DNA of 64,000 nt from NCBI RefSeq assembly GCF_028369105.1, contig NZ_JAQNDO010000001.1:10696501-10760500 (forward strand), in the 5' to 3' direction. Under the pieces are notes generated by a model. It saw nothing but the letters and a program-made list of their open reading frames with translations. It made no database searches and was not told where the DNA came from. The translations under genes were made by a program, and so were the position numbers. This stretch comes from Polyangium mundeleinium. GTDB lineage: Bacteria; Myxococcota_A; Polyangia; Polyangiales; Polyangiaceae. Shown one piece after another: positions 1-64,000 of this stretch. How positions within the stretch are numbered: the stretch's first letter is position 1; every line of letters starts with the position of its first letter.

Positions 1-926
1 TGGTCCTTCTGCCGCTCGCGATCGGCGGATGCTCGGGTCCGCCGCCTTCCTTCAAGGAGGCGGAGAACCTCGAAGCCCAAGCCAACTTCGAAGAGGCCGC
101 TCAGAAGTTCGAGCTCGTCTGCGCCGAAGGGCCGGCGAGCCCTGAATGCCAGCAGAGCAGCGCACGGGCCGCGGGCGCGCTCGGGACGGCCGCGACGAAG
201 GCCGTCGAGAAAAATGAATTCGGCAAGGCCGAGCGCCTGCTCCTCCGCGCCCTCGCCTCCGCGGACGAACCCACGGCCAAGGACATCGAGGCCCGCCTCG
301 GCAAGGAGGACCTGACCGAAGGCGTTCGCTTCGAGCAGGCCGCCGCCGATACGGACAAGGCGCGCGCGTTCGATACGATGAACGCGCTCGCCGCCGGAAG
401 CACGCCCGCCGCGGCGCTGGCGAAGGCTTGGGTCGAGAAAGAGCGACCGGGGCTGCTCGTGGCGCAGGTCAAAGCCGCGTGCAGTCCGGAGCATCAGGGC
501 TCGTGCGCCGAGACGTTCGAGAAACTCGAAGCGCTGCCCGAGAAGCCGCCCGGTGAAGGCGAGGCCAAAGCCGCTTACGACGCCGAGCAAAAGCGCACGG
601 AGAAGGCGCGCGCCGAGCTCGACAGGTTCGTCGCCGTCTTCGCGCAGCGGGGCAAGAAGGACCTGGCGTTCAACCTCTGCTTGGCCGAGAAGGCGAGCGA
701 GATCGATGCCGAGTTTCAGCGCATCCGCGCCTGCGAGGAAGACATCTACGCCGACGGCAAATCCGCCTACGAGCGGTTCGAGGCGCGGCAGACCGAGGAC
801 TCGCTCTTTCGCAGGCGCCTCGCGACGCTCGGTGATCCGGTCGCCATTGCGAGGTACGAGGCGCGCCAGAAGGGCGCCCTCGCGACGGGGGAGGATCCGA
901 AGAAGGCCGCGGGAGGTGCGAAATGA
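1..926 (+). CDS. Lipoprotein, 5'-truncated by the window edge
   Basis: The reading frame is already open at base 3 and starts inside a signal peptide: a hydrophobic run ending in the lipobox AIGGC, so only the first residues are missing. The mature part is helical and rich in Ala, Glu and Lys, with paired Cys residues. It resembles tetratricopeptide-like helical proteins, but no domain is certain. Its segment with KAACSPEHQGSC aligns with KAACKPDGTGSC in the next gene, so the two are paralogues. The stop overlaps the next start by ATGA, implying translational coupling. Function unknown; envelope location is inferred from the lipobox. Confidence 0.75.
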   Translation, partial: VLLPLAIGGCSGPPPSFKEAENLEAQANFEEAAQKFELVCAEGPASPECQQSSARAAGALGTAATKAVEKNEFGKAERLLLRALASADEPTAKDIEARLGKEDLTEGVRFEQAAADTDKARAFDTMNALAAGSTPAAALAKAWVEKERPGLLVAQVKAACSPEHQGSCAETFEKLEALPEKPPGEGEAKAAYDAEQKRTEKARAELDRFVAVFAQRGKKDLAFNLCLAEKASEIDAEFQRIRACEEDIYADGKSAYERFEARQTEDSLFRRRLATLGDPVAIARYEARQKGALATGEDPKKAAGGAK

Positions 927-1861
927 GCCGATCCATGGTGCAGGCCCTCGCCGTCCTCGCCCTCGCGCTCGCGGGCTGCGATGCGGCCAAGGAGCCGATG
1001 TCGAAAGCGAGAGAGGCCGAGGCGGCCGGCAAGGTCGCGGAGGCCAAGGCGCTTTATGCCGAGGTCTGCAAGGCCGCCGAGAGCTCGCCGTTTTGCCCCG
1101 TGGCGAAACAACGAATCGAGGCCCTCACGGTCCGGGAGGCGACCACGCTCGTCGCCGAAGGGCAATCCGGCAAAGCCAAGGAGCTGTCGGCGACGGTCAC
1201 GGATGCGCCGGCGAAACGCGCGTTCGAGGCGCTCGCAAAAACGCGGGCGATGAGCAGCGCGGCCGCGTTCGAGGAGGCGAACGCCTCGGCGGACAAGGCT
1301 GCGGCGCGGGCCAAGATGGAGGAGCTCGCCGGGCAAAGCTCGCCGGTCGCGGACAAGGCGAAGGAGTGGCTCACGAAGAATGGCCCGGCCCTCCTCCTCG
1401 ACGAGGTGAAAGCCGCGTGCAAGCCGGACGGCACCGGCTCCTGCGTCGATCTCGGCAAGAAAATCGCCAAGCTCTTCCCCACGAGCCCCGAGGCCAGCGA
1501 GGCGAAGGCGCTGGTCGACGCCGAATACAAGCGCCTCCATCCGCTCCTCAAGCAGGCCGAAGCGCTGCTCGTGCAACGGCTGGAGATTTCCAACTGGAAG
1601 AGCAAATACGACCTCTGCCTGAAGCAGGCGGAGCCCTCCCCGGGGGGCTACGAGATGCAGGTGTGCAAGACGGAGGTGGGCATTCCCGAGGACCGAGGGG
1701 ATCCCTTCAGCACGAGCTTCCTCGAAGGGGCGTGGAAGAAGAAGCTCACGGAGATCCACGATCCGGGCTGGGTGAAATCCCTCGAGGACCGGTGGGGGAA
1801 GATCGAAAGCGACGGGATCTACGATCCGGCGAGCTTGCCCAAGCCGGGCGAGTCGAAGTAG
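923..1861 (+). CDS. Lipoprotein, paralogue of the upstream gene
   Basis: 312 residues. The N-terminus MSRSMVQALAVLALALAGC is a short lipoprotein signal with lipobox LAGC at residue 19. The mature protein is a chain of charged helices with recurring AEA/KAK patterns and a few Cys pairs. The region around KAACKPDGTGSC and a later YDLCLKQAE match equivalent stretches of the preceding gene (KAACSPEHQGSC, FNLCLAEKA). It begins inside the previous gene's stop (ATGA). No enzyme motif is visible. A duplicated envelope helical-repeat lipoprotein is the most that can be said. Confidence 0.8.
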   Translation: MSRSMVQALAVLALALAGCDAAKEPMSKAREAEAAGKVAEAKALYAEVCKAAESSPFCPVAKQRIEALTVREATTLVAEGQSGKAKELSATVTDAPAKRAFEALAKTRAMSSAAAFEEANASADKAAARAKMEELAGQSSPVADKAKEWLTKNGPALLLDEVKAACKPDGTGSCVDLGKKIAKLFPTSPEASEAKALVDAEYKRLHPLLKQAEALLVQRLEISNWKSKYDLCLKQAEPSPGGYEMQVCKTEVGIPEDRGDPFSTSFLEGAWKKKLTEIHDPGWVKSLEDRWGKIESDGIYDPASLPKPGESK

Positions 1862-2033
1862 CCGTCGTCCCCCGCACATTTCGGCGATCGCACGCCCCCC
1901 CATTTTCTGTGATCAACGTGCCCCGGACCGGGCATGGTAGAGACGTGGCCACCGCTCTTGCCCATGTCCTCCCCGCGTTCGCCGCGCCTTGCGTGGCCGC
2001 CGGGCTCCGTTCGTCGAAACGGAGGGTGAGCGC

Positions 2034-2669
2034 GTGACCCTCGTCTCCGACCTGGACATCCTCTTCTCGGGCGCTGAAGTCTGCGACGCGGAAGAGCCTC
2101 GCACGGTCGAGGAGGGGTGGGCCAGGGGCGGCGAGGGCGGCGCGGAGAAGGCGCGGCTCCGGGGGATGGTCGACGCGCATTTCGACGCCGTGTACGTGGC
2201 GCTCCGGCGGCTCGGGGTGCCGGCGGCGGAGCTCGATGATTGCGCCCAGCAGGTGTTCGTCGTGGCGTCGGGGAAACTCGCGGCCATTCAGCCGGGGCGT
2301 GAGAAGGCGTTCTTGATGGGTACGGCCGTGCATGTCGCCTCGCACGCCAAGCGCGCGCAACGCCGGCGGCGCGAGGTCGCCGAGGCGGACGAGGTGGCGG
2401 ACGCACGGGCCGATGCAGGGCCTCGGCCGGACGAGATCGTGGAGCAACGGCGCCTGCGGGTGCTGCTCGACGAGGTGCTCGCGGCGATGCCGGAGGATCT
2501 CAGGACGGTGCTCGTGCTCTTCGAGCTCGAAGAGCTCACGATGCAGGAGATCAGCGGGGCGCTCGACTTGCCGATGGGCACGGTGGCGTCGCGGCTCCGG
2601 CGCGCGCGCGAGCTCTTTGCGAAGATCTCGGCGCGGGTCGTGGGGACCCAAGGAAGGGGGCGGCCGTGA
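2034..2669 (+). CDS. ECF-type RNA polymerase sigma factor
   Basis: About 211 residues. Region 2 is seen around DAHFDAVYVALRRLG through CAQQVF. Region 4 is seen as AAMPEDLRTVLVLFELEELT followed by the helix-turn-helix EISGALDLPMGTVASRLRRA, typical of sigma-70 region 4.2. A TTG 45 bases upstream is in frame, but GTG at 2034 has a GGAGGG ribosome site at the right distance, so it is preferred. The stop overlaps the next gene's GTG start (GTGA), so the two are translated together. That next protein is membrane-anchored with a cytoplasmic head and could be its anti-sigma partner; this is inferred from context. Confidence 0.88.
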   Translation: MTLVSDLDILFSGAEVCDAEEPRTVEEGWARGGEGGAEKARLRGMVDAHFDAVYVALRRLGVPAAELDDCAQQVFVVASGKLAAIQPGREKAFLMGTAVHVASHAKRAQRRRREVAEADEVADARADAGPRPDEIVEQRRLRVLLDEVLAAMPEDLRTVLVLFELEELTMQEISGALDLPMGTVASRLRRARELFAKISARVVGTQGRGRP

Positions 2670-3691
2670 GCGAGATGCGCAGGCTGCTCGACGAGAAGGG
2701 GGACGACGCGGCGACGGCGCTCCTGCGCTCGGCGCGGGCCGATCGGGCGCCGGCGGGCTCGAAGGCGCGGGCCCTCGCGGCGCTCGGAATCGAGCCGGCG
2801 CGCGGGGTGAAGGCCATCGAGATTCCGGCACGGGACATCAACGTGCCTCGCCTGGCGACCCCGATGCGGCCCGAGAGGCCCGCGCCTCGCCCGGCGCGGG
2901 CTGCGATGGCCGGCGCAAAGCGATCGGCGCAGGCGACGCCGCATGTGTTGTTCCAGAGCGTCCTCGGGCCGACCGGGAAGCCGGTTGGGTTTTTCCAAAA
3001 AGGACGGCTCGGCGCTGGGCTCGTGGCGGCGGCGCAGGTGGTGCTCGTCGGAATCACGCTCCTTTCGCAGCCCATGCATCGGCCCGAGGCCTCGAAGGGG
3101 CCCGCGGACGAGCCGCAGCAATACCCCGAGCTCCAGCTCGGCGCAGGGATCCCCGTGCCCGCGCCTCGCGCGGAGGCAAAGGGCCACGACGCGGAGCCCC
3201 ATCGCGTCGCGACGCCCGCGAATGCTCCGCGCGCCGTGCCGAATGCGGTCACGCCGCCGCTGAAGGTGGCCATGACGGACGAACCTCCCTCGTCCGAGGC
3301 CCCCCGCGCCCCCGAGGACGTGCCCCCGCAGATCGCCCGGGTGGAAAGCGCCGGCTCGCCCGAGGTGCTCCCGGCCAAACCCGAGACGCCGAGCGCCAGC
3401 GTGCGCCCGTTCGAGCAAGGGACCATGTCCCAGCCGAAGCGGATCGGCGGTCGGGATCCCGTGTACACGCGCGAGGCGCTCCAGGCCCGCGTCGAGGGCA
3501 CGGCCCTCTTGCAATGCGAGATCACGGCGACAGGCGCCACGAGGGATTGTCAGCTCCTGAAATCCTTGCCGCACATGGACGGCGAGCTGCTCGCGGCCGC
3601 GCGCACGTGGCGATTCTCGCCGGCGACGCAGGGCGGACAGCCCATCTCCGTGCGGTACGTCTCGAAGGTCAATCTCGTTCTGCCGAAGTGA
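2666..3691 (+). CDS. Membrane protein with TonB-type C-terminal domain; possible anti-sigma partner
   Basis: 341 residues: a hydrophilic N-terminal part (about 1-110), one membrane segment near 115-134 (LGAGLVAAAQVVLVGITLL), a Pro/Ala/Glu-rich linker, and a TonB C-terminal fold from about 255 to the end (VYTREALQARVEGTALLQCEITATG ... WRFSPATQGGQPISVRYVSKV, shown in parts). The start codon overlaps the sigma-factor stop. TonB C-domains contact outer-membrane receptors. Here the cytoplasmic head and sigma coupling suggest transfer of an envelope signal to the sigma factor. The head lacks an obvious zinc-binding anti-sigma motif, so that role is only inferred. Confidence 0.78.
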   Translation: MSEMRRLLDEKGDDAATALLRSARADRAPAGSKARALAALGIEPARGVKAIEIPARDINVPRLATPMRPERPAPRPARAAMAGAKRSAQATPHVLFQSVLGPTGKPVGFFQKGRLGAGLVAAAQVVLVGITLLSQPMHRPEASKGPADEPQQYPELQLGAGIPVPAPRAEAKGHDAEPHRVATPANAPRAVPNAVTPPLKVAMTDEPPSSEAPRAPEDVPPQIARVESAGSPEVLPAKPETPSASVRPFEQGTMSQPKRIGGRDPVYTREALQARVEGTALLQCEITATGATRDCQLLKSLPHMDGELLAAARTWRFSPATQGGQPISVRYVSKVNLVLPK

Positions 3692-3751
3692 ATCGGTCTT
3701 GAAATAGGGTTCTCCGGGACGCACCTCGCTCGTCCTGGAAAGGAGGCATTC

Positions 3752-4519
3752 GTGTTCGAATCGGCCATGGGCCGGTACGAGGGCGCTCGTCCGCACCTCG
3801 GCACCGGAGCTCTTCTCTCCATTGGCGCGCACGCGCTCGCGGCCGTCATCGTGTTCGCGATTCCCGGCAAAAAAGCCTCCTCGAACGAGGACGAGCCGGT
3901 CGTGGTGTTTCAGGTCCCGCCGAAGCCGGCGGCCTTGCTGGGATCTCCCGGCCCCGCGGCGCCCAAACCCCCGCAGGCCGCGCCGCCGAAGACGCCCCGG
4001 CCGAAGCGCCCGCAGGTCCCGATCCTGACGAACGAGCTGCCCCAGGTCGAGCCGACCGAACCCGAACCGGCGAACGAGCCGCCCGCCGCCGCGACCGGGG
4101 ACGGGGCGACGGCGCCGGACGGGACCGGCAATGGGGGTGATCCGAATGGCAAGCCCGACGGCGTCCTCGGCGGGGATCCGACCGGCACGGGGACCGCGAC
4201 GCCTCCGCCGGAGCCGCCGCCGACGAACACCACGTTGAGCTGGACCTCCGAGATGGGCCGCCCCGTCCTCCTCGCCGGCCCTGCGCAGCCGCCCTATCCG
4301 AGCGACGCGGCGCGCCAGCGGCTCGAAGGCACCGTCATCGCACAATGCGTCATCACCACCGAAGGCAGGCTGCGGGATTGCCGCATCCTCAAAGGGCACC
4401 CGTTCCTCGACCCCGCGGTGAACACGACGCTCGCGCAGCAGCGTTACAGCCCGATGATGTACGGCGGCCGGCCCGTCAGCGTGCGTTACATCCTCACGTT
4501 CAAATTCAAGCTGCAGTGA
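3752..4519 (+). CDS. TonB-like energy transducer
   Basis: 255 residues. The GTG start is preceded by AAGGAGG. A single N-terminal membrane anchor lies at about 17-38. A long Pro/Gly-rich periplasm-spanning region follows (about 50-160; PKPP, PPEPPP stretches). The C-terminal TonB domain (about 165-255) has YPSDAARQRLEGTVIAQCVI, a C-R-D-C-R pair and YSPMMYGGRPVSVRYILTF. It lies 60 bases after the previous gene and has the same C-terminal architecture, so the two are probably paralogous. ExbB and ExbD are not nearby. Confidence 0.85.
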   Translation: MFESAMGRYEGARPHLGTGALLSIGAHALAAVIVFAIPGKKASSNEDEPVVVFQVPPKPAALLGSPGPAAPKPPQAAPPKTPRPKRPQVPILTNELPQVEPTEPEPANEPPAAATGDGATAPDGTGNGGDPNGKPDGVLGGDPTGTGTATPPPEPPPTNTTLSWTSEMGRPVLLAGPAQPPYPSDAARQRLEGTVIAQCVITTEGRLRDCRILKGHPFLDPAVNTTLAQQRYSPMMYGGRPVSVRYILTFKFKLQ

Positions 4520-4575
4520 CGCGGCTTGGATCGAAAGGACTGATACACGGGCGATCCACCCTGGATCCCTTTTGA

Positions 4576-5709
<1,134 letters not shown>

Positions 5710-5726
5710 CGTTCTTCCCAGCGAGG

Positions 5727-6767
5727 ATGCGCGTGAACCGCCGCCGCATCGCCACGGGGTTCGCCCTCGTCACGCTCGTCGCCGCCGCCGGCATCGGCGC
5801 GTGGAAACGAGGCGGGGACGAACCCGCGCGCGCGGCCGAGACGACGGCCGAGACGCGCGGCGGCGACCCGAAAAGCGCGACTCGAAAAACCTCGGCGCCG
5901 CCTGTCCGACGCGCCGAGGCGAACGTCGACACCCGCGAAAAGAGCCCCTTCAAGGAAAAAGCCCGCTCGCTGCGCGGCACGGACGAGGACGGGGCCTTGC
6001 GCGTCGGGCCCGACGGATCCCTCCTCCTCGGTCCGGAGATCCTGCGCCTCTTCGATTACTACTTCACCACCGAGGGCGAGGAGAGCGACGAGACGATCCG
6101 CGCCCGGATCCTGGCAGCCATTCGCGAGCGGGCCTCTGGCCCGGCCGCGCTCCAGGCCGCGGCGCTGCTCGATCAGTATCTCGCGTATCGAAAAGACAAG
6201 GACGGCCTCGCGCTGCCGAAGGACGAGGAGGCCGATCCGACGGCGCGGCTCGAAGCGCTGAAGAAGCTCCGGCGCAAGCATTTCGGCGAGGAGACGGCGG
6301 ACGCGCTCTTCGGCGACGAGGAGCACGAGGGCGAGGTGGCCGCCGAAGCGAGCCGCATTCGTCAGGACGAAACGCTGACGGCGGACGAGCGGGAGCAAAG
6401 GGTCGCCGAGCTCGAAGCGAGCTTGCCAAAAGGGGCGCGCGAGGCGCGGGAAGCCGCGACGTTGCCGCTCCGCGCGCGCGCCGAGGCGGATGCGATGCGC
6501 GCGGAAGGGGCGACGGACGAGGACGTGTACACGAAGCGCGTCGAGACGCTCGGCGTGGAGGCGGCCGACAGGCTGACCGAGCTCGACGCGCAGCGCGCAG
6601 CGTGGAAAGCGCGGATCGAAGCATTCCGGAAGGAGCGCGACACGCTCGCCGCGAAGACGCAGGACGAGGCCGCGTTCAAGGCCGCCGAGCAAGCGCTGCT
6701 CGATCGCTCGTTCACGCCGCTCGAACAGCGCAGGGTGCGGGCGACCTTGGCCATGTCGAGCAAGTGA
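5727..6767 (+). CDS. lifO: Lipase-specific foldase (lipase secretion chaperone)
   Basis: 346 residues, starting 17 bases after the lipase stop, in the standard lipase-foldase order. An N-terminal membrane anchor (about 8-25) is followed by a variable Ala/Arg linker. SLRGTDEDG and RLFDYYFTT (about 107-115) match the conserved Lif motif RxxFDYxL(S/T)A. The remainder is long charged helices (RKHFGEETADALFGDEE and following) like those that wrap the lipase. Known role: periplasmic steric chaperone that folds the cognate lipase, held in the inner membrane. Confidence 0.9.
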   Translation: MRVNRRRIATGFALVTLVAAAGIGAWKRGGDEPARAAETTAETRGGDPKSATRKTSAPPVRRAEANVDTREKSPFKEKARSLRGTDEDGALRVGPDGSLLLGPEILRLFDYYFTTEGEESDETIRARILAAIRERASGPAALQAAALLDQYLAYRKDKDGLALPKDEEADPTARLEALKKLRRKHFGEETADALFGDEEHEGEVAAEASRIRQDETLTADEREQRVAELEASLPKGAREAREAATLPLRARAEADAMRAEGATDEDVYTKRVETLGVEAADRLTELDAQRAAWKARIEAFRKERDTLAAKTQDEAAFKAAEQALLDRSFTPLEQRRVRATLAMSSK

Positions 6768-6816
6768 ACGAAGCCGCACCTTGCGCGTCGGGTTCCGCGC
6801 TGGTACGCGAGCCGCG

Positions 6817-7617
6817 ATGCAAGGGCGTGTGCTCATCGTGGCTGGCTCGGACTCGGGCGGCGGGGCCGGTATCCAGGCGGATCTCAAGGCCGTGACGGCG
6901 CTCGGCGCGTTCGGGGCGACCGCAATCACGGCGCTCACCGCGCAGAACACGCGCGGCGTCTTCGGGGTGTTTCCGGTCCCGCCCGCGTTCCTCGCGCAGC
7001 AGATGAGCCTCGTGCTCGAGGACATCGGCGCCGACGCGATCAAGACCGGCATGCTGCATTCGGCCGAGGTGATCGACGTCGTCGCCGACGTGCACGAGCG
7101 CCTCGCGAAGGACGTCCCGCTCGTCGTCGATCCCGTGATGGTGGCCAAGGGCGGCGCGCCGCTCCTGCTCCCGGAGGCGCGGGAGGCGCTCATCGGCCGA
7201 CTTTTGCCGCGCGCGACGCTGATCACGCCGAACGTGCCGGAGGCCGAAGTCCTTGCTGGACAAACGATCGACTCCGTCTCCGCGATGCGTCGCGTGGCCT
7301 CCGCGCTGCTCGCGCTCGGGCCGAAGGCGGTGCTCTTGAAGGGCGGACACCTCGAAGGGGCGAAGGTCACGGACGTGCTCGTCACGGCTTCGGGAGAACG
7401 GCTCTTCGAGGACGATCGCATCGAGACCACCTCGACGCACGGGACGGGATGCACGCTCGCCTCGGCGATCGCCGCGGGGATCGCGCAGGGGCTCGGGATG
7501 GAAGCGGCCATCACGCGGGCGCGGCGGTACCTCCGGCTCGCGATCCTGAAGGCGCCGGGCCTCGGGCACGGGCACGGGCCTTTGAATCACGCGGTGACGG
7601 TCGCGCCCTTCGACTGA
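6817..7617 (+). CDS. thiD: Hydroxymethylpyrimidine/phosphomethylpyrimidine kinase
   Basis: 266 residues, full family length. N-terminal VLIVAGSDSGGGAGIQADLK is the ThiD signature. DPVMVAKGG, TPNVPEAEVL, LLKGGHLEG and the anion-hole STHGTGCTLASAIAA follow in the expected order, ending with the family's GHGHGPLNH. It phosphorylates HMP and then HMP-phosphate in thiamine pyrophosphate synthesis in the cytoplasm. The ATG at 6817 is chosen because the homologous part starts there. No other thi gene and no obvious TPP riboswitch is adjacent. Its stop abuts the convergent downstream gene. Confidence 0.93.
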   Translation: MQGRVLIVAGSDSGGGAGIQADLKAVTALGAFGATAITALTAQNTRGVFGVFPVPPAFLAQQMSLVLEDIGADAIKTGMLHSAEVIDVVADVHERLAKDVPLVVDPVMVAKGGAPLLLPEAREALIGRLLPRATLITPNVPEAEVLAGQTIDSVSAMRRVASALLALGPKAVLLKGGHLEGAKVTDVLVTASGERLFEDDRIETTSTHGTGCTLASAIAAGIAQGLGMEAAITRARRYLRLAILKAPGLGHGHGPLNHAVTVAPFD

Positions 7618-8505
7618 CTATTCGGGGATCGGCGGCTCCGAGAAGCAGCCGATGGTCGTGTCGATCCGGAAGTTCGATTCGCTCGTGTGCCGCTCGGCGA
7701 AGAAGAAATCGAGCGGGTAGGTCTTGCCCTTCTCGATGCCGAGCTCGGCCGCGCGCTCGTCGAGGTTCACCGTCGAGGTCTGCGCGCCGTGCACGCCCCC
7801 GAGGTCGATCACCTTCTTCCCGTTGATGAACGTGAAGAGGTCGTCGTCGCCCGTGAACGTGAAGACCTCGCCGCCCTCGTAAATGAACTGCGTCCGCAGC
7901 TCGAGGGTGAAGTGGTAGTTGTGGGTCTGGAACTCGTCGCCGAAGCCCTGGCCGTCAATGGGAAAAAACGCCGAGTTGGAGTACGTATACACCCCTCCCC
8001 CCGCGGCCATGAGCGGGATCTCGACCGGAATCGCGATGTTCACGCCCTCGACGTCGTTGAACCACTGATCGAAATTGGCTTTGCCCGTGGTCGTCGACGT
8101 CGTGGGGTTGCCCGCATAGACGGGTTTTCCGTCCGCGCCCAGCTCGTTCGTGACGATGCCCTTGTCGTCGCCGAGGAAATCCTCGAAATCCGGGTGCGCG
8201 ATCTGGAAATCGCGCACGGTGGCCTTGAGGATGGGATTGCAGTTCGGATCGCCGCCGCCCGCGCCTCCACCCGCGCCGCCGACGCCCGAGGGGAAGAGCT
8301 CGCCGCCCTCCCCGCCCATGCCGCCCTGGCCCACGCCGCCTTGCCCCGAACCGCCGGCGCCGCTGCCGCCGGCGCCCGAACCGCCGGGGCCACCCGTGGC
8401 GCCGGTGCCGCTGTCCCCGCACGCGGTCGCCGCGCCGAGGAGGCCCATCATCCCAAGGACGAGCGCGAAGCGCCCCATCCGGCCCGCGTGTCGTGTCTTC
8501 ATCAT
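7618..8505 (-). CDS. Fibro-slime domain lipoprotein
   Basis: About 295 residues. A signal peptide with lipobox near GAATAC is followed by a Gly/Ser linker (repeated GGSGAGG and GGVGQGG, about 33-85). A compact domain then has [71 protein letters not shown] and [19 protein letters not shown] (shown in pieces). This pattern is the fibro-slime domain, a PA14-like fold of surface proteins. The linker-plus-anchor design suggests surface display. Ligand unknown. It is convergent with thiD with no gap. Confidence 0.85.
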
Positions 8506-8578
8506 GGCGGGGATGGTATCCGCGCTTCGCGGGCCCTGTCACGCCGGAGCACGCGCGGACGCCGTGCTCTTCCCGAGC

Positions 8579-9236
<658 letters not shown>

Positions 9237-9238
<2 letters not shown>

Positions 9239-9284
9239 GGGCGTATCTTGGTGCGGAAGGCTCCGCACGGCAAGATACGCCCAT
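9237..9284. terminator. Near-perfect hairpin between serpin and msrA
   Basis: A 14-bp perfect inverted repeat (ATGGGCGTATCTTG at 9237-9250 and its complement at 9271-9284) continues after a 2-base bulge into a 7-bp stem (GTGCGGA/TCCGCAC) closed by AGGC. It lies 15 bases after the serpin stop and runs into the msrA start codon. No T-run follows on either strand, so it could be a terminator for serpin, an mRNA structure controlling msrA translation, or both. Confidence 0.7.
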
Positions 9285-9299
9285 CCGTCGGGGTTTTGA

Positions 9300-10610
9300 T
9301 CAGCTCGGGTCGACCACGCGACCCACGAAGAGCACGGACTTCGTCGCGATGTCGCGGATGAAGAACAGGAACGGCTTGTCGAACGTGATCGCCGCGGGCT
9401 CGGGCGCGCTCGTCTCGCCCACGATGACCGCGGTCGCCGCCGCGGCCTCGGTCCCCGCCTCGTTCACCCCGACGAACGCCTGGTGAATCACGTCCGAGAT
9501 GAAGAGCCCGCCCTTCCCATTGATGCCCGAGAGATCGGCTTCGCCCGTGAACGCGACGCCCATGCCGAGGGTCTTCAGTTGCTCGACCAGGCTGAACTTC
9601 GACTCGAACTTGAATCGCGGCATCCGCGTATCGACCGAGTGCTCGGAGAGAGCACCGACGACCTCCTTCAGGCGGGCCGCGTCGAAGCTCCCCTCGAACG
9701 CGTCGAGATCGTCCGGCAGCACGAGCACCATCGAGAGCTCGTTGCCGTCGTACGGCAGCTCCAGGGCCGCGTAATCCGCGCCCTGCGCGTAAGGCGCCTC
9801 GACGTAACCCTGCATCATGGGCACGGAGACCGAGCCGCCGTCGCCCGTCGTGAACGAGGCATCCTGCGTGTTCTCCTCCTCGAACGGCGTCCGCCAGGCC
9901 GCATTGAAGTACACGGCGTTCGTCAGCACGAGCCGCGTGCTCGCGTCGATCGATCCCTCCGCGAGGATGTCCTTGATCTTGCCCTCGGTCTTCTTCTCGA
10001 CCCAGCCGTTGATCAGCGAGCGGGCCTCCTCCGTCCCCTCGACGTAATCGACGACGTTCATGCCGGCGCCGTAATTGAGGCCGAGCACGTCGAGGAACGC
10101 CGTCTCGAAGGGAAACCCGACCTGGCCCCAAACCGCGTTCGCGACGTTGAGCCGGAAGCCCTGGCCGTCCGAGCCCTTCGCGTCCTTGCCGCGGCTCGCG
10201 AGCGCGAGGTCGAGCTTGTTGAACGCCGGATGGAGCTCTGCCTGCGGCAAGGTGAAGTGCAGCGCCTTCGCCATGTCCGTCTCGGTTTGCCCGCGCGCGC
10301 CGGCCCAGGTCATCGCGAGCGCGCTGGAGATCGAGTGCGGGGAATAGAAGAGGTTGCCGGGCTCGCTGCGGAGGTTCTTGTAGATGTCGAGCGCGAACGC
10401 CGTGTTGCCATCGACGAGCGCGGTGAGGTGGTCGCTCGGCACATTCGGGTTCGTGATCCGCTGCGCGCCGGAAGTCACGACACAGCCGGGGGTGTTCGCG
10501 TCGTGGCAATCACCGGTATCCACGGCCCCGGGGGGCTCGGGCGGCGCAGACGAGCTGCAAGCAAGGGCGGAGAAGGAGAGAACCAGGGAAAGAAGAGGGA
10601 GCGTTCGCAT
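9300..10610 (-). CDS. Serpin-family protease inhibitor, lipoprotein
   Basis: 436 residues. Signal with lipobox LACS (Cys18) and a short linker, then a complete serpin fold: [67 protein letters not shown] and the C-terminal [19 protein letters not shown]. The reactive-loop hinge [13 protein letters not shown] has the small residues needed for loop insertion, so it should be inhibitory. Counting 17 residues from the hinge Glu puts the scissile bond near Thr-Ser in GETSAP. Target protease unknown; probably acts at the cell surface. A bulky P1 is absent, suggesting a target unlike trypsin or chymotrypsin. Confidence 0.9.
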
Positions 10611-11189
10611 GCTGGGGCCTCAAAGCAATCGGCGTGCCGCAGGCCGTTCTCCGTGATTCCATCGCGCTCGCGCCGAGAGCACGGCAGTGGTGTCGGTGGG
10701 CGGCTCAGGGTGGCACGGGGCGTCGCCGAAGCCCCAGATCCTCGGCCTGCATCGAGGGCAGAGGGGAGGCGCCATGCGCGGCCGGGCGCTCGCTACCTCG
10801 CAGGCCGAGGCGAGGAAATGATCGGCCCTGAAAAACATACAGCCCCGGGCTCCCCATGAGCCCCGGGGCCGGATCGCCGAGCGGGAACAATCGCGATCGA
10901 TGTCATGGAAGCCCGCCCCGCGCGTCTCGTCAACTCGATTTCGACCAATGCAATTCTTTTGGTTCGAGGTTCGCCTTCGCTTATCGCCCCGGGCGGAGCG
11001 CGCCCGAACAGCTTCGAACCTTCGCGCAGCGCGGCATGCATTCGTGTGCGTGTCATGAATCGCGTCGGCGCTTCGGCGCCGCGTCGACGCGCCGCCGCGG
11101 GTGGTCATTCCAGGGCGCAGGCCCCATCCGACGAAGCACGATACGAGCATCGCGTGGGAAGGCCCGACCCTGGTAAGGTGGGGGCTCCC
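10611..11189. other. 579-bp intergenic region with one GC hairpin
   Basis: Divergent spacer between the serpin (minus strand) and the next plus-strand gene, so it should hold both promoters. No coding sequence with convincing composition was seen. A strong GC hairpin lies at 10842-10869 (GCCCCGGGCTC paired with GAGCCCCGGGGC with one bulged base, loop CCCAT); no T-run follows. Confidence 0.4.
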
Positions 11190-12365
11190 ATGAAAAAGGC
11201 CGAAATCGATGCTCTCGTGCACGCTCATCGTGGAAGCGCCCGCGCCGTGGCCTTCTTGCACGTCCTCCGGCAGCCGGCGCTCGCGCCGGACGATCACGAC
11301 TTCCTCGCCGCGCACGCGCACGAGCTCACCTCCGCAGATCTCCTGCGCTGGCGCGCGCGCACCTCGTCCGCGGATCGCCAGCCCATCCTCGTCGCGCTCG
11401 CGAAGCTCTGCGAGGACAAACCCGCCGAGTTCGAACACGAGGTGCTGAACGCCCCCGGGCTCTCCTTCGAGGATCGGGAATGGGAGACGCTCGCCGACCT
11501 CGTCCGCGGAAAGGCCCCGCCCGCGCTCCAGGCGCGCATCGAGCGGAAGGAAACGAGAACGCCCGCGCCCGTCGCGGTCTTCGCGCCCGCGGACGAACCC
11601 GTTGATCTCGCCGCGATGTTCGACCTCGACGAAGGCGGCGCGCTCGATGCGTCAGCCTCGAAAGAAGGGGACGGCTCGCTCTTCGGCGACGGCTCGCTCG
11701 GCGACGACCTCGATCTCGGCCTCGGCGACGACGAAGGCGGCCCGCTCTTCGCCGATCCCTTCGCGGGCCTCACCGTCGAAGATGCCTTCGCGAAGGTCAC
11801 GAACGGGACGAACGGCGACGAGCGCGCGATGCTGCTCGATTGGCTCGCCGCGCAAGGCATCGACGCCGCGCGCCTCATGAGCGTCGCGCTCGCCTCGCTG
11901 CATCAGGGGCCCGTGGCCTCGCCCGTGGTCGCCTGGATCGGAAAGCGGCTCGTGTCGAAAGCGGACTGGGAGACGAACGGATATGCGCTCTTTCTGGCGC
12001 TCGTCCAGCGGCGTGCTTTCGCGGAGCTCCAGGAGCTCGTGGCGCAAGCCGCCGGCGCCTCCCCCGAGCTCACCGAAGCGCGGCTCGCCGCGTTCGGCCA
12101 CGTGCTCCTCGACGTCACGCAGGGCGCGATCAAAGAAAAGGACGAAGCACGCGCGGCCGCGGCGCTCGCCGCGCTCTCGGCGCTCGATACAACGGACGAG
12201 ACGCGGAAGAAGGTCGGCGCGTTGAAACAAGCGCTCCACGACGCCCAGGCCTCGGCGTATCTCGTGACGCTCCTCGATCTCGTGGTGCAGCGCGCGCGCG
12301 GGGAAAACCCGACGGAAGGGATGATCGCCGCCGTGCACGCCCTCTCGGACGCGCTCGGCTCGTAA
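11190..12365 (+). CDS. Unknown protein with acidic central linker
   Basis: 391 residues from the ATG after AAGGTGGGGG; the frame stays open upstream, but that part looks like non-coding sequence. The N-terminal part (about 1-110) is helical (MKKAEIDALVHAHRG start). The middle (about 130-190) is acidic and Gly/Ser/Asp-rich (DLDEGGALDAS, GDGSLGDDLDLGLGDDEGG). The C-terminal half is Ala/Leu-rich helices resembling HEAT or TPR solenoids, without a clear repeat consensus. No signal peptide, so cytoplasmic. Function not recognised. Confidence 0.7.
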   Translation: MKKAEIDALVHAHRGSARAVAFLHVLRQPALAPDDHDFLAAHAHELTSADLLRWRARTSSADRQPILVALAKLCEDKPAEFEHEVLNAPGLSFEDREWETLADLVRGKAPPALQARIERKETRTPAPVAVFAPADEPVDLAAMFDLDEGGALDASASKEGDGSLFGDGSLGDDLDLGLGDDEGGPLFADPFAGLTVEDAFAKVTNGTNGDERAMLLDWLAAQGIDAARLMSVALASLHQGPVASPVVAWIGKRLVSKADWETNGYALFLALVQRRAFAELQELVAQAAGASPELTEARLAAFGHVLLDVTQGAIKEKDEARAAAALAALSALDTTDETRKKVGALKQALHDAQASAYLVTLLDLVVQRARGENPTEGMIAAVHALSDALGS

Positions 12366-12372
12366 GCTCCCC

Positions 12373-13293
12373 TCAACGCTTCTTCGTCGACGTCGGCTTT
12401 GGCGGGTCCGTGGCTTTGCCCGTCGCCGCGTCGTTCTTCGGCGCCTTCTCCGGCGAACGGATACGCACGGGCACGGCGACCCAGTCGTTCGGCTTCAAGA
12501 GCTCCTTCGAGATCCATCCGACGGGCGCGTTCTTCGCGGTCGTCTCGACGAACACGTACTCGCGGCCCTGGTAGCGAATCTTCTCGCCTTGCGCCGGCAC
12601 CGCGACGCCGAGCATCGCGTGCCGGTGGGCATTCGAGTTCAAGAGCACGCTGTCCACGCCGATGGCGTCGAGCAGCATGTGCAAGAGCAGCGCCTTCGAA
12701 TCGCAGTCGCCTTTTTTCCCCGAGACCACGAGCGCCGGCGGCATGAGGCCGAAGGGACGACCCTTGGGGATCTCGTAAGGGATCGCCTGGACGAACGAGG
12801 CCAGGAGCTCGACGGCGTCGAGCGTGCCGAGCTTCGCCTCGTGGATGCGCGTCTTGAAGCGCGCGGCGAGCGGATCGACATCGGGTTTGCTGCGCTCCGC
12901 GAGCGACTCGAAGATGCACTGCATGCTCGCGTCGCAGCCGGGCGGCGGCACCCACTTGAACGCGCCGTCGCCCGCGTCCTGGTATTTGAGGCGCTGCGCG
13001 AGCTCGTGGTGCGCGGCGTCGACGTCGCGCTGCTCGTCCGCGGCGAGCGCGTAGCCGGCGCGATAGACGGGTGGTTCGAGGCGACGGTCCCGCCACGCAT
13101 ACTTCGTCGCGCCGGACGCCGGCGTCTTTTCGGGATACACCGCGACGCCGAGATCGACCCCCGGCGTATCCGCGGACGGCTCCTCGTCGCTGCTCGACGA
13201 AAGCAGATCGTTCAGGTCGATGGCGCAGCAGCAGCAGCCCGCGACGAACATGCACGAGGTCGCGGCGAGCGCGAGGAGCGTTCGCCCGTTCAT
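12373..13293 (-). CDS. Transglutaminase-like lipoprotein
   Basis: 306 residues. Lipobox FVAGC is followed by three more Cys (CCCC at about 20-23). The second half has the transglutaminase-like core: GKKGDCDSKALLLHMLLDA (nucleophile Cys near 194), NSNAHRHAMLGVAV (His near 222) and a later VFVETT for the acidic residue. This papain-like fold cleaves or transfers amides; the substrate is unknown. The start codon overlaps the upstream DUF350 stop (ATGA), so the two are coupled and probably act together at the envelope. A Lys/Pro tail closes the protein. Confidence 0.8.
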   Translation of the reverse strand: MNGRTLLALAATSCMFVAGCCCCAIDLNDLLSSSSDEEPSADTPGVDLGVAVYPEKTPASGATKYAWRDRRLEPPVYRAGYALAADEQRDVDAAHHELAQRLKYQDAGDGAFKWVPPPGCDASMQCIFESLAERSKPDVDPLAARFKTRIHEAKLGTLDAVELLASFVQAIPYEIPKGRPFGLMPPALVVSGKKGDCDSKALLLHMLLDAIGVDSVLLNSNAHRHAMLGVAVPAQGEKIRYQGREYVFVETTAKNAPVGWISKELLKPNDWVAVPVRIRSPEKAPKNDAATGKATDPPKPTSTKKR

Positions 13294-13835
13294 GACGGCG
13301 CCATCACCTCGTCGCGCGCGAGCTGGGGCAGCGGCAAGAGACCGTCGAGGGCGGTCTCGAGCCCCGGCGCGGCCACGAGCGCGATCACCACCATCACCGC
13401 GCCGAGCACGAGCGCCGGCGCGACGTTGCCCTTCCGGATCTCCGCGAGCTCGTCCACGCCTCGCGTGAGGCGCACGAAGACGAACGTGCCCACGGTGAGC
13501 GCGGCCGCGCCCACGGCGAGCGAGAACGCGACGTGCGCGAGGCCGTACAACGTGAACTTGCCGAGCATCACAGGCGCGAGCTTCTGGCCGCGGTACATGA
13601 AGTCCATCGCGGCGAACGTCGCCGACACCGCGTGCTGCGCGAGGAGCCCGAGCGAGAGCAACCCCGCGGCCGAGATCACGGCGACGCCCGTGTTGCCCTT
13701 CCCGAGCTCCGCGTCGATCTCGCCAAGGCGCAGGACCCGCCCGAGCACGCGCGAACCGAGCCACACGCCGAGGGCGCCGACGAGGATGCCGAAAAGGATC
13801 TTGCCGATCCCGATCAGGAAGAGCGCGACGTTCAC
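13290..13835 (-). CDS. DUF350-family membrane protein
   Basis: 181 residues, nearly all membrane: about four to five hydrophobic segments. It contains two internally similar units, GEIDAELGKGNTGVAVISAAG and VDELAEIRKGNVAPALVLGAV (given in part), matching the DUF350/YjfL pattern of paired helices around a KGN motif. It is first in a two-gene unit with the transglutaminase-like lipoprotein, overlapping it by four bases. Molecular function is not known for the family. Confidence 0.78.
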   Translation of the reverse strand: MNVALFLIGIGKILFGILVGALGVWLGSRVLGRVLRLGEIDAELGKGNTGVAVISAAGLLSLGLLAQHAVSATFAAMDFMYRGQKLAPVMLGKFTLYGLAHVAFSLAVGAAALTVGTFVFVRLTRGVDELAEIRKGNVAPALVLGAVMVVIALVAAPGLETALDGLLPLPQLARDEVMAPS

Positions 13836-14103
13836 CGCGCGAGCGTAGCGGAATCGTGCGGCCCTCGAAACCGGCGAACGAGCACGGGGCCCGAGGGCCG
13901 GATACCACGGAAAACGATGGAGTTTCGATCTGTTCCCTCTCCGAGGGCTCGCCCTCCCGCGTCGCCGGGCTCACGGGATGCGGTTCGCGGCGAACTCGTC
14001 TGGATGTCGTGCTCCAAGCGTTGCGCGAGCCGAGCGGGGATCGTAGGTAGCAAGGACGAAGAAGTCCCCAGAGGAGGCGCGCGCGCCCGCGAGAGCACCG
14101 ACC

Positions 14104-16170
14104 ATGCCCGAATCTCACGAAAATCCGCTGCTCGGCCTCGGCTACGAAATTCCCTTCGATCGCATCCGCGGCGAGCACGTGCAGCCCGCCGTGAAAGAGC
14201 TGCTCGCCGAGGCGAAGGCGCGGCTCGATGCCCTCGCGGCGGCCGCGGGGCCCCGCACGTTCGAGAACACCATCACCGCGCTCGAACAGGTGACGGAGCA
14301 GCTCGATTTCGTGATGGGCGTCGTCGGCCACCTCGAGTCCGTCGCCACGACGCCCGAGCTCCGCGCCGCTTACTCCGCGGTGCAGCCCGAGGTCAGCGAG
14401 TTCTTCAGCGGCATCGCGCTCTCCGAGCCCGTGTGGAACGCGCTCAAGGCGTACGCCGCGACGGACGAGGCGAAGGCGCTCACGGGGACCCGCAAGCGGC
14501 TGCTCGAAAAGACGGTCGCCGATTTCAAGCGCAGCGGCGCGGACCTCGATCCGGAGGGGAAGAAGCGCCTCGCGGAGATCGACGTCGAGCTCGCGCAGCT
14601 CACGCTTCGTTACGGGCAGAACGTGCTCGACGCGACGAACGCGTTCGAGCTCGTGCTCGGCGAGCGCGACAAGCTCGCGGGCCTGCCCGAGGGCGCGGTG
14701 CTCGCGGCGAAGGCGAGCGCGGAGGCGAAGGGCCTCTCCGGGTATCGCTTCACGATGCAGGCGCCGAGTTACCTGCCCGTGATGACGTACCTCGACGATC
14801 GCTCGATCCGCGAGCGCATGTACAAGGCGTACGCCACGCGCGCGACCGAGGGGCCCTTGGACAACCGCCCGCTCGTGCAGCGGATCCTCGTGCTCCGGCG
14901 CGAGAAGGCGCGCCTGCTCGGCTTCGAGAGCTTCGCCGACCTCGTGCTCGAAGATCGCATGGCCAAGTCGGGGCACGCCGCGCGCAAGTTCGTGCAGACC
15001 CTCCGCGACAAGACGCAGACGTACTTCGATCGGGAGAACGCCGAGCTCCAGGCGTACCGCAACGAGATCGAGGGCCCGGACGCGCCCGCGATCGAGCCGT
15101 GGGACGTCGCGTATTACGCCGAGAAGCTCCGCCGCGCGCGTTACGATTTCGACGAGGAGTCGCTCCGCCCTTATTTCTCCGCGGAGAAGGCGCTCGAAGG
15201 TGTCTTCGCGATCGCCTCGGCGCTCTACGGCGTGCGCATCGAGCCTTCGCCCGAGACGAAGGCCTGGCACGAGACGGTCTCGACGTACCGCATCGTGGAG
15301 GCGAACGGGCACGCGAGCGCGGTGTTCTACGTCGACATCTGGCCGCGCGAGTCGAAGCGCGACGGCGCCTGGATGCAGGGGCTCGTGACGGGCGTGTGGT
15401 CGCCCAAGATCCCCGCGTCGCACCTCGAAGTGCTCGCGGGCAACCTCACGCCGCCCATCGGCGACCGCCCCGCGCTGCTCAACCACCGCGAGGTCGAGAC
15501 GCTCTTCCACGAGTTCGGCCACCTCATGCACCACGCGTCGAGCTGCGTGGAGGTGCGCACGCTGGCCGGGACGAACGTGGCGTGGGACTTCGTCGAGCTG
15601 CCCTCGCAGATCATGGAGAACTGGTGCTGGGAGAAGGAGGCGCTCGACCTCTTCGCGCGGCACCACGAGACGAACGAGCCGATCCCGGCGCCGCTGCTCG
15701 AGCGCATGCGGGCGGCGCGCACGTTCCGCACGGCGAACGCGATGATGCGGCAGCTCGGCTTCGCCGAGGTCGATCTCGCGCTGCACGTGGACTGGGATCC
15801 GGCGCGGGACGGGGATCCCACGGACTACGGCCGCGAGATCCTCTCGCGCCACTCGCCCGCGCCGCTGCCCGGTGATCACGCGATGCTCGCTTCGTTCTCG
15901 CACCTCTTCTCGAGCCCCGTCGGGTATGCCGCGGGGTATTACTCGTACAAGTGGGCCGAGGTGCTCGACGCCGACGCCTTCTCGCGGTTCAAGCGCGAGG
16001 GGCTGTTCAGCCGGGAGGTCGGCGAGGCCTTCCGCTCCGAGATCCTCGCGCGAGGTGACAGCGAAGATCCCATGGTCCTTTACCGGCGCTTCATGGGGCG
16101 CGAACCAACCCTGGAGGCGCTGCTCGAACGCGACGGCCTCATCGCGTCCGGGACGGCGGTGGCGGTTTGA
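14104..16170 (+). CDS. M3-family oligopeptidase
   Basis: 688 residues, typical for the thimet oligopeptidase/oligopeptidase A family. The zinc site HEFGHLMHH lies near residue 468 (HExxH), followed by VELPSQIMENW with the downstream zinc-ligand Glu; FSHLFSSPVGYAAGYYSYKW near the C-terminus is the conserved substrate-side helix. No signal peptide, so it degrades short peptides in the cytoplasm. The stop overlaps the hslO start (TGATG), linking peptide turnover and redox-stress folding in one unit. Confidence 0.93.
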   Translation: MPESHENPLLGLGYEIPFDRIRGEHVQPAVKELLAEAKARLDALAAAAGPRTFENTITALEQVTEQLDFVMGVVGHLESVATTPELRAAYSAVQPEVSEFFSGIALSEPVWNALKAYAATDEAKALTGTRKRLLEKTVADFKRSGADLDPEGKKRLAEIDVELAQLTLRYGQNVLDATNAFELVLGERDKLAGLPEGAVLAAKASAEAKGLSGYRFTMQAPSYLPVMTYLDDRSIRERMYKAYATRATEGPLDNRPLVQRILVLRREKARLLGFESFADLVLEDRMAKSGHAARKFVQTLRDKTQTYFDRENAELQAYRNEIEGPDAPAIEPWDVAYYAEKLRRARYDFDEESLRPYFSAEKALEGVFAIASALYGVRIEPSPETKAWHETVSTYRIVEANGHASAVFYVDIWPRESKRDGAWMQGLVTGVWSPKIPASHLEVLAGNLTPPIGDRPALLNHREVETLFHEFGHLMHHASSCVEVRTLAGTNVAWDFVELPSQIMENWCWEKEALDLFARHHETNEPIPAPLLERMRAARTFRTANAMMRQLGFAEVDLALHVDWDPARDGDPTDYGREILSRHSPAPLPGDHAMLASFSHLFSSPVGYAAGYYSYKWAEVLDADAFSRFKREGLFSREVGEAFRSEILARGDSEDPMVLYRRFMGREPTLEALLERDGLIASGTAVAV

Positions 16171-17057
16171 TGAGCGAGCGAAACGTCACGAACCAACAAG
16201 CCGACAAAGTCATCCGCGCGATGACGAACGACGGCGCGTTCCGGGTCATCACAGCGCTGACCACCGAGACGGTGCGCGGCGCGATCGCCTCGCAGGGCGC
16301 GAAGGGCGCGGTGGCGGGCCGCTTCGGCGAGCTCGTCACGGGCGCGATCCTCATCCGCGAGGCGATGAGCCCGAGCCTGCGCGTCCAGGGCATTCTGAAG
16401 GGCGCGAGCGGCAAGGGCAGCATCGTGGCCGACGCGCACCCGGACGGCACGAACCGCGGCCTCGTGGGCTTCAGCGGCGCGACGGGCGAGGACATGGCCA
16501 GCGGCAAGGGCGCGCTGCTCAAGATGATGCGGACGATGCCGAACGGCTCGCTCCACCAGGGCATCGTGGAGGTCTCGTTCGAGGCGCAGGACGGCGGGAT
16601 CTCGGGGGCGCTCATGGCGTACATGCAGCACTCCGAGCAGATCGTCTCCACGATCGCCGTGGCCACGCTGCTCGAAGGGGACGAGGTCGTCGCCGCGGGC
16701 GGCTACATCGTCGAGCTCTTGCCGGAGGTCGAGCGCGGGCCGCTCATGATCATGACGCAAAGGCTCGAAGACTTCCCGAAGCTCGACGATTTGCTCCGCA
16801 AAGGGGACCTCACGCCGAACGCGCTGATCGAGGATCTCCTCTATGGCATGCCGTACACGCTGCTCGCGGAGTCGGACCTCCGGTATGCGTGCCATTGCAG
16901 CGAGCTCCGCGTCCTCTCCAGCCTGGCCACGCTCCCGCGCGCGGACATCGAGGACCTGCTCCGCGACAACAAGATCCTGGAGATCACCTGCGATTATTGC
17001 CGGAAAGAATACGGCATTCAGCCTTCGCAGCTCCAGGCGCTCCTCATGGCGAGCTGA
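16170..17057 (+). CDS. hslO: Hsp33 redox-regulated chaperone
   Basis: 295 residues. The N-terminal domain has VSFEAQDGGISGALMAYMQHSEQI. The C-terminal zinc switch is complete: CHC near 239-241 and CDYC near 273-276, the CxC...CxxC arrangement whose oxidation activates Hsp33 as a holdase. ATG at 16170 overlaps the preceding TGA and is preferred to the in-frame TTG one codon earlier. It protects unfolding proteins during oxidative stress; msrA and Bcp elsewhere in the window belong to the same stress theme but are not linked in an operon. Confidence 0.93.
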   Translation: MSERNVTNQQADKVIRAMTNDGAFRVITALTTETVRGAIASQGAKGAVAGRFGELVTGAILIREAMSPSLRVQGILKGASGKGSIVADAHPDGTNRGLVGFSGATGEDMASGKGALLKMMRTMPNGSLHQGIVEVSFEAQDGGISGALMAYMQHSEQIVSTIAVATLLEGDEVVAAGGYIVELLPEVERGPLMIMTQRLEDFPKLDDLLRKGDLTPNALIEDLLYGMPYTLLAESDLRYACHCSELRVLSSLATLPRADIEDLLRDNKILEITCDYCRKEYGIQPSQLQALLMAS

Positions 17058-17174
17058 ATCCCCCCACGTCCCGGCCGCTCCCCTTCCGGCCTGCACGGCG
17101 CCGCGAATTCGCGATTCGCCGGCTTGACCCTCCTTTGTTCGGATGCCACCTCTCCCGGGCACGGGGGGCAACCA

Positions 17175-18509
17175 ATGGATCTCTCTTCCCACGAGCGCGA
17201 GGTCACTCGCGTCGCGACCACCATTCGTGTTCATGCCAGCCGGGGCGGGCCCGTCCGTATCGACAAGGGCGGCGTCTCCCATTTCGTGCCCGTCCCGGGC
17301 GATCCCCGCGAGCACGCCGCGGCGATCGACGCCTCCAGGTTCCGGCGTGTCCTCGCCATCGATCCGGAGCGCCGCATTTGCGTCGCCGAGCCTGGCGTCA
17401 CGTTCGCCGAGCTCGTCCCGCGCACGCTCGAACATGGCCTCGTCCCCGCCGTCGTCCCCGAGCTCGAAGACATCACGCTCGGCGGCGCGGTCGCGGGCTG
17501 CTCGATCGAATCGAGCTCGTACCGATATGGCGGCTTCCACGACGGCTGCCTCGAATACGAGGTCATCTCCGGCGACGGCGAGATCGTCACCTGCTCGGCC
17601 GAGAAAGAGCCCCTGCTCTTCGACATGATCCACGGCTCGTACGGCACGCTCGGCGTCCTCTCGCGCCTCACGTTCAAGCTCGTCCAGGCGAAGCGCTTCG
17701 TCCGGATGCAATACCGCCATTTCGACAGCTTCGACGCCTTCCATGCGGCCATGGCGGAGCGCTGCCGCGCGGGCGATTTCGAGTTCATCGACGGCATCGT
17801 GCACGGCCCGCGCTCGTTCGTGCTTTGCCTCGGCGCGTTCGTGGACGAGGCGCCGTTCACCTCGAACTATCGCTGGCTCGACGTCTATTACAAGAGCACC
17901 CTCGGACGCACGGAGGACTACCTCACGACGCCCGATTATTTCTTCCGCTACGACGCCGAATGCCACTGGCTCAGCCGCACCGTCCCGGGGCTCGAAACGA
18001 AGCCCGTCCGCTGGCTCGTCGGCCGCCACGTCCTCGGCTCGCGCAACCTCATTCGATGGTCGAAGCGGCTCGATCGCGTGCTCGGCCTGAAACCGCGGCC
18101 CGACATCGTCTGCGACGTCTTCGTGCCGCAGCGCAACTTCTCCGCCTTTTACCAGTGGTACGCGCGTGATTTCGATTTCTGGCCGCTCTGGGTCGTCCCT
18201 TACCGCATGCCGCGCCCCTATCCGTGGATCCGCCCATCCCACGCGAAGCACAAGGACGAGCTCTGGATCGACTGCGCCGTGTATGGCAAACCCAATGACG
18301 ACCCGCTCGTCGACGGGTCCGAGGTGCTGGAGCAGAAGACCTACGAGCTCGGCGGCGTGAAGACTTTGATCTCGCGCAATCATTACAGCGAAGATCGATT
18401 CTGGGAGATCTACGATCGCGAGCGTTACGAGGCCGCGAAGCGTAGGCTCGACCCGCATGGCGTCTTCCCGGGCCTCTACGAGAAGTGCCACCGCGTCCGC
18501 CAAAGCTGA
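17175..18509 (+). CDS. FAD-linked oxidoreductase resembling DHCR24 sterol reductase
   Basis: 444 residues from ATG with a G-rich ribosome site. It follows 24-dehydrocholesterol reductase along its whole length: VPELEDITLGGAVAGCSIES, SSYRYGGFHDGCLEYEV and GTLGVLSRLTFKLVQAKRFV in the FAD-binding domain, then LDVYYKSTLGRTEDYLTTPDY, WPLWVVPYRMPRP, ELWIDCAVYGKP and the C-terminal FWEIYDRERYEAAK (all partial). It probably reduces an isolated side-chain double bond of a sterol or other isoprenoid. No sterol-synthesis gene is next to it. A plant- or animal-like DHCR24 homologue fits reports of sterol synthesis in some myxobacteria. Substrate not established. Confidence 0.82.
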   Translation: MDLSSHEREVTRVATTIRVHASRGGPVRIDKGGVSHFVPVPGDPREHAAAIDASRFRRVLAIDPERRICVAEPGVTFAELVPRTLEHGLVPAVVPELEDITLGGAVAGCSIESSSYRYGGFHDGCLEYEVISGDGEIVTCSAEKEPLLFDMIHGSYGTLGVLSRLTFKLVQAKRFVRMQYRHFDSFDAFHAAMAERCRAGDFEFIDGIVHGPRSFVLCLGAFVDEAPFTSNYRWLDVYYKSTLGRTEDYLTTPDYFFRYDAECHWLSRTVPGLETKPVRWLVGRHVLGSRNLIRWSKRLDRVLGLKPRPDIVCDVFVPQRNFSAFYQWYARDFDFWPLWVVPYRMPRPYPWIRPSHAKHKDELWIDCAVYGKPNDDPLVDGSEVLEQKTYELGGVKTLISRNHYSEDRFWEIYDRERYEAAKRRLDPHGVFPGLYEKCHRVRQS

Positions 18510-18560
18510 CGCTCCGCTCCTCCGTCCGGCGTGATAGTCTCGCGGCCGGAGGAGCTTGCC

Positions 18561-20555
18561 ATGCTACCGTCTCGGACTCTTGTCGCTTGCCTCATGACGT
18601 TTGCCGGCCTCGCCGCGCTCGGATGCTCGGACGAGGCGGTGACGCCCGCGGGCCCGCCGCCGCTCGCCGTCCCCGAGGGGTGCAACCCCATCGCATTCGA
18701 AAACGACTGCCTTCTGCCTTATCCGTCCGATTTTTATCTCCAGGACGACGCATCCATGCCGAGCGGCAAGCGGGTCGTGATCCCCGAGGCCGCGCAGATG
18801 AAGGACAAGAATGAGAAGTCCTTCGATTTCACGAAAGCGCACCCGATCGACGGGTTTTCGCATCACCAGCCGATCCTCGTGCACTTCAAGGAGGGCGTGA
18901 GCACCGAGGGCGTCGTCTTCCACACGGACGAGCCCGAGAAGAGCCTCTCGCCCGAGAGCAAGGTGATCCTGCTCGACGCGGCGACGGGCAAACCCGTGCC
19001 CGTCTGGGCCGAGGTCGACAAGAACACGCTCGAACCCTCGGAGCGGGCCTTCATCCTCCGCCCCTTCGTGCGGCTCGACAATGGCAAACGGTACATCGTC
19101 GCGCTCCAGGGGCTCGCGCCGGAGTCGGAGGCGGCCGCGGGCCCGCTGCTCGCGCCGCCCGAGGGATTCAAGCGTATCCGCGACAAACAGACGTCCGCCG
19201 ATCCGGTCCTCGGCCCGATCGCGAGCCGCTACGAGAAAGACATCTTCCCGGCGCTCGTGGCCCATGGCGTCGCGCGTGAGACGCTCCAGCTCGCCTGGGA
19301 TTTCACGACGAGCAGCGAGGAGGTCAACACGCGTGACCTCCTCACGATGCGCGACGACCTCATCACCAAGCTCGAAGCGACCCCGCCGGCCGTGAGCAAT
19401 GTCGTGGTCACGGAAACCACGCCCGCGGAAAATGAAAACATCTGGCTGCGGATCGAGGGCACGATCAAGGTCCCGCTCTACATGGAGAGCGTCGAGCCGG
19501 GCGCGCTGATCCATAGGGACGCGAGCGGCAAGCCGGCGCAGAACGGCGACGCGGACGTCCCCTTCATTCTCCAGGTCCCGCATAGCCTGAAGCCCGCGGA
19601 CGGCTCCTTCGAGCCGGCGCGTATTCTCCAGTACGGGCACGGCTTCTTCGGGCTCGCCGAGGAGATCAATTACGGCTTCATGCGTGGCTACGAGAACGAG
19701 CGCAAGTACATCGCCGCCGCCGTCGATCTCTGGGGCATGGCCGAGCCGGACATCGAGATCGTGCTGCAAAAGGCCTTCGGCGATCCCGGCACCGTCTTCA
19801 GCTTCATCGACCGCATCCACCAGGGCATCATCAATTACATCGCCCTCAGCTACGCCCTGAAGGGCCCGATCGCGGCGCTGCCCCAGCTCCAGCAATTCGG
19901 CAAGCCGCTCTACGACACGAACAAGCTCTTCTATTACGGCATCAGCCAGGGCTCGATCTTCGGCGTCACCATGCTCGCCCTGAACCCGATCCTCGATCGC
20001 GCGGCGCTCGGCGTCGGCGGCGGCCCGTACTCGCTCATGATGTCGCGCTCGGCGAGTTATCAGCAGCTCTACGGCGTGCTCCAGGGCCAGCTCCAGAACC
20101 CGCTCACCCTCATGAAGCTGATGGCCCTGAGCCAGGGCACCTGGGACCGCGTCGACCCCATGACCTACGCGCCGCACCTGCTCAAGGACACGTACCCGAA
20201 CAGCCCGCCGAACCGGCACGTGCTCATGCAGATCGGGATCGGCGATCACTCGGTGAACAACCTCGCGAGCCACCTCGTCGCGCGCGCGACGGGCATTCCC
20301 CTGCTCGACCCCGCGCCGCGGCCGATCTGGGGCCTCGAAAGCACGATGTCGCCCGCCGACGACGCGCTCGTCGTCATCGACTTCAAGCTCGCCACCGAGC
20401 CCGGGCTCGAATGCAAACTGCCCGCGGAGTCCGAGAAGAACGACGTGCACGAGGGCGTGCGGCGCAACGTGAAGGTGAAGGACCAGCTCGATCTGTTCTT
20501 CCAGCCAGACGGGCAGATCCAGAACACCTGCGACGGCGCCTGCGATCCCGAATAG
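18561..20555 (+). CDS. Large lipoprotein with alpha/beta-hydrolase core
   Basis: 664 residues from the ATG after GGAGGAG. Lipobox AALGC (Cys23). The N-terminal region starts NPIAFENDCLLPYPSDFYL and carries a beta-rich section similar to bacterial Ig-like domains. From about residue 350 an alpha/beta-hydrolase follows: ILQYGHGFFG (oxyanion side), FYYGISQGSIFG with Ser near 461 as nucleophile, and late GDHSVNN as candidate His region. Likely an envelope esterase or lipase; substrate unknown. This architecture recurs in myxobacterial genomes as an unannotated lipoprotein. Confidence 0.75.
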   Translation: MLPSRTLVACLMTFAGLAALGCSDEAVTPAGPPPLAVPEGCNPIAFENDCLLPYPSDFYLQDDASMPSGKRVVIPEAAQMKDKNEKSFDFTKAHPIDGFSHHQPILVHFKEGVSTEGVVFHTDEPEKSLSPESKVILLDAATGKPVPVWAEVDKNTLEPSERAFILRPFVRLDNGKRYIVALQGLAPESEAAAGPLLAPPEGFKRIRDKQTSADPVLGPIASRYEKDIFPALVAHGVARETLQLAWDFTTSSEEVNTRDLLTMRDDLITKLEATPPAVSNVVVTETTPAENENIWLRIEGTIKVPLYMESVEPGALIHRDASGKPAQNGDADVPFILQVPHSLKPADGSFEPARILQYGHGFFGLAEEINYGFMRGYENERKYIAAAVDLWGMAEPDIEIVLQKAFGDPGTVFSFIDRIHQGIINYIALSYALKGPIAALPQLQQFGKPLYDTNKLFYYGISQGSIFGVTMLALNPILDRAALGVGGGPYSLMMSRSASYQQLYGVLQGQLQNPLTLMKLMALSQGTWDRVDPMTYAPHLLKDTYPNSPPNRHVLMQIGIGDHSVNNLASHLVARATGIPLLDPAPRPIWGLESTMSPADDALVVIDFKLATEPGLECKLPAESEKNDVHEGVRRNVKVKDQLDLFFQPDGQIQNTCDGACDPE

Positions 20556-20620
20556 CGGACCCATTGCATCCGGCCTCGTTCCTGCGCTACGGTTCGTCCG
20601 CGCGCAGAGGAGGACCGGGC

Positions 20621-21271
20621 ATGGCGACATCATACAAGACCAGGGCGACGACGACGAAGAAGACCCCCACCACGAAGAAGGCAGCTCCCGCGAAAAAGGC
20701 GGCGGCCGCTCCCGCGAAGAAAGCCGCTCCCGCAAAAAAAGCCGCCGCGCCGACGAAAAAGGCCGCGGCGGCCCCCACCCCGGCCAAGTCGGCCAAGTCG
20801 GCCCCGGCGGCGACGGGCGGCGGCGAGGCGGCCCCGACCTTCTCGCTCCTCTCGGACGCGGGAAAGACGGTGTCGCTCGCCGATTTCGCCGGGAAACGCG
20901 TGGTCCTTTATTTCTACCCCAAGGACGACACGCCCGGCTGCACGCGCGAAGCGTGCGCGTTCCAGGACAACCTCGCGACGCTGCAAGGCAAGGGCGCCGT
21001 GGTGCTCGGCGTGAGCCGCGACAGCGTGAACTCGCATATGAAGTTCAAGGCGAAATACAGCCTCGGCTTCCCGCTGCTCGCCGACACGGACGGCGCCGTG
21101 CACCGCGCCTACGGGGCGTGGGGGACGAAGACGAATTACGGCAGGACGTTCGAAGGCGCGCTCCGCACGACGGTGATCATCGACGAGCAGGGCCGGATCG
21201 CGAAGCGGTTCGCGAATGTGAAGGTCGACGGGCACGCCGACCAGGTGCTCGCAGCGCTCGCCGCGCTCTGA
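20621..21271 (+). CDS. bcp: Bcp/PrxQ thiol peroxidase with Lys/Ala/Pro-rich N-terminal tail
   Basis: 216 residues; ATG follows AGAGGAGG. Residues about 10-60 are repeats of KKAAPAKKA type, like eukaryotic histone H1 tails and bacterial Hc1-like proteins. From about 70 a complete atypical 2-Cys peroxiredoxin follows: VVLYFYPKDDTPGCTREACA with peroxidatic Cys and resolving Cys five residues later, LLADTDGAVHRAYGAWG and RTTVIIDEQG. It reduces hydroperoxides using thioredoxin. The tail is basic and should bind DNA or RNA; that is inferred from composition. Confidence 0.9.
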   Translation: MATSYKTRATTTKKTPTTKKAAPAKKAAAAPAKKAAPAKKAAAPTKKAAAAPTPAKSAKSAPAATGGGEAAPTFSLLSDAGKTVSLADFAGKRVVLYFYPKDDTPGCTREACAFQDNLATLQGKGAVVLGVSRDSVNSHMKFKAKYSLGFPLLADTDGAVHRAYGAWGTKTNYGRTFEGALRTTVIIDEQGRIAKRFANVKVDGHADQVLAALAAL

Positions 21272-21280
21272 GCGACCCCG

Positions 21281-22429
21281 TCAAGCCGGGAGAAACTCGT
21301 CGCAGAACAGCCGATAGTTGTCCGCATTCTTGATCGCGGTCGCGGGGCTCTTCGCGGCGAGGTATCGGCACAGGTTGTAGCCGTACATCGTGACTTCGTC
21401 GGCCTTCACGTCGATCGTCCCGGCGACGTGGTGGCTGAGCTCGTGGACGATGACGCCCGTGTATCCCATGACGTAGTCGTCCTTGAAGGCAGCGACCAAC
21501 GCTTTGCGTTTCGTGTCGATGTCGGCCTCGATCTTCTTGAACCCGGCCTCCATCACCTCGGTCTGCTTGGCCACGTCGGCGAGCTTCTGCGCTTGTTTCA
21601 GGACGTCGGCTTCCGCCTTGGCCTTCGCTTCGTTGAGCTCCATGACGTTGTTCACGGCCACGCTGTACGTGGCGAGGTCGTAGACGTTGGACCTGGGCCG
21701 CCGCCCCGCGTTCGCGCCGAAGAACTTGTCGCCGAGCGCGATCAACGCTTCTCGCTTGCCGCTGTATTGCTGGAAGGTTTGCTTCTCCGTGCTGCCGAAA
21801 TCGGGGGTCGCGAGGTATCGGATCACGACGGGCTTCGCGTGGGCGGCGAGGACGAGGTTCGAGATGTTCCCCTTCACGGTGTTGTATCGGGACGCTTCCA
21901 TGGGCCCGAACCACCGCTGATAGGCGGCGTTGCATTGCCCGGCGTCGAGGAGGAGCTTCGCTTTTCCGAGTACGAACTTCGCCGTCTCGAACGCGTCCAG
22001 GATGTTTGCCTTCGCGAAGCCCGCCTCCGCGATCTTCGTTTGCAGGGTCGCATCGAGGACGACGGCGCCCGGGAGGTGGGGCTGGCGGGCGAGCGCCGCG
22101 TTGAGCATCGTCTGGACCTTCGCGCCGAATGCGCCCTTCGGCGCCGCGAGCAGCTCCTGTCGGAGCAGGCCCACCTGGGCCTCGCCTTTGTTCTCGCACG
22201 TGGCCGAGACGAGGAGGAAGGCGCGCGCGAGCTTTCGATCCGCGGGCGGAGGGCCGTGGGTGTCGAGGGAAATGCGGGCTCCGATCGTCGCCCTGGCCGT
22301 ATCCCTGCTCGGCTGCTTCTGGAGCCAGTTGAGCACGCCGAAATACGCGCTCGGGTTCTGCCGCTGCACGCAGAAGTCTTCCAGCGTCTTCAGCGCTTCG
22401 TCGAACCTGTCGGTGGCGGCCTTGCTCAT
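21281..22429 (-). CDS. M35-type (aspzincin) metalloendopeptidase
   Basis: 382 residues from ATG with GGAGAG. The C-terminal third has VIVHELSHHVAGTID, an HExxH followed by GT, and MYGYNLCRYLAAKSPATAI then KNADNYRLFCDEF, closely resembling the deuterolysin/peptidyl-Lys metalloendopeptidase family, in which an Asp beyond the GT supplies the third zinc ligand. Here several Asp residues (ID, KADE) follow, with an insertion before YG. No signal peptide is evident, which is unusual for M35. The N-terminal two thirds is unassigned helical sequence with a charged segment (AKAKAEADVLKQAQKLAD). Confidence 0.8.
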   Translation of the reverse strand: MSKAATDRFDEALKTLEDFCVQRQNPSAYFGVLNWLQKQPSRDTARATIGARISLDTHGPPPADRKLARAFLLVSATCENKGEAQVGLLRQELLAAPKGAFGAKVQTMLNAALARQPHLPGAVVLDATLQTKIAEAGFAKANILDAFETAKFVLGKAKLLLDAGQCNAAYQRWFGPMEASRYNTVKGNISNLVLAAHAKPVVIRYLATPDFGSTEKQTFQQYSGKREALIALGDKFFGANAGRRPRSNVYDLATYSVAVNNVMELNEAKAKAEADVLKQAQKLADVAKQTEVMEAGFKKIEADIDTKRKALVAAFKDDYVMGYTGVIVHELSHHVAGTIDVKADEVTMYGYNLCRYLAAKSPATAIKNADNYRLFCDEFLPA

Positions 22430-22510
22430 CGGATGCTCTCTCCGTGGCCATCCTAACCGCGTTCGCGCGCGAGATCGAGCGCCCTGTACGCCACGAGCCT
22501 CCGGCTCGGC

Positions 22511-22559
22511 GACCTTCGTGGACCTGCGGTGCCCTCCCGGGAAGGAGCATCGCAGGTCC
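22511..22559. repeat. 49-bp dispersed hairpin repeat, copy 1
   Basis: A 49-bp sequence that recurs at 39127-39175 with four differences. Its ends pair (GGACCTGCG with CGCAGGTCC) and the inside contains CTCCCGGGAAGGAG. In the other copy the outer arms are GGACATG/CATGTCC, so one difference on each side is compensatory and the stem is kept. Located between two minus-strand genes. Confidence 0.7.
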
Positions 22560-22585
22560 ACGTCGGGAGGGGCGTGGATTCGTGT

Positions 22586-23092
22586 TCAGCCCTGGGTGGA
22601 GGGCTCGGCGGCGGGCGTGGCGGCGTTCTGCAGGTTCTTGCGGCGGGTCGCGGCGCTCTTCTCCGCGTATTGCGCGCGATACCGGAGCGTCGATTCGAAG
22701 GTCGCGAGCAGGCCGGGCTTGTCCTCGCCCTTCGCGGTATCGACGACGGCCTTGCCGACCCTGCTGATCAAGACTTCGAGTTTGTCTTCATAATAGGCCT
22801 CGCTCTCCCGGAGGACCTCGGCGAGCTTGTCGGCCTCGGGGCGCTGGGCGCGGATCGCTTCGAGGGTCTGCTTGATCTCGACGATCTCGGCGTACCAATC
22901 CGGATGGATGCGGGCCTCGTCGCCGTGCTTGGACATCGCCTTCGCGAGGTCCGCGAGCATGCCCGTGCAGCCCGGCTTCGAGCGCTTGAGCTTCGTCATC
23001 TCGCCGCGCTTGAGGTCGACGAGTTTGTGCTTGAAGGGCGACGCATCGACGACACCCTCGCCCGTGTACTTGCCAATCGAATTCTCCGACAT
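22586..23092 (-). CDS. Small helical protein of unknown function
   Basis: 168 residues; ATG preceded by AGGAGG. Soluble, highly charged and predicted helical (LADLAKAMSKHGDEARI, IVEIKQTLEAIRAQRPEAD). The segment EVLISRVGKAVVDTAKGE is encoded by a 32-bp stretch repeated exactly at 25983-26014. No signal peptide, no known domain. The C-terminus is Ala/Thr/Pro-rich. It precedes the M35 protease gene in the same direction, but a 49-bp hairpin lies between. Confidence 0.72.
   Translation of the reverse strand: MSENSIGKYTGEGVVDASPFKHKLVDLKRGEMTKLKRSKPGCTGMLADLAKAMSKHGDEARIHPDWYAEIVEIKQTLEAIRAQRPEADKLAEVLRESEAYYEDKLEVLISRVGKAVVDTAKGEDKPGLLATFESTLRYRAQYAEKSAATRRKNLQNAATPAAEPSTQG
22742..22773. repeat. 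32-bp exact repeat, copy 1 (inside coding sequence)
   Basis: The 32 bases encode (minus strand) part of ISRVGKAVV of the small helical protein and recur identically at 25983-26014, 3.2 kb away. Confidence 0.75.
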
Positions 23093-23254
23093 CAAATCCT
23101 CCTTGTGCAGGGGAATGGGCCCTGTGTGCGCGTTCGACAGCACGCGGGCATTCCTCCTTTGGCCGGAACACAACTTTTCAGGAGGCTGGGCCGTTGTCCC
23201 AAAGATCGATGCTGGGGTCGCTTCCGATGGCGACGACCGTAGGAAACAATACCT

Positions 23255-23710
23255 TCACCAGCTCTGAGCGCCCGCGACCTGCCGTGTCGTGACATTCACG
23301 CGGTTGAACATGTTGATGAGCCCGATGTAGAGGACGAGCTGGGCCAACGCTTGTTCGTCGAAGTGGCGTGCGGCCTCGTTCCAGACGTCGTCGGGGACGT
23401 CGGCGCGGTCGGCGAGGCGTGTTTCGGCTTCGGCAAGCGCGAGCGCCGCGCGCTCGGCTTCCGTGAAAGAGGGGGCATCCCGCCAGCCGGCGAGCACGAT
23501 CAGGCGCTCGTCCAACTCGCCCGCCTTCTTCTCCTGACGGGCATGCATGTCGAGGCACACGGCGCAGCCGTTGATCTGGCTGATGCGCGCGTGGACCAGG
23601 CCGAGCGTTCGCGGCGGGATCTTGCCGTTCTGCAGGCTCTTCACGAGCGTCATGATGGGCTGCATCGCCTCCGGGACGAGCGTCGCCGGGTTCTTCAGTC
23701 GTGCTTGCAT
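23255..23710 (-). CDS. AhpD/carboxymuconolactone decarboxylase-family protein
   Basis: 151 residues; ATG preceded by AAGGAGAG. The family core is clear: ARISQINGCAVCLDMHARQEKKAG with the CxxC...H redox motif of AhpD-like proteins, then LIVLAGWRDAPSFTEAERAALALAEA and a C-terminal LVLYIGLINMFNRVNVTT. Probably a small alkylhydroperoxidase. It stands back to back with a SigJ-type sigma factor, a pairing often seen in actinobacteria and myxobacteria, and is the obvious candidate target of that sigma factor. Confidence 0.88.
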   Translation of the reverse strand: MQARLKNPATLVPEAMQPIMTLVKSLQNGKIPPRTLGLVHARISQINGCAVCLDMHARQEKKAGELDERLIVLAGWRDAPSFTEAERAALALAEAETRLADRADVPDDVWNEAARHFDEQALAQLVLYIGLINMFNRVNVTTRQVAGAQSW

Positions 23711-23790
23711 GATAAATCTCTCCTTACTGGTCACATCCGGGCACGCTCGCCCGTCACGGATGTGACGAACCGCAGAAGGAGGACGTGACG
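23711..23790. promoter_or_regulatory. Divergent promoter region, AhpD-like / SigJ-type sigma
   Basis: 80 bases separate two divergent starts, each with a good ribosome site (AAGGAGAG left, AAGGAGG right). Both promoters must overlap here. The direct repeat CGGATGTGACG and GTCACATCCG around 23733-23765 forms an interrupted palindrome that could be an operator. Confidence 0.4.
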
Positions 23791-24651
23791 GTGACCGACG
23801 AAAAAAATCTCATCCGCCTTTTCGAGGAGAGCCGGCCGCATCTCTGCGCGGTGGCGTATCGCATGCTGGGATCACGCAGTGAGGCCGATGATGCGGTTCA
23901 GGAGACATGGCTTCGGCTGTCGCGAGCAGAGACGAGCGAGGTCGAAAACCTGCGCGGTTGGCTCACGACCGTCGTCGCGCGGGTGTGTCTCGACATGTTG
24001 CGTTCGCGGAAGGCCCGGGCGGAGGATAGCGACGTCGTGCCGGAGGCGGCGACCTCGAATGTGGAGGAGGAGGCCGTGCTGGCCGATTCGGTCAGCATCG
24101 CCTTGCTCGTGGTCCTCGAGACGCTCGAACCCGTGGAGCGGCTCGCGTTCGTGCTTCACGATCTCTTTGGCGTATCGTTCGAGGAGATCGCGCCGATCGT
24201 CGGACGTTCGGAGGTCGCCGCGAGACAGCTCGCGAGCCGGGCGCGGCGGCGCGTGCGTGGCGCGCCCGAACGCGATGAGGCCGAACTTGCGCGACAGCAC
24301 GACGTCGTCAAGGCGCTTCTTGGCGCGCTTCGAGCGGGCGACGTCGAGGCCGTCGTCGCCGTGCTCGCTCCGAACGTCGTCGTCCACGGGGGCAACGCGG
24401 GCGGCCGGGCGCGCGAGGTCCGAAACGTGCGAAACCTGGCCAGGTCGGCTATCGCATTCGCGAGGACGGCGCATGCATTCGACACCGCCGAACCCGCGCT
24501 CGTCGACGGCGCCGTCGGCGCGATCTACACGTCCGGCGGCCGGCTCTCACGCGCGCTCCGGTTTACGTTCGGCGAGGGGGTCATCACGCGCATCGACGTC
24601 ATCGACGACGAAGCCGCGCTGGAAACGCTCGAGATCACGACGCTCGGCTGA
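23791..24651 (+). CDS. SigJ-type ECF sigma factor with C-terminal SnoaL-like domain
   Basis: 286 residues. GTG at 23791 is chosen because GGAGG lies 8 bases upstream; the GTG at 23785 is too close to it. Region 2: YRMLGSRSEADDAVQETWLR and LRGWLTTVVARVCLDMLRSR. Region 4: LEPVERLAFVLHDLFG, FEEIAPIVGRSEVAARQLAS. The C-terminal ~110 residues (VVKALLGALRAGDVEAVVAV ... RFTFGEGVITRIDVI) form a SnoaL-like domain, the hallmark of ECF41/SigJ factors, which controls their own activity and replaces a separate anti-sigma. Confidence 0.92.
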   Translation: MTDEKNLIRLFEESRPHLCAVAYRMLGSRSEADDAVQETWLRLSRAETSEVENLRGWLTTVVARVCLDMLRSRKARAEDSDVVPEAATSNVEEEAVLADSVSIALLVVLETLEPVERLAFVLHDLFGVSFEEIAPIVGRSEVAARQLASRARRRVRGAPERDEAELARQHDVVKALLGALRAGDVEAVVAVLAPNVVVHGGNAGGRAREVRNVRNLARSAIAFARTAHAFDTAEPALVDGAVGAIYTSGGRLSRALRFTFGEGVITRIDVIDDEAALETLEITTLG

Positions 24652-24677
24652 CGCGGCTGTCGCGGACGTGGCGTCCA

Positions 24678-25910
24678 TCACGTGCAATCCCAGCTCCACG
24701 CGCTGATTCGACAAGGATCACACCAGAAGCCGTGGGCGACGCCGCCCGAGCCCCACGCGTGTTCGGTCGTCCCTTGGCGCGGCTCCTCGAGCGGCAAGCC
24801 GGAGTCGAGCGAGAGGAGATGGAGCATTCGGAGGCCACAGTCGATGCACTTCGGATAACTCGGCGATTGAACGAAGACGGGATATCCGCCGAGACGATAA
24901 AGGTTTTCGTCGGTGCCCTCGCCCCATGATTGGAAAAGGTACATGGCCGGCGAGCGAACGAGCCTCACCTGCGTCGGTCGAAATGCAGGATGGGACGCGA
25001 CCGTGTCACTCTCGGTTTCGATCGTGCCGTCCGGGTGGTGTCGATAGAAGCTCGCCGTGCGCTCGTCTTCCAGCGTCCAGAGCGACGCGGCGAGCACGAG
25101 GCGCGAGGCCGAGATTCCCAGTCCTTCCGGCACGGGATCGAGCGTCATGAAGTGCTCGAGGCGCACGCGCTCCCCCGAAGAGCTACGTCCTTCGATCGAG
25201 CCGCCGAACGTGAAGGTCGATGGCAAGACGTCACCTGGCGGAGTCTCCAGCATTTCCTTGGGCCGGCCTCCGAGATAGCCGAGAGGAAACGCCAAATGGT
25301 AGGTCGCGCGCGGCCACGCGCGATGGAGCGAGCCAGCACGCAGCTCATAGCCATATTCGCGAAGCATCCACTGCGCGACGATCATCTCCTTCTTCGCCGC
25401 TTCGTCGGCCCCATCAGGCACCGTCACGGCCTCGAGTGCCCTCCCAACGTACGGCTCTTCCGACGCATCGAGCATGGCGAGATGGCCGGCGGCATGCCAT
25501 CGATCGAAGTCCTTGCTCGACTCGAACATCCTGCGCAGCCCCTCGCGTGCGACGTCGGGACGATCCTGGAGCATCCTCATCGTCCGGGCGAATCCGACGT
25601 TCCAACCGAGCAGCTCGTGCGGGGCCTCCGCGAAGTACGCTGGCTCCGCTTTGACGAACGCGTCGACGAAGTTTCGCGCGCCCTCGGCATTGGGTCTCGC
25701 CTTCAAAATCGCTTCGATCGATGGGAGCCACCAATCACGTGGGAAGAGCTTCAGGACGTCTCTGTAGGGATATCCGAAGTCCGTCTTTTCGAGCGCCTTG
25801 GCCGCGATGTATGCGACGACCTCGTCCCGCGAGAACTGCGGGGTGACGAGCGCGGGGTTGTTGTACCGAATCTCGTCCAAGCGTTCGTCGAAATCCCTCG
25901 TCGTCGCCAT
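24678..25910 (-). CDS. Unknown protein with C-terminal DUF1963-like Cys pairs
   Basis: 410 residues; ATG after GAGGAG. The first half is helical, HEAT-like (RRMFESSKDFDRWHAAGHLA). The C-terminal ~100 residues contain LYRLGGYPVFVQSPSYPKCI with CxDC, then WGSGGVAHGFWCDPC with CxxC. This GG.P...Q....C..C....GG...F.C pattern is found in DUF1963-like proteins and probably binds zinc. No signal peptide. Role unknown; such proteins sometimes act in toxin-immunity contexts, but nothing nearby supports that. Confidence 0.72.
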   Translation of the reverse strand: MATTRDFDERLDEIRYNNPALVTPQFSRDEVVAYIAAKALEKTDFGYPYRDVLKLFPRDWWLPSIEAILKARPNAEGARNFVDAFVKAEPAYFAEAPHELLGWNVGFARTMRMLQDRPDVAREGLRRMFESSKDFDRWHAAGHLAMLDASEEPYVGRALEAVTVPDGADEAAKKEMIVAQWMLREYGYELRAGSLHRAWPRATYHLAFPLGYLGGRPKEMLETPPGDVLPSTFTFGGSIEGRSSSGERVRLEHFMTLDPVPEGLGISASRLVLAASLWTLEDERTASFYRHHPDGTIETESDTVASHPAFRPTQVRLVRSPAMYLFQSWGEGTDENLYRLGGYPVFVQSPSYPKCIDCGLRMLHLLSLDSGLPLEEPRQGTTEHAWGSGGVAHGFWCDPCRISAWSWDCT

Positions 25911-25982
25911 CGGTTCGCTCCTCGGCGTCGATCATCGCACGGGAACGATGGAACCGTCACGCGGTCGAGACGCGTCGCCGAG

Positions 25983-26014
25983 GACGACGGCCTTGCCGAC
26001 CCTGCTGATCAAGA
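25983..26014. repeat. 32-bp exact repeat, copy 2, with remnant of a gene
   Basis: Identical to 22742-22773. Read on the minus strand it gives VEILISRVGKAVV, like LEVLISRVGKAVV of the small helical protein, then diverges. It looks like the stub of a paralogue or a translocated fragment upstream of the truncated amidohydrolase. Confidence 0.65.
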
Positions 26015-26074
26015 TTTCTACGGTTGTCTCCTGCCTGCTTCTCCTGTGCGTGATAGGCTCGGCCCCCCGCGTCA

Positions 26075-26925
26075 TGAGGAGCGAGCTTCACGACCCCCTG
26101 CCGGCGCGCCCCTCGCCCGCGGAGCAAGGGCACGCGCGGATGGACAGCGCCACCCGCACGCTCACCCAGCCGGACCTCGCAGACACGCCGTCCGCCGCCC
26201 CCTCGGCCCCCGACCCCACGTTGCCCGAAGCCGCTCCGCCTTCGCTCGCCCCCATTCCGCGCGACGGGTACATCAAGCATTACGAAATCATCCGCGCGCT
26301 CGTCAAGCACCGCCTGCTCGGCACCGATCATCGCTGGCGCGTGGAGCATTGCGGAGGTTGTCGCGGCGATCAGTTCGCGCGCGCCGCGTCCCTCGGCGTG
26401 ATGATCTCGCTGCCGCCGTTCCAGTTCATTTACTGGGGCGACGTGCTCGACGGCACGATGTTCCCGTCCGAGATCGGCAGGCAATGGGTGCAGGCCGGGG
26501 GCGCGATGAAGACCGGCGCGCCGGTCTCCTTCCACAATGACGGATGCGTCAGCCCGCCCATTCCGCTGCTCAACGTCCAGTCCATGGTCACGCGCCGCAC
26601 GCCCTCGGGCACGCTGCATGGCCCCGAGCAGGCTGTGATCCTGCACGACGCGCTCTTGGCGCACACGATGCACGCGGCCCACCATCTGAAGCGCGACAAC
26701 GATCTCGGCTCCATCACCGTCGGCAAGCTCGCGGACTTCGTCGAGCTCTCCGCCGATCCCTATGCGGTCCCCATCGACCGTCTCGTGGACGAGGTCAAGG
26801 TGAACGGAACGTGGTCGAATGGCAAGAGGGTCGACCTCGCGGCCTTCATGGACCAGATCGCCAAATACCCCCCGATCGGGGCGAAGCAGCAGGCCCGCGT
26901 GGCGGCCTTGAAGCGCTGCTGCTGA
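26075..26925 (+). pseudogene. Amidohydrolase (YtcJ-like) missing its N-terminal half
   Basis: The frame shows only the C-terminal part of an amidohydrolase-3 protein: RWRVEHCGGCRGDQFARAAS, LGVMISLPPFQFIYWGD, GAPVSFHNDGCVSPPIPLL (position of the usual metal-site SD), then AHTMHAAHHLKRDNDLGSI and TVGKLADFVELSADPYAV, the family's closing GsLepGKLADfVvL signature. The N-terminal HxH metal site and about 300 residues are absent; instead a Pro/Ala-rich stretch and a hydrophobic segment (about 26015-26065) precede it. The start is uncertain. Probably a broken gene in which the remnant was captured downstream of another sequence. Confidence 0.7.
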
Positions 26926-27346
26926 TCCGCGCTCCGTAGAACGCATCCCATAAACCATCCAGCAGGTCCATCCGCTCCAACAGCCCACTTTGTTGGCACA
27001 ATCGAACGGACCGCCTGGTCGATGGCTTGCTGGATCGATTGGCCTGGCCGCGTTGGCCCGTGCTGCGTCCACGACAAATGAGCGCGGATTTTCCCTTCCT
27101 TCTCGCGCCATTTGCCATATTTTCCGCTCGCCGGCCAATCGGGGTGCTACCATCCACCTCCGATCGCGGACGATACGTCGTCCCCAGGGCCACCACCGCC
27201 TCGGGCGCACTCCGCATGGACGTGCGCCATTCATACTTGCCTGGTGATCCTGGCGTTCCCGGATGTGGATGATACCATCGTACAATGCTTTGAGGGGCGA
27301 AGGACAGGCTCCGTCGGATGGCCGTCCTCCCCGGGGAGAGGACCGC
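26926..27346. other. 421-bp non-coding stretch
   Basis: Between the amidohydrolase remnant and the secreted hydrolase gene. Composition is less GC-rich than the neighbours with no convincing coding frame. A minus-strand frame reads LLERMDLLDGLWDAFYG near 26940-27000, too short to assign. It should contain the promoter of the hydrolase gene. Confidence 0.35.
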
Positions 27347-28576
27347 ATGAATCAAGGTGTGCTTCGTCTCGCGCTTTCACTTGCGCTGATCGGGAGCGGC
27401 GCGCTCACCGCATCGACCGCCCGGGCAGCCGTACCTGGGGAATGCTTCGAGGGCCCGGTGCTTTCGGGCGCCCGTACGTTGTATTGTATCCCGGCCGAGG
27501 GGTGGAACGGCGAGGTCGTCGCGTATGCCCATGGGTACGTCCCGCCGATGGCACCCCTCGATTATTATGGTCTGGTGATGGCGGACGGCACCCCTCTGCC
27601 CGATCTCGTGCAATCGCTGGGGTATGCGTTCGCCACGACCAGCTACCGCCGCAACGGCCTCGCGGTCCTCGAGGGCGTGGAGGATATCCGGAACCTCATC
27701 GACGCGTTCCCGGCGGCGTTCGACCGCGCCTATGTGACCGGGCCGTCCGAAGGGGGACTCGTCACCGCGCTCCTGGCGGAAGACGAGCTCGGGACGCAGC
27801 GGTTCGACGGCGCCCTGTCACTTTGCGGGCCGATTGGGAGCTTCCGGCGGCAGCTCAACGACTGGGGCGACTTCCGGGTGCTCTTCGATGCTATCTTCCC
27901 GGGCGTCCTGCCCCCGAGCCCGATCTCGATCCCTCCGACGGTCATCGCGCAATGGGAGACCACATACGCACCGGGCATCGCCGCCCTGCTGCCCGCGCGG
28001 CCCCTCGCCACCGCTCAGCTCATCAGCACCTCCAAGGCCCCGATCGACATCGCCAATCCCGCGACGGCCGTGAATACGACGCTGGGCCTCCTGTGGTACA
28101 ACGTGTTCGCCACGAACGACGGCATCGCACAGCTCGGCGGCAACCCGTTCGACAACCAATCGCGCTTCTATCACGGATCCTTCAACGATCTTGCACTCAA
28201 CGCGAAGGTCAAGCGTTTCTCGGCCAGCCCGATCGCGCTCGCGAACGTCACGCACTACGAGACCTCCGGCGCCCCGACGATTCCCCTCGTCACCATGCAC
28301 ACCCTCGGGGACGAGATCATCCCTTCCTGGCACCAGAGCCTTTACCAGATCAAGCTGCTCTCGAACGGCGAGTTCGGCACGATCCAGATCCCCATCCCCC
28401 GGTACGGGCATTGCAACTTCACCACGGCCGAGGTGCTCGTGGCATTCAACTTGATGGTGTTGCAGGCCACGGGCGAGGCGCTCTCCCAGGTGCCTGCCGC
28501 GTACGACGTGGCCTCGGCGCGCTCGGAGATCGAGCGTGCGGCGGCGGAGTTCGCCGCGCGCGACGTCGAGCCATGA
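27347..28576 (+). CDS. Secreted alpha/beta-hydrolase
   Basis: 409 residues from the ATG after GGGGAGAGG. A Sec signal peptide ends at TASTARA-AVP (about residue 28). Alpha/beta-hydrolase features: VAYAHGYVPP (oxyanion), YVTGPSEGGLVTALLAE with Ser near 127 as nucleophile in GxSxG form, and late HTLGDEIIPSWHQSLY and PRYGHCNF for the acid and His. Probably an exported esterase or lipase. It ends just before the IS630 remnant and appears intact. Confidence 0.82.
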   Translation: MNQGVLRLALSLALIGSGALTASTARAAVPGECFEGPVLSGARTLYCIPAEGWNGEVVAYAHGYVPPMAPLDYYGLVMADGTPLPDLVQSLGYAFATTSYRRNGLAVLEGVEDIRNLIDAFPAAFDRAYVTGPSEGGLVTALLAEDELGTQRFDGALSLCGPIGSFRRQLNDWGDFRVLFDAIFPGVLPPSPISIPPTVIAQWETTYAPGIAALLPARPLATAQLISTSKAPIDIANPATAVNTTLGLLWYNVFATNDGIAQLGGNPFDNQSRFYHGSFNDLALNAKVKRFSASPIALANVTHYETSGAPTIPLVTMHTLGDEIIPSWHQSLYQIKLLSNGEFGTIQIPIPRYGHCNFTTAEVLVAFNLMVLQATGEALSQVPAAYDVASARSEIERAAAEFAARDVEP

Positions 28577-28625
28577 CGGACATCCGGCCTCGAGCAAGAT
28601 CCGCCGAGGCCAGATGGTTCATGGG

Positions 28626-29524
28626 ATGAGTTCTCGTGTCCTGGGACCGAAGTTCGTAAAAATTATCTGTTCATCGGTACAAAGCACCGACCTGACGACA
28701 TATGCAGGTGGGGGAAGACCGAAGAAGCCGCTGGTACGGACGGAAGAGGAGCGCGAGCTGCTGCTGGGGTACACGCGCCGAGGCAAGACCTCGCAACAGC
28801 TCGCGCTTCGTGCGCGCATCGTCCTTGCGTGCGCGGAGGGGAAGGACAACCAGGACGTCGCGCGGGAGCTCGGTCTGTGCGACGCGACGGTGTGCAAATG
28901 GCGGGCGCGCTTCGTCAGCAAGAGGCTCGACGGACTGCTCGACGAGCCTCGTCCAGGAGCGCCGCGCAAGATCAGCGACGCGAAGGTCCAGGAGATCGTC
29001 ACCCAAACCCTGGAGACCACGCCTCGAGGCTGCACGCATTGGAGCACGCGGCAGATGGCAAAGGTCGCGGGCATCAGCTATCGCAGCGTCGGCCGCATCT
29101 GGCGCGCCTTCGGTCTGAAGCCCCATCGAAGCGAGACCTTCACGTTCTCGAAGGATCCACACCTCGTCGAGAAGGTCCGCGACATCGTCGGCCTGTACAT
29201 GCATCCGCCGGACAATGCGGTCGTTCTCTGCGTCGTCGAATTCCGAAAGTTTCTGGAAGCGATCGACGACGCGGTGCCGAAGGAGCTCGAGCTCCACCTC
29301 ATCCTCGACAACTACGCGACGCACAAGACGCCGCTCATCCAGCGGTGGCTCGCGCGGCATCCGAGGTTCCACGTGCATTTCACGCCGACCCACGGAGCAT
29401 GGCTCAACCTTGTGGAGAGGTGGTTCGGGCTGCTCACCGAACCGGCGCTACGGCGTGGCGTTCATTGCAGCGTGCGCGAGCTGGAGAAGGCGATCAGCGT
29501 TCGGTTTTCGCGCTGGCTTGATGT
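28626..29524 (+). pseudogene. IS630-family transposase with internal deletion
   Basis: N-terminal HTH part is good: GRPKKPLVRTEEERELLLGY, CAEGKDNQDVARELGLCDAT and KISDAKVQEIVTQTLETTPR. After NAVVLCV the sequence jumps directly to EFRKFLEAIDDAVPKELELH. The stretch that normally starts CVDEK and carries the first catalytic Asp (roughly 70 residues) is missing. LILDNYATHKTPLIQRWLAR, HFTPTHGAWLNLVERWF with later catalytic residues is present. Homology ends near RFSRWLDV and no stop codon follows for almost 1 kb, so the 3' end is also lost. Not able to transpose by itself. Confidence 0.85.
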
Positions 29525-29909
29525 GACAAGCACTACACCCCAAGAACCACTCGCAACCAGGTTGACCGCGAGCGGACAACCCAGCGCAGCGGTCGCGCGT
29601 CTCCGGTCCTGGTCCCACGGCTCTCCGGCTGGTTCCGCCAAACCGGGAACCGAACCGGGAACCGCAACCAGGTTGGGAACCGCGCGCCGTCTACCTCGAC
29701 CGTTTCTGAGGCCACGCTCCTCCAGCGTCCGCAGGCCATCCGCGTCGCGTGCTCGTTGGGCAACGCGGAGTGGCCTGCGGCGGCGTCCCCGCCTACATCT
29801 GGCGCCGGCCGACGAAATTCGGGGGGGGCATGCAGAATGTCTGCGACGAACGGATCCCCCGAGCATCTTCGGTACGGCGCCACGGATGGATGGCGCTCAG
29901 GAGGTCTTG
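29525..29909. other. 385-bp spacer downstream of the IS630 remnant
   Basis: No gene seen. It contains short iterated GAACCG/GGGAACC units near 29638-29685 and two copies of the small palindrome CAACCAGGTTG (around 29557 and 29668). The former transposase frame stays open through here into the lipoprotein gene at 29910. Confidence 0.4.
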
Positions 29910-30518
29910 ATGGTCCGCTCTTCGTCGCTTGTTTTTGGTGTGCTCGTGTCGACGCTCCTCGTTGCGTTCGTGGCCTGTGGGGGGGAGGGCGACGCTGACT
30001 CCGGGCCCACCGGCGGCACGGGTCCCGAGCAGGGCTTCACGTCGTGCGGCAATTTCCCCGACATGGTCGCGAAGTCGTGTCAGCCGGGCCAATATTGCGC
30101 GGACGCGGCGTTCTCCGATTGCAAGGCCGGATGCCTCTCGAACGTGAACTGCGCCTCGGACCAGACGTGTCAAAAGGCGGCGGGGGAGACCACGGGGGCG
30201 TGCCAGAACAACATGACCACCACGTCGAGCTCGAGCGCGAGCTCGAGCGGCGGCGGCGGAGGTGGGGGCAATAACCTGGCGAGGTGTCAAGACGCCTGCA
30301 AGAAGATGCTACAATGCGGGCTCCTGGACGCCACGGACGGCGCCCAGTGCACGAATGACTGTAGCGAGGCTTCGGACGTGCAGCAAAAGACCATCGCGGA
30401 TTGCGTCGAGCCGTGGACGTGCAACGCGCCGATCCCTGGGTGCCTCGATCCGATCGTGTGCGGGCCGAGTTATCCCTGCCCCGCCGGTCAGGATTGCCTC
30501 GCCCATACCTGCCTGTGA
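29910..30518 (+). CDS. Cys-rich lipoprotein with Thr/Ser/Gly linker
   Basis: 202 residues from the ATG after AGGAGG. Signal LVFGVLVSTLLVAFVACGG with lipobox VAC. Two Cys-rich modules: the first has SCQPGQYCADAAFSDCKAGC and CASDQTCQK; the second has CQDACKKMLQCGLLDATDGA and CTNDCSEASD. They are separated by a low-complexity TTTSSSSASSSGGGGGGG linker. This style is common in myxobacterial surface lipoproteins. Function unknown. The IS630 remnant upstream shares its frame without a stop, so a read-through fusion is possible, but the ribosome site supports the internal start. Confidence 0.78.
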   Translation: MVRSSSLVFGVLVSTLLVAFVACGGEGDADSGPTGGTGPEQGFTSCGNFPDMVAKSCQPGQYCADAAFSDCKAGCLSNVNCASDQTCQKAAGETTGACQNNMTTTSSSSASSSGGGGGGGNNLARCQDACKKMLQCGLLDATDGAQCTNDCSEASDVQQKTIADCVEPWTCNAPIPGCLDPIVCGPSYPCPAGQDCLAHTCL

Positions 30519-30586
30519 ACCTCGAATGAAGCGATCGGGTTGACGCGCTCGCGAAGGCAGACGCGAGCGCGCGGCGTCGACGACGG

Positions 30587-30863
30587 TCAGCTCTTTTTCG
30601 AGCGCCGCCTCCTCGCCGCACCGAGCAGCGCCGCAGACGCCGCGAGCAGGCCAAAGCTGCCCTCCGCGGGGCAGCTTGATGCCCACGGCGCGTCCTTCGC
30701 GATCCAGGCCCTGGAAAAACGAGCCGAACCCGCCGGATCCGCGGAGGCTCACGATCCGGTAGCCCCTCGGCAGGATGGAGCCCACCCGGATCTGCGCGGC
30801 TGCGCGGCGGTGCTCGAAAGAATTGCGCGCGGGGAGGATGTGCATGGCTTCGCTCGTGGTCAT
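30587..30863 (-). pseudogene. Ser/Thr-kinase-like N-terminal fragment joined to a membrane tail
   Basis: From ATG at 30863, one frame reads GYRIVSLRGSGGFGSFFQGL then DREGRAVGIKLP. This has a kinase glycine loop (GxGxFG) and the VxIK lysine strand, after which similarity stops. In the next frame over, the same end reads SFGLLAASAALLGAARRRRS followed by KKS and a stop at 30587: a membrane helix plus basic cluster, like MYXO-CTERM/PEP-CTERM tails. A deletion plus frameshift that fused the two ends would explain this. The assignment is tentative. Confidence 0.4.
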
Positions 30864-30916
30864 GCAACCACGATTCGCCCAAAGAAGGACGATTGCAGGT
30901 TGTATCGATTGACAGT

Positions 30917-30966
30917 CGATTCGACAGCCAATATGTCGAGTCGACTGTCGAGTGGCTGTCGAATCG
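30917..30966. promoter_or_regulatory. 14-bp perfect inverted repeat, candidate operator
   Basis: CGATTCGACAGCCA (30917-30930) and its exact complement (30953-30966) surround further TGTCGA/TCGACA half-sites (30934-30950). It lies 54 bases upstream of the minus-strand fragment start and overlaps TTGACA boxes. A repressor site is likely; the factor is unknown. Confidence 0.5.
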
Positions 30967-31223
30967 GTGGCGTTGACAGGGTAAGTCCCGCTGGTGTACG
31001 TCAAAGCTCTCGTCGCTGTCCTGGTCGTCATGATGCAGATCGAGCGGGATGCTTTCCGCCGCGTGTTTCGGGTGCGGCACAGCCGAAGGCATGGGCAGCC
31101 TCGCCGGACACGGCAGCGACAACACCCACTGCAGGAGGGGAACGTTGGGCACGACGTGCACCGCCTCCTCGCAGCTCGGGCCCGTGAACCTCGACGACCG
31201 TCCCGGCGTCGGTGTGCTGTTGA

Positions 31224-31415
31224 CGTGGGCCGCCGGATGGAGAAGTGTACTGCGAGAAGCTCCCGCACCTTCCGTACGAGCGCATGATCCTTCCGGCGCT
31301 CATCCGTCTCGAAGAGCAGGGCGTCGTGACGCTGGTGCAGGCTAGAACGGGGGACCCGATGGCGGAGATCCTCCGCGAGGGTGTCACCCACATCGAGCTG
31401 CGGGTTCCCGTGTGA
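31224..31415 (+). CDS. Small unknown protein, 5' end unclear
   Basis: The frame is open from a stop at 31221 to TGA at 31413-31415. A GTG at 31245 would give about 56 residues: VYCEKLPHLPYERMILPALI, then RLEEQGVVTLVQARTGDPMA. Composition is protein-like and its stop overlaps the next start (GTGA). Upstream, another frame reads SSQLGPVNLDDRPGVGVLLT, so the beginning may have been lost through a frameshift. Function not recognised. Confidence 0.4.
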   Translation, partial: RGPPDGEVYCEKLPHLPYERMILPALIRLEEQGVVTLVQARTGDPMAEILREGVTHIELRVPV

Positions 31416-31624
31416 GCCGCCTCATGAGGTTCCGCGGGATCGCCTTCGGCTATCGGGTCGAGCTGCGAGGACGAGCGATCGGAACGCTCCGGCGCGTCCG
31501 CAAGGAAGAGGGACAGTGCTGGGCATGCGAACCCCTGGATGGCGCGCCGGTCTCGGAAGGACCCGAGCGGTTGCGCGATGCGGCCCGCGTCTTGATCACG
31601 ATGGCCAAAGACGCCGTCAGATGA
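31412..31624 (+). CDS. Small basic protein of unknown function
   Basis: 70 residues; GTG start overlapping the previous stop. The sequence MRFRGIAFGYRVELRGRAIG then TLRRVRKEEGQCWACEPLDG and RLRDAARVLITMAK resembles short mobile-region proteins with a G.l.R...W.A..ldG...G...r.aA..L pattern. It overlaps the next small frame by ATGA, so three small genes are translationally chained. Confidence 0.5.
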   Translation: MSRLMRFRGIAFGYRVELRGRAIGTLRRVRKEEGQCWACEPLDGAPVSEGPERLRDAARVLITMAKDAVR

Positions 31625-31848
31625 GTAGGCCCCCGGGCCCGAAACTGCGCGAGTTCGCCGCGGTGCAAGGCCTCTGCCAGGATGTGTTCGGTGGTGGGCG
31701 TCCAGTGGGGCGTCCCCCCTTCTGCGGGTGGCTGGTGCAACGTGCGAGGCGAGGACCAAGAGCTACTAAAAACACTACGCATCGAGAAGCGAATGAAGGA
31801 CTTGCTCGTTCAGCAACTAGAGCGCCGAACAGTTCGATCCACCCATGA
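31621..31848 (+). CDS. Small protein cut by the IS1182 end
   Basis: 75 codons starting in the ATGA overlap with the previous gene. From about codon 66 the coding sequence enters the IS1182 terminal repeat (31817 on), so the original C-terminus has been replaced by RAPNSSIHP encoded by IS DNA. The native part (KLREFAAVQGLCQDVFGGGR) is not recognised. Confidence 0.35.
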   Translation: MSRPPGPKLREFAAVQGLCQDVFGGGRPVGRPPFCGWLVQRARRGPRATKNTTHREANEGLARSATRAPNSSIHP

Positions 31849-31868
31849 ATTACGCGGCCTTGGCCAGG
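31817..31868 (-). repeat. 52-bp IS1182-type terminal repeat, left copy
   Basis: Exact inverted copy of 37501-37552. It encodes the transposase's last residues (LAKAA and TAA stop) plus the IS end, and closes with CTAG. Marks the left edge of a composite block. Confidence 0.8.
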
Positions 31869-32553
31869 TGCCGGGCACGTGATGATCCGGAGGCGGAAAT
31901 TCAGCTTGAAATCGGCCTTCTTGAAAAGCTCGCCGTTCGTCGCGTTCCACGGCTTGCAGAAGACCGTCGCGCCATTCTCCATCGAGGCTTCGACGAGCTC
32001 GCTGTTCACGTACGCTCGATCGACGAATACCTCGCCGATGGCCTCTTGCCGCGGGGAGCGCGCGAGGTCTCCTTGCAGGTCGACCGCGCCTTCTCCCTCG
32101 GGGCGGTTTGCTGGCGTGACGGCGCACGCCACGATCAGGTCGGTGTCGAGATCGGTGGCGATATGCTGCTTGTAGCCATTGAAGCGCTTGCTCTTGCTCT
32201 TGCGCCCGTGACGTATATCGGGGTCCTCGATGGAAACGCGGCGATCCTCGGCGACTCCTTTGCGGATGCGCGGCTTACCGCCGTCCGGCGGCTCCGGATC
32301 CAGGTCTTGCTTGCGGAGCTGCGCGATGAACTTGGCCGCGGCGTGACCGAGCAAGTTGAAGGTGTCCTCGACGCGCCCGGCGCCCACCAGCGGCCGCGAA
32401 TCGACTCCCAATCGTAGCGTCTTCGGCAACTGTTTCCAGTCGAAGGCTTTCGTCTTCTTGACGAGCTCGACGGTGCGCTCGAGGAGACGGAGATCCATGT
32501 CATGACGAATCAGCCGCTGACGAAAGCTCGGCAGGGTACCCTGAGCGAAGGCG
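31818..32553 (-). pseudogene. IS1182-family transposase, middle part with two deletions
   Basis: Reads PAFAQGTLPSFRQRLIRHDM, DLRLLERTVELVKKTKAFDW, LRLGVDSRPLVGAGRVEDTF, then, after a deletion between NLLGHAAAKFIAQ and QDLDPEP, continues DRRVSIEDPDIRHGRKSKSK, RFNGYKQHIATDLDTDLIVA, EVFVDRAYVNSELVEAS and FKLNFRLRIITCPAP. A second deletion then joins it to the terminal LAKAA segment. The N-terminal portion lies 2.8 kb away at 35353-35612. Non-functional. Confidence 0.85.
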
Positions 32554-32563
32554 GGTAGTGTCC
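32554..32563. repeat. Left end (GGTAGTGTCC) of an insertion in IS1182
   Basis: 10-bp terminal inverted repeat matched at 35343-35352. GTGTCCTAA occurs twice here (32558-32566 and 32578-32586) in direct orientation. Confidence 0.55.
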
Positions 32564-32720
32564 TAATGGGGGCGAAAGTGTCCTAACGGCGATCCACGGG
32601 TTGATTTCGCGGAGATGGTCCAGGTCGTCGATGATGGCCGAAACCGGTCGACGTATCCTCGAAGCTGACGCGATGCTTCGCCGCGTTGCTCTCCTCGAGA
32701 CCGGGCCCGACTCCCGTCGG

Positions 32721-33674
32721 TTAGAAGTCGTACTTGTCCGGATCGAGGCAAAACCGCTCCGGGCAATCGTAACACTCGTGCCAACAGCAGAGTTTCGGTG
32801 CGTGGAGCTGGAAGTCCCGCGCGCCATATCTCTCGGGACAATCTTCGCTGATGTACGCCGTCGCCGAGTATGCGACCGATCGGGCACATGCGTCGTAGTT
32901 GACCCCGGCCGGGACCGGGTGGGACTCCGAGAGCAACCCGCCTGGCAATACGATCTCGCCGTCGACGAAGTCGCTCTGAGCGTAACTGATTTCGTCGCCG
33001 CGCTTGTCCGTGGTGTAGAAATTCGACAGCCACACTGGCAAGAGCCCGACTTCGGCCTCATCGACGGCAACGAGATCCAACTGCACGTCTACGACTTGCT
33101 TGGCCCCCGTCGCCCACGACCCTGTGAACGTCGCCTCGGCCATGATGGGCGCGGATGTACCGTGGAATTCGCTCAGCTGTGGGAAGCAATCCGTGCACGC
33201 CGCGGTCATTGTGCCCCCTCCTCCGAACGAGGAAACGTTGCTCGCGTACGTGGTCGAGGGCTCGTCGGGTAGCTGCTGAAGCTCGATGTATAAGCGATCT
33301 ACGACGTCGAACACGCGTAGAACCCACACGTCACGTGTGATGTCGCCGTCGCCGGGCACAAGATGCTCGAGCAGAGCGATCGCATCGACCTTGAACTCGT
33401 TGCTTGGCCATGCCGGGGGATACGGATAGTTGTCTTTCGCGTGTGCAGTCCCCCGATAGATTCGCAGATCGAGCCGGTCGTACCGGGTGTCGACGGCCTG
33501 AAGCCGCCTCTCCACCTGCGAGATCGCGGCCTGCCAATCCGCCGCGAGGACGTCGGCGGGTGGGTGTTGTGCGAGCTCTGCCAGCGAGCTGCACGGCTCA
33601 TCGCCCACATTCACCTCGGACGCGCAGCCGATCGCGCACAGGCACCCGAGGAGTATCGCAGTATTTCGCGCCAT
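32721..33674 (-). CDS. Lipoprotein of unknown function carried inside the IS1182 split
   Basis: 317 residues. MARNTAILLGCLCAIGC with lipobox AIGC (Cys17). The mature part has no recognised domain: SSLAELAQHPPADVLAADWQ helix, an LRIYRGTAHAKDNYPYPPAW stretch, a middle CTDCFPQLSE and a Cys-rich end (KLCCWHECYDCPERFCLD). Four to six Cys near the C-terminus suggest disulfides or a metal site. It lies between the ends of a 2.8-kb insertion, so it may be cargo. Confidence 0.72.
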   Translation of the reverse strand: MARNTAILLGCLCAIGCASEVNVGDEPCSSLAELAQHPPADVLAADWQAAISQVERRLQAVDTRYDRLDLRIYRGTAHAKDNYPYPPAWPSNEFKVDAIALLEHLVPGDGDITRDVWVLRVFDVVDRLYIELQQLPDEPSTTYASNVSSFGGGGTMTAACTDCFPQLSEFHGTSAPIMAEATFTGSWATGAKQVVDVQLDLVAVDEAEVGLLPVWLSNFYTTDKRGDEISYAQSDFVDGEIVLPGGLLSESHPVPAGVNYDACARSVAYSATAYISEDCPERYGARDFQLHAPKLCCWHECYDCPERFCLDPDKYDF

Positions 33675-33744
33675 GACTACGGCATCAGGTTAGCACGGAG
33701 GGAGCCCGCCCGCACTGGCGGGCGTCTGTCGTTGGAGGCTCGCC

Positions 33745-33918
33745 TCACGTCAAGGAGCGTTGATCTCCGTTGCTACCGGATCCGGAGAACGCAAGGAGGA
33801 GCGAGGAACGTCGGTACGCGGCCGGTTCTTTATCGAAGCGGAAGCGGATGGGCGTCGCCGCGCCCTGGTCGTCACGCTCAACATCCCACCAGCGCTCGGT
33901 CATCTGTCCGTCCAACAT
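33745..33918 (-). CDS. 57-residue protein behind the IS1-like transposase
   Basis: ATG at 33918 lies 5 bases beyond the transposase stop (33923), so it is probably co-translated. Sequence: MLDGQMTERWWDVERDDQGA, TPIRFRFDKEPAAYRRSSLL and a Ser/Gly end. Acidic-aromatic start and basic middle; no known domain. Its position suggests a regulator or accessory of the element. Confidence 0.45.
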   Translation of the reverse strand: MLDGQMTERWWDVERDDQGAATPIRFRFDKEPAAYRRSSLLLAFSGSGSNGDQRSLT

Positions 33919-33922
33919 CTGG

Positions 33923-35083
33923 TTACGTCGACGATCGCGGGGGCGGGTCGAATAGGGAGAGCTGGACCATTGGGCGCCATGGTGGCTGGTACGAGAGCAG
34001 GTCAAGCTGCCCGTTCTTGTCCACCACAGACGCGACAGGCGCTGCAACGGGCACGGGCGGGGGTGTCACGGGCTTAGGCGACTCGGGCGCGGTCTTGCCC
34101 CCGCCCACCACGCGCAAGAAGCCACGTCCCCCGGGTAGCTCGCGGTGCGTCGTCTCCGGAACCCTCGGGACCAAGGGCTGCTTCGCGGGCGGCTCGCACG
34201 GGCCCGACGTCATCAAGACCGCGTCGAGTTCTGCCAAACTCCACACGGAATCGGCGATCCCGAGCTGCATCGCAGGCGTCACGCGGAGCGTCTTCACGAC
34301 GTGGCAGAAGTTGTAGTGGACGTAGCCCAGGGCGACCGCGGCGCGGTGACTCGCTAGGCGCTTGCTGAACGCCTGGCAGAGCCGCCGCATGCGGCCCATG
34401 TGATGGCGCATCGTGCCGTTGTTCCGCTCGACGTAGGCCGTGCTCGCGTGCTCCACGTCGGGGGCGCCGAAGACCGTCTTTTTCGTGATGAACGGGTCGC
34501 GCGGGGGCTCGTATCGATGATCATCGTCGCGCCGTCCCTTGCGGGAGTAGTTCTTCATCGCGTAATCGATGCCCGGACCGAAGGCAGAGCCGATCGCGTT
34601 CACGTACGGCGCGAACCCGTCCGAGGTCATCGCTGGCATGACGCAGAGCCGAGCGCGGACGTCGTTCATGAAGGCTCGCGCGCTCTCCTCGTTTCGCTTG
34701 CCAACGTACCACCCGATCACGAAGCGGCTTGTCGCGTCCAAGGCCGTGAACGTGTACGCCTCCCCGACGTCCGGGGAATCCTCCGCAGTCACGCGAGCCT
34801 GCTTTTTCTGGACGAAGCTCCACACCTCGTCCACCTGGATGAGCGAGCACCGAAGGTCACGCGCGAGACGGTTGTGAAGGTTCTGCGCGCCCTCTCCCCA
34901 GGCGAGGCCGAGCCGCATGACCGTGTCGCGATGCACGCCGGTCATCCGCTCAACCGCTCGAATGCTGTTCCCATCGCAGAGAAGCCGCGAGAACGGCAAG
35001 CCGCTTCTCGGGCGCAAGAGGCGCTCCCATGGTCCCCTCATCCCGCCCCGGCGTCGCGTCGATGCGACCCATCGGGGCATCAA
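33923..35083 (-). CDS. IS1-like DDE transposase with Pro-rich C-terminal extension
   Basis: Up to 386 residues. HTH: LLCDGNSIRAVERMTGVHRD followed by TVMRLGLAWGEGAQNLHNRL. Catalytic residues are all present: QVDEVWSFVQKK (Asp), MTSDGFAPY (Asp) and VERNNGTMRHHMGRMRRL (Glu), as in InsB-type IS1 transposases. The first ~25 residues (RWVASTRRRGG...) are unlike the family, so the original start may be lost or lie at the ATG at 35041. After PAMQLGIADSVWSLAEL an extra ~100 residues, rich in Pro and Val, follow and end LSLFDPPPRSST. That tail is not part of IS1 transposases I know. Confidence 0.82.
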   Translation of the reverse strand: MMPRWVASTRRRGGMRGPWERLLRPRSGLPFSRLLCDGNSIRAVERMTGVHRDTVMRLGLAWGEGAQNLHNRLARDLRCSLIQVDEVWSFVQKKQARVTAEDSPDVGEAYTFTALDATSRFVIGWYVGKRNEESARAFMNDVRARLCVMPAMTSDGFAPYVNAIGSAFGPGIDYAMKNYSRKGRRDDDHRYEPPRDPFITKKTVFGAPDVEHASTAYVERNNGTMRHHMGRMRRLCQAFSKRLASHRAAVALGYVHYNFCHVVKTLRVTPAMQLGIADSVWSLAELDAVLMTSGPCEPPAKQPLVPRVPETTHRELPGGRGFLRVVGGGKTAPESPKPVTPPPVPVAAPVASVVDKNGQLDLLSYQPPWRPMVQLSLFDPPPRSST

Positions 35084-35342
35084 GTGATGAGACCATTCTA
35101 TCAGGAATCGCCGCTGTTTCTACGATTCTCGCGATCGGCTAGGACATGAGTTGTCCTACCGTGCAGGGTTTGCCCGAGGAGAATCGAGGCGGTTTGCAGG
35201 GGTCAAGCGTGCCAAGCGGGGATCGGACAAACGCCGTCCGCGGCGCGTGTTCAGGTGCGATAACGCGAGCCGTCGAAATCCCGGTGCTCCGGAGAACGCG
35301 TGCGTCAGAGTGTCCTAACATCGGGCGCGAGCGTCCTAGCTG
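35084..35342. other. Non-coding right part of the insertion, with TGTCCTA boxes
   Basis: No gene. It contains the palindrome TAGGACATGAGTTGTCCTA (35139-35157), GTGTCCTAACA (35310-35320) and CGTCCTAGC (35332-35340). These boxes match those at the left end of the insertion and may be transposase-binding sites. Confidence 0.45.
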
Positions 35343-35352
35343 GGACACTACC
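35343..35352. repeat. Right end (GGACACTACC) of the insertion in IS1182
   Basis: Exact inverted copy of 32554-32563. Immediately beyond it the IS1182 N-terminal fragment resumes. No target-site duplication is apparent. Confidence 0.55.
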
Positions 35353-35612
35353 ATGCACACGAGCGCGGGTGGCACGGGCACTTTGCCTTCCCCGGTATCG
35401 CGATACATCCCGGCGAGCTCGGCCTGGAAGGCCTCGTCGAACAGCTCCACGCCGTGAAGCCGCAGGAAAGCGAACAGCCGACGGCGTTTGCCAAGTCGGT
35501 CCAGCATCTCCTGCTCCTCCGCAGTGATAATCGTGCTCAGGGTCCAGCGGGGTACGGTCGTCGACACAGGGATCCACTCCGTCGGCTGGGCGAGCCGCGT
35601 GCAGTGGATCAT
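35353..35612 (-). pseudogene. IS1182-family transposase, N-terminal fragment
   Basis: Reads STIITAEEQEMLDRLGKRRR, LFAFLRLHGVELFDEAFQAE and LAGMYRDTGEGKVPVPPALV, then CMVV, after which transposase similarity ends at the insertion boundary. This is the family's N-terminal region. It continues, after loss of about 30 codons, in the fragment at 31818-32553. Same strand and order, so both belong to one split copy. Confidence 0.8.
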
Positions 35613-35770
35613 ACCAGAAGGTGCTTGTCGAGCCCCCTCGCGCAAGCACTCGTCGAGCTACGCCGAAGGAGATCGCGAGCACCTGAGGCGGCGGCGCGAC
35701 GGGCAGCGTCGGATCCGCAGTTTGGACTTGACGCGAGGGACGGGTGCGTCCCCAATCCCTCGCGATTTCG

Positions 35771-37201
35771 ATGAAGAAGCACCTTCACAGGCCGGGCACG
35801 AAGCTCATCAGCCATTCCACGAGTATTCTCGCCGCGGACTTTTCCCGAGACGGGTCCCGGCTCGTCTCGGTGGCCGCGAACGATCCCACCGTACGCGTGT
35901 GGGACGTCGAAGCCGCGCGGACGGTATCGAAGCTCGACATCGCGAAGGGCGTCAACAAGGCTCGCCTGTTCCCGACCGGGGACCGGCTGGCTGCCACGTT
36001 CGACGATGGGGTCGCGCGTGTGTACGAGCTCGAAAGCGGCAACGAGCTCGCGCGTGCGCACCAGATGCTCCGTCCCCGGGCGCTTTGCGTGTCTCCGGCC
36101 GGCGGGGTGTACTGGGCGGGCTTCGGCGGCGACAACACCGTCGTCTGGTCGTGGCTCCCCGGTGAGTCCCCGAAGCCGCTCCTCCGCGACATTCATTGCT
36201 TCGAGCCCGAATGCAGCTTGTCGCTCGCCCGTGATGGCCAGGAGCTGTGGTGCTTTTTCGAGTGGGATCTCGTGGGCTTCGACACGCGGACGGGCACGGA
36301 GATCGCGCGGTTTCATGGCGACAGGGACGTGGCCCTCGGGGAGGGCCTCATGCTCTCTCCCGAGCGATGTGCCGTGGTCGTGCAATCCATGCTCAACCGT
36401 GATGACGATCCGATCCGGCCGCGCATCTACAAGTGGAACCTCGATTCCGACATGCATGTATGGGGCACGGAGATCTTGGGACATCCCTATGGCAACAAAC
36501 CGCTGCTGACGATGGCCCGGAGCCAGCGCTGGATTGCGAGCGTCGGCAAAGGTGGCGTGATGTTTCATTCGCTTCGCAGCGGGCGAGCGCTCGGGATGCT
36601 GCCATTCGAGGCGCCAGAGGCGACCCTTTCTTGCCTGAGTGTGTCACCGGACGATGGCCTCCTCGCGGTAGGGGCTTCGAATGGTGACCTGGTCGTCCAC
36701 GACCTCGGCGATTCCTTGATCGAATCGAGCATGGCGACGCCGCACATCGCCACGCGCTCTCGCCAAGGAAAACCGCTCACCTTGCGATTGCAGAAACGAC
36801 CGGGGCTCTGGTTACGGGTGCACGAGGACGGCTCTCTCGAGCGGGCCGAAGGTGACGCCCGCGCCGATTCGATCATCACGACGCTGGTCGTCCGGGCGGA
36901 CCATGAGAAAAATGTGTCCGTTTATCTCCCCCGCCTTCGATGGGACCTTCGCGGGCGCCTCTGGCAGCACGATCTCACGAAGCCGTCGCCCTATTGTAAA
37001 TCGCATCCCGTGCAGGTCTTCCTCGGGGCCGATCTGGTCGTCGAGGGTTACCTCGGCGTCGAAAGTGACCCGGGAGTGGGGCAAACCATTCTCGGCGTCG
37101 ACAGCGACCGCGACGGCCTCGGAGAGCGGGTCGCCGGGACGCTCAGCCCCCGGACGATCCTCGCCGGCATCAACGACCTGCTGGCATTGCTACCGGACTG
37201 A
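35771..37201 (+). CDS. WD40/beta-propeller-like repeat protein
   Basis: 476 residues, no signal peptide, hence cytoplasmic. Repeat blades are visible: SILAADFSRDGSRLVSVAAN with VRVWDVEAAR, KARLFPTGDRLAATFDDGVA with RVYELESG, LCVSPAGGVYWAGFGGDNTV, and later LSVSPDDGLLAVGASNGDLV. The C-terminal ~120 residues (LWLRVHEDGSLERAEGDARA onward) do not look like WD40. Binding partner unknown. It is enclosed by inverted IS1182 ends and could be cargo of a composite element. Confidence 0.75.
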   Translation: MKKHLHRPGTKLISHSTSILAADFSRDGSRLVSVAANDPTVRVWDVEAARTVSKLDIAKGVNKARLFPTGDRLAATFDDGVARVYELESGNELARAHQMLRPRALCVSPAGGVYWAGFGGDNTVVWSWLPGESPKPLLRDIHCFEPECSLSLARDGQELWCFFEWDLVGFDTRTGTEIARFHGDRDVALGEGLMLSPERCAVVVQSMLNRDDDPIRPRIYKWNLDSDMHVWGTEILGHPYGNKPLLTMARSQRWIASVGKGGVMFHSLRSGRALGMLPFEAPEATLSCLSVSPDDGLLAVGASNGDLVVHDLGDSLIESSMATPHIATRSRQGKPLTLRLQKRPGLWLRVHEDGSLERAEGDARADSIITTLVVRADHEKNVSVYLPRLRWDLRGRLWQHDLTKPSPYCKSHPVQVFLGADLVVEGYLGVESDPGVGQTILGVDSDRDGLGERVAGTLSPRTILAGINDLLALLPD

Positions 37202-37273
37202 CATGCAATCGCGCGAGGCCGTTCAATCGGGCCGAGCGACGTCGCGAGAGCCAGGAATGACGCGGGGCGGACC

Positions 37274-37519
37274 GTGCGGATCGCGCCGGACGAGCAGAAG
37301 CAGCAGCGATTCCGCAGGCTCGTCGGGACGACCAAAGGGCGCGAAGCCCTTCGGCAGCGCGTAGGCGTGGAGCACCGCCTCGCCCACCTTGCGTCCAAAC
37401 AGGGGCCGCGAGCGCGTTTCCGAGGCCTACGCAAGAACCTCTTCGATCTGCGGCGCCACGCCGTCGTGCTGAACCTGGAGACGATTCTGCGTCACAGCGG
37501 CCTGGCCAAGGCCGCGTAA
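37274..37519 (+). pseudogene. IS1182-family transposase, C-terminal fragment of a second copy
   Basis: VRIAPDEQKQQRFRRLVGTT, KGREALRQRVGVEHRLAHLA, then FRGLRKNLFDLRRHAVVLNL ending LAKAA: the C-terminal domain of the same transposase family, here on the plus strand, opposite to the other fragments. Upstream homology is lost before 37256. Its end is identical to the left copy over 52 bp. Confidence 0.82.
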
Positions 37520-37552
37520 TTCATGGGTGGATCGAACTGTTCGGCGCTCTAG
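37501..37552 (+). repeat. 52-bp IS1182-type terminal repeat, right copy
   Basis: Exact inverted match to 31817-31868, ending CTAG. The convergent gene downstream takes its TAG stop from this CTAG (37549-37551 on the minus strand). Confidence 0.8.
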
Positions 37553-38136
37553 AAACAGGTCAAGCGCGGCTCCAGGCGGGCCGCGTAGTTCCAGCCCCAG
37601 TTGCTATCCCAGTTGCCGTGGGATTCGGCCGCGACCTGGATGTCCCACGCGTTCTGCGCGCCATTCTGGTTGAACGCCCAGTAAAAGAGGTTCGCCTCGG
37701 TGGGCGTCATGTCGCCGCAGACCCATTGCCCGCTGGAATAGGGCGGGAACGTGAGCCCGTCGCAAACCGAATACCCACCGTATCCGCCGTTGCTGCACCA
37801 GACGCAATTGCGCGGGCCCGAATCGAGCACCACGTAGGCGTCGTCATTCGTCCCGGCGCTCGCCGGAAGGAACGCGTCGTTGCCGTTGAGCTGGACGTAG
37901 ATGTTGATCTCGTTGTCCGGATACATGTCGCGGAGGTATCCGCGGTAGGCGACCGTGAGCAGGGCGTGGGCATCATAAAGATCCACGCTGTTCCGGAGGA
38001 TCTCGAAGGGCCCGGTATCGACGCTGTCGACGATGCCACAGGTCGGATAGCTGGGCGGATACATCGAGGCGTCGGCCTCGCGCGTCGAGAGGCCCAACGC
38101 GAGCGGGAGAGCGAGCAGGAAGAGTTTGGTTTTCAT
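37549..38136 (-). CDS. Secreted protein, 3' end set by an IS junction
   Basis: 195 residues. Signal peptide KTKLFLLALPLALGLSTREA-DA. The mature part is aromatic and Gly-rich with Cys pairs (NCVWCSNGGYGGYSVCDGL, GQWVCGDMTPTEANLFYWAF, SHGNWDSNWGWNYAARLEPR). Family not recognised. The stop codon lies in the CTAG at the end of the IS repeat, so the native C-terminus may be longer. Confidence 0.7.
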   Translation of the reverse strand: MKTKLFLLALPLALGLSTREADASMYPPSYPTCGIVDSVDTGPFEILRNSVDLYDAHALLTVAYRGYLRDMYPDNEINIYVQLNGNDAFLPASAGTNDDAYVVLDSGPRNCVWCSNGGYGGYSVCDGLTFPPYSSGQWVCGDMTPTEANLFYWAFNQNGAQNAWDIQVAAESHGNWDSNWGWNYAARLEPRLTCF

Positions 38137-38193
38137 GGGGAGATCCGGCCTATCGAACCACACGGCCGGCGTCAAGGCCGTGGCGTGCGGCGC

Positions 38194-39141
38194 TCAGCCG
38201 AGCAGCGCCTGGAGCTTCTCGGGATCATCCGTCTCGAACCAATCGACCCCGTACGCCACGAGCGTCCGGATCCGCTCGATCTCCTCCGGCTCGGGGAGCG
38301 GATGTTTCACGGACGACGTGTCGAGCGGGAACATCGTATACGCGCCGACGGCCATGTGGCGGTCGTGGAAGCGCTTCACCGTATTCGAATCGATGAGTGT
38401 GTGCTCGGCGTTCACCACGGTCGAGCCGAAGGCCCAGCCGACGGGATTCGCTTCCATCAGGGCATGGATGAGCATCTCCGGGTTCTGGTTGCCCGGCGCG
38501 CGCCCGATCTCGGCGCGTAGCTCGGGCAGGGAGCGGAGGAAGGGCTCGGTCCCGTCGAGGAAGTTGTCGTCGTAGGCGATGCCCGTATGCAGCGCGGCGT
38601 GGGCCTTCTCGACCGCGCCGAGCTTCCAGAAGTCGAAGGACGTGACCACGACGCGCGCCTCGGCGCCGGCGCGCCGGACGACCTCGGCGACGTGCGCGCC
38701 GACGTGCCGCTCGCCGAAGCTCGGGAGCTCGGGCTTGAGCTCGATATCCATCAAGAGCCGGCCCGAAAGCTCGGCGAGGACCTCTTCGAGGAGCGGAATG
38801 GGCTCCTCGGTGGGAAAATCGATCACGACCTCTTCGCCGCGCGCATTCTTCCCCATGGCGACGCGCTTCTGCAGGCGGAGGTTTGCGATCTCGTCCCATG
38901 TCATCTCCTGGATGCGCCCCTTCACGCCGGTCAGGCGCTCGGTGTCGGCGTCGTGGAAGACGACGACGCGCTCGTCCCGGGTGAGGAAGACGTCGAACTC
39001 GACGCCGGCGATGCCCATCGCGGCGGCCCGGCGAAAGCCGGCCATCGAGTTTTCCTGATGCAAGAGCGGGGTGCCGCGGTGCCCGAAGACGAGCGGTGTG
39101 GCCTTCGGCGCGAAGACGGGATGCTGGACCTTCGTGGACAT
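38194..39141 (-). CDS. Glycerophosphodiester phosphodiesterase
   Basis: 315 residues; ATG with GGGAGGG upstream. Catalytic core: VFGHRGTPLLHQENSMAGF (HR and E/N), GVEFDVFLTRDERVVVFHDA (ExD...HD), then LLMDIELKPELP and a C-terminal LVAYGVDWFETDDPEKLQAL, all standard GDPD. It hydrolyses glycerophosphodiesters to glycerol-3-phosphate and an alcohol. No signal peptide, so cytoplasmic. The start codon lies inside the 49-bp dispersed hairpin repeat and exists only because of a base that differs in the other copy. Confidence 0.92.
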   Translation of the reverse strand: MSTKVQHPVFAPKATPLVFGHRGTPLLHQENSMAGFRRAAAMGIAGVEFDVFLTRDERVVVFHDADTERLTGVKGRIQEMTWDEIANLRLQKRVAMGKNARGEEVVIDFPTEEPIPLLEEVLAELSGRLLMDIELKPELPSFGERHVGAHVAEVVRRAGAEARVVVTSFDFWKLGAVEKAHAALHTGIAYDDNFLDGTEPFLRSLPELRAEIGRAPGNQNPEMLIHALMEANPVGWAFGSTVVNAEHTLIDSNTVKRFHDRHMAVGAYTMFPLDTSSVKHPLPEPEEIERIRTLVAYGVDWFETDDPEKLQALLG

Positions 39142-39175
39142 GGGTTGCCCTCCCGGGAAGGAGCATCGCATGTCC
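39127..39175. repeat. 49-bp dispersed hairpin repeat, copy 2
   Basis: Matches 22511-22559 at 45 of 49 bases. Outer arms GGACATG/CATGTCC. It overlaps the ribosome site and start codon of the phosphodiesterase gene. Confidence 0.7.
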
Positions 39176-39227
39176 GCTTGCGGCAGGGGAGGATTCGCGC
39201 GCGGCCTTGGGTGGCGTCGAAGGGGGT

Positions 39228-39614
39228 GGACTCCGATCACGGGCTCGCCGACTCCGATGTCGAAGAGGGTGCACTCCGATCACGGGCTCGCCGACTCCGA
39301 TGTCGAAGAGGGTGGACTCCGATCACGGACTCGCCGACTCCGATATCAAAGAGGGGGGACTCCGATCACGGGCTCGCCGACTCCGATGTCGAAGAGGGGG
39401 CACTCCGATCACGGGCTCGCCGACTCCGATGTCGAAGAGGGGGGACTCCGATCACGGGCTCGCCGACTCCGATATCGAAGAGGGGGGACTCCGATCACGG
39501 GCTCGCCGACTCCGATGTCGAAGAGGGGGGACTCCGATCACGGGCTCGCTGACCCCGATATCGAAGGGGCAGCACTCCGATCACGGGCTCGCCGACCCCG
39601 ATGTCGAAGGGGGT
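39228..39614. repeat. 43-bp minisatellite, nine tandem units
   Basis: Nine head-to-tail units begin at 39228, 39271, 39314, 39357, 39400, 39443, 39486, 39529 and 39572; a partial unit precedes them. The consensus starts GGACTCCGATCACGGGCTCG and continues CCGACTCCGAT(G/A)TCGAAGAGGGG. Variation is concentrated at G/A in (G/A)TCGAA, GG/GC at the start, and in the last two units. The unit is not a multiple of three, so it is not a protein repeat. It fills the space between two minus-strand genes, upstream of the phosphodiesterase. Confidence 0.92.
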
Positions 39615-39636
39615 GGAACGACCGTTGCCGCAAAAT

Positions 39637-40524
39637 TCAGGAACGCCCCGGCACCGGCATGCACCTCGGCCCGCTGCACGGCACGTGCTCCGGGACGCAG
39701 CACGCTGCGCGCGAGGGGCCCAGCTCGACGTCCGTCACCCGTACCGTCAGGTCGGGCAGCGCGATCCTGCCCACCGCGGTCCACGCGCGCGTCTCGGCGC
39801 AGGCCGTGTGGCCCTCGGCCGGTGGGGGATCGAGCGCGAGCTCGCGCGACAGCACGCCATCGATCGGGAGCGACACGGCGCCGTCGTTCGCCTCGGCCTT
39901 GATGCCCGTCTCGGTCTCGATCAGCGCCGCGAGCTCCGGCGCTCGCAGATCACCCCGTGGGATCCGCGCGAGCTCTCCCCGCGCCCACGCGTGCGCCGTG
40001 GTGCCGTCGCCCCACGCGCCCGTCGCCGCGGCGCCCACGCGGATCGACGGCGGCGCCGCGGCGAACGGCGTCACGCAGCCCGTGCAGCGCGTTCCGTCGA
40101 GGCCCACGCCGTCCGTGCGTCCGAACGGGCCGACGAGCCCGGTGATCGTCGCGTCGCTCGCCGGCTGCCACAGGAGCAGCGCGCCGCGATCGTCGCCGTC
40201 GCGCACCAGACGGATCGCCACCGCCGGACCCAGCACCGACGCGGTCGGATTGCGATCGAGGCGGCCCACCATCGAGCCCGAGACCCCCTCGTCCTCCCGG
40301 TCGGGGCTCGCGCCGAGGTCGTTCCGCGCGTCGATCGTCCCGCGGTAGAGCACGGTGTCGTCCGCGTAGAGCCACGACATCCGGCGCCGCACCCCCTCGA
40401 CGCCTGCCGTTTGCACCGACGCGACCGCGGGATCCCTCGCGGGATCGACCGTCTCCCGCGGCACCGCGGGCGCTCCGCCGCACGCGCAGAGGGCCACGCC
40501 GAGCGCTGCTGCCATCGTCCGCAT
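39637..40524 (-). CDS. Lipoprotein of unknown function
   Basis: 295 residues. Signal MRTMAAALGVALCACGG with lipobox ALCAC. The mature part has no recognised domain: LYADDTVLYRGTIDARNDLG, ITGLVGPFGRTDGVGLDGTR, CTGCVTPF, and a Cys-rich C-terminus (CCVPEHVPCSGPRCMPVPGR). The second half has NDGAVSLPIDGVLSRELALD. It is downstream of the minisatellite's opposite side and shares no overlap with neighbours. Confidence 0.72.
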   Translation of the reverse strand: MRTMAAALGVALCACGGAPAVPRETVDPARDPAVASVQTAGVEGVRRRMSWLYADDTVLYRGTIDARNDLGASPDREDEGVSGSMVGRLDRNPTASVLGPAVAIRLVRDGDDRGALLLWQPASDATITGLVGPFGRTDGVGLDGTRCTGCVTPFAAAPPSIRVGAAATGAWGDGTTAHAWARGELARIPRGDLRAPELAALIETETGIKAEANDGAVSLPIDGVLSRELALDPPPAEGHTACAETRAWTAVGRIALPDLTVRVTDVELGPSRAACCVPEHVPCSGPRCMPVPGRS

Positions 40525-40630
40525 GCCCACAGCGTGCCAGAGAGAAACGGCTCGCGCACCCGCGTCCTGTTGGCGTAGACCTGAACCCCTTCCTCCCACG
40601 TGCGAAGCTGCGGCAGGCAGGGACCGTCCC

Positions 40631-41434
40631 ATGACGACCTGGATCCGTGAAGTCTGCGAAACGAACGGCATCCACATCCACTACCTCCGAACGGGAGGCG
40701 CCAAGGTTCCCGTCGTTCTGCTCCATGGATTGATGGGGAGCGGCGCCTGCTGGACTCCCCTGGCGCGGGCGCTCGAAGGTGAATTCGACGTCGTCATGCC
40801 CGACGCCAGAGGGCACGGCGGTTCGAGCGCGCCGCACCACGGATACCGGTACGACGATCACGCGAGCGACGTCGTAGGCCTCATCCGCGGCCTCGGGCTC
40901 TCCCGTCCGGTTCTGCTTGGCCACTCGATGGGCGGCATGACCGCCGCGGTCGTGGCGAGTCGAGGGGCGGGGGTCCTCCGCGGCCTCATCCTGGTCGACC
41001 CGACGTTCTTGAGCCCCGAGCGCCAACGCGAGGTGCGCGACAGCGACGTCGCCGATCAACACCGCCAGGCCCTCGGTTTCCAGAAGTCTGACCTCGTTGC
41101 GCAGGCCCGAGCCCGACACCCGCGTCGCTCGCCCGAGATCGTCGAGCTTCAAGCCGAGGCGAGACGGAAGACCCGCATGAGCGCGTTCGACGTTCTCACG
41201 CCGCCCAACCCCGCGTATCGCGACGTGGTGCGCGCGATGGACGTCCCGAGCCTGCTCGTCATGGGTGACAGCAGCCCCGTCGTCACGCTCGAGATGGCAA
41301 CGGAACTGCGGCGTCTCAACCCACGCGTACGAATCGAACAGGTACAGGACGCCGGCCACGGCCTTCCATTTGAACAACCCGAGCGCCTGGGAGAGGTGGT
41401 CCTGTCGTTCTTGCGTGAGCTGAGTCAGGGGTAG
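40631..41434 (+). CDS. Alpha/beta-hydrolase
   Basis: 267 residues. [14 protein letters not shown] (oxyanion), [28 protein letters not shown] with Ser in GHSMGG (about 100), [13 protein letters not shown] (acid Asp) and [12 protein letters not shown] (His), i.e. a full catalytic triad of the esterase/haloperoxidase type. Cytoplasmic. It precedes the two-component cluster but is separated from it by about 190 bases that hold the 18-bp motif, so it is probably a separate unit. Confidence 0.88.
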
Positions 41435-41461
41435 TTCGCGGATCTCGATCCGTCGTTGGTT

Positions 41462-41500
41462 TGGACGATCGCGAATGGATCCTGGACGACCGAGAATGGA
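41462..41500. promoter_or_regulatory. Two 18-bp direct motifs upstream of the FixJ-type regulator
   Basis: TGGACGATCGCGAATGGA (41462-41479) and TGGACGACCGAGAATGGA (41483-41500), spaced 21 bases start to start, i.e. two helical turns. A third copy (TGGACGATTGCGAATGGA) lies at 44488-44505, upstream of the SDR-ALDH operon. Likely binding sites of a shared regulator, possibly the FixJ-type protein itself. Confidence 0.6.
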
Positions 41501-41625
41501 CGACGTCGCGTCGTCGCGGTACGCTCTCGGGGCATGACGTTCGTCTCGCTACGGGGAGCGCGCCTCGGGGAAGCCGACCTTCCCTGGGATCGCATGCGCA
41601 ACCAGGGCGACCGCGGCGGTGCCAC

Positions 41626-42237
41626 GTGAGTCGAGACGACGCGACGGTCTACGTCGTCGACGACGACGCGAGCGTCCGTGCGGGGCTCTCCACGTTGCTC
41701 CGTTCTCTCGGGTACCGCGTCGCCCTCTTCGAAGACGCGGACCAGTTTCTCAGGGCCAAGTTGGAGGATCATGCATCCTGCCTGTTGCTGGACCTGCAAC
41801 TCCCCGGCATCGATGGGCTCGAGCTTCAGCGTCAGCTCCTGGCGCAGGATCGACCGCTCCCCATCGTCTTCCTCACGGGACGGGGGGACATTCCGACCAC
41901 GGTGCGAGCCATCAAGGCGGGCGCCGACGATTTTCTGACCAAGCCGTTCGTCGCGGACGAGCTCGCGGCCGTGGTCGCGACCGCCATCGAGCGGGACAGG
42001 CACGCACGCGCCCGTCGGCAGGAGCTCTTGGAGTTGCGTGGGCGATACGAAGCGCTCACGCCACGTGAGCGCGAAGTGATGGCGCGTGTCGTCGATGGAC
42101 TGCTCAACAAGCAGATCGCGGCGGAGTTCGGCACCGCGGAGTTCACGGTCAAGGAGCAGCGCGGTCACGTGATGCGCAAGATGAAGGCGGGGTCCGTGGC
42201 CGAGCTCGTGCGCATGTCCGCCCGGCTGGGACGCTGA
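41626..42237 (+). CDS. FixJ-type response regulator
   Basis: 203 residues from GTG. Receiver domain: [40 protein letters not shown] (phosphorylated Asp near 56), [28 protein letters not shown]-terminal LuxR-type [43 protein letters not shown]. The receiver with IPTT and LuxR HTH is the FixJ/NodW/TodT pattern. It probably pairs with the PAS kinase 500 bases downstream. The frame stays open upstream, but the receiver starts here. Confidence 0.9.
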
Positions 42238-42243
42238 ATGCCG

Positions 42244-42624
42244 CTAGGGCGTGGCGCGCGCGACCGCCTCGGCGATCGTGTCGAAGAGCACGGCCGCCAC
42301 GGGCGGCTTCAGCAGGAAGGCGTGCGCCCCGGCGTCGAGGGCGCGGGTCCGCAGCTCTTCGTTCTGCCGCGCCGTGAGCACGACCGTCGGAATCGTGAGT
42401 GGCTTTCCGAGCTGCGCCAAGAGCGCGAGCCCGCCCATTCCGTCCATTTCCAGGTCGAGAATCAGGCATCGAGCCTCGTCTCGCTCCGCACTCGCGAGGA
42501 AGGCTTCGGCGCTCCCGAACGTCGCGACGCGGAAGCCGACAGACCTCAACAGGCTGCTGAGAGACTTCAGGATTCCAGGATCGTCGTCGACGACGGCAAT
42601 CAGTTCGCGGGCAGACACGCGCAC
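42244..42624 (-). CDS. Single-domain response regulator
   Basis: 126 residues, GTG start with GAGGA. Receiver only: IAVVDDDPGILKSLSSLLRS, LILDLEMDGMGGLALLAQLG (Asp near 57), PTVVLTARQNEELRTRALDA, AFLLKPPV. The acid pocket, phospho-acceptor and Lys are present; no output domain. It could act as a phosphate sink or shuttle for the neighbouring kinase. It stands convergent to the FixJ-type gene and divergent from the kinase. Confidence 0.88.
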   Translation of the reverse strand: MRVSARELIAVVDDDPGILKSLSSLLRSVGFRVATFGSAEAFLASAERDEARCLILDLEMDGMGGLALLAQLGKPLTIPTVVLTARQNEELRTRALDAGAHAFLLKPPVAAVLFDTIAEAVARATP

Positions 42625-42754
42625 GTATTCCTCACGTTCGAGCGTGCTAACGTCGGCACGGGCTGTGCGTGCGAGGCCACCACCTGGTGCAGGCTACGCG
42701 ATCCGTCGCTGCAGCTCCACCCCACCAAGGTAGGGTTGGTAAGGGGAGGCGACC

Positions 42755-44308
42755 ATGATTCTCGAGCGCATCGCGCTTAGTTCGTTCGCGGAGTTTCGGA
42801 CGCCACCCGAAGCGGAAGTCGCTCGCCTGGCCGAGGAACTGCTCGAGCGCGCTCTGGACCAAGCGAACGCATTCGGTGGGGCCGTGTACCTCGCAGCGCC
42901 CGAGCCACCCGCGATGGCGAAGGAACGCGTCGACGGAGAGCTCCCGCGTGAGCTCCTCGAGCTCGTGTGGAACGGGAGCGAGGCCCTGCGGCTCGCGACG
43001 GCAGGCGAGGTCGGTGAGCAGCTCCTGATTCCGCTGCGCCACCAACTCGGGCCGATCGGGGTGTTGCAGGTCGTCTTCGAGCACGGCCGTTCTGTGGGAA
43101 ACGAAACGCTGGCCGCACTCTTGCCGCTCATCGAGCGATTTGCTGCCGCTCATGAGAGAGCACGCCTCGGCGCCATGCTCGAGCGTGAGCGACGCGCACG
43201 GCTCGATGCCGAGACCGTGCTCCGCGAGACCACGAGCATGCTCGTGAAGCATCAGCAGGTCGGGAGGATGGGAGACTTCCGGTACAACACCCGCACGCGG
43301 CAGTCGTTCGCTTCGCTCGAGTGCTACAAGCTCTTCGGTCTGGATCCGACGCTCGCGGTGGTCGATTTCGAGGTGTGGGCCGAGAAGATCATCCCCGAAG
43401 ACCGACAACGCACGGTGGACGAACTCACCACGAGCGTCGCCAACCTGCTGCCCATGAACTTCGAGTATCGGGTCGTTCTCGATGGGCAGATTCGCCGGCT
43501 CCAGTGCATGGGTGACGTGGACCGCGATCACCACGGCGACCTCTACTACTACGGCGTGCTCACCGACGTGACGGAACGGCGGGAGACCGAGGCGGCCCTC
43601 CGCCGGCAGCAGTCCGAGCTCGAAAACGCGCTTCGTCTCGCGTCGCTCGGGGAGCTCGCGGGTTCCATCATTCACGAAATCAATCAGCCGCTCACCGCGA
43701 TCGCGGCGAGCGCCGAGGCCAGCCTGCGCTGGCTCGCCCACTCGCCTCCGGAGCTCGACGAGGCGAGGGAGGCCGCGGAAGGCGCAGTCCGGGACGTCCA
43801 CCGTGTCGTGGCCGTGATGAACGGTCTGAGGTCGCTCGTGAGGGGCAGCGACCTTCAACGGAGCCGCGTTCGAATCAACGACCTGTTGCGCGACGTGCTG
43901 GCCATGACGCGCGTGGAGCTCGACCGGGCGCGCATTCGAACGCAGGGGGAGCTGGAGGACGTCCCGGAGGTCGACGGTGACGTCACGCAGCTGCAGCAGG
44001 CCATCTTCAATCTCATCCGAAACGCCATCGACGTGCTCAAACTCGTGGTGGGTCGCGAGCGACTCCTCACGCTTCGCAGCGCGGTCGACGGCGACGGCGT
44101 GCGGGTTTCGATCGTGGACGTCGGAGATCCGATCTCCCCCGCGCAGCAAGCGAAGCTGTTCGAGCCGTTGTTCACGACGAAGGTGGATGGGCTCGGCTTC
44201 GGTCTGACGATCACGCGCAAGATCGTGTTGGCCCACGGAGGCCGCATCTGGGCGGAGCCCATGCAGCCGTTCGGCATGGCCGTGCATCTGGTCCTGCCTC
44301 GCCTTTAA
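42755..44308 (+). CDS. PAS-domain sensor histidine kinase
   Basis: 517 residues, no membrane segment, so a soluble sensor. N-terminal GAF-like region (about 1-140), PAS (about 170-285: MGDFRYNTRTRQSFASLECY through YYYGVLTDVTERRE), HisKA with LASLGELAGSIIHEINQPLT (His near 307), and HATPase: AIFNLIRNAIDVLKLVVG (N box), IVDVGDPISPAQQAKLFEPL (G1), FTTKVDGLGFGLTITRKIVL (G2). The G1 box reads DVGDP where the family usually has DxGxG. ATG follows GGGGAGG. Probable partner of the FixJ-type regulator. Confidence 0.9.
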   Translation: MILERIALSSFAEFRTPPEAEVARLAEELLERALDQANAFGGAVYLAAPEPPAMAKERVDGELPRELLELVWNGSEALRLATAGEVGEQLLIPLRHQLGPIGVLQVVFEHGRSVGNETLAALLPLIERFAAAHERARLGAMLERERRARLDAETVLRETTSMLVKHQQVGRMGDFRYNTRTRQSFASLECYKLFGLDPTLAVVDFEVWAEKIIPEDRQRTVDELTTSVANLLPMNFEYRVVLDGQIRRLQCMGDVDRDHHGDLYYYGVLTDVTERRETEAALRRQQSELENALRLASLGELAGSIIHEINQPLTAIAASAEASLRWLAHSPPELDEAREAAEGAVRDVHRVVAVMNGLRSLVRGSDLQRSRVRINDLLRDVLAMTRVELDRARIRTQGELEDVPEVDGDVTQLQQAIFNLIRNAIDVLKLVVGRERLLTLRSAVDGDGVRVSIVDVGDPISPAQQAKLFEPLFTTKVDGLGFGLTITRKIVLAHGGRIWAEPMQPFGMAVHLVLPRL

Positions 44309-44335
44309 ACTCCTCTCGCGCGGAGGCGCGCACGA

Positions 44336-44383
44336 CGAGACGCGCCATACCCTACCAAGAGAGGGTGGAAGAGGCGCGTCTCG
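44336..44383 (+). terminator. Hairpin after the histidine kinase gene
   Basis: CGAGACGCGCC (44336-44346) pairs perfectly with GGCGCGTCTCG (44373-44383); inside, ACCCT (44349-44353) pairs with AGGGT (44362-44366). It starts 28 bases after the kinase stop. No T-run, which is common in very GC-rich genomes. Confidence 0.5.
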
Positions 44384-44487
44384 GCCGATAGGTTAAGCGC
44401 ACCAATCAGCGTCGTTCCCGACGAGCTTGCACGCAAGAGCCGTGGGTGCACCCGCGCACCCGCGACGGCGAATCTCGCTCGACACTC

Positions 44488-44505
44488 TGGACGATTGCGA
44501 ATGGA
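44488..44505. promoter_or_regulatory. Third copy of the 18-bp motif, upstream of the SDR-ALDH operon
   Basis: TGGACGATTGCGAATGGA, one base different from the copy at 41462. Located 117 bases before the SDR start. Confidence 0.6.
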
Positions 44506-44621
44506 TGACAGTTCTCGCGAACCGCTGCGAGCACCACGACGGAGCCGCAGCGTGACGCATGACGTGACGCGACCCGCATGGGTCGTCCACTTCCAAACCA
44601 CGTCGGAAACGGAGCATGAGC

Positions 44622-45356
44622 ATGAAGACGGTATTGATCACGGGTTGCTCGTCTGGGTACGGGCTCGAGACGGCGCGCTGCTTTCACGAGCGCGGGTGGC
44701 GGGTCATCGCGACGATGCGAACCCCCCGCGAAGATCTCTTTCCGCGTTCGGAGCGTATGCGCGTCCTCGCGCTGGACGTGACGAGCGCGGCGAGCATCGC
44801 GAACGCAATCGACGCGAGTGGACCCCTCGACGCGCTCGTCAACAACGCCGGCATCGGCGTCGTCGGCGCGTTCGAGGCGACGCCGATGTCGCACGTCCGC
44901 AAGATCTTCGAGACGAACACGTTCGGCGTGATGGCAATGACGCAGGCCGTTATCCCGCAATTCCGCGCGCGCAAGTCGGGTGTGGTCGTGAACGTGACCT
45001 CCAGCGTGACGCTCACCCCGATGCCGCTCACGTCGGCCTACACCGCCAGCAAGATGGCCATCGAAGGTTTCACGGGGTCGCTCGCGCTGGAGCTTCAAGC
45101 ATTCAACGTGCGCGCCAAGCTCGTTGAACCCGGATACGGCCCGTCCACGAATTTCGCTCAGAACACGGACATCCCGGTCGCGGACCTGATTCCCGCGGCC
45201 TACGCCGCGTTCGCCGAACCCATCTTCGCAGGCTTCGCGAATCCGCCCGCGGTGACCACTCCATCGGACGTGGCCGACGCGGTGTGGAGAGCCGCGAACG
45301 ACGTTTCCAGTCAACTCCGCTTTCCGGCGGGCGCGGACGCTTTGGCGCTCGTCTAG
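44622..45356 (+). CDS. Short-chain dehydrogenase/reductase
   Basis: 244 residues. ATG at 44622 is preferred because GGAG lies 7 bases upstream. Cofactor motif TGCSSGYG (8-15), NNAGIG, catalytic YTASK and the upstream Ser in VTSSVTLTPMPL. Classical NAD(P)-dependent SDR. It is followed after 45 bases by an aldehyde dehydrogenase, so the pair could oxidise an alcohol to an acid in two steps. A close paralogue lies at 56576-57313, with long identical runs such as ATPM and FETNTFGVMAMTQAV. Confidence 0.9.
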   Translation: MKTVLITGCSSGYGLETARCFHERGWRVIATMRTPREDLFPRSERMRVLALDVTSAASIANAIDASGPLDALVNNAGIGVVGAFEATPMSHVRKIFETNTFGVMAMTQAVIPQFRARKSGVVVNVTSSVTLTPMPLTSAYTASKMAIEGFTGSLALELQAFNVRAKLVEPGYGPSTNFAQNTDIPVADLIPAAYAAFAEPIFAGFANPPAVTTPSDVADAVWRAANDVSSQLRFPAGADALALV

Positions 45357-45401
45357 CGATCGCAATCGAAAGAGACAACTCGACAAAGTGAGATACGAAC
45401 C

Positions 45402-46907
45402 ATGGAAAACCTGAATGCGGAACGTCGGCTCTTCATCAATGGCGCGTTGGTCGACGCGGAGGGGGGGCGAACCTACGACGTCGTCAATCCCGCGACCGAA
45501 GAGATCGCGGGGGTCGTGGCCGCGGCTTCCTTGGCCGATGCCGATCGCGCGCTCGCCGCCGCTCGTCGCTGCTTTGACGCGTCGGATTGGTCGACCAACA
45601 AGGCGCGGCGCATCCGAGCGCTGATCCAGCTTCGTGATGGCCTCAAGGCCGCGTCCGACGAGTGGCGGCGTCAGATCGTCGCCGAGAGCGGATGCCCGAT
45701 CGCCTTCACGCACGGACCGATGCTCGACAGCTCGGTCGCGGACATCGACTACTCGCTCCGGCTCCTGGCCACCTATCCGTTCGAGCGCGAGCTCGAGGAC
45801 CTGGGCTCGCCCATGGGAGGCGCCGCGCGTCGCCTGGTGTGCAAGGAGGCCGCTGGCGTGGTGGTGGCCATCACCCCTTGGAATGCGCCGGTGCAAACGA
45901 ACCTGCAGAAGACCATTCCCGCGCTGGCGGCCGGCTGCACGGTCGTGCTCAAGGCCGCTCACGACACGCCGTGGGCGGCGACGATGCTGGGGCGCGTCGC
46001 CGCGCAGTGCCCGGACCTGCCGCCGGGGGCGTTCAACGTGCTGACGTCGTCGGCCGACGGATCGCTCGGCGCCATGCTCACCGCCGACCCTCGTGTGGAC
46101 GTCGTCTCGTTCACGGGGTCGACGGCCACGGGACGTCGCGTCATGGAGAGCGCCGCGAAAACCATCAAGAGGACGCTGCTCGAGCTCGGCGGTAAGTCCG
46201 CGATGATCATCCTCGACGATGCGGATTTCTCTCAAGCTCTGATCGGCGCCAGCTTCGTGTGCGCGAACGCCGGCCAGGGCTGCGTGCTGAATACGCGGCT
46301 TCTCGTTCCGCGCTCGCGTTACGACGAGGCCATCGCCATTCTGGAGTCGATCTATCGCAACGTGCCCTACGGCGACCCGACCGACATGAAAAACATCATG
46401 GGGCCGATGATCAACGCCGCACAGCGTGAGCGAGTCCTCGCCTACATCGAGAAGGGAAAGGCCGAGGGGGCGCGGCTCGTGGTGGGCGGGGGCAAACCTC
46501 AGCGCTTCGCGAAAGGCTACTACGTCGAGCCCACTCTCTTCGCCGACGTCGAGAACACGATGACGATCGCGCAAGAAGAGATCTTCGGTCCCGTCCTCGT
46601 CGTCATCCCCTTCGAAGATGATGAAGACGCAATCCGTATCGCGAACGACTCGATCTACGGCCTTTCCGGGTCGGTGATCTCGGCGTCTCCCGAACGAGCC
46701 ATGAAGGTGGCCCGCCGTATCCGCACGGGTTCCATGAACGTGAACGGGGCGTTCTTCTTCTCTCCCAACGCTCCCTTCGGCGGCTACAAGCAATCGGGCA
46801 TCGGCCGCGAGATGGGGCTCGAAGGCTTCGAAGAGTATCTGGAGACGAAGACGATCGCGGTTCCGGTCGAGTTTCCGACGGCCACGATCGCCCACGCCTC
46901 GCCGTAA
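45402..46907 (+). CDS. NAD(P)-dependent aldehyde dehydrogenase
   Basis: 501 residues, usual length. AITPWNAPVQTNLQKTIPAL (catalytic Asn), FTGSTATGR (cofactor), LLELGGKSAMIILDDAD (Glu) and FVCANAGQGCVLNTRLLVPR with nucleophile Cys in GQGC, plus C-terminal EEIFGPVLVVIPF and PFGGYKQSGIGREMG. Cytoplasmic. Probably works with the SDR ahead of it under control of the 18-bp motif. Substrate unknown. Confidence 0.92.
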   Translation: MENLNAERRLFINGALVDAEGGRTYDVVNPATEEIAGVVAAASLADADRALAAARRCFDASDWSTNKARRIRALIQLRDGLKAASDEWRRQIVAESGCPIAFTHGPMLDSSVADIDYSLRLLATYPFERELEDLGSPMGGAARRLVCKEAAGVVVAITPWNAPVQTNLQKTIPALAAGCTVVLKAAHDTPWAATMLGRVAAQCPDLPPGAFNVLTSSADGSLGAMLTADPRVDVVSFTGSTATGRRVMESAAKTIKRTLLELGGKSAMIILDDADFSQALIGASFVCANAGQGCVLNTRLLVPRSRYDEAIAILESIYRNVPYGDPTDMKNIMGPMINAAQRERVLAYIEKGKAEGARLVVGGGKPQRFAKGYYVEPTLFADVENTMTIAQEEIFGPVLVVIPFEDDEDAIRIANDSIYGLSGSVISASPERAMKVARRIRTGSMNVNGAFFFSPNAPFGGYKQSGIGREMGLEGFEEYLETKTIAVPVEFPTATIAHASP

Positions 46908-47135
46908 CGGCTGCCGATCGGACGCCGCTGCCCGACACCGCCGCGCGGGATGCGGTCGCCGGCCCGCCGGCCGAGAGGTTCGGCGAAGCTGCACGTTGCC
47001 GGGGCGTCGCGTCACCGTCGTGGAGCGCTCGTCGGACACGACCCCCCAAAAACGTAGGCCTCCATCCCGATGCCGGTTGACGCTCACCCGGTCGGTCGCC
47101 GACGATGATGGCGGTTTGTTTCCGAGGAGGACCTC

Positions 47136-48983
47136 ATGATCGAGCGCCAGGAGATCACCCAGTTCGCCATCTATCCGTCGATCGGCGTGGCGCGCGTTGG
47201 TAACAGCGCCGACGCGTATTTCTTCGGCCCCGAGCAGCCCGGCGTGCCGCGCGCGGACGCCTACCGCGACGCGAGCGGCTGCATCAAGCGCCAAGCCGCG
47301 CGCTTCCGCGTCTATGGCCTCGATGCGAACGGCAACGTCGTCAAGGAGATCACCGCCGACGACGCGCGCATCACCTGGAAGGTCGAGGTCGCGAACAAAA
47401 AGGCGGCGTGGTTCAACTTCGATCAGGCGCTCGACATCCTCGAGTCGCAAGGCCTTGCGAGCACGCTGCGCAACCCGACCGTGAAGGGCCCCGAGCGCGC
47501 GAGCCTCGCCATCACGCCGCCCCCCGTCACCATCTCAGGCAAGGATGTGAATTCGAGCGGCGACGACGCCTCCCTCACGTTTCATGGCCGCTTCTTCGGT
47601 AAATCGGTATACCTCGGCGAGCTGCGCACCGACGCCGCAGGGCGCCTGGTCTTCCTCGGCGGGCGCGGTGAGGCGGCGAGCGTCGACAACAAGCCCGCGA
47701 CCACCTTTGCCAACAACACCGGCTGGCACGACGACACCTCCGACGGGCCGGTCGACGCGTCGATCGAATACAACGGCAAGACCTATACGGCGAAAGGCGC
47801 CTGGGTGGTCGTCGGGCCGCCGGACTACGCTCCGGGCCTGCAGGGCATCGTCACCGGCTGGGACCTGCTCTTCCAGGTCGCAACCGAGATGGAGCCGGCG
47901 CGCATGCCCCAGCGCCCGAAGTTCTCCGAGCACATCTACCCCTTGCTTCGCCGGTTCTCGCTGACCCAGTGGGTGAACGCAGGCTTCGCGCGCGATTTCG
48001 GCTTCGGCACGCCGAGCGATTTCACCGATCCCGTGCTCGTCGCGCGCCTGAACGACCCCTCGGACACGTCGCGCTCGCTCCGCACGCGCATCTTCGACTG
48101 GTTCAGGAATGCGAGTTATGACCACCCCGAGCCGGCCGCGCTCCCCGGCTATTACGGGGATGCGATGACGGGCAACGCCACGAAGCCGGCGAGCCCGCGC
48201 GAGTGGATGGCCATCCTACCGACGCAATACAGGTGGCTCGAGCAATGGGCCGAGGGCCATTTCGAGGCCGACGGGCCGCCCGCGGTCCCGCCGGCCTGGG
48301 AGAGCCTTAGCGCGGCCGAACAAGTCCGGGGCATCGACCGTGCCGTGCTGGACGAGGTGCTCGGCGGGCCCTTCCACCCCGGCGCGGAGTTCACCTGGCC
48401 GATGCGCAACAAGATCCTTTACGTGGAGCCGTTCCGCATCAAACGGCGCGCCAATCCAGAGCCCGACTGGGGCCCGCAGCTCATCTCCTCGATCGCGCTA
48501 GGGAAAGACGGGCCGCTCGACGGCTCGACGGCGGGCGACATCACCCGCTGGATGGCAACACCGTGGCAGACCGACACCTCCTCGTGCCTTTCGGCCTACG
48601 TGCCCTACGTCGACGATTACCTGCCGACGTTCTGGCCCGCGCGCGTGCCGAACGACGTGCTCAGCGAGAAGCAGTACGAGCAGCTCATCGATCCAGACAC
48701 CTCCCCCCGCGAGAAGGAGCGGGTCTTCGCCTTCGAGCAGCGTGTGAAGTGGCTGCGCGGGATCCGCTACCCCATGCGGCCGACGTTCCCACCGCAGATC
48801 TATCCCTCGAAGGACGCGATCAACAAGTTCATCCGCGAATGGGCGCTCGTTGGCATCGTCGAGCCAAAACCCGGACCAGGCGGCCTCCTGCCCCGCGAGG
48901 TCTGGGTGGAGACGGGCCGGCAGATCGAGCACGACCAGCCGACCGCAACGGCGCTTGCGCCGATCTGGTCGTCCGAGGACTAG
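47136..48983 (+). CDS. lodA: LodA/GoxA-like quinoprotein amino-acid oxidase
   Basis: 615 residues; ATG follows GAGGAGG. The N-terminus IYPSIGVARVGNSADAYFFG is the LodA-family opener. Further family blocks: AAWFNFDQALD, VVVGPPDYAPG, FTWPMRNKILYVEPFRIKR and PWQTDTSSCLSAYVPYVDDY then TFWPARVPNDVL. Members make a cysteine tryptophylquinone cofactor from one Cys and one Trp and oxidise lysine or glycine, releasing H2O2. Cys484 is the probable Cys; Trp500 or Trp539 the probable Trp (known LodA uses Cys516 and Trp581, a wider spacing). No signal peptide. The next gene is its maturation partner. Substrate unknown. Confidence 0.88.
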   Translation: MIERQEITQFAIYPSIGVARVGNSADAYFFGPEQPGVPRADAYRDASGCIKRQAARFRVYGLDANGNVVKEITADDARITWKVEVANKKAAWFNFDQALDILESQGLASTLRNPTVKGPERASLAITPPPVTISGKDVNSSGDDASLTFHGRFFGKSVYLGELRTDAAGRLVFLGGRGEAASVDNKPATTFANNTGWHDDTSDGPVDASIEYNGKTYTAKGAWVVVGPPDYAPGLQGIVTGWDLLFQVATEMEPARMPQRPKFSEHIYPLLRRFSLTQWVNAGFARDFGFGTPSDFTDPVLVARLNDPSDTSRSLRTRIFDWFRNASYDHPEPAALPGYYGDAMTGNATKPASPREWMAILPTQYRWLEQWAEGHFEADGPPAVPPAWESLSAAEQVRGIDRAVLDEVLGGPFHPGAEFTWPMRNKILYVEPFRIKRRANPEPDWGPQLISSIALGKDGPLDGSTAGDITRWMATPWQTDTSSCLSAYVPYVDDYLPTFWPARVPNDVLSEKQYEQLIDPDTSPREKERVFAFEQRVKWLRGIRYPMRPTFPPQIYPSKDAINKFIREWALVGIVEPKPGPGGLLPREVWVETGRQIEHDQPTATALAPIWSSED

Positions 48984-48996
48984 CAAGGCCGGGCGC

Positions 48997-50079
48997 TTGA
49001 TCGAGGCGGATGTCGTCGTCATTGGCGCGGGGCCGGCGGGGAGTGCGTCGGCCATCGCGCTCGCCGGCGCGGGCCTGCGCGTGGCAGTCTTCGGACGCGC
49101 GCAGGCCCGCGAGCGCATCGGCGAGAGCCTCTCGCCCGGGGCGCCGTCCCTGCTTGCGCAGCTTGGGGTTTGGGAGCGCTTCCGTGCGGACGGGCACCTG
49201 CCCTGCCACGCGAATGCCTCCGCGTGGGGGAGCGCCGCGCTTGCATGGCACGACTTCCTTCGCGATCCACGCGGGCACGGCTTCCATATCGACCGCGCGC
49301 GCTTCGAGGCCATGCTGCGGGAGCGGGCCATCGAGGTGGGCGCACGCCTCTTCGAGGAGGACGCGCCGCGGGGATGGCAATTGGAGGGCGGTGTATGGCG
49401 CGCGGCGGCGAATGCCGATAGCCGGGTAGTCGCCGCGCGTTACGTGGTCGACGCGTCGGGACGGGCAGCGTCCTTCGCTCGCAGCCAGGGCGCGACGCGC
49501 CTGGTCGCGTGGGAGCAGGTGGCGCTCGTCGCCTTCGCGCGCGCGGCTCGGCCCATCGAGGAGACGTTTACGCTGATCGAGGCTGTGCGCGAGGGGTTCT
49601 GGTACTCGGCGCCCATCCCCGGGGGGCGCTTCGCCCTCGCGCTCTTCACCGATGCCGCGCTGCACCACGCGCCGAGCGCGCGCACGCCCGAAGGCCTCGG
49701 CGCGCTGCTCGATGCTTCGACCCATACCCGGCACCGCCTCGAGGGTCACCGCGCGCGCCTCGAAGGTGCCCCGCGCTTCGTCGACGCCGGGAGCGCCCGC
49801 CTCGCGCATCCGCAAGGCCCCGGTTGGGTGGCCGTCGGCGACGCCGCGCTCTGCTACGATCCCATCTCCGCGCACGGGCTGACGCTCGCGCTGCGCACAG
49901 GCGTGGACGCCGCTGCCGCGCTCGTCGCTGACTGGCGCGGCGACGCTTCCGCCCTGCCCGCCTACGCCACGCGCCTCACGCGCGCCTTCGATGACTACCG
50001 CCGCGAGGCCCTGCACATCTACCGTAGCGAGCAGCGCTGGCTCGACGCGCCCTACTGGCACGCGCGCCACGCACGCTGA
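48997..50079 (+). CDS. lodB: LodB-like FAD-dependent maturation oxidoreductase
   Basis: 360 residues starting at TTG, 13 bases after the lodA stop; no ATG or GTG start fits the N-terminal fold. Rossmann motif VVVIGAGPAGSASAIALAGA, then GESLSPGAPSLLAQLG, VVDASGRAASFARSQGATR and GWVAVGDAALCYDPISAHGL, as in FAD-dependent halogenase/LodB-type proteins. LodB is required to build the quinone cofactor in LodA, so this pair forms a two-gene operon. The TTG start may lower its translation relative to LodA. Confidence 0.85.
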   Translation: MIEADVVVIGAGPAGSASAIALAGAGLRVAVFGRAQARERIGESLSPGAPSLLAQLGVWERFRADGHLPCHANASAWGSAALAWHDFLRDPRGHGFHIDRARFEAMLRERAIEVGARLFEEDAPRGWQLEGGVWRAAANADSRVVAARYVVDASGRAASFARSQGATRLVAWEQVALVAFARAARPIEETFTLIEAVREGFWYSAPIPGGRFALALFTDAALHHAPSARTPEGLGALLDASTHTRHRLEGHRARLEGAPRFVDAGSARLAHPQGPGWVAVGDAALCYDPISAHGLTLALRTGVDAAAALVADWRGDASALPAYATRLTRAFDDYRREALHIYRSEQRWLDAPYWHARHAR

Positions 50080-50153
50080 GGCAGGGCGCACCGGGGGGAG
50101 AGGCTTCGAGCCGGGCGCCACCGGCCGGAATCACGCGCAGGGATCCTCGGCGG

Positions 50154-52268
50154 TCACGGAGCCGGCGACCTCGGCCCCGCGGGATCGACGGCGGCCCCGG
50201 CCCGCTGGAGGAGCCGATCGCGCATCTTCCCCACCTCGTTCGCCGCGACCACGTCGCCGCCCTCGCGGAACGCCTCGGCGGCGCGCTCGTAGAAGACCGC
50301 GGCCTCGCGCGGCAAGAAGACGCCGCGGGACGACGTCGCCGCATCCATCAGCTTTCGACCCACCATGCAAGGTTCGCCTGCGCCGCGCCACTGCTCGGCC
50401 ACGAGGGCAGGGTCTGCGCCCAGCGCTTCGAGCGCCACCGCCAGCCGGCGGCGCAGGAGCACCTCGACGGGGCGCGGGAGCGTCGCGAGGACGGTTTCCC
50501 CGATGAGATCGTGGCTGAAGCCCATGCCATGCACGACGTGCGCGGCCGTGAGCTCCGCCCAGCAAGCGGCGGTGGCAGCGGCGCTGGCCTCGAGCGCGGC
50601 CGACGCGCTCGCGAGCGTGAAATTCGAGCCGAGCAGCGCGAGCACGCGGGCCATCTGCAACGCCGGCTCCGACAAGCGCGAGAGCGTGCCTTCGAGGACC
50701 ACGCCGATGCGGCCGGGGGGCATGCGCGCGACTTCGGCGCGCGAGAGCGTGCCCGACGCGATCACGTGCTTCACGGTCTCGAGCACGAAGAGCGGATTGC
50801 CGCCCGCGTAGCTCGCGATCGAGTCGGCCATGTCGGCGATGCCGGGCACGTCGAGGCTCCCGAGGAGCTGCCGCACGCCGGCCGGGGGGAGCGGATCGAG
50901 CTCGATGTGGATCCCCAGGCCAAACGCCACGCCCTCGCGGATGGACGCCATGATCGCCTCGGGCAGCTCGCCCGCGCGATAACAGAGCACGGCGCGAAGC
51001 TTCACCGTCGGGTCCTGGAAGAGCTGCGCCATCACATACTGCCCGGCTTCCGCGGTCGCGGCGTCCACGAACTGGATGTCGTCGACGCCAAACGCGTCGT
51101 AGCCTTCGCGCGCCGCGAGGCGATGCGCTTCGATCTTGGCCTGGAGCATGCGTATCTTGTCCGCCTCGCTCTCCATCGGCCCCGGCGCCTGCCCCAGCGC
51201 CGGCACGAGCCGCGCGAGCTCGGCGCGCGCCCAGGGAGCGAGCTTCGCCGCGTCAATCTTCGCCAGCATTTCGCTGTACACGCGTGCGTGCGTCCCGTAA
51301 GGCACGGCGCGGTCGCCGGGGCGGCCCGAGAAGAAGAACGGCTTCGCCACCGCGTTGAGGAAGTCGTGCATGAGGCGGCTCTTCCCGATGCCCGGCGGGC
51401 CGCCGATGATGATGGCCTGGCCGGCGGCCCAAGCCGCCTCCATCCGCGCCCACACCTCCTCGCGGCCCACGAGCGCCGGAGGCCGGAGCACGGAGAGCGG
51501 GATCACGCGCGCCGACGGCGCGGACCTCGGCCCGCGTTGCTCGACAGAGCGCGCGATCTCGCGGGCGAGCTCGGTCGTGGCGCGTGATGGCTCGATCCCG
51601 AGCTCCCGATCCAGCATCGCGCGCAGGCGCTGGAAGACCGCGAGCGCTTCGCCACGATCTCCCGCGGCATAGAGCAGGCGCATCCGCTGCCGGTGCGCGT
51701 CCTCCGAACGCGGTTCGAGCTCCACGGCGCGCGCGGCGAGCGCGAGCGCGTCGGCGAGACGACCGCTTCGCTCGTGCTCGTCGATCGCGGCGGTGATCGC
51801 CTGACGTCGCGCGGCGTCCACGTTCGCTCGCGCGCTGTGCAGCCACTCGTCGAACAGCGGTGCGTCGTCGAACGCGAGCTGACCGAGCAGCCGGCCCAAA
51901 GGCAGCTCGGTGGCGCGCGCCGCGAGCTCCGTGCGGCGCGCGCCTCGCAGCGCGCTCACGTCCGCGTCCACGGAGGCCGCCAGAGCCAGCGGATCTGCGC
52001 CGCTCACGAGCACGTCGCCGGTCGCCACCTTCAGCCGCCGGAGGAGCTGTCGCAGGTTGGCCCGCGCCGTCGCCTCGGGCGAGTCGGACCAGAACAGTCC
52101 GGCGAGCCTCGACTTCGGCGTCGCCCCCTCGACCGCCAGGTAGGCAAGGAGCCCGAACGCCTTCTTTTCGAACCGCGCCGGGCCGTTGGGACCGACGAGT
52201 CGGACCTCTCCCAGCACGGAGAGATGCCAGTCGATGATCCCTTTTGTGGAGTTGCCCTGCGCGTGCAC
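50154..52268 (-). CDS. SARP/AfsR-type regulator with ATPase domain
   Basis: 704 residues, GTG start. N-terminal winged HTH (about 15-95; HLSVLGEVRLVGPNGPARFE, KAFGLLAYLAVEGATPKSRL), bacterial transcriptional-activator domain (about 100-250; RRQAITAAIDEHERSGRLAD, DRGEALAVFQRLRAMLDREL), then an AAA/NACHT-like ATPase with Walker A GGPPGIGKSR (about 288-297) and Walker B-like AFGVDDIQFVD. The C-terminal part is helical. SARPs activate secondary-metabolite or stress genes. It ends 75 bases from the lodB end, convergent, so it may or may not control it. Confidence 0.88.
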   Translation of the reverse strand: MHAQGNSTKGIIDWHLSVLGEVRLVGPNGPARFEKKAFGLLAYLAVEGATPKSRLAGLFWSDSPEATARANLRQLLRRLKVATGDVLVSGADPLALAASVDADVSALRGARRTELAARATELPLGRLLGQLAFDDAPLFDEWLHSARANVDAARRQAITAAIDEHERSGRLADALALAARAVELEPRSEDAHRQRMRLLYAAGDRGEALAVFQRLRAMLDRELGIEPSRATTELAREIARSVEQRGPRSAPSARVIPLSVLRPPALVGREEVWARMEAAWAAGQAIIIGGPPGIGKSRLMHDFLNAVAKPFFFSGRPGDRAVPYGTHARVYSEMLAKIDAAKLAPWARAELARLVPALGQAPGPMESEADKIRMLQAKIEAHRLAAREGYDAFGVDDIQFVDAATAEAGQYVMAQLFQDPTVKLRAVLCYRAGELPEAIMASIREGVAFGLGIHIELDPLPPAGVRQLLGSLDVPGIADMADSIASYAGGNPLFVLETVKHVIASGTLSRAEVARMPPGRIGVVLEGTLSRLSEPALQMARVLALLGSNFTLASASAALEASAAATAACWAELTAAHVVHGMGFSHDLIGETVLATLPRPVEVLLRRRLAVALEALGADPALVAEQWRGAGEPCMVGRKLMDAATSSRGVFLPREAAVFYERAAEAFREGGDVVAANEVGKMRDRLLQRAGAAVDPAGPRSPAP

Positions 52269-52597
52269 GTGGCGCTGTCACCTCGGAGGCCTCCAGCGCC
52301 ATCGCTCGACGGGAGGCGGGGCGATAAGGATGCGGTCCCACCGCGTCATGCCCCACCTTGGGTCATGCCGCCACCATCGAGCAGCAATCGGCGATACAGG
52401 TCGGTGTCGGGCAACGGCTCGTGGTCCCCCTGCGCGCTTCCGGGAGGGACCGAGCTATCGGCGCGGAAGCGCGACGAAAATCTGCTCACCGCGTCCTGTC
52501 ACGCTCCCGTCACGCCCCCGGTCCCAAGCTCCCGTTCGACTTGGCCCGCCGAGACCTACGACGTCGCGGCGCATGGCCTCTCGGGGAGCTTGCACGT
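52269..52597. other. 329-bp divergent spacer
   Basis: Lies between the SARP start (minus) and the Cys-rich lipoprotein start (plus) and must contain both promoters. No gene and no clear operator was seen. Confidence 0.4.
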
Positions 52598-54241
52598 ATG
52601 AAACCGCACATCGATTCCAAGCGTTCCTTCTCGCTGCTTTCGGCCCTCTTCGGGACGGCTCGCAAATCGGTCGCGCCTTCGGATGGCATCGTGGGCGGGG
52701 ATCCGCTGCACGCAGCGGGACCCCTCGGCTCGCGTTCTCCCGGTCCCCGGAGGGGCTCACACCGGGGCGTGCTCGGCGTCGCGGTGGCCTTGGTCGCGGG
52801 CGCGCTCGTCGCCGGCGCGTGCGGCACTGCGCCCGAAGACGCTTCGCTGGAAGAAAACGTCGACTCGTACAGCGCTGCCGCCACCTGCGAAACGTGCGAA
52901 CCCGGCGACCCTCCCCCCCCGACCTGCACGCCCAAGTGTGCGGGCAAGGTGTGCGGAGCCTCCAACGGCTGCGGCGGCAAGTGTGCCAGCGGCTCCTGCC
53001 CGGCAGGCACGACCTGCGGCGGCGGCGGCGTGTACGCCCAGTGTGGGTGTACGCCCCAGTGCTCGGGCCAGGCGTGCGGGGCGCCCGACGGCTGCGGCGG
53101 TATCTGCACCGGCGGCTCGTGCCCCTATGGGCAGGCGTGCGGCGCGGCGGGTGTACCGGGCCAGTGCGCGACGCTGCCGACGGGGCAGGGCGTCGAGTGC
53201 TTCGTGTTCAACGACGGCTACGCCGACATGGTCGGGCCGTCGCAGGCGATTTACCTCGAGAGCGGCTCGGGCCGGGCGTGCGTGCCCGACGGCACCCCGG
53301 GCGGCACCTGCCGCAAGTGGTTCGGCCGCTGCCAAACCACCGATCCGAGCCACACGCCGGTGCTCTTCAATGTCTTCAATGACGGCGAGACCGACATGGC
53401 GGGCCCGTCGGACGCGGTGTTCTCGCCGGGGGGCAAGCAGGCGTGCGTGCCGGGCGGCGCCGCGGGCATATGCCGGCGCTGGTTCGGCGAGGCGACGCTG
53501 CCCGACGGGCGCTCGGTCGAGTGCAAGCTGTCCGACGACGGCGGCGCGCGGAAGACGAAGTTCACGGAACACGCGATTTACAACCATGGCTACGGGAACG
53601 TGTGCTTCCCCGACGGCAGCACGCACGGCCTGTGTCGCAAGTGGTTCGGTGAGTGCAGGGTGACCGGCTGCGGCGACGGCGCGTGCAACAGCGACGAGAC
53701 GCCGTCGAGCTGCCCGTCCGACTGCAAGTGCGGCGACGGGCTCTGCAATGGCTCCGAGACGTGTGGCAGTTGCTCGCAAGATTGCGGCGGTTGCTGTGGC
53801 AACGGTGTATGCAACCCCAGCGTCGGCGAGTCGTGCAGCACATGCCCGTCCGACTGCGGCAAGTGCTGCGGCAACGGCGTTTGCGACAATGGCGAGACGT
53901 GCGGTTCGTGTCAGCAAGACTGCGGCGCGTGCCCCGTGCCGACCTGCTCGGGGCAGCCGGCCGAGTCGCAGGCGCAGTACTTCACCGTGGGTATCGAAAA
54001 TTACTGGGGCTGCCTGCTCCAGAGCAACGCGTTCTTTGCCAACTCGCTGAGCGAGGCCGTGCAATGCGGGCAGGCGGCCTTCCCCGGCTACAACATCGTC
54101 ACGGGCACGGTCGGGACCTACGTCTACAACACCGGCAACGTCAACGGCTGCGCCGACATCACGTTCGCCGCGCTGTCGTCGTCGAAGGCGGCCTCGTGCG
54201 CGAATGCGAATGGTTACCCGTACGCAGGCCCCTGCCCCTGA
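52598..54241 (+). CDS. Cys-rich repeat lipoprotein
   Basis: 547 residues from ATG after GGGGAG. The hydrophobic signal segment comes late (about 59-79, VALVAGALVAGACG); an internal GTG near 52769 would give a more normal leader, so the start is unsure. Mature parts: CxxC-type modules (CAGKVCGASNGCGGKCASGS, CSGQACGAPDGCGG), then three tandem ~55-residue units each ending RKWFG or RRWFG (about 197-360), then three C-G-[DN]-G-x-C-N units (CGDGACNSDETPSSCPSDC and like), and a closing WGCLLQSNAFFANSLSEAVQ region. An adhesive or cell-wall surface protein is likely. Confidence 0.75.
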   Translation: MKPHIDSKRSFSLLSALFGTARKSVAPSDGIVGGDPLHAAGPLGSRSPGPRRGSHRGVLGVAVALVAGALVAGACGTAPEDASLEENVDSYSAAATCETCEPGDPPPPTCTPKCAGKVCGASNGCGGKCASGSCPAGTTCGGGGVYAQCGCTPQCSGQACGAPDGCGGICTGGSCPYGQACGAAGVPGQCATLPTGQGVECFVFNDGYADMVGPSQAIYLESGSGRACVPDGTPGGTCRKWFGRCQTTDPSHTPVLFNVFNDGETDMAGPSDAVFSPGGKQACVPGGAAGICRRWFGEATLPDGRSVECKLSDDGGARKTKFTEHAIYNHGYGNVCFPDGSTHGLCRKWFGECRVTGCGDGACNSDETPSSCPSDCKCGDGLCNGSETCGSCSQDCGGCCGNGVCNPSVGESCSTCPSDCGKCCGNGVCDNGETCGSCQQDCGACPVPTCSGQPAESQAQYFTVGIENYWGCLLQSNAFFANSLSEAVQCGQAAFPGYNIVTGTVGTYVYNTGNVNGCADITFAALSSSKAASCANANGYPYAGPCP

Positions 54242-54262
54242 AGCCTCCCGGGGCGGGCCTCG

Positions 54263-55558
54263 TCAGAATTCCGCGACCCGCCCGCCCATCATCACCTTGC
54301 GGACCCCTTTGAGGACGACGTTGATGTCCGTCAGCGGGTCGCCCTCGACCGCGATGATATCGGCATAGTAGCCCACCGCGACCTTTCCGACCTCGTGCTC
54401 GGCGCCGATGCTCTCGGCTCCATGGAGGGTGGCGGCGCGGAGCGCTTCGAGCGGGGTCATCCCGGCCTTCACGAACCAGGCGAGCTCCTGCGTATTCTGA
54501 CCGAATCCGGTGAACACGGCGTCCGAGCCCATCGCGAGCTTCACGCCCATCAGGTGCGCCAGGGTCGCGCTTTCGAGGTTCTTCTGGATGTACGCGTCGA
54601 ACTTCGCCGAAAGCTCGGGGGCGTAGCCGAAGAACACGAGGTTGTCCTTGTAATACCGGTTGTGATCGATGGTCGGCACGTAGATCGTCCCCTTGTCGAT
54701 CATGGTGCCGCAGTCCACCGCATCGAGGCCCTCCGGGTGCTCGATCGAGTCCGGGCCGGCCATGATGGCGAGGCTGGCCGTGTCCTGGTGGTACGCGTGG
54801 ATCGCGATGGGCAGCCCTTCCTGGTGGGACGTGTCGACCAGCAGCTTGAGCTCGTCGAACGTGAACATCGGCACGCAGTCGAGCGTCTGGTCGCTGCACT
54901 GATCGGCCCATACTTTCACGAGGTCGGCGCCGCGCAGCACCTGGAGCTGCACCCAGCCCTTCAAGGTATCGGTGGTGAACGCGCCCGGGTGCTTGTGATT
55001 GGAGATCCCGCCGATGGAGTTGTACATCCGCGGTCCCGGCGTCTTGCCGGACAGGATCTCGGCGCGCAGGGGGTTCAGGATGTAGTCGGCGCCTCCCTTG
55101 TCGATCGCGGTGGTGACGCCGGTCTTGAGCGTCGCCAGCGCGGCGCCGCGGGCGAGGTCCAGGAGTTTGTAGGCGTTGTTGTTCATCAGCCAGGGGGCAC
55201 GGGTCCACGGAAGCGTGCCCGGCGCCTGGTCCGTCTGGTAGGTGAAGTGGACATGGGCATCGACAAGGCCGGGGAGACCGGTGTACGCCGTCCAATCGAT
55301 GACGCTGGCCCCGCACGGAATCTGCTTTTCATCCGTGCCGACGTAGGTGATCCGATCCTCGTGGATCACGACGATCGCCTTGTCGAGGACCGTGCCATCC
55401 TCGGGGTGGACGAGCTTGCCCAGCCGAAGGACCTTGTCGCTGCTCGTGCATACAGCGCCGCCGGTGCCGCCGGGGGGGTTCTCCTTTTCCGGGCCGCAAT
55501 GGGCTGTCGCAAGGAGGGCGAGGGCCAACGAGGATCTTCGAAAGGCTGTTTTCCACAT
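54263..55558 (-). CDS. Metal-dependent amidohydrolase lipoprotein
   Basis: 431 residues. Lipobox near ATAHC (Cys21). Amidohydrolase core: TGLPGLVDAHVHF with HxH (102/104), ADLVKVWAD (carboxylated Lys), PIAIHAYHQD (His), DSIEHPEGLD (His), LAMGSDAVFTG (Asp), and the C-terminal VAVGYYADIIAVEGDPLTDI. It resembles prolidase- or imidazolonepropionase-like enzymes of the superfamily. Lipid-anchored, so it acts in the periplasm or at the surface. Substrate unknown; differs from the beheaded amidohydrolase at 26075. Confidence 0.88.
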   Translation of the reverse strand: MWKTAFRRSSLALALLATAHCGPEKENPPGGTGGAVCTSSDKVLRLGKLVHPEDGTVLDKAIVVIHEDRITYVGTDEKQIPCGASVIDWTAYTGLPGLVDAHVHFTYQTDQAPGTLPWTRAPWLMNNNAYKLLDLARGAALATLKTGVTTAIDKGGADYILNPLRAEILSGKTPGPRMYNSIGGISNHKHPGAFTTDTLKGWVQLQVLRGADLVKVWADQCSDQTLDCVPMFTFDELKLLVDTSHQEGLPIAIHAYHQDTASLAIMAGPDSIEHPEGLDAVDCGTMIDKGTIYVPTIDHNRYYKDNLVFFGYAPELSAKFDAYIQKNLESATLAHLMGVKLAMGSDAVFTGFGQNTQELAWFVKAGMTPLEALRAATLHGAESIGAEHEVGKVAVGYYADIIAVEGDPLTDINVVLKGVRKVMMGGRVAEF

Positions 55559-55720
55559 GGGAAAGCTCAGGCGACCACGGCCCGGAGCAGCAAGGACCGT
55601 ACCGATCCGGGCGATCGCCTTCCGGGCTTCACGAGGCTCGCAGACAAGAGGCGCCCCGCGCAAGCTGTCGCGGGCGTGCAACAACTGTCACGCGGCGATG
55701 ACGGCCCCCGTGACGTCGTC

Positions 55721-56554
55721 ATGACAGACGCACCGTCACACTCCGGGAGGCCCGGACGATGTTCGGGCGTGCGAAGCCTGCGCCTGCTCCCCGTCCTGTC
55801 CGTCCTCCTCCTCGCCTGCGGCGCCGCGCCGCCCGCGGCCCCGCTCGATCCATCGGCCCCGGAGGGCGGCAACCGCGCCGCCGTGCATCCGCCTGGTTGT
55901 CGTGGCTCGGGTTCCGCCGTGGCCCCGCCTGGGCCCGACGAAGCCGCGCGGCAACGAGCCACGGCGGCCGCGCGTGCGTCGGAAGGCTGGGGCAAGGGCT
56001 ACCGGGCGCTCCAGCCGCCGCCGGGCTTCCACGCCGTCCCTGTCGCGAAAAAGGTCGCCGACGGCGCCGCGGACGACGGCGAGGACGAGGTCGAGGTCGA
56101 GGCGCCTGCCGATCTCGTGATGAAGTTCGAATACGACGACCACGAATACATCTCGGTCGACGTCCAGGTGTTCGACCACCCGGCCGCGCGGCCGGAGGGG
56201 CAAAGCCTGTTTCGTTATGCGGCCAAGTCGTTCGACGCGAACGGCGAGGACATCACCGACGAGATGGAGGACGACAGCTTCGTGAGGTGGTTCGACCGTG
56301 TCGCCGCATTTCAGGACGAGAAGGGCCGGCGCATCGTGGAATGGGCGTACGTCGAGAAAGGCTGCGAGCGGGGCGAGCTGTACGAGCGCTTCATCGAGGA
56401 CGGCGCGCATCTCTGGCACGTCCGCATGGAAGTCATGCCCTCGGCGCCCGAGGAGGATCTGCTCCGCTGGATGGCTCATTTCTTCGACGCGCCGCTCGCG
56501 AGCCCCGCGCCGGCCGATCGCCGGGGTCTTGCCGGGAAAGAGACGACACGCTGA
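55721..56554 (+). CDS. Lipoprotein of unknown function
   Basis: 277 residues from ATG at 55721; an in-frame GTG at 55769 (VRSLRLLPVLSVLLLACG) gives a compact lipoprotein signal and may be the true start. Lipobox LLAC. The mature part has an acidic stretch (DDGEDEVEVEAPAD) then a compact domain: MKFEYDDHEYISVDVQVFDH, EDDSFVRWFDRVAAFQDEKG, RRIVEWAYVEKGCERGELYE, LWHVRMEVMPSAPEEDLLRW. No recognised family. Confidence 0.68.
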   Translation: MTDAPSHSGRPGRCSGVRSLRLLPVLSVLLLACGAAPPAAPLDPSAPEGGNRAAVHPPGCRGSGSAVAPPGPDEAARQRATAAARASEGWGKGYRALQPPPGFHAVPVAKKVADGAADDGEDEVEVEAPADLVMKFEYDDHEYISVDVQVFDHPAARPEGQSLFRYAAKSFDANGEDITDEMEDDSFVRWFDRVAAFQDEKGRRIVEWAYVEKGCERGELYERFIEDGAHLWHVRMEVMPSAPEEDLLRWMAHFFDAPLASPAPADRRGLAGKETTR

Positions 56555-56575
56555 CGACCCGCGGCTTCTTTGGTC

Positions 56576-57313
56576 TCAGGAGACCAGCGCCACCGCGTCA
56601 GGGCCAGCCGGAAAACGGAGGGTTGCCGTCGCGTCGTTCGCGGCACGCCATACCCCCTCGGCCACGTCGGACTCGCGCGTCACGACAGTCGTCTGCCCGA
56701 AAGCCGCGAAAATGCGCTCTGCAAAAGGCGCGTACGCCTCGGGGATCAGCCCTGTCATGCGGGCCCCCCCGTTGCTCGTGAAGCTCGTGTTCGGGCAATA
56801 GCCAGGCTCGACCAGCTTCACCCGTACATTGAATGCTTCGAGTTCGAATGCGAGCGACGCGGTGAACCCCTCGATGGCCATCTTGCTCGCCGTGTACACG
56901 GCCACCAGCGGCATGGGCGCGAGCGTCACGCTCGACGTCACGTTCACGATCACGCCCGACTTGCGCGCGCGGAATTGGGGCAGCACAGCCTGCGTCATCG
57001 CCATCACGCCGAAGGTGTTGGTCTCGAAGATGTCGCGCACCGTGGCCATCGGCGTGGCCTCGAAGGCGCCCAGGAGCCCGATGCCCGCGTTGTTGACGAG
57101 CACGTCGATGGGCCCACTCGCTTCGAGCGCAGCGGCGATACGCTCGGGCTTCGTCACATCGAGCGCGACCACGCGCAGCCGGTCCGATCGGGGGAGAACG
57201 TCCTCGCGCGGCGTTCGCATGGTGGCGACCACGTTCCAGCCCTGCGCGTGGAAATGGCGCGCGGTCTCGAGACCATACCCAGAAGAGCAACCCGTGATGA
57301 GCACCGTTTTCAT
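56576..57313 (-). CDS. Short-chain dehydrogenase/reductase, paralogue of the gene at 44622
   Basis: 245 residues. TGCSSGYG, NNAGIG and catalytic YTASK are all present. Nearly co-linear with the SDR at 44622: shared runs include KTVLITGCSSGYGLETAR and FETNTFGVMAMTQAV, and AFNVR...KLVEPGY. Here the gene stands divergent to an AraC-type regulator instead of in front of an ALDH. That regulator probably controls it. Confidence 0.9.
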   Translation of the reverse strand: MKTVLITGCSSGYGLETARHFHAQGWNVVATMRTPREDVLPRSDRLRVVALDVTKPERIAAALEASGPIDVLVNNAGIGLLGAFEATPMATVRDIFETNTFGVMAMTQAVLPQFRARKSGVIVNVTSSVTLAPMPLVAVYTASKMAIEGFTASLAFELEAFNVRVKLVEPGYCPNTSFTSNGGARMTGLIPEAYAPFAERIFAAFGQTTVVTRESDVAEGVWRAANDATATLRFPAGPDAVALVS

Positions 57314-57422
57314 CGCTCGACTCCTTTGCCGCAGCGCGCGGCGTTCATGGGGGGTAACGTAGTCGCGGCACGCCGGACGATCTACCATGGAGAGTCCATG
57401 TTTCATTTGCTAGAGTCCGGAC

Positions 57423-58319
57423 GTGAACGACCCTCTCTCGGAAGTCATCGCGCTGCTTCAGCCACGCGCCGTGTTCTCGAAGCGCATCAGCGGCGCCGGT
57501 CGCTGGGGGGTTCGCTACGCGGAGTTTGGCCAGCCGAGCTTCTGTGTCGTGCTCGAAGGCCGCTGCCTCCTCGCCGTCGACGGTCAGCCTGCCCTCACGC
57601 TCGAGGCGAATGACTTCGTCCTCCTGCCGGCGACGCCGGGTTTCACGCTGTCGGGCTTCGAACCGGTGACGCCGGAGCGTATCGACCCCAAGGTCACGCC
57701 CTCGCCGACGGATGAAGTCCACCATGGCACGCGTGGCGGACGCCCCGACGCGCGGCTGCTCGGCGGTTATTTCGTCTTCGACTCGCCTGACGCAGCGCTG
57801 ATGGTGTCGCTCCTGCCGGCGCTGGTGCACGTGCGTGGTGTCGAGCGGCTGTCGATATTGGTGCGGCTCGTCGGCGATGAATCGAACGAGCAGAGATCGG
57901 GGCGCGACCTCGTGCTCACGCGGCTCGTGGAGGTGCTGCTCATCGAAGCATTGCGATCGACATCGGGCGACGACGCGCCGCCGGGGCTCCTGCGCGGGCT
58001 TTCCGATGCGCGGCTCGCGCCAGCGATACGCAAAATGCACGGTCAGCTCACGCGCTCATGGACGGTGGCACAGCTCGCGAAGACGGCGGCGCTCTCGCGC
58101 TCGGCGTTCTTCGAGCGTTTTACCCGCACCGTGGGCCTGCCGCCGATGGAATATCTGCTCGCCTGGCGAATGGCCGTCGCAAGGGATCTGCTCCGCCGCC
58201 ACGAGCTCGGAATCGCCGAGGTCGCCGAGCGCGTCGGGTATGGCTCGGCGAGCACCTTCAGCACTGCATTCAGCCGATACGTGGGACAACCTCCGAGCCA
58301 TTATGCGCGTGCGGGCTAG
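57423..58319 (+). CDS. AraC-family regulator with cupin N-terminus
   Basis: 298 residues, GTG start with a weak ribosome site. N-terminal cupin-like sensor: GRWGVRYAEFGQPSFCVVLE, GRCLLAVDGQPALTLEANDF, VLLPATPGFTL. C-terminal double HTH: WTVAQLAKTAALSRSAFFER, LLRRHELGIAEVAERVGYGS, STFSTAFSRYVGQPPSHYAR. Divergent from the SDR at 56576 with 109 bases between. Ligand unknown. Confidence 0.9.
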   Translation: MNDPLSEVIALLQPRAVFSKRISGAGRWGVRYAEFGQPSFCVVLEGRCLLAVDGQPALTLEANDFVLLPATPGFTLSGFEPVTPERIDPKVTPSPTDEVHHGTRGGRPDARLLGGYFVFDSPDAALMVSLLPALVHVRGVERLSILVRLVGDESNEQRSGRDLVLTRLVEVLLIEALRSTSGDDAPPGLLRGLSDARLAPAIRKMHGQLTRSWTVAQLAKTAALSRSAFFERFTRTVGLPPMEYLLAWRMAVARDLLRRHELGIAEVAERVGYGSASTFSTAFSRYVGQPPSHYARAG

Positions 58320-58430
58320 CACCGAGCCCCATCCCGATCCCGCGAGCGACCATGAGGTTCCTCGGCCACGTGGGCTGCTCGTCCTTCGACGCTGTCGATA
58401 ACGTCACCGCAAGCCAGCGCGCGCGCGACC

Positions 58431-59186
58431 TCACCAAGGAATCGGGCCGGCGTCGTTCGAGAACGTGCCGGTGGGTCCGTCGGGACCGAGCAGCGCGAGC
58501 CGCACCGGTTCGCGCGCCGCTTCGACGACGCTGCGGGGCCCACTGTGGTTGTTGAGATCGGTCGCGGTGTAGCCGGGGCAGGCCGCATTGACCTTGATCG
58601 CAGTGTCGGCGAGCTCCTGCGCGAACGCGATCGTCACCGCGTTGAGGGCGCTCTTCGACGGGCCATACGCGACGCCACCGATGCCGCGGTGTGGATAGGC
58701 GGGGTCGCTGATCGTGGTCATCGAGCCGACGCGGCTCGACACGTTGACGATCCGCCCGGCCGGCGCTTCGCGCAGGAGCGGAAGCATCGCCTGGGTCACG
58801 GCGATCACACCGAACACGTTTGTCTCGAACACGGCGCGGACGTCGGCGAGCGTGGCCACGCTCGGCGCCCCACTTTGGGCGATGTCGGCGAGCATGGCCG
58901 CGGTCTGCGCTCCGCCTTTGGCGATGCCGGCGTTGTTGACGAGGACGTCGAGCCGGCCGAACTCGCGACGTATCCGCGAAGCGGCAGCGGCGATCGAGCC
59001 TTCGTTCGTGACGTCGAGCGCGACCGCTCGCGTTTCGCCGGTGATCCGTTTCGCGGAGTCCTCGCCGCGCGCGAGGTCGCGCGCACCGACGAGCACGGTG
59101 TAGCCGCGCGCCGCGAGCTGCTTCGCGATCTCGTGACCGATTCCTTTGTTGGCCCCAGTGACCAGGGCGACGGGCATGTTCTGCAT
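58431..59186 (-). CDS. Short-chain dehydrogenase/reductase
   Basis: 251 residues. TGANKGIG (10-17), VNNAGIAKGG, catalytic YGPSKSALNAV and NVSSRVGSMTT. Classical SDR with C-terminal ATDLNNHSGPRS, resembling carbonyl reductase/3-oxoacyl-ACP reductase-like proteins. Divergent from another AraC-type regulator at 59297; same arrangement as the preceding module but the SDR is not a close paralogue. Confidence 0.9.
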   Translation of the reverse strand: MQNMPVALVTGANKGIGHEIAKQLAARGYTVLVGARDLARGEDSAKRITGETRAVALDVTNEGSIAAAASRIRREFGRLDVLVNNAGIAKGGAQTAAMLADIAQSGAPSVATLADVRAVFETNVFGVIAVTQAMLPLLREAPAGRIVNVSSRVGSMTTISDPAYPHRGIGGVAYGPSKSALNAVTIAFAQELADTAIKVNAACPGYTATDLNNHSGPRSVVEAAREPVRLALLGPDGPTGTFSNDAGPIPW

Positions 59187-59296
59187 GACCCCGTTCTAGC
59201 GATCGCCGCGCGCGCTGCCTTGGTGGTTCTTGGCAAGTCGGTCGGGCCGCCAAGAATGTCCAAGCCGCCGGCATGCGCCGGTCGTAGGATGAGGGC

Positions 59297-60055
59297 GTGG
59301 CCATTCGTACCCACGTCCTCGCAGTCTCCGTGCCCGGCCTGCGCGCCGTGCGCTGGTCGACCGACGAGCTTTACGCCGGAATGAAGGAGACGTACGCGAT
59401 CGCCCGCGTCGAGACCGGGCGCTCGGAGTGGTGGAGTGGCGGCAAGGTGTGGAAGATCGGCCCGGGCTCGTTGCAGATCCAGCAACCGGGCGATGTCCAC
59501 CGCGATGTCTCGCGCGAAGGCCCGAGCACGGTCCAGATCATCACGTTCCCGGCGCCCACCGTGGAGAGCGTGACCGGCAAGATTCGCGTCCATCCGCAGC
59601 TCGCGGCCGGTGACGAGCGCGGCGCGGCGTTCCAACGCCTCCACGACGCGGTGCACGCTGGCGCGGATCGGCTCACGCTCGAGATCGCCGTTGCCGAGGC
59701 GATCGAAGCGTTCGCGACTGTCGGCCATGCGAAGTGCGAGCACACGCGGCCGGTGCGCCGCGCGATCGAGCTCCTCCGCGAGCGGCTTGCCGAGTCGGTG
59801 ACGCTCGACGATCTCGAGGCGCACGCCGGCCTCGATAAATTTCATCTATGCCGTGCGTTTCGCGCGCAGGTCGGCATGCCGCCACACGCGTACCTCACGC
59901 GGCTACGGATCATGCGCGCGAAAGAGCTGCTCGCGGCCGGCGTGAAGCCGAGCAACATCGCACCCCAGGTCGGCCTCTACGATCAGAGCCAACTGAACCG
60001 ACATTTCCGGCGCATCGTTGGTACGACGCCCGGTCAGTACGCGCGCGGCGTGTAG
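59297..60055 (+). CDS. AraC-family regulator with cupin N-terminus
   Basis: 252 residues, GTG start. N-terminal cupin (YAIARVETGRSEWWSGGKVW, SLQIQQPGDVHRDVSREGPS), C-terminal HTH (SVTLDDLEAHAGLDKFHLCR, GVKPSNIAPQVGLYDQSQLN, RHFRRIVGTTPGQYARGV). Divergent from the SDR at 58431 with about 110 bases in between. Confidence 0.9.
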   Translation: MAIRTHVLAVSVPGLRAVRWSTDELYAGMKETYAIARVETGRSEWWSGGKVWKIGPGSLQIQQPGDVHRDVSREGPSTVQIITFPAPTVESVTGKIRVHPQLAAGDERGAAFQRLHDAVHAGADRLTLEIAVAEAIEAFATVGHAKCEHTRPVRRAIELLRERLAESVTLDDLEAHAGLDKFHLCRAFRAQVGMPPHAYLTRLRIMRAKELLAAGVKPSNIAPQVGLYDQSQLNRHFRRIVGTTPGQYARGV

Positions 60056-60298
60056 GGCGCGACTCGCAGCCGAACGCCCTCGAGCACAGGTACTCGCGAT
60101 CTTCCTGCCATCGGGATCATTCCTGGGGATTCGGTGGATCCTCGATATGGGTCGACAAAGGCTGCCGCGCCGTGTTTCGAAATCACGGTGCGTCGGACCG
60201 GCACCGAACCGCATTGATCCGTGACGGTGCGTGACGGTTCGCCGCCGAACACGGGCCGCCCCCCCCCACAGGCATCCCTTCTCCGCCGTCACCCTCTC

Positions 60299-61300
60299 TC
60301 AGAACGCACAAACCTCATTCGAAGGCCGCGTTGCGCACACCATCTCGTTGCACCGGAGCGTGCCGAGGCAGTTTCCGTCATCCGTGCACGCCTCGCCCTC
60401 GATCGCCAGCCGCTTGCACGTGCCGTTGTCGCAGAATGCATATTGCAGGCATTCGTTGTCCATCGTGCACGGCTCCCCGTCCTTCGGGAGCTGCACGCAT
60501 TTGCGGTCCGTCGGGTGGCAGTAGTCGTCGAACCGGAAGCACGCGCCCTGCTCGAGCGAAGGGTTGCACTGGCCGCCGCGGTTTTGCAGCAGGTAACAGG
60601 TCTGCGGGTTGCCGCCGACGTCGCAGCGCATCCCGTCCTTGCATTGGTCGACCCCGTCGCATGCGTCGCCGTTGCCCTTGCGCGCCTTGCACGTGAACGG
60701 CATTTCGGCTTGATCGCAGTAGGCCGATTCGACGCACGGGTTCGTCGTGCAGTCGCCGCCCACCGCCACCGGCGCCGGCCGCTTCGTGCACGCGCCGAGG
60801 CAACACACGCCGCCGCCCGTGCACATCGACGTGTCGCAGAAGCTGTCGCCCGCGCACTCCTCCGCGAGCAGGCACGCGTCGCCCGCGGGCACCGTGCCGA
60901 CGAACATCCCCGCGCACGCGTCGGAGGCGCCCTTCAGCGCCGAAGCGCGCGTGTCGCACGCGTACGCGCGGACCGCCTCGACGCACGTGCGCCCCGCCGC
61001 CGGGTCGTACGTCACGCGCCCGAGCACCGCGTCCGTCAAGAGCTGGAGCGTCGACTGCGCGTCGCCTTGCGTCGCCTCGCACGTCGCCTTGTCCGGCGAA
61101 AGCCCGCACCGCACGTGTTGCTCGCACGTCGCCAGCGCGAGCTCGTCACGCAGCGCGTCGAGCGGGATCGGCCCAGGAGGCGCCGGGCCGTCGTCCCCGC
61201 ATGCGCCGAGCGGCACGGCGAGCAGCAAGAGCGCCGAGAGCCGAAGGGCGAGCCCGGTCGTGGTGCGAGGCAAAGAGAAAGAACGTGAGTGGTTTTGCAT
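60299..61300 (-). CDS. Cys-rich lipoprotein
   Basis: 333 residues. Signal ALLLLAVPLGACGDD with lipobox LGAC. About 30 Cys in the mature part form repeated short C-x(2,3)-D/E-x-x-C modules: CTGGGVCCLGACTKRPAPVA, CDQAEMPFTCKARKGNGDAC, DGVDQCKDGMRCDVGGNPQT, CTDDGNCLGTLRCNEMVCAT. This is the repeat style of myxobacterial surface proteins. Function unknown. Confidence 0.8.
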   Translation of the reverse strand: MQNHSRSFSLPRTTTGLALRLSALLLLAVPLGACGDDGPAPPGPIPLDALRDELALATCEQHVRCGLSPDKATCEATQGDAQSTLQLLTDAVLGRVTYDPAAGRTCVEAVRAYACDTRASALKGASDACAGMFVGTVPAGDACLLAEECAGDSFCDTSMCTGGGVCCLGACTKRPAPVAVGGDCTTNPCVESAYCDQAEMPFTCKARKGNGDACDGVDQCKDGMRCDVGGNPQTCYLLQNRGGQCNPSLEQGACFRFDDYCHPTDRKCVQLPKDGEPCTMDNECLQYAFCDNGTCKRLAIEGEACTDDGNCLGTLRCNEMVCATRPSNEVCAF

Positions 61301-61450
61301 GATGCGCGAGTGTACCGGCCTCCGCGCGCTGGAAAAGGTTTTCCGCGCGGGCCCGGCCTGGAGTAGTTTCCTCGCACCACGTCCGTCAACGTTCGGGGGT
61401 TCGGATCGCCTGCGGCGTCCTGCGCCCCAAACCCCCAGGAGGTCTCCCCC

Positions 61451-62218
61451 ATGGTTCGCACCCTCGCCGCCCTCACCTTCGTGCTCGCTCTCTTGCCGGC
61501 CTGCGGCCCGGCGAAGGAACCCGAAACGCCCGAAGGCGGCGACGCAAACGCCGCGAAAGAGGCCGCCCCCGCGGAGACGAAGCCCGCAGAGGAGACGCCC
61601 GCCGCCGAGGCGAAGCCCGAGGGCGAAACGCCCGCCGCCGAGGCGAAAGCGCCCGAGCGCAAGCCCGCCGAGGCGAAGGCGCTGAGCGAGTCGGAGTCGC
61701 TCGCGAAGGAGATCATCAAGGGCGGCGGCCGGCGCATCGGCTGGTCCGCGTCGAAGAAGCTCTTCGTCGTGCCGATGGAGAAGCGCACGGAGTCGACCGG
61801 GAGCCTCGACATCCACTTCTACGGAGAGGACGGGCAGAGCCGCGATCCGATGCGCATCTGTCAGCCCGGCGAGTGCGAGGAGCACCTCGACGAGAAGGTC
61901 GCGGAGGTCCTGCCGAAGCTCGCGGCGAAGCTCGAAGAGGGCGGGTTCGTGGCGATCCGCAGCATCGGCTGGCCGGACAACCGCGACGAGCTCGACGTGT
62001 CGAGCCTCTCGATGAAGCTCAAGTGGTCGAAGGGCAAGATCGAGGGCGTGAAGGAGGGGGAAAAAAAGGCCGTCGCGTTCACGGCCGTCGGCGGCAAGCT
62101 CGACATCTCGGCGCTGAAGGCGATCTACATCGTGCCGGACTCGAAGCTGCTCGGCGTGTTCGGCACGCCCTCGAAGCCGGGCTTCGTGCAGACGTTCCAC
62201 GTCGTCAAGATGCCCTGA
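61451..62218 (+). CDS. Lipoprotein with Ala/Glu/Pro-rich linker
   Basis: 255 residues; ATG after AGGAGG. Lipobox LPAC (Cys18). Residues about 25-85 are repeats of EETPAAEAKPEGETPAAEAK type. The compact C-terminal domain includes EIIKGGGRRIGWSASKKLFV, MEKRTESTGSLDIHFYGEDG, CQPGECEEHLDEKVAEVLPK and VGGKLDISALKAIYIV. No known family; tethered periplasmic domain inferred. Confidence 0.78.
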   Translation: MVRTLAALTFVLALLPACGPAKEPETPEGGDANAAKEAAPAETKPAEETPAAEAKPEGETPAAEAKAPERKPAEAKALSESESLAKEIIKGGGRRIGWSASKKLFVVPMEKRTESTGSLDIHFYGEDGQSRDPMRICQPGECEEHLDEKVAEVLPKLAAKLEEGGFVAIRSIGWPDNRDELDVSSLSMKLKWSKGKIEGVKEGEKKAVAFTAVGGKLDISALKAIYIVPDSKLLGVFGTPSKPGFVQTFHVVKMP

Positions 62219-62252
62219 GCGTCCCCTCGCACCGTCCTCACCTCACGCCCGA

Positions 62253-62322
62253 CCTCTCTCCCTCCGGAAGGGGGGCGTCGGACACATTTCCTCGTCTCCC
62301 CTCCCCCGCCAGGGAGAGGGGC
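62253..62322. repeat. GC-rich hairpin repeat of the CCCTCTCCC/GGGAGAGGG type
   Basis: Two adjoining hairpins (CTCTCCCTCCGGAAGGGGGG near 62253-62275 and CCCCTCCCCCGCCAGGGAGA near 62298-62317) in the 163-bp gap. Sequences of this kind are widely dispersed in GC-rich genomes; a terminator role for the gene before it is possible. Confidence 0.4.
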
Positions 62323-62381
62323 CGGGGGGAGGCGAAAACCGTCGTTCCGTAGCGCGCGGCGATGTCCTAGGATGCGCGGTC

Positions 62382-63710
62382 ATGACCGACGACATCTCCG
62401 AGCTCACAGCGAGGTATACCTACGGCACTTGGCGCGCGCAGCGCGGCTGGAAGCCCCTGCACGTCACGAAGGCCGAGGGCTGCCATTTCTGGGACGCCTC
62501 TGGCAAACGATACCTCGATTTCTCGTCGCAGCTCGTCTGCTCGAACCTGGGCCACCAGAACCAGGCGGTCATCGACGCCATTTGCGCGCAGGCGAAGGAG
62601 CTCGCGTTCATCGGCCCCTCGTACACGTGTGATGTCCGCGCGAAGGCCGCGCAGAAGATGCTCGAGGTGATGCCGAAGGGGCTCGACAAGTTCTTCTTCG
62701 CCACCTCCGGCACCGAGGCGAACGAGGCCGCCATCAAGATCGCCCGGCTCTACACGGGCAAACACAAGATCATCGCCCGCTACACCTCGTACCACGGCTC
62801 GACCGCGGGCTCGATCGCCGCGACCGGTGACCTGCGCCGCTGGTTCGTGGAGCCGACCGGGAAGATCCCGGGCGTGATATTCGGGCCCGAGGCGAATTGT
62901 TATCGTTGCCCGCTCCAGCAAAAGCAGGGGACGTGCGGCACGGCCTGCGCCGATTACCTCGCGTACATGATCGACCACGAGGAGAACGTGGCCGCGATCA
63001 TCGTCGAGCCCATCGTCGGGACGAACGGCGTGCTCGTGCCGCCCCCGGACTACCTGCCGAAGCTCGCCGAGCACGCGAAGAAGCGCGGCGTGCTCCTCAT
63101 CGCGGACGAGGTGATGACGGGCTGGGGCCGCACGGGCAAGTGGTTCGCCGTGGAGCATTGGGGCGTGACGCCCGACATCCTGACGACGGCGAAGGGCGTG
63201 ACGAACGCCGCGATGCCGCTCGGCGTGGTCGCGACGAGCCGCGCGATCGCCGATTTCTTCGACGACAACTACTTCGCGCACGGCCATACCTACGAGGCGC
63301 ACCCGCTCACGCTCGCGCCCGCGATCGCGGCGATCAACGAGTACAAGCGGCTCGACCTCATCGAGCGCTCGGCCAAGATGGGCGAGCTGCTCGGGCAGAA
63401 GCTCAAGGCGCTCGCCGCGAAGCACCCGTCGATCGGCGACGTGCGTGGCCTCGGGCTCTTCTGGGCCGTCGAGCTCGTCAAGGACCGTACGACGAAGGAG
63501 CCGCTCAACACGCCGCAGGACAAGGCGGCGCGCAGGCCGCTCGTCATCGACGCGGTCGCCGCCGAAATGACGAAGCGCGGAGTCACCGTGCTCGCGTGGG
63601 TGAGCCACCTCGTGATCGCGCCGCCGCTCATCGTGACGGAGGAGGAGCTCGACGAGGGCATCGCCGCGCTCGACGCCGCGCTCACGATCGCCGACGAAAA
63701 GGTCGCGTAG
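62382..63710 (+). CDS. Class III (omega-type) aminotransferase
   Basis: 442 residues. GTEANEAAIKIARLYTGK, YTSYHGSTAGSIAATGDLRR, IVEPIVGTNGVLVPPPDYLP, LLIADEVMTGWGRTGKWFAV, and the PLP-lysine block ILTTAKGVTNA. Family typical PLP fold; resembles taurine/pyruvate and beta-alanine/omega-amino-acid aminotransferases. A Cys-rich insert (CYRCPLQQKQGTCGTAC) is present, seen in some members. Substrate unknown. Confidence 0.9.
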   Translation: MTDDISELTARYTYGTWRAQRGWKPLHVTKAEGCHFWDASGKRYLDFSSQLVCSNLGHQNQAVIDAICAQAKELAFIGPSYTCDVRAKAAQKMLEVMPKGLDKFFFATSGTEANEAAIKIARLYTGKHKIIARYTSYHGSTAGSIAATGDLRRWFVEPTGKIPGVIFGPEANCYRCPLQQKQGTCGTACADYLAYMIDHEENVAAIIVEPIVGTNGVLVPPPDYLPKLAEHAKKRGVLLIADEVMTGWGRTGKWFAVEHWGVTPDILTTAKGVTNAAMPLGVVATSRAIADFFDDNYFAHGHTYEAHPLTLAPAIAAINEYKRLDLIERSAKMGELLGQKLKALAAKHPSIGDVRGLGLFWAVELVKDRTTKEPLNTPQDKAARRPLVIDAVAAEMTKRGVTVLAWVSHLVIAPPLIVTEEELDEGIAALDAALTIADEKVA

Positions 63711-63722
63711 CTCTCGACCTGG

Positions 63723-64000
63723 ATGACGGATCTCGCGCCCCCGACCGAGGCTCCACGCTCCCTCGCCTCCGGACGAGGCGCCCTCGCCGTTCCCCCGGCC
63801 GAGGGCCTCGCCCGGAGGACGATCAGCGATAACCTCGCGCGCGAGATCCTCATCAGCGAGCGCTTCCGGGCGCAGCTCCTCGCGGGGGCGTTCGGCGGCG
63901 CGCTCATCGCGTTCCTCGCGCTCTCGGCGTCGTACCCCGGCGCGATGGCCGAGTTTTTCCACAGCCGCCTCGACCGCGTGCGCGTGGGCCTCTTGCTCGG
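63723..64000 (+). CDS. N-terminus of a membrane protein, cut by the window edge
   Basis: ATG at 63723, 12 bases after the aminotransferase stop. A Pro/Ala-rich cytoplasmic start (TEAPRSLASGRGALAVPPAE), then ISDNLAREILISERFRAQLL and a first membrane helix (AGAFGGALIAFLALSAS). It continues past base 64000. Myxobacterial adenylate-cyclase-like membrane proteins often begin this way, but nothing decisive is in view. Confidence 0.55.
   Translation, partial: MTDLAPPTEAPRSLASGRGALAVPPAEGLARRTISDNLAREILISERFRAQLLAGAFGGALIAFLALSASYPGAMAEFFHSRLDRVRVGLLL

Follow-up and report, generated by a model that had tools for sequence, protein, structure and literature searches.

Gene structure and family membership

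What does a compact gene pair in a 64,000-nucleotide stretch of Polyangium mundeleinium DNA (the window, meaning the whole stretch analysed) encode, on what would its product act, and how did it come to lie in this genome? An earlier note had read the locus as two complete genes, for a cysteine tryptophylquinone (CTQ)-dependent amino-acid oxidase and its FAD maturation enzyme, the second with a TTG start. Both open reading frames are present where that note had placed them, and the family models and PDB homology agree with their assignment (Table 1). The lodA-like frame opens with ATG at 47136 and its stop codon ends at 48983, while the lodB-like frame, which runs in the same direction, starts at 48997, 13 nt past the lodA stop. 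Between 48850, the first possible start in the lodB-like frame, and the FAD motif, the only ATG, GTG or TTG codons are the TTGs at 48850, 48955 and 48997. The TTG start is therefore borne out, because among the three codon types only TTG precedes the FAD motif, and homology, together with an AAGG located 8 nt upstream, favours the one at 48997.

Table 1. Features of the lodAB-like locus (positions in the window; residue numbers refer to the LodA-like protein)
Feature	Position	Strand	Basis
Segment missing from the corresponding gene junction of G377, a genome of the same genus	46930..50186	.	DNA comparison; edges uncertain by ~10 bases
Stretch 5' of lodA, common to both Corallococcus copies (L026, L027)	47077..47135	+	DNA matches start exactly at 47077
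Candidate -35, TTGACG	47077-47082	+	Sequence; promoter function inferred
Shine-Dalgarno-like GAGGAGG, 5' of the lodA-like ATG	47124-47130	+	Sequence
lodA/goxA-like gene, CTQ-dependent oxidase precursor, 615 aa	47136..48983	+	ORF; PDB, Pfam and NCBIfam matches; predicted fold
Phe191 (PlGoxA Phe316, LodA Tyr211)	47706..47708	+	HMMER alignments; Phe in 82/102 rows
His414 (PlGoxA His583)	48375..48377	+	HMMER alignment to PlGoxA; His in 89/102 rows
Asp480 (PlGoxA Asp678, LodA Asp512)	48573..48575	+	HMMER alignments; 102/102 rows
Cys484, predicted CTQ cysteine (LodA Cys516, PlGoxA Cys682)	48585..48587	+	HMMER alignments; 102/102 rows
Trp500, predicted CTQ tryptophan (PlGoxA Trp697; LodA Trp581 by motif)	48633..48635	+	HMMER alignment; 101/102 rows
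Trp539, conserved (at PlGoxA Trp755, not at the cofactor Trp)	48750..48752	+	Alignment; Trp in 99/102 rows
lodB/goxB-like gene, FAD-dependent maturation enzyme, 360 aa, TTG start	48997..50079	+	ORF; PDB, Pfam and NCBIfam matches

The LodA-like protein matches both Pfam domains of the family, LodA_N (1.3e-77, 261 bits, cut-off 26.3) and LodA_C (4.1e-37, 127.6 bits, cut-off 25), and its PDB sequence matches are GoxA (2.4e-57) and LodA (5.1e-36). For the partner flavoprotein, the best Pfam matches are Trp_halogenase and FAD_binding_3, and the best two NCBIfam models are GoxB (248.2 bits) and then LodB (208.5), followed by QhpG (169.3); all three cut-offs, of 400, 400 and 240 bits respectively, are missed. 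The locus thus combines LodA_N and LodA_C, the cofactor cysteine and tryptophan, and an adjoining lodB-like flavoprotein gene. As judged from these alignments and models, membership of the LodA/GoxA family is certain, whereas identity with either named enzyme is not: the protein falls below the cut-offs of both NCBIfam equivalog models, GoxA (NF038173; 423 bits, cut-off 750) and LodA (NF038172; 205 bits, cut-off 600).

The predicted cofactor residues

Two candidate partners, Trp500 and Trp539, had been proposed for Cys484. Trp500 aligns with Trp697 of PlGoxA, which we take to be the CTQ tryptophan of that enzyme; the single row without it (L025) has a gap there, its locus being cut. Trp539 is ruled out as the cofactor residue, since it aligns with PlGoxA Trp755. 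For LodA, the cofactor residues Cys516 and Trp581 are named in the available part of PMC4417212, as is Asp678 of GoxA in that of PMC7876137. The LodA motif reads Trp580-Trp581-Pro, and the HMMER stretch over this part is insignificant (-3.7 bits), so that Trp500 is equated with LodA Trp581 through the motif and a general statement in the accessible text of PMC4417212. The predicted cross-link would accordingly join Cys484 and Trp500, a pair fixed to the extent that alignment can do so. The loop between them is badly predicted, with pLDDT below 50 at residues 487-494.

The spacing of this pair had been singled out as closer than in characterised LodA. This is true of LodA itself, in which 65 residues separate the two, but not of GoxA (15) or of the family sample, where the 16 residues of the window protein are the commonest value (56 of 101 rows, range 5-26). 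An unusual Cys-Trp spacing is therefore ruled out as a novelty, while the remainder of the earlier reading, a CTQ-type oxidase with an adjoining, co-directional flavoprotein maturation enzyme, stands.

Predicted fold and catalytic core

The AlphaFold2 model of the LodA-like protein, built on 35 sequences, has a pLDDT of 86.0 and a pTM of 0.90. VIA-align matched it to 11 GoxA entries (Z 33.7-34.3, rmsd 2.6-2.7, 555-564 residues aligned) and to three LodA entries (Z 29.9-30.8), and the next row had a Z of 7.0; rows with Z of 7 or less, mostly antibody domains, were set aside as a common sandwich fold. Foldseek recovered the same two enzymes among the 50 matches listed.

By alignment, the core residues Phe191, His414 and Asp480 are of the GoxA type, with the place of His414 being occupied by Cys448 in LodA. 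A different picture is seen at Tyr766-His767 of PlGoxA, which are presumably function-defining residues: they align with Thr550-Phe551 of the window protein, in a loop that aligns weakly. Both residues were mutated in GoxA according to the titles of PDB entries 6vmf and 6vmv. The loop after Trp539 also differs from that of GoxA: two Corallococcus proteins have it in near-identical form, it varies across the other members of the surrounding 16-row clade, and most of the 35 rows carry a shorter one.

Relatives and distribution

From a bacterial genome scan, the best 80 of 523 confirmed loci were taken. The closest of these 80 are from Corallococcus praedator (82% amino acid identity) and C. exercitus (80%), followed by Pseudorhodoferax at 54%; the other 77, at 42-53%, include Paenibacillus, Thermomicrobiales, Chryseobacterium, Pedobacter and Streptomyces, so that among these loci, as in the tree, the relatives span many phyla. 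A lodB-like frame was found in 74 of the 80, and several of the six misses stop at a contig end. No third gene recurring broadly beside lodAB was recognised among the gene clusters of these loci; by their example coordinates, those shared by more than six loci overlie the lodA and lodB frames, mostly as antisense or shadow frames (40 clusters shown, with one example for each).

The trees drew on a set of 108 loci, the first after removal of three short and four duplicate sequences, the second after removal of another six rows. In the tree of 102 rows, the window protein groups with its two Corallococcus relatives (SH-aLRT 100), and this clade is nested in 13- and 16-row clades of mixed phyla (SH-aLRT 100 and 99). 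Two anchors for the published group III, picked by strain and length from Table 3 of PMC4417212 (available in part), fall in another clade of 62 rows (SH-aLRT 99), beside the 16-row clade. No characterised group III enzyme was found in the literature searched, mostly without subscription papers, and within that literature the clade of the window protein is without a characterised member. The protein is a new member of a known, widespread family.

Closer to the host, all six genomes of the genus examined carry some LodA-like gene, and none of the five others has a match to the window protein above 52%. G221, a genome of the host's class, and Plesiocystis pacifica share a LodA-like protein whose trimmed sequences (L003 and L065) are identical. 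Matches were found in 7 of 108 genomes of the host family (at 1e-60), in 15 of 377 of the phylum (at 1e-10), and in 34 of 72,556 plasmid records, all below 60% identity. The phage collection gave no match to the LodA-like protein, nor did viral contigs when searched with a single-sequence query, which detects close relatives only. A distribution as patchy as this suggests a trait that is useful yet not essential.

A second LodA-like protein is encoded in the same genome at 5.67 Mb (L127:9646-11616, minus strand), with a twin-arginine-type start, SRRNFLAGG. No LodB-like gene lies within ~8 kb of it, and the same is true of its relatives in two other genomes, G367 (C20) and G369. A lone LodB-like gene is located at 11.41 Mb (L136:7428-8771, minus strand), 5.7 Mb from the second LodA-like gene. 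Relatives of these two genes adjoin in G292 and at a separate site in G367, and lie on different contigs in the draft assemblies of G377, G369 and G378. This arrangement suggests a split operon, whose maturase would work in trans.

Probable lateral transfer

At the DNA level, the window matches C. praedator over 47077-50080 (82.2%) and C. exercitus over 47077-50081 (79.0%), and no match to either Corallococcus locus lies outside 47077-50081 in the locus sequences compared. The LodA-like protein of the window is 82.7% identical to that of C. praedator, compared with 84.7% between C. praedator and C. exercitus. We take Corallococcus to belong to the class Myxococcia in GTDB, which differs from the class of the host.

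The two flanking genes of lodAB in the window, for an aldehyde dehydrogenase and a BTAD regulator, lie tail to tail in the same-genus genome G377, and their matches there end 15 bases apart. The restriction of the Corallococcus match to the pair and its upstream stretch, the lack of a same-genus match above 52%, and the joined flanks in G377 point to lateral movement of the gene pair, which has apparently moved horizontally between distant bacteria together with its own putative promoter. At both ends of the window segment, a few bases continue to match the older flanks past the G377 junction, which mildly favours loss in G377 over insertion in the window lineage; the absence from G377 may thus be secondary and not original.

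A block also present at 2.43 Mb of this genome recurs as the left flank of the pair, at 41454-46929, the two copies being 95.6-98.0% identical over three long pieces. It holds a histidine kinase, an SDR and an aldehyde dehydrogenase (by Pfam) along with a response-regulator-like frame, and among the genus genomes looked at, it is found next to the BTAD regulator only here and in G377. Since the block occurs without adjoining lodAB elsewhere in this genome, and also in three others of the genus, its aldehyde dehydrogenase and SDR are ruled out as part of the system. Further along the window, 56581-57313 has ~73-75% DNA identity to the SDR region of this block, in the opposite orientation, and 52358-54241 encodes a Cys-rich predicted protein of 627 aa without a Pfam match, which is mostly conserved in four same-genus genomes and shows internal repeats in the DNA comparison.

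Proposed reaction and biological role

We consider it very likely that the locus is a horizontally moved, two-gene unit of the lodAB/goxAB type, predicted to make a CTQ oxidase of an amino acid. The LodA-like protein would be made as a precursor, in which the LodB-like flavoprotein and the precursor's own chemistry would convert Trp500 to a quinone and link it to Cys484, giving cysteine tryptophylquinone. In the mature enzyme, the primary amine of the amino acid would be bound to the quinone as a Schiff base and the oxidised product released, after which re-oxidation of the enzyme by O2 would yield H2O2 and ammonium. Lysine and glycine are both improbable as its substrate.

By analogy, a role in predation is possible, in which a secreted oxidase would poison prey through H2O2. 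LodA, AlpP and GoxA are antimicrobial, as shown or proposed to act via H2O2 in the available parts of PMC4417212 and PMC3948610, and among the best 80 of 523 loci the closest relatives are in Corallococcus, one of them bearing the name C. praedator. Yet these are just two Corallococcus records among the 80, and the clade also holds Pseudorhodoferax, Chryseobacterium, Pedobacter, Nitrosomonas and Paenibacillus. To our knowledge, these other genera are not known as predators. Nor do the five neighbouring proteins include an export, immunity or catalase protein by Pfam.

No signal peptide was seen in the LodA-like protein by a crude hydropathy and twin-arginine check. This argues neither way on export, because LodA also starts directly at the conserved domain (its 726-aa PDB chain aligns from residue 4) and yet is secreted, according to the available part of PMC2855505; M. 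mediterranea GoxA, on the other hand, has a twin-arginine signal (PMC3948610, in part). Roles in biofilms or in nitrogen use are equally open, and no work on LodA-like proteins in myxobacterial predation was found in the literature searched, again mostly without subscription papers. A predation weapon is a possible, though unlikely, role for the pair. Less probable still is the broader proposal of a CTQ clade with a GoxA-type core and a different substrate loop that acts on an amino acid or amine not known as a substrate of any CTQ enzyme, has spread between phyla as a self-contained gene pair, and serves its hosts in H2O2-based killing.

Candidate substrates

The retention of a GoxA-type core, but with the Tyr766-His767 of GoxA replaced, leaves no basis for assuming either glycine or lysine as the substrate, and a substrate other than these two is plausible from the alignments. 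According to the available part of PMC4417212, the substrate is known for few enzymes of the LodA family.

Were the protein a true glycine oxidase that has diverged in sequence, it would be expected to resemble GoxA, which does provide the closest solved structure and the closest model, and with which it shares Phe191, His414 and Asp480. However, the GoxA model gives 423 of the 750 bits required, the protein is 31-33% identical to GoxA when aligned by structure, Thr550-Phe551 stand in place of Tyr766-His767, and the loop after Trp539 is unlike that of GoxA, so that we regard a GoxA function as improbable. A lysine 6-oxidase is far more improbable, despite the common family and a LodA Z of about 31, as the LodA model reaches 205 of 600 bits, Tyr211 and Cys448 of LodA give way to Phe191 and His414, and the long Cys-Trp stretch of LodA is absent.

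To the earlier reading, the present analysis adds a cofactor pair settled by alignment, an altered substrate loop and a transfer history. Because its genes are compact (615 and 360 aa), its cofactor pair is clear and no accessory gene was seen to recur, the locus would be well suited to testing which substrate an uncharacterised clade uses.

Comparison with known systems

The closest counterpart is PlGoxA/PlGoxB, the glycine oxidase and maturase of Pseudoalteromonas luteoviolacea (PDB 6byw, 6eer), which shares with the window protein its fold, the Phe/His/Asp core and a similar Cys-Trp spacing (15 versus 16), and whose GoxB model is the best match of the partner. The window protein is shorter (615 versus 816 aa), lacks the Tyr766-His767 of PlGoxA, and scores below the GoxA family cut-off.

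LodA/LodB, the L-lysine 6-oxidase system of Marinomonas mediterranea (PDB 3weu, 2ymw), is likewise a two-gene operon with the cofactor cysteine and tryptophan and the aspartate in common, and in both proteins the conserved domain starts within the first residues. LodA differs in its Cys-Trp spacing (65 versus 16), and in having Tyr211 and Cys448 where the window protein has Phe and His.

The group III LodA-like proteins (Campillo-Brocal 2015), such as that of Azospirillum sp. B510 (1004 aa; 41% identity over 93% of the length), have the same cofactor motif and a flavoprotein partner, but the anchors belong to a separate supported clade. Some group III proteins possess an N-terminal catalase-like part (PMC4417212, as far as available), of which Pfam finds none in the window protein.

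Finally, Corallococcus praedator CA031B and C. exercitus AB043A (L026, L027) have the same lodAB order and upstream stretch as the window, differing in that their lodB-like gene has a possible GTG start three codons 5' of the position of the window's TTG.
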